IMG/VR virus record: IMGVR_UViG_3300025168_000572
Span: 1-26,236 of that record
Length of the DNA stretch: 26,236 nt
DNA from: a virus
Strand: one strand, 5' to 3'
The translations under genes were made by a program, and so were the position numbers. The notes beneath the pieces are model-generated. The model saw only the letters and a program-made list of their open reading frames with translations, was not told the origin of the DNA and did not search any database. Positions 1 through 26,236 of this stretch are shown one piece after another (position 1 is the stretch's first letter; each line of letters begins with the position of its first letter).

Positions 1-1
1 G

Positions 2-91
2 GATAAAGACATTAGCAAAGCAGAAATCAGAAAACGATTCTATCTGGCACAAGAAGGAATCAACACTCTAGAAGCAGGGAGGAAGAAATGA
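2..91 (+). CDS. 3' end of a gene cut by the window edge, hypothetical
   Basis: An open frame runs from the window edge to a TGA at 89-91 and encodes the last 29 residues of a protein ending in EAGRKK. It is rich in Lys, Glu and Arg and looks like a soluble helical tail. The next start codon (88) overlaps its stop in an ATGA arrangement, typical of translationally coupled phage genes. The frame has the same A/C-rich, T-poor codon use as the genes after it. Too little is visible to propose a function. Confidence 0.5.
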   Translation, partial: DKDISKAEIRKRFYLAQEGINTLEAGRKK

Positions 92-189
92 GTATCTGGG
101 AAATCATCACCCACCCAGCAATAATGCTGTGGTGGATCTACTGCGGAGCGGTCCTCTGGGCTTGCCTTAACGTAACAGGAGTTATCTAA
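88..189 (+). CDS. Small single-span membrane peptide, 33 aa
   Basis: This tiny gene starts with the ATG inside the ATGA overlap with the preceding stop and is preceded by GGGAGGAAG, a good ribosome binding site. The product begins MSIWEIITHPAIMLWWIYCG and continues with a hydrophobic, Trp-rich stretch (about residues 10-31), enough for one membrane span. There is no charged tail. Its stop (187-189) abuts the ATG of the next gene at 190, and the AGGAG serving that gene (177-181) lies inside this one, so the two are probably co-translated. Function unknown; small inner-membrane peptides are common in phage early regions. Confidence 0.5.
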   Translation: MSIWEIITHPAIMLWWIYCGAVLWACLNVTGVI

Positions 190-849
190 ATGCGACTACC
201 CAACAAACCAACAACCAGCAATCCACGTTCGCACAGAACGTGGAGGCTCGGCACAACAATGTACCACTGGATGCCAAGAAAACATTACTTCATCCACAGA
301 GACGAGGACAGCCTGACAAACGGAGAAGGGCAAATCCTACTATCATTCATCGACAAGTTCCACCGACTCGGACTCTTCTCAGACCTAGAGCGACAATGCG
401 GTGACGCACAAGACATCTACACAGACTACTGCGGCTGGTACAACAGAGAAGTAAACGACATGGAAGTACACTTCAAACTGTTCCGACTTCTACAACGCTA
501 CATCGGCACAACGGAAGACTTCAAGCAAATGCGGAAGAAAGCACTCGCAGAATACAACGAGCCATACTGGGCGGAAGTATACGTCAAAGCACTATTCGAA
601 CTGGCAAGTGCAATCGACCACTTCCAAGCCGAAGCACTCTACCAAGCATACTGGGCAGTAACACTAGACGAAGGCGTACAAACAATACAACTTGCACCAG
701 ATCAATTCTACTGTCCAGATCTCATCCACTGCATCGACGCAAGCTGTGCGCCTGAATCCTACGGTAAACATCGCTGGGCAACCTACGACGCAGTACTCGA
801 AGCAGTACGCTGGAACGAACGACTCAACGACCACAGGAGCGAAGAATGA
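190..849 (+). CDS. Hypothetical protein, 219 aa
   Basis: I do not recognise this protein. It is soluble, rich in aromatic residues (many Tyr, Trp, Phe) and mostly helical in appearance, without a signal peptide or membrane span. Cysteines are scattered (C72, C81 and a group in the C-terminal third) without a clear zinc-site spacing. The start at 190 is supported by AGGAG eight bases upstream; an internal Met at about residue 24 is a less likely start. The stop overlaps the next start (ATGA at 846-849). Codon use is strikingly A/C-ending and T-poor, unlike the genes after 2.7 kb. Confidence 0.75.
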   Translation: MRLPNKPTTSNPRSHRTWRLGTTMYHWMPRKHYFIHRDEDSLTNGEGQILLSFIDKFHRLGLFSDLERQCGDAQDIYTDYCGWYNREVNDMEVHFKLFRLLQRYIGTTEDFKQMRKKALAEYNEPYWAEVYVKALFELASAIDHFQAEALYQAYWAVTLDEGVQTIQLAPDQFYCPDLIHCIDASCAPESYGKHRWATYDAVLEAVRWNERLNDHRSEE

Positions 850-1211
850 TTGCAGCAGAAAACGAGAAACACAGATGGCGATTCCACTACGCACACGGCT
901 GGGCAGAAGAACTGCTACCCCAAGACATATTCTACTGTAGCGAACCAATGCCTAACTGGGACCACACACTAATCTACAAACACAAAACCTACGCAGCATA
1001 CTGCAAGTTCAAAGATCACGAAGGTAACCTACACGACGCCATCATCCTCACAGTTTATCAACGGTATAATGACACTGGAGGCTACCTAATACTATTAGGC
1101 GATAAGCAAGGTATCACCGAAGTTATGCAGAACGAAGAGTTCAACTTCTTCACCGAAGAAGAAAAGCAAGTAACAATCGACCACATCTCACAAACGAAAG
1201 GCGAAGAATGA
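846..1211 (+). CDS. Hypothetical protein, 121 aa
   Basis: This is an unrecognised soluble acidic protein. It starts in an ATGA overlap with the gene before it and has AGGAG at 835-839, six bases upstream. The sequence alternates aromatic and short beta-like segments (for example TYAAYCKFKDHEGNLHDAII and GGYLILLGD), suggesting a small alpha/beta fold, and ends in a Glu/Lys-rich tail. Its own stop again forms ATGA with the next gene. It belongs to the run of small early-type genes at the left of the window; no function can be inferred. Confidence 0.7.
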   Translation: MIAAENEKHRWRFHYAHGWAEELLPQDIFYCSEPMPNWDHTLIYKHKTYAAYCKFKDHEGNLHDAIILTVYQRYNDTGGYLILLGDKQGITEVMQNEEFNFFTEEEKQVTIDHISQTKGEE

Positions 1212-1369
1212 ACATACATGAAGCAATGGCCGCAATCAAGATGGTACTAGATGCAGCCGGAGACAACGAAGACACCACAGACAAAGAGATCTGTGACGCA
1301 ATAGACTGGGACGAACTCGTAAGACTAGAAAAAGAATACGACAAACTAAAAGGAGCGAAGAATGACTGA
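1208..1369 (+). CDS. Small acidic hypothetical protein, 53 aa
   Basis: A short gene beginning MNIHEAMAAIKMVLDAAGDN and ending in LKGAKND. It lies exactly between two recognisable genes, with a 4-base overlap on the left and an 8-base overlap on the right, which is the best argument that it is real. It is acidic (many Asp and Glu) and likely two helices. The site AAAGGCGAAG just upstream is a weak ribosome binding site, so it may depend on translational coupling. Function unknown. Confidence 0.6.
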   Translation: MNIHEAMAAIKMVLDAAGDNEDTTDKEICDAIDWDELVRLEKEYDKLKGAKND

Positions 1370-1583
1370 CGACGACAACAAGAAACTAGTAGACCTGATC
1401 ATGAGGCAAAACGAATTGATCACACTACAGAAAGAAAACATCCAGACGCTCGAAGATCTACAGAGCTACTTCCAAAAAGCACTTCGATCGCGACACGAAA
1501 CAATCCAAGCACTACGCATCAAGATCAAACTACAAGACGAGCGTATCGAAGAGATCACATCGTTCAACGCGGCGCTAAACTAG
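1362..1583 (+). CDS. Coiled-coil hypothetical protein, 73 aa
   Basis: The product is almost entirely charged helix (residues about 3-68), with leucines, isoleucines and glutamines at heptad-like spacing (LVDLIMRQNELITLQKENI and following), so a dimeric or trimeric coiled coil is likely. The ATG at 1362 has AGGAG at 1351-1355 and overlaps the end of the previous gene by 8 bases. It is the last gene of the first tightly packed cluster; an 88-base regulatory gap follows. Its partner and role are unknown. Confidence 0.7.
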   Translation: MTDDDNKKLVDLIMRQNELITLQKENIQTLEDLQSYFQKALRSRHETIQALRIKIKLQDERIEEITSFNAALN

Positions 1584-1595
1584 AAACCTTAACAC

Positions 1596-1645
1596 TTGAC
1601 GGGTAAGCGTCTAACTATCACATCACGGGCTTACCACCGTGATGT
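1596..1645 (+). promoter_or_regulatory. Leader with two competing hairpins and a weak -35 box
   Basis: Between the coiled-coil gene and the 246-aa gene, ACATCACGG (1620-1628) and CCGTGATGT (1637-1645) form a perfect 9-bp stem with an 8-nt loop, GCTTACCA. The first seven loop bases are an exact complement of GGTAAGC at 1602-1608. The loop can therefore pair with the upstream segment, but with one base left to cross that helix both full helices cannot form together, so this looks like a two-state switch or partial pseudoknot. TTGACG at 1596-1601 resembles a -35 box, with no convincing -10. The ribosome binding site AGGAGAGA and ATG of the next gene lie just downstream. Confidence 0.45.
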
Positions 1646-1671
1646 AAACAACAACAAAAAGGAGAGACACA

Positions 1672-2412
1672 ATGTCTCAAGAACAAGAAGTCAAATGTCC
1701 ATATGGCGATTACTACGCTGTACTAAAAGTAAACAATCAAGGTGAAGCGTACACATTCCTCAAGGATGGTAAAGCAAAGAAAGACCCACGGACAGGACGA
1801 TTGAAGACAAGTATGCCTTCACTCGAAGCAATCATGCGACGACACGATAAGAACGAATGGAAGATGATTGCTGACTGGTACTGGACTACTAGGAACAAAC
1901 TGCAAGACAACTTCACTCAAAATCGTGGGGTACAACATGCGGATGGTACGCCAACTGTGCAACTACCAGTCGCATCACCAGAGCCAACAGGACCGTATTC
2001 GGCATTAAAAGCCTTGCTTGGTAATGTATCAGACCCTACTGACATTCAAGCATTGCTGGCGGCAGCAAGTGCCGCGCAGAATGTACAGGCTGCGCATGTA
2101 CCTGCTCCTGCTCCAGCAGTCGTACCTGCACCTGTAGTAGCAGAGGTGCCGCAAGTACAAGCAGCACCACCATCTGTTATGTCTGCGGTAATTGACTCTT
2201 GGGCTACTGCACTCAAGCAAGCGGAAGCCGTGGGTAAAAGCGTTCCAGTTACTTGGAACTTCAACGGTAGACCCATCAACGCATATCTGCGTGGTATCCA
2301 AGGTAATCGGGTGTACTTGACGATGCACCACATGGCTAAGTGGAAAGATGCTCAGGGTGAACTCACCCAAGCAGTCATCCCAACCACGGTTACCGACATT
2401 CAAGCACGCTAA
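1672..2412 (+). CDS. Hypothetical two-domain protein with Ala/Pro/Val linker, 246 aa
   Basis: I do not recognise the family. The N-terminal part (about 1-85) is a compact soluble region beginning MSQEQEVKCPYGDYYAVLKV with a Trp-rich segment. It is followed by a low-complexity Ala/Pro/Val-rich linker (about 105-165, with repeats of PAPA and VPAPV) and a small C-terminal domain (about 170-246) with beta-like strands (VPVTWNFNGRPINAYLRGI). The strong ribosome binding site AAAGGAGAGA supports ATG 1672. It is the only gene between the hairpin leader and the terminator at 2490, so it is probably its own transcription unit and possibly highly expressed. A flexible linker joining two domains would suit a DNA- or RNA-binding accessory protein, but this is a guess. 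Confidence 0.75.
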   Translation: MSQEQEVKCPYGDYYAVLKVNNQGEAYTFLKDGKAKKDPRTGRLKTSMPSLEAIMRRHDKNEWKMIADWYWTTRNKLQDNFTQNRGVQHADGTPTVQLPVASPEPTGPYSALKALLGNVSDPTDIQALLAAASAAQNVQAAHVPAPAPAVVPAPVVAEVPQVQAAPPSVMSAVIDSWATALKQAEAVGKSVPVTWNFNGRPINAYLRGIQGNRVYLTMHHMAKWKDAQGELTQAVIPTTVTDIQAR

Positions 2413-2424
2413 AGTGTGCTGGTA

Positions 2425-2435
2425 CATACTGTATG
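2425..2435. promoter_or_regulatory. Short palindrome CATACTGTATG, possible operator
   Basis: CATAC-T-GTATG is a perfect 5-bp inverted repeat around one central T. The word ACATACTGT that contains its left half (2424-2432) recurs at 2457-2465, 33 bases further. Both lie in the 77 bases between the 246-aa gene and its terminator. This could be a regulator site or chance. Confidence 0.2.
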
Positions 2436-2489
2436 CAACATATGAAATAGTACTAGACATACTGTGGCCACCAAGGTCATGACTACATA

Positions 2490-2521
2490 GGGGGCGAGAC
2501 TTAGGTCTCGTCCCCTTTTTT
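2490..2521 (+). terminator. Strong intrinsic terminator
   Basis: GGGGGCGAGAC (2490-2500) pairs with GTCTCGTCCCC (2505-2515) around the loop TTAG, giving an 11-bp stem with one G-T wobble, followed by six T residues (2516-2521). It ends the transcript of the 246-aa gene and insulates the next unit. Confidence 0.93.
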
Positions 2522-2615
2522 GTTGAAAAAAAGCCTATATTCCCAAACTACTATCATAGCTGGAATGCATCCTCGGGTTTCTTCATAGGGTTGGCCGTCG
2601 CGGATTGCTTTCGTG

Positions 2616-2644
2616 TTGAGTCTGCATTTTCTGGAAGTTAGTTT
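2616..2644 (+). promoter_or_regulatory. Candidate sigma-70-type promoter
   Basis: TTGAGT (2616-2621) and TAGTTT (2639-2644) are separated by 17 bases, the optimal spacing for a housekeeping-type bacterial promoter. It lies between a terminator and the 185-aa gene, where a promoter is required. The predicted RNA start, at about 2650, would place the following hairpin at the very 5' end of the message. Confidence 0.4.
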
Positions 2645-2645
2645 A

Positions 2646-2695
2646 GCTGACCCGAGCATCGGGTGTGGCCTGCGGCACCCGATGAACGGGACAGC
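2646..2695 (+). promoter_or_regulatory. Long hairpin in the leader of the 185-aa gene
   Basis: The core stem CATCGGGTG (2657-2665) with CACCCGATG (2676-2684) is 9 bp and perfect. It continues outward through an AG/AA internal loop to CCCG/CGGG (2651-2654, 2687-2690) and, past an A-A mismatch, GCTG/CAGC (2646-2649, 2692-2695). Each half can also fold alone (CCCGA-GCA-TCGGG, and CCCG-ATGAA-CGGG). There is no T run, so it is not a terminator. It ends 23 bases before the ATG and could stabilise the message or control its translation. Confidence 0.55.
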
Positions 2696-2717
2696 CATAC
2701 TCAAAGGAAGAAAGAAA

Positions 2718-3275
2718 ATGTCTAACTCAACAAGAAAGCAAACCGCCGCCGACCGGGAGTTTATGGCCATGAACCTCAACCAGCTAAAGCTGGTTACGGC
2801 ATGGACCAAAAACTACAACAGCGTCAAGGCCTTGGCCTCTCCGCAGGACGGCACGCCGCCCTGCAAAGACGCCATTGCCCAGAAGCTGTTTTGGGATTCG
2901 TTGAAAAACAAAGCGTTCCGCTATGTTTCTCACGAAAAAAATCCAGAAGTTGCGGGACGCAACTGGCTGGATTTTCGGAAGCACATGGCTGCCATTGAGC
3001 TTTGGCTTCCCGAACAAGGACACAAGAATGTGTCCATTGTCCGGGCCAAAGCATGGCAGTCAGGTGCTGGGGGGGATGGGAATGGCGCTTACTGCGTAAG
3101 CTTCATCCCCAAGGGAAAGCGGAAAGCCATCGAGGTTTTCCTCACAAAGTCTCGTATCGAGACTTGGTGGAAAAACATCTCCGGTCGTGACATTGTTCGT
3201 TTCGAACAAGTCACGAATCTCGATTCCGCGGTTGCGAAATCTTCGATCGCACTCGACGCGATTCCGGGCCTCTAG
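2718..3275 (+). CDS. Orphan protein of a moron-like unit, 185 aa
   Basis: An unrecognised, basic, soluble protein. I start it at ATG 2718, which follows AAAGGAAG; the longer frame from 2613 would translate through the leader hairpin and has no ribosome binding site. The N-terminus is helical (MSNSTRKQTAADREFMAMNL), the middle is Trp- and Lys-rich, and the C-terminal half carries beta-like segments around a Gly-rich turn (SGAGGDGNG). No membrane span or signal peptide. Its bases differ from the T-poor genes to the left (more G and T, more GCC and TTG codons). It has a private promoter candidate, hairpin leader and terminator, the layout of independently acquired phage cargo genes. Function unknown. 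Confidence 0.75.
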   Translation: MSNSTRKQTAADREFMAMNLNQLKLVTAWTKNYNSVKALASPQDGTPPCKDAIAQKLFWDSLKNKAFRYVSHEKNPEVAGRNWLDFRKHMAAIELWLPEQGHKNVSIVRAKAWQSGAGGDGNGAYCVSFIPKGKRKAIEVFLTKSRIETWWKNISGRDIVRFEQVTNLDSAVAKSSIALDAIPGL

Positions 3276-3281
3276 AGCATA

Positions 3282-3316
3282 GGGAGTCCAGCCTAAAGGC
3301 TGGGCTCCCTTTTTTT
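3282..3316 (+). terminator. Strong intrinsic terminator
   Basis: GGGAGTCCAGCC (3282-3293) pairs with GGCTGGGCTCCC (3298-3309) around the loop TAAA: 12 bp with a single T-G wobble, followed by seven T residues (3310-3316). It begins 6 bases after the stop of the 185-aa gene. Confidence 0.95.
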
Positions 3317-3760
3317 GTCGCGTGCCGCGAGCAAAAAACTCTAGAGCGGAATCACTGGAGTGCCCGCTTTCCCTATCCCCCCAAGCGGCAATGGTACCGG
3401 GCGCAGCAAGCTGCACCACCTAACAGGACGGCGTGAACCTCAATAAGCAGTAGCTACCCTGCGGCTAGCCACCGCTTATACGGCCCCCACCTGTTGGTCA
3501 GGCACACTATCATGTGCCTGAGTCGCGTTGTCACGCTGATTGCACTGAGCAAAGCTCAGCAATCATCGCGCCAACGCTCCTCTCGCCTGCGGGCACCTTT
3601 CCCCCAGAGGACAAGGCACGGGAGTGCCTTTTGTCCTCGGGGAAGGTGCGCCTCCGCTCGGGTTACCAGCGACAAAATAACTTTTGTCGCCATACAGTTA
3701 TAGATAGCATCCCCGGTCTGCGGAAGTTTCTATTCCGTTGAGGGTGCCCTCAACATGATG
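3317..3760 (+). ncRNA. Candidate large structured non-coding RNA
   Basis: No convincing gene occupies this stretch, yet it contains a nearly unbroken series of stems. In order: TCGCG/CGCGA (3318-3330); AGCGG/CCGCT enclosing CACT/AGTG (3345-3368); GCAG/CTGC (3403-3414); an arm closed by AACAGG/CCTGTT (3422-3427, 3490-3495) and containing ATAAGC/GCTTAT; a 9-bp TCAGGCACA/TGTGCCTGA (3498-3521); GCGT/ACGC (3525-3536); 12 bp TGATTG plus CTGAGC (3537-3565); a long stem GCACCTT, CCCC, GAGGACAA, GGCAC against its complement (3593-3649) with a GGGA loop; 9 bp GCGACAAAA (3669-3690); CGGAA/TTCCG (3721-3737); and GTTGAGG/CCTCAAC (3737-3754). The + strand is assumed from the flanking genes. No known RNA class was recognised. 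The element could instead act as folded DNA at the neighbouring origin. Confidence 0.6.
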
Positions 3761-3812
3761 AGTATTTTTGCCCAGCCCGAGGCATTTGCTGAAAAGGAAG
3801 GTTTAACCTCGA

Positions 3813-4046
3813 TGTAACGGTTGTAGACGATTTGTAACTGTTTTTTTCAGAAATCGTCTACAACGAAAACGTAGGTTTGTCCTTTACTATGGTTGTTTTT
3901 ATAGCATTTGTAACTATGTAACTGTTTTTTCCGGTTAACAACCGTACACACACTTTTTAGTCATTAATAAAAAACACTTTACTATTAATCGAAAAAAAGT
4001 GCCTCTACAGCTTATAATAGGGAAAAAATCGTCTACATCGTCTACA
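3813..4046. repeat. Iteron-like repeats, candidate replication origin
   Basis: The word TGTAGACGAT occurs at 3823-3832 and, in the opposite orientation (ATCGTCTACA), at 3853-3862, 4028-4037 and 4037-4046, the last two in tandem sharing one base. The first two belong to a perfect 14-bp inverted repeat (3820-3833 with 3851-3864). TGTAAC occurs at 3813, 3833, 3909 and 3917, and the 14-base TGTAACTGTTTTTT is repeated exactly at 3833-3846 and 3917-3930, 84 bp apart, about eight helical turns. AT-rich DNA with two ATTAAT words (3963, 3984; 21 bp apart) lies between the clusters. Such iterons plus an AT-rich tract, just upstream of HTH and primase-helicase genes, are the usual form of an initiator-dependent origin. 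Confidence 0.55.
3820..3864. repeat. 14-bp perfect inverted repeat
   Basis: GTTGTAGACGATTT (3820-3833) and AAATCGTCTACAAC (3851-3864) are exact complements around a 17-base spacer that contains a run of seven T. On DNA this is a large symmetric protein-binding or cruciform site; as RNA it would be a stable hairpin. Its arms carry the iteron word described for the candidate origin. Confidence 0.85.
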
Positions 4047-4121
4047 ATCAGGGCTTACGCAGTTAGAACCTGCACTCTCGTGTTGACAAACAGTAGTTAC
4101 GTTCGCACTACATTTTGTGCA

Positions 4122-4140
4122 TATATGGGGTGTCCATATA
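4122..4140. promoter_or_regulatory. Operator-like inverted repeat
   Basis: TATATGG (4122-4128) and CCATATA (4134-4140) are exact complements around GGTGT. The centre-to-centre distance of about 12 bp is typical for a dimeric HTH protein. It sits 15 bases before the -35 box of the promoter candidate for the small HTH gene, so autoregulation by that protein is plausible. Confidence 0.35.
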
Positions 4141-4154
4141 GTTTCCTGCGCCAC

Positions 4155-4182
4155 TTGACGTGTCTGCCGCATGTGTTACTAG
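4155..4182 (+). promoter_or_regulatory. Candidate promoter of the replication genes
   Basis: TTGACG (4155-4160) and TACTAG (4177-4182) are separated by 16 bases. They are followed by AGAGGAGGTG (4193-4202), a near-perfect ribosome binding site, and ATG 4208. A second -35-like TTGACA at 4083-4088 has a poorer -10 (TACATT, 20-base spacer). Confidence 0.4.
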
Positions 4183-4207
4183 ATGACGCGCCAGAGGAGG
4201 TGAACAC

Positions 4208-4411
4208 ATGGAAGACACCATGTTGAGTGTTAAAGAAATAGCTAAGTTCCTGAGTGTGAGTAAGCGCACGGTCCAACGTATGGTGAAACGTGGCGAGTTG
4301 GACGCCGTTAGAGTAGGAGGACAGATACGGGTACACCGGTCTGCACTAGATACTCTACTGCGCGAATGTTCAGTGTCTGCGGACGGATACACCCCAACAT
4401 CACTGGTATAG
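4208..4411 (+). CDS. Excisionase/MerR-type HTH DNA-binding protein, 67 aa
   Basis: Residues about 5-50 (MLSVKEIAKFLSVSKRTVQR, then MVKRGELDAVRVGGQIRVHR) match the small winged HTH domain of excisionase-family proteins: a helix-turn-helix for the major groove and a beta-wing ending in the typical arginine-rich IRVHRSALD segment. The family binds specific DNA, bends it, and serves in excision, replication control or repression. No integrase is visible, and the gene sits between repeated DNA (3.8-4.05 kb) and a primase-helicase, so binding at the candidate origin or autoregulation at TATATGG...CCATATA seems likelier than excision. The AGGAGGTG site supports ATG 4208; Met5 (4220) is a weaker alternative. 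Nine bases separate it from the primase gene. Confidence 0.85.
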   Translation: MEDTMLSVKEIAKFLSVSKRTVQRMVKRGELDAVRVGGQIRVHRSALDTLLRECSVSADGYTPTSLV

Positions 4412-4420
4412 GAGCCACTT

Positions 4421-6877
4421 ATGGAAGCAAATTTGCAGGAAATTAGGTCTGCGCTTGGCAAAATCATCGAGGGGGGGACAATCGTGGAGATTCGTGCACT
4501 GTCTGTCCCCTCTAATGACGGGATCCGGCGTACACTTAGTGGATTCTTCGACGATCTAGACATTGCGGCCCGTGCAGCGGCAGCACTTTCCAATCAGGGG
4601 GCTAAGGGAGTCTATTTTACCCCAAATGCACTAAAAGCCAGCCGCAAAACCCGTCATTTGAACACTTTGACCGTTGGGTCTCGCGGAAGTTCGACCCGAG
4701 ACAGTGATATTGAGGCCATTCGTTGGATTCTGGTCGATATTGACCCCGAACGGCCCGCAGGTGTGTCCGCCACCGACGAAGAGAAGGGATACGCACGCGA
4801 AGTTACGACTAATGTGCGTGATTACTTAAAAGAACAAGGGTTTCCGGCCCCGATTGAGGCAGATTCGGGTAACGGGTACCACTTGATGTACCGCGTAGAC
4901 GGTATGACGTCCGCACAGCACCGCGCTTTGCTTGAGCATCTGTCTAAGAAGTTCAGTACGGACGGCGCGCAGGTAGATCGGCTCGTTTTTAACCCGTCTC
5001 GCATCTGGAAAGTGTACGGAACCCTACCTCAGAAGGGATCGCCGACACTAACTCGTCCACACCGGAAGGCAACGGTACTTAACTGTCCTGAAGTTCTGGT
5101 ACCAGTTTCAGTGCAGCAGCTAGAAGGACTAACCGCCAAAGGCGGTGAAGCTGAGGATGACATCAACTTCGCTCAGGTTGCTGCTGTTTTCGACAAGCTA
5201 GATTCTTACCTGTCTGAACACTTTCCGCAACTAAAAGGTCCAGACGACTGGCCCGGAAAAGGACGTCGCTGGACCTTTGATATTTGTCCTTGGGACGAAT
5301 CACACTTGGATCGCAGTGCCTATGTTCTGCAATTCAATGATGGCGGCATCGCAGCCGGATGTCTTCACAAGAATTGTGAGGGACACCCAAAAGACGATGA
5401 GGGCAAGCATATTGGGTGGGATAAGTTGCAGGAGTTGGCCGGGGAACGGTTCGATCCCCAAGTTACTCCTACGTCTGCCTCCACTACCGACTCCCCGAAT
5501 CTCACGGACTTGGGTAATGCTAAACGGATGGTACGAATGTGGCAAAATGAACTCCTGTATTGCCCGACGCACGGGGCTTGGTATGTGTTTGGAGATTGTC
5601 ACTGGGAGCGGGACATGGACGGCGAGGTGAATCGTAGGGCCAAAGCTGTTGTTTCGACGATATTCGATGAGGCAGAGGCTGCTCCGGGGAAAGCTCAGAA
5701 GAAGTCTATTCGTCGTCACGCTCTTCGCAGTGAAAGCTCACGAGCCATTAACTCAATGATTAGCTTAGCGTCAACCGAAATTGAGATGAGTTTGTTGTCC
5801 AATCGTATGGACTCAGACCCTTGGCTTTTTAACGTTGCAAACGGCACAATCGACCTACGGACGGGCGTCCTGTCAGAGCACGATCGGACTGACTACATTA
5901 CGAAAGTTAGCCCTGTAACCTATGACCCCAATGCGAAGTGTCCTTTGTGGGATGAATTTTTGTCTTACGCTATGGAGGAAGATCCAGAAGTCGTCGATTT
6001 CATCCACCGGTTCTTCGGCTACTGCCTCACCGGACTCGTCACCGAACAGGTGCTGTTGTTTATGGAAGGGACCGGGAGTAACGGTAAGACGACGGCGCTG
6101 CTGATGATCATGCACTTGTTAGGAGATTACGCAATACAAGGCGCTCCCGGCCTCCTCCTAGCGAAGCAAGGCGAGTCCCACCCCACTGAGGTGGCTGACC
6201 TCGAAGGGACGCGCTTCGTGGCCAACTCAGAGGTCGAGAAGGGCAAGCCTTTCGCTGAGGCGCTCATCAAACAGTTGACCGGTAGTGACCCGGTACGCGC
6301 TCGGCGGATGCGTCAGGACTTCTACCAGTTCATGCCTACGCACAAGCTCTGCATTGCAGCAAACCATAGGCCGATCATCAAGGGCAATGACGAAGGCATT
6401 TGGCGTCGTGTGCTCCGCATACCTTGGAACAGGCAAATCCCTAAGGACCGAAAAGACCCTTTCTTCCTAGACAAATTGAAAGAAGAGGCTCCCGGGATCT
6501 TGGCCCACTTGGTCCGTGGATGCATGGCATGGCAGGCGGACGGCCTTAGGTCCCCAGAGAAGATCTCCTTGGCTACGGGTGAGTACCGCGAAGAGATGGA
6601 TGTACTGGCGGATTTCATGGAAGAAATCTGTTTGGTAGACGCCGAGGTCAGGGTGCCACAGAAAGAACTGTACCTAAAGTACACAGAGTGGTGCGATGAG
6701 TTGAAGCAGAAGCCCCAGAATTATCGACTGTTTAACCGACAACTTAAGGAACGGAACTTTAAGCTGACGTCTACTCGGATTGGCGGTCGTGTTGTCCGTG
6801 CTTGGATCGGCTTGACTATTCGGCCTAGTGAGAATGCGGGTGGGCATGTGGTCAACTTTAGGGGGATCGGTGGCTAG
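4421..6877 (+). CDS. AEP primase / SF3 helicase replication protein, 818 aa
   Basis: A complete primase-helicase of the phage/plasmid P4-D5 type. The N-terminal archaeo-eukaryotic primase domain shows the metal-binding pair D106/D108 (LVDIDP), the nucleotide-binding SGNGYH motif at 149-154 and NPSRIWKVYG at 191-200. A Cys/His cluster follows (C289, H295, C314, H316, C319), probably zinc binding. The D5-type linker domain (about 370-500) contains NGTIDLRTG. The SF3 helicase has Walker A GTGSNGKT (550-557), a B motif near NSEVE (602-606), sensor N648 in CIAANHRPI and the arginine finger in GIWRRVLRIPW. It would unwind the origin as a hexamer and lay primers. It follows the HTH gene closely and overlaps the next gene by 8 bases from the GTG start I chose. 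Confidence 0.95.
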   Translation: MEANLQEIRSALGKIIEGGTIVEIRALSVPSNDGIRRTLSGFFDDLDIAARAAAALSNQGAKGVYFTPNALKASRKTRHLNTLTVGSRGSSTRDSDIEAIRWILVDIDPERPAGVSATDEEKGYAREVTTNVRDYLKEQGFPAPIEADSGNGYHLMYRVDGMTSAQHRALLEHLSKKFSTDGAQVDRLVFNPSRIWKVYGTLPQKGSPTLTRPHRKATVLNCPEVLVPVSVQQLEGLTAKGGEAEDDINFAQVAAVFDKLDSYLSEHFPQLKGPDDWPGKGRRWTFDICPWDESHLDRSAYVLQFNDGGIAAGCLHKNCEGHPKDDEGKHIGWDKLQELAGERFDPQVTPTSASTTDSPNLTDLGNAKRMVRMWQNELLYCPTHGAWYVFGDCHWERDMDGEVNRRAKAVVSTIFDEAEAAPGKAQKKSIRRHALRSESSRAINSMISLASTEIEMSLLSNRMDSDPWLFNVANGTIDLRTGVLSEHDRTDYITKVSPVTYDPNAKCPLWDEFLSYAMEEDPEVVDFIHRFFGYCLTGLVTEQVLLFMEGTGSNGKTTALLMIMHLLGDYAIQGAPGLLLAKQGESHPTEVADLEGTRFVANSEVEKGKPFAEALIKQLTGSDPVRARRMRQDFYQFMPTHKLCIAANHRPIIKGNDEGIWRRVLRIPWNRQIPKDRKDPFFLDKLKEEAPGILAHLVRGCMAWQADGLRSPEKISLATGEYREEMDVLADFMEEICLVDAEVRVPQKELYLKYTEWCDELKQKPQNYRLFNRQLKERNFKLTSTRIGGRVVRAWIGLTIRPSENAGGHVVNFRGIGG

Positions 6878-7640
6878 TCTGAAAAGGTATCAGATTGGGA
6901 TCAAAGATAAACTGAAGTGTCCTCATATGATGGCACTTCAGACTTTGCCCACCGAAAAATATACAAAGACTAAAAACTGGATGCCTCTACTCGCCTCGGT
7001 CGAACACATTCGGGGTAAAAAGTTTCCGTGGTCAGGGTACACCAAACAAAGACCAGCGGGTGCAGTGATTGATTGGATCGAACGTACACCCGGTCTTAAG
7101 GAATGGGTCATGTCAGACACTTGCCTAGTTTCACCAAAGAAGTGGCCGAACGCCGTATATAAAGCGTTCCGTTATAATTTAATTCCGTCACCTCACGAGA
7201 TTGCCAACGTAGATATGAATTACAAGTACGCGCCTACAGGGCGTGTATTTCGTAACTTTCTAGTCGTATTATTATACTGTATGGGTATGAGTGTGACGCA
7301 GATAGCTAAGGCGTACGAGACTTCCGAAGCTGAAGTGCATCGTATGATGTACAACGCAATTGAATCACTACACGAAAATCCCCATTACTTACTCTGGGCG
7401 TCGGGGACTGATTTTCGTCGGGCAGTCATCCCTCCGTTTGTAATGCGAATACCTATGAAGACTAGAATGCGATTTACCGCGGCGATTCAATCTAATCCAT
7501 TTCTGGCAGATCACGCATTTGCCGATAAGTTGATTAAGTCACCGCCTTATTTTTCTTACTTGATTTATGGTTCCCCAAAGCGTATGAGACTTACTAAGGG
7601 TTGCCGCATTTACCGCACCGGAGAACAGAATGGCTCGTAG
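6870..7640 (+). CDS. Protein with sigma-4-like HTH, possible regulator, 256 aa
   Basis: Unrecognised as a whole. About two thirds along, FLVVLLYCMGMSVTQIAKAY and the following ETSEAEVHRMMYNAIESL form a convincing helix-turn-helix of the type seen in sigma factor region 4 and other phage regulators (four-helix arrangement, ...TQIAKAYETS..V...). The flanks are basic with many Pro and aromatic residues. I prefer GTG 6870, which has AGGGGG just upstream and overlaps the primase stop by 8 bases; an ATG at 6828 is possible but lacks a good ribosome site. Lying between replication and virion genes, it could control late transcription; a packaging role is the main alternative. No sigma region 2 is visible. 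Confidence 0.7.
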   Translation: MASLKRYQIGIKDKLKCPHMMALQTLPTEKYTKTKNWMPLLASVEHIRGKKFPWSGYTKQRPAGAVIDWIERTPGLKEWVMSDTCLVSPKKWPNAVYKAFRYNLIPSPHEIANVDMNYKYAPTGRVFRNFLVVLLYCMGMSVTQIAKAYETSEAEVHRMMYNAIESLHENPHYLLWASGTDFRRAVIPPFVMRIPMKTRMRFTAAIQSNPFLADHAFADKLIKSPPYFSYLIYGSPKRMRLTKGCRIYRTGEQNGS

Positions 7641-8061
7641 AAATCGAACACCGCAGAGGACGAGCCGGGCGGCACCCACACCGGGGGCCGATTACTCCGC
7701 GTGGCTTATGCTTGTACCAAAAGACAAGCGAAAAGAAATAGCTGACTTTATTCGGGACAACCCGATTCAGGAGTATGATGACTTGGTTTCTTTTGGGTGT
7801 ACCATCATGGCCGCTCTTATGGAAGGTCGTATCACTCCTGTTGTGGCTCAAGAGCTTCGGGCGTGGCACGAACTAAACTTCACCATCCTTGCAACTAAAA
7901 ACTCAGTTGAAGGTTCGCCTCAAGATGCATATACGGATATTGTAACTGCGTTAGTACAGGTGAAGCGGGAAACGAAGAAACTCCGTGGTGATTATTTCAA
8001 TGCGGAAGAGGTCGTAGAAGCCGAGCCTGTCGCGTTGGAGGCTAAAGGTGGCAGAGACTAA
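7630..8061 (+). CDS. Helical hypothetical protein, 143 aa
   Basis: The ATG at 7630 follows GGAGAA and overlaps the preceding gene by 11 bases. The product has a basic, disordered N-terminus (MARRNRTPQRTSRAAPTPG), a helical core of about 100 residues (including DKRKEIADFIRDNPIQEYDD and a long helix ending VQVKRETKKLRGDYF) and an acidic tail. Size, helical core, and position at the head of the virion gene block would fit a small terminase subunit, but the large subunit is 5.8 kb away and no family motif is visible, so I leave the function open. Confidence 0.7.
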   Translation: MARRNRTPQRTSRAAPTPGADYSAWLMLVPKDKRKEIADFIRDNPIQEYDDLVSFGCTIMAALMEGRITPVVAQELRAWHELNFTILATKNSVEGSPQDAYTDIVTALVQVKRETKKLRGDYFNAEEVVEAEPVALEAKGGRD

Positions 8062-8266
8062 AGGGAACATCGCTAGAGAATATGTTCCGTTTGACGCTAC
8101 CCGTGCCTATCGAAAAATAAACGAACGAAACCGTAAGGGGATTAACAACCCTTATGGTCAAGAGCCGTCCGAAGTTACCGTGGCAGATTTTGATGTCACA
8201 GGTGACGAATGGGACGAGAACTTTCGTCGTGAACTAGAGCAAGAACGTCTTGCATCAGGAGAATAA
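8048..8266 (+). CDS. Small acidic hypothetical protein, 72 aa
   Basis: Begins with GTG 8048, six bases after GGAGG, and overlaps the previous gene by 14 bases. The product is hydrophilic and probably largely unfolded: a basic N-terminal half (REYVPFDATRAYRKINERNR) and an acidic C-terminus (DVTGDEWDENFRRELEQE). No family recognised. Only two bases separate it from the large gene at 8269, so the two are likely co-translated. Confidence 0.6.
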   Translation: MAETKGNIAREYVPFDATRAYRKINERNRKGINNPYGQEPSEVTVADFDVTGDEWDENFRRELEQERLASGE

Positions 8267-8268
8267 CT

Positions 8269-10449
8269 ATGGCCGATAAGTTTGACGTACAACGTTCGAC
8301 CCCATCAATTGAGTCCTCTATGATGGCTAGGATTAAACAGCAACGAGCGCAGGCAGCGGAAGAAGCAGCCGCAGCGGCTGAAGCTGAGAAGATGACGCAA
8401 ATCCGGTTGGCTAAGAACCAAGAAGGTCCCGGTGCATACGCACAACGTCCCGGCGGTATTCCATACCGAGGCCAACGCGCAGAAGATCAAGCCGTTGCCA
8501 TGGAGCAAGGACTACACCGAGGTCGAATCTCTCCGGGCCAATCCGACATGTCCGCTCGTCTGTACCGAGACGGAATGCGTACCGGAGATATGTCTGGTTA
8601 CTACGATTTTATGGCTACTCAGGACATTGGTAACCTAATTGGCGGGGAAGAAGTGGCCCTCCACGGGCTTGGTCGTGGAATGCAAGCCGCAAGAGCAGCC
8701 GCCGCTGCAAGGGCTACGCGACCTAAAGTAACTTCGGGATCTGTACTTGCAGGAGATTTCGCTCAATCAATGCGCGGTGCGCCCTCAGGTAGTGCTAATA
8801 TGTCCATCACTCCGGAGTACGAAGACGCAATTCGAAACGAAGTGTTCGACACCGCGCCGGATTACTACGCCCGTAAACCTGAAGAGTTTGAAGTTGCTGT
8901 GCAACGTGCCATCGACGATTTTACGAATACAGGTACAATTACTGACGCGAATGCTCCCCGTAGTATGAGTGATGTAGACATCGAGCAGCGCGAAGCTCTG
9001 GACGCTGCCGACGAGACCCGACTGTTTGATGAGGCCGACGAGGCAGACCGAGCCGCGCAGTCACAGGCTGATATGGACACCGAGTTTGATCCGGGGACAG
9101 ATCCCGAGGTCGATGTTCGACACGCTGATGAGGTAGGTGGCGAGGTTACTCCCGATCCCGCCTTTATGGACCCAGCCGTAAGTCTTAACGACATGGATAA
9201 TGTTCGTGGTCTGCAAACCAAGTTACGGGCGGGTAGAGAAGAGCTACTTGAATACTCACTAGACGACTTTGAGAGCGAGGAGTTTAGATTCCACTTCAGG
9301 CAACGAGTTGCAGCACTAGACTCGGCTCTAGAGCGGGCAGACGTGCTCGAAGCCGAACTTCGGCGTGGTGCAGGTGGAGATCCCAGCCGCGCCAACGACA
9401 TTGAGGACGAACTCAACGCGATCGCTAACGAATTTGGTATCCCGAATTGGAATGAAAATGTTGGTACGGATATAGTGAGGTATCCGCCTACTCCAGATCG
9501 GCCTGCACGGGGGATTCAGCGTGACTCTAGCCCTGAGGGACCTCGCGTGAAGGAAGGCGGCAGGACCCGACTGTTTGGTGATGCCGATGTTGACGATGAT
9601 GACGTAAAAAAAGCACACAGGGCAAAAAGGCAAGAAGGTACCAAACGCTACACCGAATCCGGCGGGGTTGTGCCTCACGGCATGTCGGGGAAAGACGCCT
9701 CTGACGCTCGTATAGCTGGTTACCAAGACCGATTGAAGTTTCTGTCTGGGGACAATTACCCTCTGGGCTACCACAATAGAAAACCTGACAGTATGAGTGA
9801 TTACGATTATTTCGAGAATATCGAAAGTCCCTACCGCACTAATTCCGCTTTGGACACTGAGCGGCACGAACTTGCCCAGCGGGCAGAGCTTGACCGTCAA
9901 GCACAAGGGGAACTAGACGCTGAGTTGGACCCTATGCGTGAAACCGAGTTCAAGGGACCGCGCATCGAAGATAAAGATCTTGATGTCGAATTCGACATGT
10001 TCGACATGGACGTTGACTACGAAAATGTACGCGATCACTACTCGGAGCGCCTTTTGGACGGCGAATTCGGTGACTTTCCGGATCTGACTCGCGAACAAGC
10101 TCAGAAGTTTGCTAAAGACGCGGCAGACCGCTACTTCCGAGATCCGAACAGGTTCACTGGTAGTTATCACCCTCTGGGTACAGATTCTCTGAATGAACTC
10201 GCAGATGCTATTCGTGCCGACAAGACGCTAACTATGTCGGACATAGATGCACTCATCGAAGAGCGCCTTGATGCGGCGGGTATTCCCTCTAATCATCCCA
10301 ATAGAATCGATATGGTCGATCGTATTGCTGAAGATCTTGACACTCTTGACAGATTCGACAACGATCCCGACATTCAATACCAAAAAGCTATGCCCGACCT
10401 AAAAGGCGTGGCTCGACGTGCCTTAGAAGGGGACTCAAAAAAAAAGTAG
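8269..10449 (+). CDS. Large acidic virion-region protein ending at a frameshift site, 726 aa
   Basis: Starts at ATG 8269 after AGGAGAATAA. It has an Ala/Glu-rich coiled N-terminus (about 20-45), then long hydrophilic, very acidic and probably flexible stretches with repeated short motifs (DETRLFDEADEADRAAQ near 265-282, later TRLFGDADVDDDDV), and a more folded helical C-terminal part. No enzyme motif was found. Large, charged, low-complexity proteins in this position of short-tailed phages are often internal virion or accessory proteins, but this is inference. The gene ends in GACTCA-A9-G-TAG: the slippery sequence A AAA AAG touches the stop codon and precedes a stem-loop, so a fraction of ribosomes should enter the next frame and make a fusion of about 1098 aa. 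Confidence 0.8.
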   Translation: MADKFDVQRSTPSIESSMMARIKQQRAQAAEEAAAAAEAEKMTQIRLAKNQEGPGAYAQRPGGIPYRGQRAEDQAVAMEQGLHRGRISPGQSDMSARLYRDGMRTGDMSGYYDFMATQDIGNLIGGEEVALHGLGRGMQAARAAAAARATRPKVTSGSVLAGDFAQSMRGAPSGSANMSITPEYEDAIRNEVFDTAPDYYARKPEEFEVAVQRAIDDFTNTGTITDANAPRSMSDVDIEQREALDAADETRLFDEADEADRAAQSQADMDTEFDPGTDPEVDVRHADEVGGEVTPDPAFMDPAVSLNDMDNVRGLQTKLRAGREELLEYSLDDFESEEFRFHFRQRVAALDSALERADVLEAELRRGAGGDPSRANDIEDELNAIANEFGIPNWNENVGTDIVRYPPTPDRPARGIQRDSSPEGPRVKEGGRTRLFGDADVDDDDVKKAHRAKRQEGTKRYTESGGVVPHGMSGKDASDARIAGYQDRLKFLSGDNYPLGYHNRKPDSMSDYDYFENIESPYRTNSALDTERHELAQRAELDRQAQGELDAELDPMRETEFKGPRIEDKDLDVEFDMFDMDVDYENVRDHYSERLLDGEFGDFPDLTREQAQKFAKDAADRYFRDPNRFTGSYHPLGTDSLNELADAIRADKTLTMSDIDALIEERLDAAGIPSNHPNRIDMVDRIAEDLDTLDRFDNDPDIQYQKAMPDLKGVARRALEGDSKKK

Positions 10450-10477
10450 GTAGGCGGCTGGTTGATGTAGAGCCGCC
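10440..10477 (+). promoter_or_regulatory. Programmed -1 ribosomal frameshift signal
   Basis: The heptamer A AAA AAG (10440-10446) is in the correct phase of the upstream gene (codons TCA AAA AAA AAG TAG). It is followed by a 6-base spacer that includes the zero-frame stop and by the stem GGCGGCT (10453-10459) with AGCCGCC (10471-10477), 7 bp with six G-C pairs and an 11-base loop. Slipping back by one base lets translation continue as GTA GGT AGG CGG into the downstream frame, open to 11564. The run of nine A could also cause RNA polymerase slippage with the same outcome. Confidence 0.75.
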
Positions 10478-10532
10478 GCCTCGAACCCCCCGTAAACCGA
10501 CTAAAGCTGACAAATCTCGTGAGCCCGACCTT

Positions 10533-11564
10533 GTGTATTCGTACGATCCCGAGACCGATCCAATTCGGAATCGAAGCATTCGACAAGAGCCAATGTCTAG
10601 TCGGCTAAGTCCAGAAGAGCTTGAAGAATTAGGTATGCGTCCGGGCCGTCAGGATAAATCTGAAGCCGACATCCGGGAATCTCAAGAGAACTTAAAGATT
10701 CAGTCCGACCAAAAGACTGCTTCAGCAGCGGAAGACCGTGCTTATCAGCAGAGACAAGATGCTATTTCTAGGTCGCGAGCACGACGGGCAGACGCATTCT
10801 TAGAAGAAAACAAACCTGAATCTAAAGCTGTACGGCCTGAGGGTGGTGAGATTGAAGAAATCTACAGTACAGAAAACGCAAGAGATAAGTTTATTGAAAA
10901 CGTACGGAGCATTTTAAAATCCCGGGACCCCAATACCGAAGTTAGGTCTGCTCCCTCAGTTCCCACATCAGATCTACCTCCTGCCCCGCCTTTTCGTAGC
11001 TACGGCGTTGACGACTATGGACCAGTAGGCAAAGACGCTGTACGCAGAAGTGACGACGGCCTTCCGATCACCGAGACGACTACAGAGCCTATGCGTACCG
11101 ACCGTACTACAGAACTACCATTTAATCGTGACACAGAAGGGCCGTTCTTTGCCTCTTCGGAAGATTTAACCCGTGACCTTAAGCCGCCTCCTGTTGATAA
11201 GGACGCACCACCTCTTTCCTATAGAGGTAACCCCAAGAGCGACCGTAAGCGATTCCGTCCAGAGAAACCGGAGTTACCTCCGGAGATTGTAGAGCAGTTA
11301 GACGAAGGGGTAGATCCAAAAGACTTATCTGATACTACAGTTTTGGCTCCCGAATTGTACCGCCCACAACCGGGTACTTCTCGAAAATCTGGTCTCGACT
11401 ACCCAGAAGGTACGCCGAAGTTTCCCACCCTAGAGGACAAGATTCGAGTACACTACTTGAATGAACTCCTGAAACAACGGGGGATGAAGCCAAAGAGAGC
11501 CCACAGAATGGCCAGAGACTACGCCTCTGACGCGATTAAAAACTGGGACAAGGGTGAGAAGTAA
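10533..11564 (+). CDS. Downstream frame, probably the -1 frameshift extension, 343 aa or more
   Basis: This frame is open from 10350, through the A9 run, to TAA 11562-11564. The only conventional start near its beginning, GTG 10533, has no ribosome binding site, and protein-like sequence already begins at the slippery site (VGRRLVDVEPPPRTPRKPTK). I therefore read it mainly as a 372-residue extension (10446-11564) of the 726-aa protein. The sequence is hydrophilic, Pro-rich and charged: a Glu/Arg/Gln helix (about 40-90 of the 343-aa frame), then Pro-rich linkers (PPAPPFRS, LKPPPVDKDAPP), and a basic helical end (HYLNELLKQRGMKPKRAHRM) that could bind DNA or another virion protein. Its stop overlaps the next start (TAATG). 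Confidence 0.75.
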   Translation: MYSYDPETDPIRNRSIRQEPMSSRLSPEELEELGMRPGRQDKSEADIRESQENLKIQSDQKTASAAEDRAYQQRQDAISRSRARRADAFLEENKPESKAVRPEGGEIEEIYSTENARDKFIENVRSILKSRDPNTEVRSAPSVPTSDLPPAPPFRSYGVDDYGPVGKDAVRRSDDGLPITETTTEPMRTDRTTELPFNRDTEGPFFASSEDLTRDLKPPPVDKDAPPLSYRGNPKSDRKRFRPEKPELPPEIVEQLDEGVDPKDLSDTTVLAPELYRPQPGTSRKSGLDYPEGTPKFPTLEDKIRVHYLNELLKQRGMKPKRAHRMARDYASDAIKNWDKGEK

Positions 11565-11785
11565 TGCCAAGGGACTATAAAAAAGAGTACGCACAGTACC
11601 ATGGCAACCCCGAGCAGGTGAAAGAGCGTGCTAAACGTAATGCCGCACGCCGCATCCTCGGGCTCAAGAAAGGCGACCCGCGTGAAGCGGACCACAAAAC
11701 TTCTATTAAAAACGGCGGAGGCAATAGCAAAGAAAACCTCCGTGCGGTCAGCCGTACTACAAATAGGAAGAAGTACGATGCCTGA
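11564..11785 (+). CDS. Small HNH-like basic protein, 73 aa
   Basis: The central and C-terminal parts match the core of small phage HNH-type proteins: D43-H44 (EADHKTSIKNGGGNSKENLR), N54, N58 in the NL pair, and N67-R68. The first 40 residues are basic helix (KKEYAQYHGNPEQVKERAKR). The HNH fold cuts DNA with one metal ion, and in phages HNH proteins beside terminases can assist genome packaging. This copy is very short and lacks zinc-binding cysteines, so it may be a minimal nuclease or only a DNA-binding protein. Its start overlaps the previous stop by one base. Confidence 0.65.
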   Translation: MPRDYKKEYAQYHGNPEQVKERAKRNAARRILGLKKGDPREADHKTSIKNGGGNSKENLRAVSRTTNRKKYDA

Positions 11786-11809
11786 GAAAAAAAGCAAGAA
11801 GAGGTAACC

Positions 11810-12106
11810 ATGGCATCACTACAGACTAAGACACGGAAAGCAGCACGCAAGGCCCTCAAGCCCCGGCAGGGCAAGGCACGCGTCAAGCGTACTGCGTCCG
11901 GCAAGAAGGTGTCCTATGGCCAAGCAGGTAAAGCGAAAGGCGGAGGCCCTCGCGTCAAGCCCGGGACGTCTAAGGGCGACTCCTACTGCGCTCGCTCAGC
12001 CGGAATCAAGCGAGGCCTGTCCGCAAAAAAACGTAATGACCCTAACACGCCCAACAACCTGTCGCGTAAGCGTTGGAAGTGCAAGGGCACTAAGAGTATG
12101 AAATAA
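11810..12106 (+). CDS. Very basic small protein, putative DNA-binding, 98 aa
   Basis: About a third of the residues are Lys or Arg. The N-terminal half is a Lys/Ala/Arg-rich tail; the C-terminal half has an ordered-looking motif with GGGPRVKPGTSKGDSYCARS, then NDPNTPNNLSRKRWKC, including two cysteines. I have seen this C-terminal pattern in small uncharacterised phage proteins but cannot name a function. The charge suggests binding to DNA or to the acidic proteins encoded around it. ATG 11810 follows GAGG at 11801. The stop overlaps the next start by one base. Confidence 0.7.
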   Translation: MASLQTKTRKAARKALKPRQGKARVKRTASGKKVSYGQAGKAKGGGPRVKPGTSKGDSYCARSAGIKRGLSAKKRNDPNTPNNLSRKRWKCKGTKSMK

Positions 12107-12393
12107 TGCCTAACGAGATCCCAGACTACGATGACGGTCCCCGTACATTAGAAGACCATGACGCGGCAGAACGAGAACTAAATCGTATATATTCGTCTGC
12201 GGAGTTCAACGAAGTCCCCGCTACGTCTACGCGCCGACATCCCTATCCAAACGAGTTGTCGCGTACAATTACGCACCCAGACGGGTTCGTGGAGTTTGAC
12301 GAAGAGGTGTTTCCTGACCCAGAGCGGGACAAGATTATGTCGGCTACTTTTCAGGCTATGCGTAGAGCCGCTGCGAAACGTGCTATGGAGTAG
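12106..12393 (+). CDS. Acidic hypothetical protein, 95 aa
   Basis: Starts in a TAATG overlap with the basic protein before it. It is hydrophilic and acidic (EIPDYDDGPRTLEDHDAAER) with a short basic helical end (MRRAAAKRAME). No family recognised. The pairing of a strongly basic and an acidic small protein in adjacent coupled genes could mean that they bind each other; this is inference only. Confidence 0.65.
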   Translation: MPNEIPDYDDGPRTLEDHDAAERELNRIYSSAEFNEVPATSTRRHPYPNELSRTITHPDGFVEFDEEVFPDPERDKIMSATFQAMRRAAAKRAME

Positions 12394-12395
12394 TA

Positions 12396-13859
12396 ATGGC
12401 TACTGAGGAAAAAGATCTAACCGAACTAACTCCGGCGGAACGCTCTAAGCGTGTTGCGTCGGACGTATTTTCGCGTGTGCCAAACGCCGCGCAGCACATC
12501 ACCGATGCCGATGTTTACACCGATAAGCCCACCGCGTATCTGACTCCTGCACAGAAAAAGAATATCGCGTATTTGGCTGCTGAGACCGCTGTGAGCATGA
12601 ACCCCATTGGTGGCCTTGCAGTCGGAGCCAAGGACATTACCCAAGGCCTTCTGAACAACGATAAGCTCCAAATTGCTGCTGGGGGCATAGGTATGTTACC
12701 GCTTGTCCCGGGTAACTTGGTTAAGCGGGCGCTCACTGGACCGCGTAATGCGATTAAAAGCAGACTAAGTAGTACAGTGGATGAAGTAGATGAGGCAGCA
12801 GAGGCAGCGGAAGGACTTACGCAGTCTGACATCCAGTTACAGCAGCCCCATGTATACTCCCCTGAGATACGACAACACTATGCCCTTAAGTACAATAAAA
12901 TGTCGTTGGAAGAAGCGGAAGAGCAGTTAATGCAAATACCCACAGCCAGAGGTGCGGCTGCATTTGTTATCGAGAATGCAGCCGATCCCGCCCAGAAGGA
13001 GATCCTCGGAAGAATTATGCCCTTAATCCCCCCAGACGCTACCTTCGAAGTCGTTCAACCGGGCGCGATCCCTTCGGGTCCCGCGACCGCAGTACATCGA
13101 GGCTTCGCTCACGGGCAACACATGGTTGAAATGGACGCACCGGATAGAACCTTGGTCGCCGGTCTTAAAATGACTGGCCAAGGGGTTAATCCGCAAACAA
13201 TGACTCACGAGTTGATTCATTCGGCCACGGCTGCAACCCTCAGGGACGGTAGGTTGGAGTATAACGCGGGTACGGCACTAGCTCGTGCTACTTCGGATTT
13301 AGATGGTTTGTTTGTAGACGTGGCCAAACAACTACAAGTGTTAGAAAAAAAGAAGCTACCCACCGGCCTACCTCCGATAGTGACAATCAATACGGATGAG
13401 TTGTTGGCTTATGGACTAACTGATCCTCGATTTCAAGACGTACTTCGCTCCATGACCGTAACGCACGAAGGTCAAGTTATGTCTGCTTGGACAGCATTTG
13501 TACGCAGACTTAAAAGACTACTCAATCTTGATGATGTTAATGATGACGCACTGTCTCAACTTCTTATACGGTCAGAAAACCTTTTTGACGTTGACCTGCG
13601 GCCCGGTAAAGGGATGAATATCCAATACAAAACCCGTGGATTATCTCAGCCTGATTACCCGAAGATCACAGATTCTTGGGAATTACCCGGCGGTGCCGAA
13701 ACAATGGAAGACCGAATATCTAGGGGCCTCGTTCCCCCAGCTATCGAAAAAAAGTACGAGACATGGAAACGGTCGCAAATGACGGCAGAACAACTTCAAG
13801 ATCTGGCGGCGGAACAAGCCGAGTTACAGGCACTTTTAACCGAGTTTAGTTACGAATGA
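12396..13859 (+). CDS. Zincin-type metalloprotease-like protein, 487 aa
   Basis: The centre carries a zinc protease signature, HELIH at residues 271-275 (QTMTHELIHSATAA), with a likely third zinc ligand at E335 in NTDELLAYGLTD, 60 residues later. H271 and H275 would bind zinc and E272 would activate water. A C-terminal helical segment (SAWTAFVRRLKRLLNL) often accompanies such domains in large phage polyproteins. The N-terminal third contains a Gly/Ala-rich weakly hydrophobic region (about 58-112) that might touch membranes, then an acidic linker. In this position, just upstream of terminase, the protease may be packaged in the virion and act on cell wall, host or capsid proteins; maturation of scaffold or capsid is an alternative. 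The stop overlaps the terminase start (ATGA). Confidence 0.75.
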   Translation: MATEEKDLTELTPAERSKRVASDVFSRVPNAAQHITDADVYTDKPTAYLTPAQKKNIAYLAAETAVSMNPIGGLAVGAKDITQGLLNNDKLQIAAGGIGMLPLVPGNLVKRALTGPRNAIKSRLSSTVDEVDEAAEAAEGLTQSDIQLQQPHVYSPEIRQHYALKYNKMSLEEAEEQLMQIPTARGAAAFVIENAADPAQKEILGRIMPLIPPDATFEVVQPGAIPSGPATAVHRGFAHGQHMVEMDAPDRTLVAGLKMTGQGVNPQTMTHELIHSATAATLRDGRLEYNAGTALARATSDLDGLFVDVAKQLQVLEKKKLPTGLPPIVTINTDELLAYGLTDPRFQDVLRSMTVTHEGQVMSAWTAFVRRLKRLLNLDDVNDDALSQLLIRSENLFDVDLRPGKGMNIQYKTRGLSQPDYPKITDSWELPGGAETMEDRISRGLVPPAIEKKYETWKRSQMTAEQLQDLAAEQAELQALLTEFSYE

Positions 13860-15559
13860 CATTACCTCTTGAAGACGAAGCTTTAGAAGCACTGCGTGAT
13901 CCTTCCATCAGCCTCCGAGCTTATGCCAAGATTATCGACCAGAAGACTGGTAACGAGATGCCGTTCGACCCATTTGCAATTACGGGTCGTCTTCAAGAGA
14001 CAGTAGTGGCTTACTATGCCGAACCACCAAAAACTCAGTTTGGACAGACCAAATGGCTGACTGTGCTTGGCTATCGTCAGGGTGGGAAGAGCCTAACCGC
14101 TGAACTGTGTGGGTATGTCCGTTCTGCGTATACACCCGGACACGACCATGTTTGTATTGCGGATAACCGAGATCGGGCAGAATACCTCCACCGTCGTATC
14201 CACTTAACGCATAGCAGGTGGCCAGAACCTGTACGGGCAAAGACCGTACCAAACCGGGAGGTAAGGCAGTTGACTTTTCAGCACGGCGGGAAGATGCGCG
14301 TGCTGTCTGGAGAATCTGGCGCAGTAGGTATTGGTCAATCACCGGATAGTTTCCACGGGTCAGAGCTTCCGTACTGGCGAAATGCCGGTCATCAGTTCTC
14401 GATGATTTACCCATCAATGATTAACCGCGATCACTCTTTAGTACTTCTGGAGTCTACCCCGGCACCGATCGTTGAGCCATCAACAGAATGGTGGCGGGAC
14501 CATTGTCGTGATGCCAAGTTAGGAATGGGACGTTGGGTCTACGGTTTTTTTCCGTTCTGGGACGGTAAACTGAACGCTCGGCAGTGGCCCAAAGGCGCAC
14601 GACTAGAGAACGAAGAAATTCGACTGCTTGAAAAGTACGGACATCTCGGGCTCAAGAAAGAAAACTTAGCGTTCCGTCGTTTGATGATTGAAACAGATGC
14701 CGAAGTAAGGCGAAACCCGGATTTGTTCCGAGTTTACTACCCATTTGACGACGTTAGTTGCTGGATTGCCTCTGTAGGCTCTGTGTTTCACCCCTCACTA
14801 CTTAAGCGGCACCAAGAATCTAAGCTAATACCATGGGTTGCGCCCTATATGGAGTACGAGCAGCCTGAAGCCGGGGCTGTTTACGCCATGGGCGTTGACC
14901 CTGCGGGCTATGCGGCTAGGGATCACGCGTCTTTTCAGGTGCTAAAGGTGTACGATGGAGAATGGACCCAAGTTGCTGTCTTCGGAGATACCACCGACCC
15001 GGTTAGCTTCGCTAAGAAGATCTACGAGGTCGGCAAGAAATACAACGATGCACTGGTGGTCGTCGAGAGTAACGGTGTTGGTGTTGCTACTTTGGCTTTA
15101 CTTGAAGATGCTGGCTATCCGAATCTCTACTACGAACGAGCCTACAAACCCGGTATTGCTTCCACAGTCAAGTCAATCTCCATGATGCTATCGTACCTTC
15201 AAGATGCACTGAAGGACGAGCTAACTCTGTTTGATGAAGACACAGTAGATCAACTAGGCTCGTACAAAGAAGATAAACAGATTGAACAATCAATTTCTGC
15301 TGAAATTCTACGATCGGGCAAGCCCGGGAAACGACGTGACAGGCACCACTGGGATAAAATATCTGCACTACAATTAGCGTGTGTAGGTGCGCGTAATGCA
15401 CCTCGTAGGTACAAAAAAGAAGGTGCTCCCCCCGGCTTAGAAAATGTTGTATTGTTCCGGGATATGACTTATGATCAAGTACAGACACACTGGAAGAAAA
15501 CTGCTAAGCAGGATAAGAAACGCACATGGCGTAGAAGTCGCTATAGGAGGCGCAAATGA
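13856..15559 (+). CDS. terL: Large terminase subunit (packaging ATPase-nuclease), 567 aa
   Basis: This is the motor that cuts phage DNA and pumps it into the prohead. The ATPase domain has Walker A GYRQGGKS (72-79), a Walker B region with the catalytic acid in FHGSELPYW (E170; Ser replaces the usual Asp), and the coupling motif LLESTP (197-202). The RNase H-like nuclease supplies metal-binding acids D348 in MGVDPA, E404 in VVVESNGVG and D500 in HHWDK. A basic tail ends the protein (KKRTWRRSRYRRRK). Length is normal for the family. It overlaps its upstream and downstream neighbours by 4 bases each. Confidence 0.97.
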   Translation: MTLPLEDEALEALRDPSISLRAYAKIIDQKTGNEMPFDPFAITGRLQETVVAYYAEPPKTQFGQTKWLTVLGYRQGGKSLTAELCGYVRSAYTPGHDHVCIADNRDRAEYLHRRIHLTHSRWPEPVRAKTVPNREVRQLTFQHGGKMRVLSGESGAVGIGQSPDSFHGSELPYWRNAGHQFSMIYPSMINRDHSLVLLESTPAPIVEPSTEWWRDHCRDAKLGMGRWVYGFFPFWDGKLNARQWPKGARLENEEIRLLEKYGHLGLKKENLAFRRLMIETDAEVRRNPDLFRVYYPFDDVSCWIASVGSVFHPSLLKRHQESKLIPWVAPYMEYEQPEAGAVYAMGVDPAGYAARDHASFQVLKVYDGEWTQVAVFGDTTDPVSFAKKIYEVGKKYNDALVVVESNGVGVATLALLEDAGYPNLYYERAYKPGIASTVKSISMMLSYLQDALKDELTLFDEDTVDQLGSYKEDKQIEQSISAEILRSGKPGKRRDRHHWDKISALQLACVGARNAPRRYKKEGAPPGLENVVLFRDMTYDQVQTHWKKTAKQDKKRTWRRSRYRRRK

Positions 15560-16233
15560 CAACACCAATTTTGCCCGCCCAACTATATGCGTTGTACCGT
15601 AAACACCGAGGCGAACCTACTTACGAGACCAAAGAAGATCGGCACCGCCGCTATGTATCGGATTCGGATAATCCTGAGTACAGGCCGGGAGTAAGCTGGA
15701 GATCAGATCCAGAAGGTGCCAAAAAAGAATTTATGTACTTTGTAGAGAACAACCCAGAAATGTTTCTATCGTATCGTGATGGTGAGGATTCTGTGGACAC
15801 GTTTCTTGCTAGGTACCCTAGATATCTTAGACCCACCCTTAGGTCTTGGGCGGGAGATTATCTACAATCAGTAGTCGATGTAGAATTTGATCAGGACCCT
15901 TACACTACTAATCGTAAAGTACCTTATATTGCCCCGGCTTGGGAGGCCTTGACGGGACCTGAGACCTTAGAGGATTCTAGGGACAATTTATTTAGTATTG
16001 GTAATCTGAATATCCACGGCGGAATTGCTACCGGGTCACCTAAGTGGGACAGTCCCGAGGCCCGTATGTACCGCGAGAAACGACTTATCTACGGCCCTGA
16101 GACTAGAGTAGAGAACGAAGAATGGAGCAACCTTGCAGATCATTTTGGTGGCAAAGCCAACCATCACGAGTGGGCTGAGAGTAGCAAAAAGCTAGATAAT
16201 TTAATGCAGGCCTATGGGGAGGAACCTGAATAA
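15556..16233 (+). CDS. Hypothetical protein between terminase and portal, 225 aa
   Basis: Unrecognised. It starts in an ATGA overlap with terminase after TAGGAGGCGCAA, an excellent ribosome site, and ends in a 1-base overlap with the portal gene. It is soluble and aromatic-rich, with a helical centre (EGAKKEFMYFVENNPEMFLS and FLARYPRYLRPTLRSWAGDY) and an acidic end. Position suggests a packaging or portal-associated accessory protein, but no motif supports a specific role. Confidence 0.7.
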   Translation: MTTPILPAQLYALYRKHRGEPTYETKEDRHRRYVSDSDNPEYRPGVSWRSDPEGAKKEFMYFVENNPEMFLSYRDGEDSVDTFLARYPRYLRPTLRSWAGDYLQSVVDVEFDQDPYTTNRKVPYIAPAWEALTGPETLEDSRDNLFSIGNLNIHGGIATGSPKWDSPEARMYREKRLIYGPETRVENEEWSNLADHFGGKANHHEWAESSKKLDNLMQAYGEEPE

Positions 16234-18029
16234 TGCCACTTAATGGACAACAAATTCAAGGAATCATTAAGACACATAAAACCAAAGCGGGCAAGGATCG
16301 GCAAGACTGGGACCGATGGCGTGCGTGGTACGCTTCAGAGTATTGGGGGCAACCTTCTGACCAGCCCTCGGGCTCCATCCCTATTGGCGGTAACTTGTCT
16401 GAAGGTATTAGCTTCGAGACAAACTACCCTTACGCTTTTATTGATACGATGATTGCAAATGTCTGCCCACAGAACCCAAAAGTCACTGTGATGGCGCGTC
16501 AAGAAGCTCTGAAACCAGCAGGTCAGTTCCGCGAAGCGTTGATTGATGACGTATTTCGACGTAATAAGTTACACACTATTTTGTGGAAAACAGCAACTAG
16601 CACTGCAATTTGCGGTCGCGGCTTCGTTAAAACAGTTTGGAACTTTAGGAAAAAAAGTGCTGAGTTGTTTTCCGTAGACCCCCGACAGGTGTTTTTTGAT
16701 ATGTCGGCAAGTCGCTGGGAAGACATACGTTATCTTGTTGAGGTTACGGTTCTGACCGAAGCTGAATTTAAAACACGCACAAAATCTGCGAAAAACAACA
16801 AGTCTCACTACAACAAAAAAGTAGCGGAGAAAGCCAAGTTTCTTGGGTACCCTACATGGCTTAAAGACAGCAGTCAGGGCAGCATGGTCAATGCGGCGTC
16901 TACGGATGTATACAAATGGGTCACAGTGTACGAAGTCTATGATTTTGAGGGTGAGGGTAGGTACTACCACTACCTAGAAAATGTAGAGGAGCCTTTGTTT
17001 GAGGGCGAGCTACCATACCGGTACATCCGCAACCCGTTTACATTGTTGACGTTCAACGAGAACATGACAGACCTCGCAGGCTTGTCGGACATTAAGTTGA
17101 TCCAATCACTTCAAGAGCGTTTGAATGAGATTGATACCCTTGAGCTATGGCACGCACATACCTCTACGCCTGTTATGCTCGTTAATACTGCACTCGCGGA
17201 CAACCCTGAGGATATTCTAACTGCACTACAAGAGGCCAATCAACCGGGCTCTATGGTCGCAGTGCAGGGTAAGGCCAGTGCTCCCTTAGGAGATATTATT
17301 GGACAAACCCCCATGCCAGCCATGTCGCCCGCCTTTGACGAAATGCGTGCGCGATGTAATCAAGTCATTGAGTTTATCCTCGGCATCCCTCAGTATAGTC
17401 GGGGGGTTGTGGGTGTGGCGGACGTTGCTACGGAGGTTGCGCTTGCCGACACTGCGACCCGAACAAGAAACGGACGAAGAATAAAGCACGTTGAAGATAT
17501 TATTCGAGCAATGTCTCAACGTATCGTCGCTGTGTACGAAGAGTTTTTACCTTCAGACACTCGGCTTCCTATCCGTTTAACAGACAGCCAAGAAGTACTA
17601 GAAGTTACTCGGGAAACATTAAAGTTTCGGGATGAGCGTGATCCGGGACAGATGCCACTAGACTACGACTACGAGACTATTCCTTATTCTCCTACGGAGA
17701 ATCATCGTCTTGTTCAGTTACAGAAGTTACAACAGTACATGCCACTATTGCTACAATCACCTGCTGTAGACCAAGAGAAGCTAATTATGAAGCTACTTGA
17801 TCTGCTCCAAATTCGTGACATTCTGGCTCCTCCGAAGCCTCCTGCACCTCCGGGACAACCTCCCGGAATGCCGGGGATGCCTCCGGGAATGCCGGGAATG
17901 CCCGGAATGCCTCCCGGAATGCCTCCCGCACCCGGCGGCGACACTATTGCAACCGGGGCTTTGCCCGCAGGTACAGAACCCAGCCCCGTTCCGACCCCAA
18001 TGGGTGGACCGGGTAACCCCATGATCTAG
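16233..18029 (+). CDS. Portal protein with Pro/Gly/Met-rich tail, 598 aa
   Basis: The portal forms the dodecameric ring through which DNA enters and leaves the head. Support: position after terminase; length; a typical N-terminal region (ETNYPYAFIDTMIANVCPQN); the wing/stem pattern (SVDPRQVFFDMSASRWEDI, then LAGLSDIKLIQSLQERLNEI); and the clip/stem helices around FILGIPQYSRGVVGVADVAT. The last 80 or so residues are unusual: a collagen-like array of PPGM, PGM and PPG repeats (PPGMPGMPPGMPGMPGMPPG) followed by a Gly/Pro tail. That part should be unstructured and may thread into the head or bind other proteins. The start overlaps the previous stop. Confidence 0.93.
   Translation: MPLNGQQIQGIIKTHKTKAGKDRQDWDRWRAWYASEYWGQPSDQPSGSIPIGGNLSEGISFETNYPYAFIDTMIANVCPQNPKVTVMARQEALKPAGQFREALIDDVFRRNKLHTILWKTATSTAICGRGFVKTVWNFRKKSAELFSVDPRQVFFDMSASRWEDIRYLVEVTVLTEAEFKTRTKSAKNNKSHYNKKVAEKAKFLGYPTWLKDSSQGSMVNAASTDVYKWVTVYEVYDFEGEGRYYHYLENVEEPLFEGELPYRYIRNPFTLLTFNENMTDLAGLSDIKLIQSLQERLNEIDTLELWHAHTSTPVMLVNTALADNPEDILTALQEANQPGSMVAVQGKASAPLGDIIGQTPMPAMSPAFDEMRARCNQVIEFILGIPQYSRGVVGVADVATEVALADTATRTRNGRRIKHVEDIIRAMSQRIVAVYEEFLPSDTRLPIRLTDSQEVLEVTRETLKFRDERDPGQMPLDYDYETIPYSPTENHRLVQLQKLQQYMPLLLQSPAVDQEKLIMKLLDLLQIRDILAPPKPPAPPGQPPGMPGMPPGMPGMPGMPPGMPPAPGGDTIATGALPAGTEPSPVPTPMGGPGNPMI
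17849..17938 (+). repeat. Short degenerate repeats coding the portal PGM tail
   Basis: Repeats of CCTCCGGGAATG, CCGGGAATG and CCCGGAATG in changing order encode Pro-Pro-Gly-Met and Pro-Gly-Met units. Such arrays expand and contract by replication slippage, so their length probably varies among relatives. Confidence 0.8.
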
Positions 18030-18038
18030 GAGATAAAA

Positions 18039-18341
18039 ATGGCGTACAAGAGCATGATGAGTGATCTCATCCAAAAAGCAGTAAATAAATCCGGCGTAGA
18101 CAAAGCGACCGGAGGTCACGCATCTATAGATGAACGTGAGGAAGAAGAAGAAGAGTCAAGTGGTTCTCGCGGTAAGCCGAATAAGGTCAAGGTTTCGCCC
18201 CGAACTAAACAGCAAAGCAGTAGGTCTGAAACACAAAAACGCCACACTCAAAAAGAGACAAGCCGTCGGACAGATGCGGCTAAGCGAGTGCCTGTCAAAG
18301 GACCGCCCCCGGGCAAAGGACCGCCCCCGGGTAAAAAGTAG
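18039..18341 (+). CDS. Charged low-complexity protein, 100 aa
   Basis: Starts at ATG 18039 after AGGAGAT. It has a short helical N-terminus (MAYKSMMSDLIQKAVNKSGV), an acidic patch of seven consecutive or near-consecutive Glu, a long Lys/Arg/Ser/Thr-rich basic region and a tail with two KGPPPG units made by an 18-bp tandem repeat. It is almost certainly unstructured apart from the first helix. It may bind DNA or the portal tail, which is also Pro/Gly rich. Function unknown. Confidence 0.65.
   Translation: MAYKSMMSDLIQKAVNKSGVDKATGGHASIDEREEEEEESSGSRGKPNKVKVSPRTKQQSSRSETQKRHTQKETSRRTDAAKRVPVKGPPPGKGPPPGKK
18296..18331 (+). repeat. Perfect 18-bp tandem duplication
   Basis: CAAAGGACCGCCCCCGGG occurs twice in a row (18296-18313 and 18314-18331), in frame, giving the repeated peptide KGPPPG at the end of the 100-aa protein. 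The exact match implies a recent duplication or slippage event. Confidence 0.95.
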
Positions 18342-18436
18342 TGCGCGTTCCCGTTAAAAAAATCCTCGATGTCGTAGGTTCTATCCTACGCATCGTGGTG
18401 CCTTTGGTACGCCGTAAAAAGCGAAGGGAGAAATAA
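18341..18436 (+). CDS. Tiny cationic hydrophobic peptide, 31 aa
   Basis: GTG 18341 shares one base with the previous TAG, and the stop shares one base with the next ATG, so the frame fills the gap exactly. The peptide MRVPVKKILDVVGSILRIVV-PLVRRKKRREK has a hydrophobic middle (about 8-23) and a strongly basic end, the look of a short membrane-active or membrane-anchored peptide. A holin-like role cannot be excluded but there is no lysis gene nearby. Its start codon is not ATG and no strong ribosome site is present, so it probably relies on coupling. Confidence 0.5.
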   Translation: MRVPVKKILDVVGSILRIVVPLVRRKKRREK

Positions 18437-18585
18437 TGAAGTACCCAAACCCTACGAGTATGGCGACTACTATTATTATTAAAAAATTAAAAAAACCTAC
18501 AAAAAAGAAGCACAAGTTTAACGGGGATAACCACGGTGCAGTGTCACTAGACAACACCGGACGATCTATAGGAAAACAAAAGTAA
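18436..18585 (+). CDS. Small basic hypothetical protein, 49 aa
   Basis: ATG 18436 overlaps the previous stop by one base and GGGAG lies just upstream; the TAA (18583-18585) overlaps the next ATG by one base. The product is Lys-rich (IIIKKLKKPTKKKHKF) with a Gly/Asp/Asn-rich end. It is too short for family assignment. The exact tiling between neighbours and good ribosome site argue that it is translated. Confidence 0.55.
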   Translation: MKYPNPTSMATTIIIKKLKKPTKKKHKFNGDNHGAVSLDNTGRSIGKQK

Positions 18586-19001
18586 TGCCGTTCTATGACT
18601 TTAAGTGTCCCGAGGGTTGTGGTTATTTTAACGATGTGTTTGTACCTTTGGCACAACACGGGAAAACACAATGTCCAGAGTGCGCTGCACTTCTAACTAC
18701 AGTTATTAGTGAAGTAGCTTTGATCGGTCCCATGCCATCTAAACCTCTTGTAGTTAAGCAAATCGGTAAATCATTTGAGTCCGAAAGAGACTGGAAGAAG
18801 TACCAACGAGAGAACCCCGATTCTGCAATTGTGTCGGCTGATTCTAAACAATGGCGTGACCATCGTGACGCGGTTCGTAATAAAGCCGACGCTAGGTCCC
18901 GCAAGATGGGCTACCGGGATTTTGAGCACCGGAAAACCGATCGTAAAAAAGAAAAAGCTAAACAGTCAGGTAAGCTTGACAAAAAGATTTACGTCCACTA
19001 A
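18585..19001 (+). CDS. FmdB-like zinc-ribbon protein, 138 aa
   Basis: The first 40 residues form a zinc ribbon with C8, C12, C30 and C33 (MPFYDFKCPEGCGYF ... TQCPECAA), like the FmdB-type small regulatory zinc ribbons found in bacteria and their phages, although the first pair is spaced CX3C rather than CX2C. The rest is a highly charged, basic helical tail (about 65-138). The protein probably binds nucleic acid or acts in head assembly beside the portal and scaffold genes; zinc-ribbon proteins in this position are frequent in tailed phages but rarely characterised. Confidence 0.75.
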   Translation: MPFYDFKCPEGCGYFNDVFVPLAQHGKTQCPECAALLTTVISEVALIGPMPSKPLVVKQIGKSFESERDWKKYQRENPDSAIVSADSKQWRDHRDAVRNKADARSRKMGYRDFEHRKTDRKKEKAKQSGKLDKKIYVH

Positions 19002-19025
19002 ACATCATTTAATGAGGTGACTTCT

Positions 19026-19379
19026 ATGCCTATGATGGACAAACTACTTTCTGACCTGAACAACAATCCTCCCCAGACTCCTGACGAGTTGGAAGACATG
19101 CTAGCCTCCACGGGCTACAGTCTTGCACCTTCTGAAGGCGAAATGGCGATGGACGGTGATATGGCTATGGAAGAAGAGTACGCCGAGGACATGGGTCCTG
19201 ACGATATGGGCATGGAAGAAATGGAAATGGGCATGGGTGAAATGCCGCCTGAAGGTGCTATGGACATGACCATTATTGAGGAGCAGATGCCAATGCCTGA
19301 GGACGCCACTCCAAGGGCACGACGTATGAAAGACACGTTGCGTGCTGCGCGTAACGCACTGGGATCTCGGGAGGGGTAA
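19026..19379 (+). CDS. Methionine- and acid-rich protein, 117 aa
   Basis: I choose ATG 19026, five bases after GAGGTGA; GTG 19017 lies within that ribosome site and is unlikely. The middle (about 38-95) is an extreme low-complexity run of Met, Glu, Asp and Gly (for example MAMEEEYAEDMGPDDMGMEE), followed by a short basic helix (ARRMKDTLRAARNALGSREG). Folded structure is unlikely except at the ends. Next to the scaffold gene, which is also acidic with a basic C-terminus, it could be an assembly helper. The Met-rich segment could also bind metal ions such as copper, but this is speculation. Confidence 0.65.
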   Translation: MPMMDKLLSDLNNNPPQTPDELEDMLASTGYSLAPSEGEMAMDGDMAMEEEYAEDMGPDDMGMEEMEMGMGEMPPEGAMDMTIIEEQMPMPEDATPRARRMKDTLRAARNALGSREG

Positions 19380-20261
19380 ATGGGTGAAGAACTAGAGGCA
19401 GGGGCTGCTCCTGCTGAATCGATTGAAGCTGCTCCAGTGGAGGCGGCTACGGCAGATGTGGCTCCTGCCGAGGCGGCAGAGCCGTCTCCTGTGGAGGTGG
19501 CGGAATCTGTGGATCCCTCCCTCCCCGCAGAAGAGGACGCGGTTGAAGCGGCTCCTGTCTCTTATCCCTCACCCGAAGATTTCGGTTGGGACGAATGGGA
19601 AGGGGACACAGACGGCCTACCAGAAGAGCTACGGCCATGGGGACAGAAATTCGGGGATTACTACAATCAACGAATGCTCACGGCCCAACAACAAATGGCG
19701 AAGACTAAAGAAGTCTACGACGCCATCCTAAATGGAAATTCCGACCCTCGACTGAAGCACTTAGAATCTTCGGTCGGAGAGTGGGAAAACAAATACACTG
19801 GCCTTACGGGTCAGTACGAGTACCTACAGCGTCAGTTTACTCAGTATCAATCTGAGGTAACGCAGGCGCTGGAGGCGGAAGCCGACGCTTACGCCGAAGA
19901 GTTCGCGGAAAGTAATCCCGACCTCTTTAACAATGAGGAACTCTCTACAGTATTTGCAGATTTGCTTGAAGATAATTGGATTCTTGAACATGCTGCGGTA
20001 GCTGCGCGTCTACCAAAACATTTACGAGAAATAGCAAAGCAGGCTAAGGTCGATGGGGTCCCAGACTCTTACGCCCTTAAACTGGCTCAGGGCGCGAAGA
20101 GCAGGCCCGCTAAACCCCGCCCGGGTGCGGCATTGACGGCAGGGGCTACAACCCCGGCGCGTTCATCGGAGCAAGTTAGCTTGCCCGATAACAAGCCGAT
20201 GTCCCTGCAAGAATTCCGTAAGCAAGTAGCGCGTAACGCCTTATCAAATAAAAGGAGATAA
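19380..20261 (+). CDS. Scaffolding-like protein, 293 aa
   Basis: Located directly before the major capsid gene, where scaffold genes lie, and with the expected composition. It has an Ala/Glu/Pro-rich acidic N-terminus (about 1-70, with repeats of AAPVEAA type), a helical coiled-coil centre (about 95-205, including RQFTQYQSEVTQALEAEADA) and a basic C-terminal helix (SLQEFRKQVARNALSNKRR), the part that in other scaffolds binds the capsid protein. It would guide assembly of the prohead and then leave. ATG 19380 follows GGGAGGGGTAA. No protease domain is fused to it. Confidence 0.75.
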   Translation: MGEELEAGAAPAESIEAAPVEAATADVAPAEAAEPSPVEVAESVDPSLPAEEDAVEAAPVSYPSPEDFGWDEWEGDTDGLPEELRPWGQKFGDYYNQRMLTAQQQMAKTKEVYDAILNGNSDPRLKHLESSVGEWENKYTGLTGQYEYLQRQFTQYQSEVTQALEAEADAYAEEFAESNPDLFNNEELSTVFADLLEDNWILEHAAVAARLPKHLREIAKQAKVDGVPDSYALKLAQGAKSRPAKPRPGAALTAGATTPARSSEQVSLPDNKPMSLQEFRKQVARNALSNKRR

Positions 20262-20264
20262 TCA

Positions 20265-21356
20265 ATGGCGATTTCACCAGATGTGCTGGCGACCGCGCTC
20301 AATGAGCTTATGCCGTCGTACAGTGAGTTGTTTGTCAAGTTCCATCCGTTGATGGAAAAGGTCATGCAGAACGGAAACCTTTCTCGCGATACCCTCAAGG
20401 GTCCAGAGCGAGAGTTCGCAGTCGTAACGGACGGCCCGGGTAACATTACCCATGTCCAAACGGGTACGGAAATCATCGCAGGCGGTCGTTCACAGAACGC
20501 CCACCGTGGTAAGGTCGTAGCACCTCGCCTCATCTATGCGTTCGATGTCCCCGGCAAGGACTTGGCTGAAGCTAACGGCGAGATGGACCTCGCACGAATC
20601 CTCCAACACTACCCAGAGTTGGCGCTTTCGGACTTCCACGAGCGGATCTCAGATCAGCTAGGTACTGGTAACGGTACTGGCGTTGGCGGCTTTGCTACTC
20701 TTAACGGAGAAACAACGTTTAACCCCGATGGAACTGCCCGCAACGGCTTCCTACAGGCTAAGACGGTTGCGGCGCAGGCTCTTAGTGCAGTTAACGTCCA
20801 CAACCTTCAACAGAACCAAGTTGCTGGCTGGCACAACCAGTATGAAGACATTGCGTCTTTTGCTGTTAACGGTCGTAGCCAAATGCGTAAGGCTTACTTC
20901 GCTGCTTCTCGTCAAGGCAAGACCATGGGTCCAGTTGACTTGATGATCGGTGACGAGGCTTCTTACCTCAACTACATCGACGACTTGGACGATCAAGTCC
21001 GCGTGGTCAAGGTTGAAGGCGACAAGGCTCCACCTCTCGTCCGTCAGGGCGTGAAGTTCCTCGAAGCTGACTTCTACCTCGATGACTCCATCGACACATC
21101 TAGCACTAACTTCAACGTTGGTGGTGTTGCGGGTCCTGCGAACGACGGAATCATCTACGGGCTCAAGACCCCGACTTGGCACCTGTTTACTCTCGGCCAC
21201 GATGCGAGCCGCGAAACGAAGGGCGACTTCGCTCTCCGTGGACCGTTCCGTATCCCTGACCAAGATATTTTCCGCTACGAGCTTGTGTTGATGATGGGTC
21301 TCCACACTACGCAACTCCGCGCTAACTTCGTCGTCACCGGCGCAGGCACACCTTAG
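20265..21356 (+). CDS. Major capsid protein, 363 aa
   Basis: It builds the icosahedral shell. Evidence: position after the scaffold and before a cement-like protein; the best codon adaptation of the window (C-ending, preferred codons such as AAC, GGT, TTC); a strong ribosome site, AAAGGAGAT; and HK97-fold-like features, including an N-terminal helix (LATALNELMPSYSELFVKFH), a central long-helix region rich in Ala/Gln (GFLQAKTVAAQALSAVNVHN) and the beta-rich C-terminal domain (LVLMMGLHTTQLRANFVVTG). No N-terminal delta domain is present, consistent with a separate scaffold gene. Confidence 0.92.
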   Translation: MAISPDVLATALNELMPSYSELFVKFHPLMEKVMQNGNLSRDTLKGPEREFAVVTDGPGNITHVQTGTEIIAGGRSQNAHRGKVVAPRLIYAFDVPGKDLAEANGEMDLARILQHYPELALSDFHERISDQLGTGNGTGVGGFATLNGETTFNPDGTARNGFLQAKTVAAQALSAVNVHNLQQNQVAGWHNQYEDIASFAVNGRSQMRKAYFAASRQGKTMGPVDLMIGDEASYLNYIDDLDDQVRVVKVEGDKAPPLVRQGVKFLEADFYLDDSIDTSSTNFNVGGVAGPANDGIIYGLKTPTWHLFTLGHDASRETKGDFALRGPFRIPDQDIFRYELVLMMGLHTTQLRANFVVTGAGTP

Positions 21357-21364
21357 GAGGTATC

Positions 21365-21847
21365 ATGTCTGGATTTACAGCAGCAGGGATCAGCAAAGAT
21401 CTCGTTTCTACTACACAGCAGGCACCACTTGGTTTCCGACTCACCGTTCCTAACGGCGACAAGGGCTTCCAAGTGTATACCTACATCAAGACTACCGTCG
21501 CAGTAACTCAGGGTCAGTGTCTAATGAAGGCTGGCGATGACTACAGCGCGTGTTTGGCGTCAACCACTGGTAACGGAATGCGGGCAGTAGGTGTAGTTCA
21601 ACAGGCGAACACCCAAACAGGCACCAAGGCACTCTTGGCTGGCGACTACGCATTCGTATTGACCGAAGGCTACGGCACTGTCCAAACGGGTCAAGGCTCA
21701 GCGATCGGTGCCCAGCTTGTTCTTTATGGTTCGGGTCTCCTCACTGGCGGAACCGCCGCGTCTGCAACCAACATCCCCGTGGGACACGTTGGTGCAGCCG
21801 CTGTGAATACTGCGGTGGGTACTGCCTACGTCAAGTTCTTGGGCTAG
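21365..21847 (+). CDS. Capsid cement/decoration-like protein, 160 aa
   Basis: A Gly/Thr/Ala-rich beta protein encoded right after the capsid gene with a strong TAGGAGGT site. The pattern of strands separated by glycine turns (YIKTTVAVTQGQCLMKAGDD, MRAVGVVQQANT, DYAFVLTEGYGTVQTGQG, then GHVGAAAVNTAVGTAYVKFL) resembles DUF2190-type capsid cement proteins, which bind the outside of the shell and stabilise it. It is highly expressed-looking, with C-ending codons like the capsid gene. The length is somewhat greater than the usual 110-140. Confidence 0.7.
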   Translation: MSGFTAAGISKDLVSTTQQAPLGFRLTVPNGDKGFQVYTYIKTTVAVTQGQCLMKAGDDYSACLASTTGNGMRAVGVVQQANTQTGTKALLAGDYAFVLTEGYGTVQTGQGSAIGAQLVLYGSGLLTGGTAASATNIPVGHVGAAAVNTAVGTAYVKFLG

Positions 21848-21850
21848 TAG

Positions 21851-23572
21851 ATGAACCTGAAGGGGATTCGTACTGCGATGTTTGCTCAGGCGGACTACTC
21901 ACCGAGTAGTTCACCTGAAGCACTCTCGCGTGTGAATGGCTTCATCAACAGGGCTTACAATCAGTTAGCTCTGGAAGCCCCCTTCCTGTTTTTTGAATCT
22001 AAGGTGTATCTGACTACAGAGCCAGATGCGTCTTCTAAGGCGGGTGGTACCGATAACGCAGGTAATGCGGTAACCGATACCATTCGCCTAGCTGGTGCAA
22101 ACACGGGCATGGGAGCAACTAATGACCCATGGACGTGGCGTACCACCTTTACTTCCGTACAACAAGGCCAAGTACCCGAGGGCCTAACTGCATGGAACCA
22201 CGATCGTTCTTGGGACGGTCGTATGATTGAGATTACGGCTACAGATGGTACTCGTCTTCGCAATCAAATCCGGTCTGTCTGGCATAATACCAGCGATAAC
22301 TATTACTACTTTACCCTTGTCACTCCATGGGACATCGGCACTTACGGTACCTCAGAGTACAAGTACAGAGTGTTTACCGAAGCGTACCCACTCCCTGACG
22401 ACGTAGTACAGTTAAAATCTGCTCGCCTTAGAGACCAAGACATCAATTATCCATTGGACGTATTTGGACAAGATGAAGCGGCCCAGCATCAGCTAGTAGG
22501 CCCTCCCAGTCAAGTAGCGTCCGGTATCCCTCGCGTGATTTTCCGCGAGCAACACATCCACATGCAAGGCCCAAGCGTAGCTCCGGTGGCCTCGATTAGT
22601 ACCGAAGATGAAAACGTGCTGTGGGTGGGACCTGAACCTGCGGGATCTTTCGAGTACAAGGTCACCTACACTTGGGGTAAGCGCGACGTAGAGTTCCAAC
22701 TCCCCGGCCTAGCGTCGTACAACGGATTTGCACAGCCGTTGAGCCAGACTTCTGCTACGTCGTATCCCTCCCAGAGCGATACAAACCGCACCAATACTAC
22801 AGACGACCGGTTTCGTACCCCCCGGTTTGAGTCTCCGGCGTCCCCCGCGTCGAATGCGGTTGTTGTAACTCCAGCCGGACCCACCGACACTTACGCAGTT
22901 AAGTTGTCACTACCGAACATTACCTACGCACTCGGGTTCTTAAACTCTTTTATCGGTGGATCTTCTCGGCAGTCCCTTAATCAATCCGGCCTATACGTCC
23001 GTATTTACCGTAAGCGATTAACGACAAATTTTGCCCAGTACTTGGCGCAACAGACTACCTCACCAGCTACCCGACAAGCAAAACTAGACGCGTCTCAACT
23101 AGACGTGTCCGACGATTTCTATCTTCTGGCAGAAACTCGCGTAGACAATTCTAACTTGGGAGTATGGTTCGATAAAGGCGATGTATTGCCAGATCGAAGC
23201 CGCCGCATACGCGACATTCATGGGTACCAGACTCTAATGTTCTACCCGAAGCCCGATAAGCGGTACGTTACCGAAGTTCGAGCGGTAGTCCGCCCACAAG
23301 AGTTGGTAGACGACGAAGATACTCCTTGGGTCAACGCCGAGGCCATGAACGTTCTCCTCTCCCGGGCTATGGCCCTGTTTTACGAAAATCTAGGTCAACC
23401 TCAGCTTTCTCAGCTTTCATACGGCAGGTACCAAGAAGAATTACTTACGCTTTCAAAAAGATACGGCGATCTTAGACCTCCTAACGTCCCCGTGTTACGT
23501 CGTATGACAAGAGCACAAAGTTCTTTTCGTGGTAACCGGTACTACCGAAAATGGTGGACCACTTCAAGCTGA
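21851..23572 (+). CDS. Head-tail adaptor-like protein with large insert, 573 aa
   Basis: The two ends look like a podovirus head-tail adaptor (P22 gp4 / T7 gp11 type): an N-terminal helix (RVNGFINRAYNQLALEAPFL) and a C-terminal helical part (AEAMNVLLSRAMALFYENLG, then YGRYQEELLTLSKRYGDL). Adaptors are normally about 150-250 residues. Here about 300 extra residues of beta-rich, Ser/Thr/Pro-rich sequence lie in between and may form an outward domain. It would bind the portal ring and receive the tail nozzle encoded two genes later. The ribosome site is weak, so translation is probably coupled to the previous gene, which ends only 3 bases upstream. Confidence 0.65.
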   Translation: MNLKGIRTAMFAQADYSPSSSPEALSRVNGFINRAYNQLALEAPFLFFESKVYLTTEPDASSKAGGTDNAGNAVTDTIRLAGANTGMGATNDPWTWRTTFTSVQQGQVPEGLTAWNHDRSWDGRMIEITATDGTRLRNQIRSVWHNTSDNYYYFTLVTPWDIGTYGTSEYKYRVFTEAYPLPDDVVQLKSARLRDQDINYPLDVFGQDEAAQHQLVGPPSQVASGIPRVIFREQHIHMQGPSVAPVASISTEDENVLWVGPEPAGSFEYKVTYTWGKRDVEFQLPGLASYNGFAQPLSQTSATSYPSQSDTNRTNTTDDRFRTPRFESPASPASNAVVVTPAGPTDTYAVKLSLPNITYALGFLNSFIGGSSRQSLNQSGLYVRIYRKRLTTNFAQYLAQQTTSPATRQAKLDASQLDVSDDFYLLAETRVDNSNLGVWFDKGDVLPDRSRRIRDIHGYQTLMFYPKPDKRYVTEVRAVVRPQELVDDEDTPWVNAEAMNVLLSRAMALFYENLGQPQLSQLSYGRYQEELLTLSKRYGDLRPPNVPVLRRMTRAQSSFRGNRYYRKWWTTSS

Positions 23573-23810
23573 GGGAGACAGTATGGAACCGATGATTTGT
23601 GGGGGCGTCTACGAAGTAGTAGATCCCGCCAACCGAGTAAAACAAGGTATGCTGGTCGGAGTGACTAAAGACGTCCACAACACTACAGGCGCAATCCAGT
23701 TTGCCGGACACGCTCCTGAGATTGTGACTCACGGTAGCGACCGTTGGGGCATGTTTACGTTGATTGGTCGTCCCGCGTCTCCGAAGGTCGGTCGTCCTAA
23801 AAAGGGGTAA
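23529..23810 (+). CDS. LexA/S24-like small protein, 93 aa (or 75 aa)
   Basis: From GTG 23529 the product contains EGDSMEPMICGGVYEVVDPA at 15-34, strikingly like the serine motif of LexA/signal-peptidase type proteins (GDSMEP followed by a short loop and a strand), then VKQGMLVGV and a final FTLIGRPAS that recalls the end of that beta fold. No lysine suitable as the catalytic partner is evident, so any such fold would be inactive. Alternatively translation starts at ATG 23583 (75 aa), for which GAGGGAG is a good ribosome site; then GDS is just the RNA reading of that site. It overlaps the adaptor gene by 44 bases if the long start is right. Confidence 0.6.
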   Translation: MVTGTTENGGPLQAEGDSMEPMICGGVYEVVDPANRVKQGMLVGVTKDVHNTTGAIQFAGHAPEIVTHGSDRWGMFTLIGRPASPKVGRPKKG

Positions 23811-23813
23811 CCG

Positions 23814-26236
23814 ATGGCGAATAAAGCAGGTGTAACAGACTTAGGTCCATATGTACTACGGGTACAATCCGACAGTTTGTTGTCCCCCAATGATGTGGCG
23901 TCTGAGATCCGAAACTTTGTTCAAACGCCAGAAGGTACGTTACGATCAGTAGTTGGACCTGCTGTTTTGATGTACAATTACACCCCTACGAGTAGTCGTA
24001 CAATTGCACCCGCGTGGTCTCGATCTGGAGACACGCAGGACGACGGCACAATACCTCCGTTCGGGGACTCGGAAACGTATGACCCTAACGATTCTGAGCC
24101 TGATACCAGTGGAGGTCCGTCCGGTGGTGCTGGAGAGTCCGGCCCAGATGTAGATGTGGCAGGCCCTGACGGCCTCGGCGCTGGCGAGAGTGAGTCAGGA
24201 CCTTCGGGAACTGCACCGTGGCCTCCTAGCCACCTCTCAGCCACTCCTAGTCGCCCAAACGCTAGCGGTACGGCTACCGAACACGGACCTACGGTTAAGT
24301 ACTCTACTCGGATGCACGGAATTTATCATGCTATTTTGCGTGATGGAGACCGTGACGTCTTGTTGCTACACACGGGTAAAGAACTTTGGGAATTCGAAGG
24401 TTGGAATCGGGCGTGGCGGAGGCTTGTTGTACCCACAGGCGTAGACGTCCCTCCCGCCGCAATATCGCAAGATATGCCCGATACTTCGTACCCCAAGTTC
24501 CCCACGCAATTTGAGAGTACTCCTCGCGGTATTGTAATCGTACCGCAGGACGCCCGTGCGCTGTACTACGATGGTCGGATTATCGCTCCATTAGGGTTTT
24601 CCGAAGTACCCGGAACACCACAGCCGAAAGGTCCCAGCAACCGCCTTGGGGCGGTCACGGAGAAAGGGCGTGGGATTAACGACACGGGTTACGCTCACGA
24701 CGGAACACCTTGGGACGCAGCTAACGATAAGTACATGGCAGGCGCAACCCGGGGCTTCGGCGGAGGCAGGGTCGGTACGCTTAATGAGTTAACAATGGAC
24801 GCTTCGGTATTCACCGGGACATCAGGTAGTTCCGCTTCGACTAAACCTGTGTTCGCAGCGGGCTGGGTTCAAAGAAGTGAGTACAGGTGCCGTACCCAGT
24901 ACGTTGACGTGTTTGGTAATTTGTCCGCGTCGTCACCCCCGTCGGCTGCTGTTGAGATTAGTTTTCAACCTTCGGAGATTCCGGACAACAACGTAGTTTC
25001 TGTGGACAAACTTCGAAAACAAATTGCGTGGACTAGTATTTCTACAGGGCCACGTCATTGTATTGGACGAAATCTGTATCGTACCAAAGATATGGTAGGA
25101 TCTGGCGATCAGAGCTATTACCGTCACACTCAGAACACTACAGGAATGATGTCAGAGTACGCTACACTGACGGACAACATGACGACTATCTACCCCGATA
25201 ATGTCGCAGATCAATTCCTTACCCGGGTCATGGAAGACATCGACCCAGTACCTCAGTTTAAGCTGTGTCGAATGGCTTTCGGACGTTTGTGGATAGCCAA
25301 CACGACCAAAGATCCGGGAATGGTACGAGCGTCTAAGCCGGGACGGTTTGGTACATTCCCTTCGTCTGACATCCTATCGCCAGACCCTTCCGGCGGGGAA
25401 ATAACCGGACTAGCTAGCACAGCCAACGGACTGCTAGTATTCACCGCTACAAGTTCGTTTCTTATTTCGCCCGCACAATCTGGCTTCAATACGTCAACAA
25501 TATCAACGGCTGTAGGATGTGCGGCTCCTAGTTCTATCGCTACATTAGAAGACGGGCGTGTGATGTGGTTGGGTAAAGATGCCTTCTACGTCTGGGACGG
25601 GACGGCACTTGCGCCCATTTCAAACGAGATTCGAGAGTATTTTCGTCAGTTGACACCTTCTAGGAAACTACAAGCGGTAGCTTACTTTGATCCTAAGAGT
25701 AAAGAATACCGCTGTTGGGTGTCTACCAACGCATCGAGAACAAACAACGTCTGTATGGTGTTTAACGGACAGGGCTGGGCAGTTCGTACTGATACAGAAA
25801 CTGAAGCCGTGTGTGTGACACAAGACCATAGGTCTCTTACCTTAACGGCGGGTAAGCCCGGAGAGTCGAACGTCAACTATACCGGCGTCTATGTGTTGGA
25901 CAGTCCCGGTAACGCCAACGACGCGGACGTTCAATCTATGATTGATGCCCGAGAGGCGTTGATCGAAACTGCATGGATGCAGTCTACCATCCCACTAGTA
26001 CGACACACCGCCCGAGTCGTAAATTTATGGTTGCGAGAGTCTGAAGATTCCCAAGTTACTGTAGAAGTACTAAGGGACTGGAGGAATACTGTTATTGAAA
26101 CAGTAACCGTGGACAAATACTCTAGTGCTAACCCCCCGGCGTTTTACAAAGACACGGCTTTAGGTCAGAGTGGGGTACAATTTGCCCGCAGAGCGCCATA
26201 CTGGACACGCGCACAAGTGTACGTCCCATCGAGCGA
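23814..26236 (+). CDS. Tail nozzle/hub-like beta-rich protein, 3' end missing
   Basis: ATG 23814 opens a frame that runs beyond the window edge, giving at least 807 residues. After an N-terminal domain (MANKAGVTDLGPYVLRVQSD), there is a Ser/Gly/Pro/Asp-rich low-complexity insert (about 75-150). The rest is beta-rich and ends in repeats characteristic of a propeller: GLLVFTATSSFLISPAQSGF, VGCAAPSSIATLEDGRVMWL and DAFYVWDGTALAPISNEI. The latter pattern (GC-AP-S-I, then DG, then F-x-WDG) is typical of P22 gp10- and T7 gp12-like tail nozzles, which attach under the adaptor and gate DNA release. The neighbours fit that role. Confidence 0.7.
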   Translation, partial: MANKAGVTDLGPYVLRVQSDSLLSPNDVASEIRNFVQTPEGTLRSVVGPAVLMYNYTPTSSRTIAPAWSRSGDTQDDGTIPPFGDSETYDPNDSEPDTSGGPSGGAGESGPDVDVAGPDGLGAGESESGPSGTAPWPPSHLSATPSRPNASGTATEHGPTVKYSTRMHGIYHAILRDGDRDVLLLHTGKELWEFEGWNRAWRRLVVPTGVDVPPAAISQDMPDTSYPKFPTQFESTPRGIVIVPQDARALYYDGRIIAPLGFSEVPGTPQPKGPSNRLGAVTEKGRGINDTGYAHDGTPWDAANDKYMAGATRGFGGGRVGTLNELTMDASVFTGTSGSSASTKPVFAAGWVQRSEYRCRTQYVDVFGNLSASSPPSAAVEISFQPSEIPDNNVVSVDKLRKQIAWTSISTGPRHCIGRNLYRTKDMVGSGDQSYYRHTQNTTGMMSEYATLTDNMTTIYPDNVADQFLTRVMEDIDPVPQFKLCRMAFGRLWIANTTKDPGMVRASKPGRFGTFPSSDILSPDPSGGEITGLASTANGLLVFTATSSFLISPAQSGFNTSTISTAVGCAAPSSIATLEDGRVMWLGKDAFYVWDGTALAPISNEIREYFRQLTPSRKLQAVAYFDPKSKEYRCWVSTNASRTNNVCMVFNGQGWAVRTDTETEAVCVTQDHRSLTLTAGKPGESNVNYTGVYVLDSPGNANDADVQSMIDAREALIETAWMQSTIPLVRHTARVVNLWLRESEDSQVTVEVLRDWRNTVIETVTVDKYSSANPPAFYKDTALGQSGVQFARRAPYWTRAQVYVPSS

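Follow-up and report, generated by a model that had tools for sequence, protein, structure and literature searches.

A dense hairpin array beside the presumed replication origin of an uncultured phage is a candidate for a large, fast-evolving structured RNA

We analysed a stretch of 26,236 nt (hereafter the window). It is a linear virus record from an uncultured phage, with terminase, portal and capsid genes. No named phage record matched the region under study. The nearest known relatives are other metagenomic contigs, which were found via the primase gene of the window phage and show 58-82% identity among the rows aligned. The features of the locus are listed in Table 1. To the right of a series of hairpins, the sequence has what is presumed to be the layout of a replication origin, with TCGTCTACA-type boxes around an AT-rich stretch, after which come two genes, a small one for an HTH protein and one for a D5-type primase-helicase. 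In iteron-type origins, repeats flank an AT-rich stretch beside genes for a DNA-binding protein and for replication, an arrangement that was found here both in the sequence and in the relatives. The layout of the iteron-like repeats at 3820-4060 is kept in the relatives, while their sequence changes from phage to phage (TCGTCTACA, GGTTACA, TCTACGG, GTCTACG); the CTTATAATAGGGAAAAAA box is conserved at the same place amid these changing repeats.

Table 1. Positions of genes, signals and predicted structures at the locus (window coordinates).
Feature	Position	Strand	Remarks
Whole hairpin array, candidate large RNA	2599-3722	-	Ends uncertain; from folding z, helices and strand test
Leftmost long hairpin of the array	2600-2746		Over leader and gene start
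Probable gene, 185 aa	2718-3275	+	Coding signal; sequence itself an array of hairpins
Closing helix of the array	2747-2757:3712-3722
Inner-domain long-range helices	3070-3077:3375-3382 and 3112-3122:3364-3374
Branched palindrome	3249-3363		Joins ORF end, terminator (palindrome tip) and sequence beyond
Intrinsic terminator of rightward gene	3281-3317	+	Stem 3281-3310, then T-run
Right-hand third of the array	3317-3706	-	Non-coding; 5' third if minus-strand RNA
Small hairpin	3400-3417	-	G-C-closed CUUG loop on minus
Two-tier hairpin	3418-3498	-	Apical stem of ~14 pairs on minus
Conserved hairpin	3525-3577	-	Also L035:4018-4070 (+) and L067:982-1022 (-); conserved G.A mismatch and G.U pair
Longest hairpin of 3317-3706	3593-3649		24 pairs with bulges, 4-nt loop
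Bipartite DNA box	3707-3770		GCATCcCC-N34-38-CTCAACAYGAY, then T-run; common to 17 phages
Presumed origin	3820-4060		TCGTCTACA-type repeats flanking AT-rich stretch with CTTATAATAGGGAAAAAA; based on sequence and relatives
HTH_17 (excisionase-type) DNA-binding protein gene	4208-4411	+
D5-type primase-helicase gene	4421-6877	+	Query for finding relatives

The bipartite box lies left of the iterons and its sequence is kept in 17 phages, with the 34-38 bases between its halves being variable. As no consensus RNA fold of the box was obtained across the phages, it was rejected as an RNA element; it belongs with the origin and is to be kept apart from the hairpin finding. A reading made from the sequence alone (the sequence-only reading) had placed an RNA candidate at 3317-3760, and its right ~60 bases therefore have to be removed from that candidate. 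The spacer to the left of the origin is almost wholly different between relatives, each having its own repeats or palindromes. Private repeat families were seen left of the box in L006, L012, L018, L022 and L037, and the private spacer repeats include short palindromes (e.g., GAACAAATGTTC and TGACAGAATGTCA) and direct repeats (e.g., GCTGAAAGTTTTTCG and GCAAGAACCGTGCCAA). The contigs of many relatives (L002, L003, L005, L007, L008, L010, and L018) stop within ~1000 bases left of the box, and L002 begins exactly at GCATCCCC. These contig ends suggest that the site either is a genome end or is so variable that assemblies break there.

At 2718-3272 a coding score was obtained for the frame of the ORF alone, and the probable gene is equipped with a purine-rich leader and a terminator. 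Searches in Pfam, PHROGs, NCBIfam, phage and plasmid records, the relatives and PDB sequences identified no homologue of the 185-aa protein. Its structure model is too weak to be of use, although the insignificant fold matches include a few double-stranded-RNA-binding domains. The short ORFs within 3317-3760 displayed no coding signal, in agreement with the sequence-only reading, which had found no protein-like reading frame there.

The hairpins were initially described as a gene-free region of 440 bases. Our analysis indicated that they form a nearly unbroken array of ~1.1 kb (~2599-3722) of abutting hairpins that runs through the 185-aa ORF and its terminator, so that the earlier extent was too short and the array overlaps a gene. 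The predicted fold comprises ~twenty abutting hairpins with multi-branch closures, and nearly all hairpin loops are 3-4 nt long. The terminator (stem 3281-3310 and T-run) that had been taken as the left edge is real. The edge at 3317 is, however, no boundary, since similar hairpins reach ~2599 through the ORF and the palindrome at 3249-3363 bridges it. All stems named previously were present: the bulged 24-pair stem 3593-3619:3624-3649 with a GGGA loop on the plus strand, the 12-bp apical stem, which is contained in the hairpin of 21-22 pairs at 3525-3577, and the 9-bp stems at 3498-3521 and 3669-3690. A homologue of hairpin 3593-3649 was not found. Hairpins 2758-2814 and 3418-3498 have on the minus strand a common internal-loop motif (CCGUA opposite UUGAGGUUCA) and unrelated apical stems; they also hold the two copies of a 10-mer, TGAACCTCAA, which occurs nowhere else in the phage.

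Folding energies were compared with those of dinucleotide shuffles. For 3317-3760 the z-score was -6.5 on the plus and -9.9 on the minus strand and no shuffle was equally stable, which bears out the earlier statement that its hairpins are beyond chance. The whole of 2599-3722 reached a z-score of about -22 on both strands. In sliding windows between ~2551 and 3750, one strand or both had z below about -6, compared to a phage mean near -1, and none of 1366 windows from the relatives fell below -7 or was comparable to the array. The gene was additionally compared with synonymous-codon shuffles in which protein and codon set are kept, and was found to fold 10.3 SD (plus) and 12.2 SD (minus) lower. 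The corresponding z-scores were +0.1 to -7.7 for ten other gene segments of the phage and -4.7 to -7.3 for MS2 genes. Because the gene folds so far below its synonymous shuffles, and MS2 genes do so less, the folding is not a by-product of protein or composition. Elsewhere in the phage, the start of a likely structural gene (21851-22450) has a z-score of -7.7 on the plus strand against synonymous shuffles and contains a long hairpin (21853-21992).

Structured RNA uses G.U pairs, which on the opposite strand become A.C mismatches. A strand test was performed in which the between-strand difference in folding energy was compared with that of shuffles, and in the controls the known strand was recovered (MS2, +0.3 to +3.2; tmRNA, +2.1). 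The array favoured the minus strand throughout, including inside the gene, with values of -2.4 to -4.6 for the main segments and -1.7 for 3364-3706 alone. The minus preference of the whole array goes beyond composition, as it was matched by 0 of 60 shuffles; in the relatives L067 and L035 the test gave mixed results. An example is the apical stem of 3418-3498, in which two G.U pairs on minus correspond to A.C mismatches on plus. A preference for one strand is expected of structured non-coding RNA, and here it is for the minus strand instead of the strand that the sequence-only reading had implied. The GGGA loop that had been called a GNRA-type tetraloop does exist on the plus strand, but would read UCCC on the favoured strand. 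A strand-biased mutation process could mimic the signal of the strand test, and the G.U excess could likewise stem from a bias towards C-to-T changes if the minus strand is exposed. In several relatives, genes to the left of the box are directed leftward, which makes leftward transcription of the array plausible as judged from gene order; a promoter scan revealed no clear minus-strand promoter or terminator for a leftward transcript.

One hairpin of the array (3525-3577) is in common with the relative L035. A covariance model built from these two hairpins identified a third one in L067 (982-1022) with a rough E-value of 6e-5 over 327 kb; like the other two it lies to the left of the origin, and its strand is also the same. 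The covariation of the three sequences, aligned by the covariance model and by hand, was then counted; the L067 pairs were taken from the covariance-model alignment, the L067 hairpin being misaligned by pairwise MAFFT. Read on the minus strand, standard pairs occupy 60 of the 61 cells, there are six covarying pairs and the G.U pair is kept in all three phages, whereas seven cells break when the plus strand is read. This hairpin thus displays in three phages the covarying base pairs expected of structured non-coding RNA. L067 in addition carries within its spacer a 97-nt element in two copies (850-945 and 2559-2655; 80% identical over 91 nt), which was absent from the window and from the other viral contigs searched. 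Between the copies there are five double compensatory changes, while no pair of the predicted consensus is broken, and a one-sided change keeps a G.U pair only on minus. CUUG loops on the minus strand recur as well: a G-C pair closes the loop in hairpin 3400-3417 of the window and in the hairpin of L035, and the loop is present in both copies of the L067 element, one closed by G-C and the other by A-U. The compensatory changes and the recurrent CUUG loops indicate structured elements under selection in the spacer of these phages, the elements themselves turning over fast. This suggests, from sequence comparison, that part of the array is a conserved RNA from the strand opposite to the genes. 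For the array beyond hairpin 3525-3577 no homologues were detectable, so that for most stems an RNA is proposed from folding energy and strand bias. Covarying stems in homologues, which the sequence-only reading had named as support for an RNA, were accordingly obtained for one hairpin and for the element duplicated in L067, and most stems have no homologue to compare. Fifteen matches to the hairpin in bacterial genomes were discarded as coincidence, nearly all of them being the N-terminus of prepilins (FTLIELLVVIAIIA), and a relaxed hairpin pattern found, besides L035, only unrelated GC-rich matches in viral contigs.

The explanation that we prefer, at a shade under even chances, is that the array represents a large, fast-evolving structured RNA which is transcribed leftward from the origin side. 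Such an RNA would be ~1.1 kb long, would come from the minus strand and run antisense across the 185-aa gene, with region 3317-3706 as its 5' third, and would fold into ~twenty hairpins that abut one another, with long-range helices closing them. Most likely, such an RNA would owe its function to its fold and serve during replication as a nuclease-resistant scaffold or decoy to bind protein or RNA; secondarily, it might affect the 185-aa gene as an antisense RNA. We computed the predicted fold and its excess over controls, the strand bias and the covariation of one hairpin in three phages; we infer transcription, the ends, the joining of the hairpins in a single molecule and the function. Among the points against the proposal are that the array crosses a gene and its terminator, which one would hardly expect of a discrete non-coding RNA, and that the covariation comes from three sequences plus an element duplicated in L067 that the window does not have. 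A large ornate phage RNA, as originally suggested, thus still offers the best single reading, with its extent and strand changed and the origin box left out.

A DNA role at the origin is unlikely in our estimate, though the most probable of the alternatives. Single-strand origins and primosome assembly sites are hairpins in single-stranded DNA that are read by replication proteins, and one strand of the array might similarly form hairpins when single-stranded during replication and be read by a protein, for instance the primase or helicase of the phage, with no long RNA needed. The array adjoins the presumed origin, its loops are 3-4 nt, and it crosses gene and terminator regardless of transcription units. 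Moreover, G.T is the better tolerated mismatch in DNA as well, so that a single exposed DNA strand would account for the strand bias equally. However, although 3707-4060 and the next two genes share the layout of iteron-type origins with a D5-type primase-helicase, relatives with this same layout are without a comparable array; known single-strand initiation sites are much shorter than 1.1 kb, and a DNA-only role leaves the recurrent CUUG loops unexplained. We consider it quite unlikely that the array has no selected function and is a plastic spacer beside the origin, in which inverted repeats arose by template switching or similar errors and a gene was caught inside. The spacer differs wholly between relatives, often with private repeats and palindromes, and the array is unique to the window phage, but the compensatory changes in hairpin 3525-3577 and in the L067 element, the strand bias and a coding frame that stays open through the array argue against it. 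A folded rightward mRNA is improbable; in this reading the fold of the 185-aa message and leader would stabilise the transcript or control its translation, and the encoded protein might bind to it. The probable gene has its purine-rich leader and terminator and the plus strand folds strongly too, but the minus strand folds better throughout, the gene included, and 3317-3706 sits past the terminator. Finally, a DNA-carried copy of an Obelisk-like or RNA-phage-like replicon, with genome-type folding on both strands, would resemble such agents in its ~1.1 kb, single ORF of ~185 aa and folding level, but is very remote given a hairpin array in place of a rod, no protein homology, and the fact that related DNA phages carry hairpin 3525-3577, there too to the left of this origin box. 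An integron attC array, a group II intron, a retron and a CRISPR-like array were also considered and rejected, because the sequence lacks a repeated unit and neither a reverse transcriptase nor an integrase was recognised beside the array.

Few phage molecules are as poorly understood as the giant ornate RNAs. If transcribed, the array would work like one of them, the new twist being its antisense position across a gene. That it stands for a new class of giant phage RNA, ~1.1 kb long, more densely folded than an RNA-phage genome and antisense to a protein gene, with one stretch of DNA constrained doubly by protein code and folded antisense RNA, is a rather unlikely proposition at present. The array provides a sharp test case, being a 1.1-kb segment next to a well-delimited presumed origin, and the three-phage hairpin (3525-3577) can serve as a seed for finding further members. 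A literature search on hairpin arrays in phage coding DNA returned nothing relevant.

The array is no member of a described RNA family and fails the applicable GOLLD, ROOL and Obelisk tests. GOLLD and ROOL are frequently located near tRNA genes and self-assemble into RNA cages. Rfam covariance models gave nothing at gathering score in the window and a permissive scan of 2400-4500 only chance-level matches, consistent with the sequence-only reading, which had not recognised GOLLD or ROOL features; the 26-kb window contains no tRNA genes. GOLLD and ROOL, which phages and prophages carry, are large ornate RNAs (PMC12286853), and the array is likewise large, elaborately folded and phage-carried. 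It differs from them in having no Rfam match and no tRNA nearby, in lying antisense over a gene and at a replication origin, in its stems, which are long simple hairpins, and in its very few homologues. With Obelisks, which are viroid-like RNA agents (PMC11922315), the array shares a size of ~1 kb and one ORF near 200 aa, but it is carried in DNA and, instead of a rod-like whole-molecule fold, has a predicted hairpin array with multi-branch closures. Similarity of the 185-aa protein to Oblin-1 was looked for via Pfam and PDB sequences, among which no homologue was detected, and the structure model was too weak to be of use. The single-stranded RNA genome of MS2 is similar in that its coding sequence is folded far beyond synonymous and dinucleotide expectation on both strands, whereas the array belongs to a DNA phage, is folded more strongly than MS2 and prefers the strand antisense to the gene. 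If our preferred reading is true, coding sequence and a folded antisense strand occupy the same 560 bases, and a DNA phage would keep RNA-phage-like folding inside a gene.

Follow-up and report, generated by a model that had tools for sequence, protein, structure and literature searches.

How might region B, a long open stretch in the -1 frame behind gene A, come to be translated? Both lie in the window analysed here, a 26,236-base IMG/VR record classed as linear. Gene A (8269-10449, + strand) begins with an ATG behind a good ribosome site, AGGAGA, and encodes a protein of 726 aa whose zero-frame product terminates ...SKKK*. Region B (10446-11564, +), which we read as an extension of A, runs for 372 codons before a TAA, and its end overlaps the ATG of the downstream HNH endonuclease-like gene (11564-11785, +) as TAATG. 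The original prediction was that a -1 ribosomal frameshift joins the two. We conclude that the site is probably a dnaX-type programmed -1 ribosomal frameshift signal, giving A together with a 1098-aa A-B fusion, and recoding of either kind, ribosomal or transcriptional, we consider quite likely.

Sequence elements of the candidate recoding site

Read base for base, gene A ends in the codons TCA-AAA-AAA-AAG-TAG (10435-10449, +). These contain a run of nine A (A9, 10437-10445, +), which is the longest A/T run and the sole A or T run of at least 8 within the window, and which is a candidate for slippage by the ribosome and also by RNA polymerase. In phase with gene A lies the heptamer A_AAA_AAG (10440-10446, +), of the strongly slippery X_XXY_YYZ type, and immediately 3' of it the zero-frame stop TAG (10447-10449, +). 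A spacer of 6 nt, TAGGTA, leads to a stem-loop (10453-10477, +) in which GGCGGCT (10453-10459) and AGCCGCC (10471-10477) can form a GC-rich stem of 7 bp with an 11-nt loop and a predicted energy of -12.8 kcal/mol. Signals of the dnaX type have a stable stem-loop about 5-9 nt downstream, a range that includes the 6-nt spacer found here. Heptamer, spacer and stem had all been named in the original prediction; they are real, and their coordinates and lengths were right base for base.

What had been overlooked is a Shine-Dalgarno-like AAGGGG (10427-10432, +), 7 nt 5' of the heptamer and with no start codon behind it. Its pairing with the 3' end of 16S rRNA (-7.9 kcal/mol) is among the best 4.6% of coding positions, and it may serve as a 5' stimulator. 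The SD-like element of dnaX is spaced ~10 nt from its heptamer, and the shorter distance of 7 nt weakens the frameshift reading.

The stretch 10350-11561 is free of stops in the -1 frame, the preceding stop being at 10347, and codon use in this frame is coding-like from the slip site onwards. The expectation that this frame would be open across the site and encode plausible protein at once is thus borne out, as are the predicted product lengths, a short form of 726 aa beside a fusion of 1098 aa (726+372; 123 kDa).

Tests against chance

The 42 nt that begin after the first four bases 3' of the heptamer fold with -18.4 kcal/mol. This is in the lowest 0.7% among the window's 3341 coding positions, and an equally strong fold was obtained in 0.56% of synonymous codon reshuffles that kept the amino acids of the -1 frame. 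Stems of 7 bp that are GC-rich and at comparable distance occur at only 18 of this strand's 26176 positions. Codon use in the -1 frame between 10446 and 10532 scores 0.213 bits per codon, close to the median for true genes, and only 0.2-0.4% of wrong-frame windows score as well; under a stricter null, consisting of stop-free wrong-frame windows on both strands, this proportion is 2.7%. The likeliest position of the frame change is 10429-10447.

Taken by itself the A9 run is unsurprising, since 0.55 such runs are expected per window when the window's genes are shuffled synonymously. Unlike A9 alone, the combination of elements at the site exceeds chance: a slippery heptamer close to a stop, a strong stem and an extended -1 frame that has no start nearby are found together only here among 2746 distinct ORF ends, taken from 124 related loci plus the window. 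Those conserved genes of the window that have close homologues are intact and full length, and no general indel problem is visible.

Homologue searches and genome context

Searches for A and B returned no homologues in viral contigs, genome contigs or cultured phages, and none in the 124 related loci by lax tblastn; family matches were likewise absent in Pfam, PHROGs and NCBIfam, and the PDB held no homologue. The sole scan match (L002) covers 31 residues in an unrelated contig and was rejected as a homologue. We found no near-identical contig spanning the junction, whatever its A count, and Rfam gave near the site just a sub-threshold chance match on the opposite strand. Structure prediction of A without an alignment reached a mean pLDDT of 52 and is not interpretable.

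A and B occupy a slot that is bounded on the left by a conserved 143-aa gene (7630-8061, +; 56-90% identity among close relatives), a putative small terminase (TerS-like), and on the right by the large terminase (13856-15559, +). In the window this slot contains A, B and the HNH gene, together with small genes and a 487-aa protein (12396-13859, +) with similarity to part of the N4 virion RNA polymerase (vRNAP) profile (E 1.9e-16). The 487-aa protein stands alone in the window, aligns to profile positions 2008-2248 and carries a HELIH motif. Among relatives the slot is hypervariable, measuring between 0.05 and 6.5 kb, and often holds one long single-frame ORF of 830-1950 aa that is unrelated to A/B. 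The original description of two genes of an acidic virion region applies in part: A is strongly acidic (pI 4.6), but B is not (pI 5.6), and the pair, which fills a hypervariable, cargo-like slot, does not consist of ordinary structural genes.

The Pfam domain ART-PolyVal was present in two of the eight slot proteins examined from relatives. This domain marks polyvalent proteins, and for many of these packaging and injection have been proposed (PMC5512222). In the slot homologous to that of A/B, this ADP-ribosyltransferase domain is found at L038:6313-9354, which also has a GNAT acetyltransferase-like match, and at L040:6291-7814.

The terminase and the portal have many relatives among IMG/VR contigs, and the portal matches the P22/SU10 portal families. 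No match to the portal was found in the cultured phage collection, where the terminase had distant matches, for example in Roseobacter phage CRP-7 (27% across roughly half of the protein, E 1e-17), and no terminase relative was found in genome contigs. We infer that the phage group is probably marine. The C-terminus of the portal (17820-18026) is a long Pro/Gly/Met-rich stretch (PPGMPGMPPGMPGMPG...) that takes varied forms in relatives.

A terminal motif shared with the putative scaffold

Shortly before its stop, gene A carries the codons for MPDLKGVARRAL (10390-10425, +; residues 708-719), which resemble the C-terminus of the putative scaffold and of other proteins of the group. The C-terminus of A reads ...KAMPDLKGVARRALEGDSKKK, and the stop comes 7 residues after VARRAL. 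The putative scaffold (19380-20261, +) is encoded immediately before the major head protein and ends in a C-terminal helix, ...EFRKQVARNALSNKRR, in which R280 and A287 do not vary across 33 orthologues. No PHROG matches it, and we call it a scaffold from its position, its helical build and its tail, which is predicted to form a helix after a flexible linker.

A core pattern, [VAI]A[RK][RNKDTL][AVT][LMF], is repeated among unrelated proteins of the group, at their C-termini. This pattern was defined post hoc, after the tails (including that of A) had been seen, and, with A itself counted, it occurs in the last 32 residues in 12 out of 238 protein clusters, as compared with 18 out of 1739 windows from protein interiors (scaffold relatives excluded; Fisher p 8e-5), whereas shuffled tails would be expected to give 0.2 clusters. 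As several of the interior cases fall in the first 35 residues, the motif seems to be terminal in general. When a 14-column profile was built from scaffolds alone, the tail of A was not singled out; a one-residue spacing difference before VARRAL accounts for this miss, and the short core pattern did find the tail. A longer form, [LM]PDxxxVARxxL, is present in a few proteins, including ones that have it at the C-terminus (L023), 14 residues from the end (L039) and ~90 residues from the end (L016).

Motifs like VARRAL or AARNAL are found at the C-terminus, and sometimes at the N-terminus, of many unrelated group proteins. The window sites are 19380-20261, 10390-10425, 12106-12393 and 19017-19379, and those in relatives are L012:3450-9302, L023:40-2925, L038:6313-9354, L040:5519-6103 and L088:12667-13407. 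A module of the form YPNELSRTxTxPDGFVEFDEEVFPDPERD, followed by the terminal motif, stands on differing N-termini in relatives (window 12106-12393; L005:3586-4278, L008:6069-6761, L016:2317-2763). In L016:2-2317 a single frame encodes a HEXXH peptidase-like region, the motif as PDTNAVARRALE and then a C-terminal domain, which in L038 is a separate gene (9435-10001; 61% identity over 71 aa), an arrangement of modular cargo genes with the motif at the junction.

The scaffold of phage P22 binds coat via its basic C-terminal region, and cargo fused to it loads capsids in engineering work (PMC9962691). The tail described here has in common with it a basic C-terminal helix on a helical, flexible protein; it differs in that a similar motif occurs naturally on several unrelated proteins, with binding that is putative. 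By this analogy, we regard the terminal motif, in the form MPDLKGVARRALEGDSKKK, as a putative head-loading motif. Since the motif is enriched at natural C-termini and stands 7 residues before the stop, the TAG of gene A resembles a genuine protein end. The 726-aa short form is probably a real product and is possibly packaged.

Alternative explanations for the frame change

Although -1 frameshifting is the best supported reading and its elements are real, A9 also fits transcriptional slippage, in which RNA polymerase would add one A in the run and normal translation would produce the fusion, alone or along with ribosomal slippage. Genes of this kind change frame at a run of 9 or more A or T, such as A9 (10437-10445), and slippage at runs of 9 A or 9 T is efficient and established in bacteria (PMC5009743). 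With one A added to A9, whether in the transcript or the genome, the protein encoded is the same 1098-aa one as after a -1 shift. Because the fusion is identical under each of these routes, analysis of the product or of its junction peptide cannot tell the mechanisms apart. Transcriptional slippage, however, requires neither a stem nor a G right after the run, and the site has both a strong stem at the ribosomal spacing and an SD-like element, so we hold this route to be improbable. Separate initiation of B is the least probable of the alternatives. Here A would stop at TAG and B would reinitiate at CTG 10458, GTG 10533 or ATG 10593/10635, a possibility that gains something from the closely packed genes common in the group and from the SD pairing at CTG 10458 (-6.0 kcal/mol). 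CTG is nevertheless rare as a start, and this one lies inside the stem. The only ATG, GTG or TTG able to start B nearly whole is the GTG at 10533-10535 (+), which has no ribosome site (SD pairing just -2.0 kcal/mol) and is preceded by codons that are already coding-like; together with the two ATGs it has almost no SD (-1.7 to -2.1 kcal/mol), and a gap of 83 nt would be atypical for neighbouring genes in this stretch. The earlier judgement that B has no credible start thus holds, and coding in the -1 frame without a start of its own is a further feature of dnaX-type sites.

The true or ancestral gene could also have been a single ORF of ~1098 aa, with one of ten A lost, or two gained, in the contig or in the virus, whether by an error of sequencing or assembly or by mutation. 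The frame break indeed falls in the window's longest A/T run, A10 and A7 each restore one ORF, and B is without its own start. In the same slot relatives hold a single long ORF, and one of them (L016) has the same motif within a single-frame protein, ~90 aa before its end; it is these single-frame slot ORFs of 830-1950 aa that keep an indel in contention. Published base rates point the same way and weaken the frameshift reading, as unconserved orphan frame transitions in genomes are mostly gene overlaps, errors or indels (PMC3711429). Three features, however, are not expected from an indel: a stem that ranks in the lowest 0.6-0.7%, a stop in phase immediately after the heptamer, and a motif of natural C-termini 7 residues ahead of that stop. 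The other conserved genes of the window are, moreover, unbroken. We therefore think an indel unlikely.

Comparison with known systems

The site shares with dnaX of E. coli the A_AAA_AAG heptamer, a 3' stem-loop and, as a candidate stimulator, a 5' SD-like element. A zero-frame stop directly after the site, with the longer product made by frameshifting, is a layout reported for some dnaX genes, such as a Chlorobium candidate (PMC5009743, PMC3711429). A/B differs from dnaX in being a phage orphan gene with a closer SD-like element (7 nt) and a predicted site. Extension of a C-terminus by -1 (or +1) recoding is also found in gene 10 of T7/T3, in Lactobacillus phage A2 and in Listeria PSA/A118, where the extended protein is a major head or tail protein that often gains an Ig-like domain (PMC5009743); A/B, in contrast, is distinct from the major head protein, and B has no family match. 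The tail assembly chaperones G/GT likewise combine a phage -1 frameshift with a short and a long product. An assignment of A/B to that class was rejected, given that the site falls between the TerS-like gene and TerL and not beside a tape measure gene, in a phage with a P22/SU10-type portal. In Alteromonas virus vB_AspP-H4/4, a marine podovirus, a -1 shift is predicted to yield an internal virion protein; other genes are involved, and that case, too, is prediction only (PMC5658483).

Polyvalent proteins (Iyer et al. 2017, PMC5512222) resemble the slot in the large hypervariable ORFs of relatives, two of them with ART-PolyVal, and in the N4-vRNAP-type HEXXH protein that is a near neighbour of A/B. 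We did not class A/B themselves as polyvalent, as neither A nor B has a recognised effector domain (Pfam, PHROG, NCBIfam).

Proposed mechanism and implications

Under -1 ribosomal frameshifting, the majority of ribosomes would translate A to TAG and release the 726-aa acidic protein with its scaffold-like terminal motif. Some, on pausing at the SD-like element and stem-loop, would slip back so that AAA-AAG is exchanged for AAA-AAA, and would go on in the -1 frame to make the 1098-aa A-B fusion. We infer that slippage occurs at some efficiency, and that A and A-B may be head cargo or minor virion proteins in a set ratio. The mechanism itself is already known, and A/B would be a new and unusual member with a suggested function in the virion. 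A more specific version, which we offer as speculation and think rather unlikely, is that motif-tagged zero-frame A is loaded into the head while the -1 product adds a second domain, with the ribosome setting the mix of tagged cargo in the virion. That frameshifting here might control the loading of cargo instead of tail assembly is equally a tentative idea.

To conclude, if the signal is real, programmed frameshifting would reach an orphan gene of an uncultured phage group, in a cargo-like slot that changes fast, a use beyond its usual settings of tail chaperones and coat proteins, and would give two products with a testable ratio. The shift would fall right behind a tail motif that is also carried by the group's probable head-scaffold protein, and this shared terminal motif at the shift site offers a concrete hypothesis for how proteins may be loaded into the heads of these phages.
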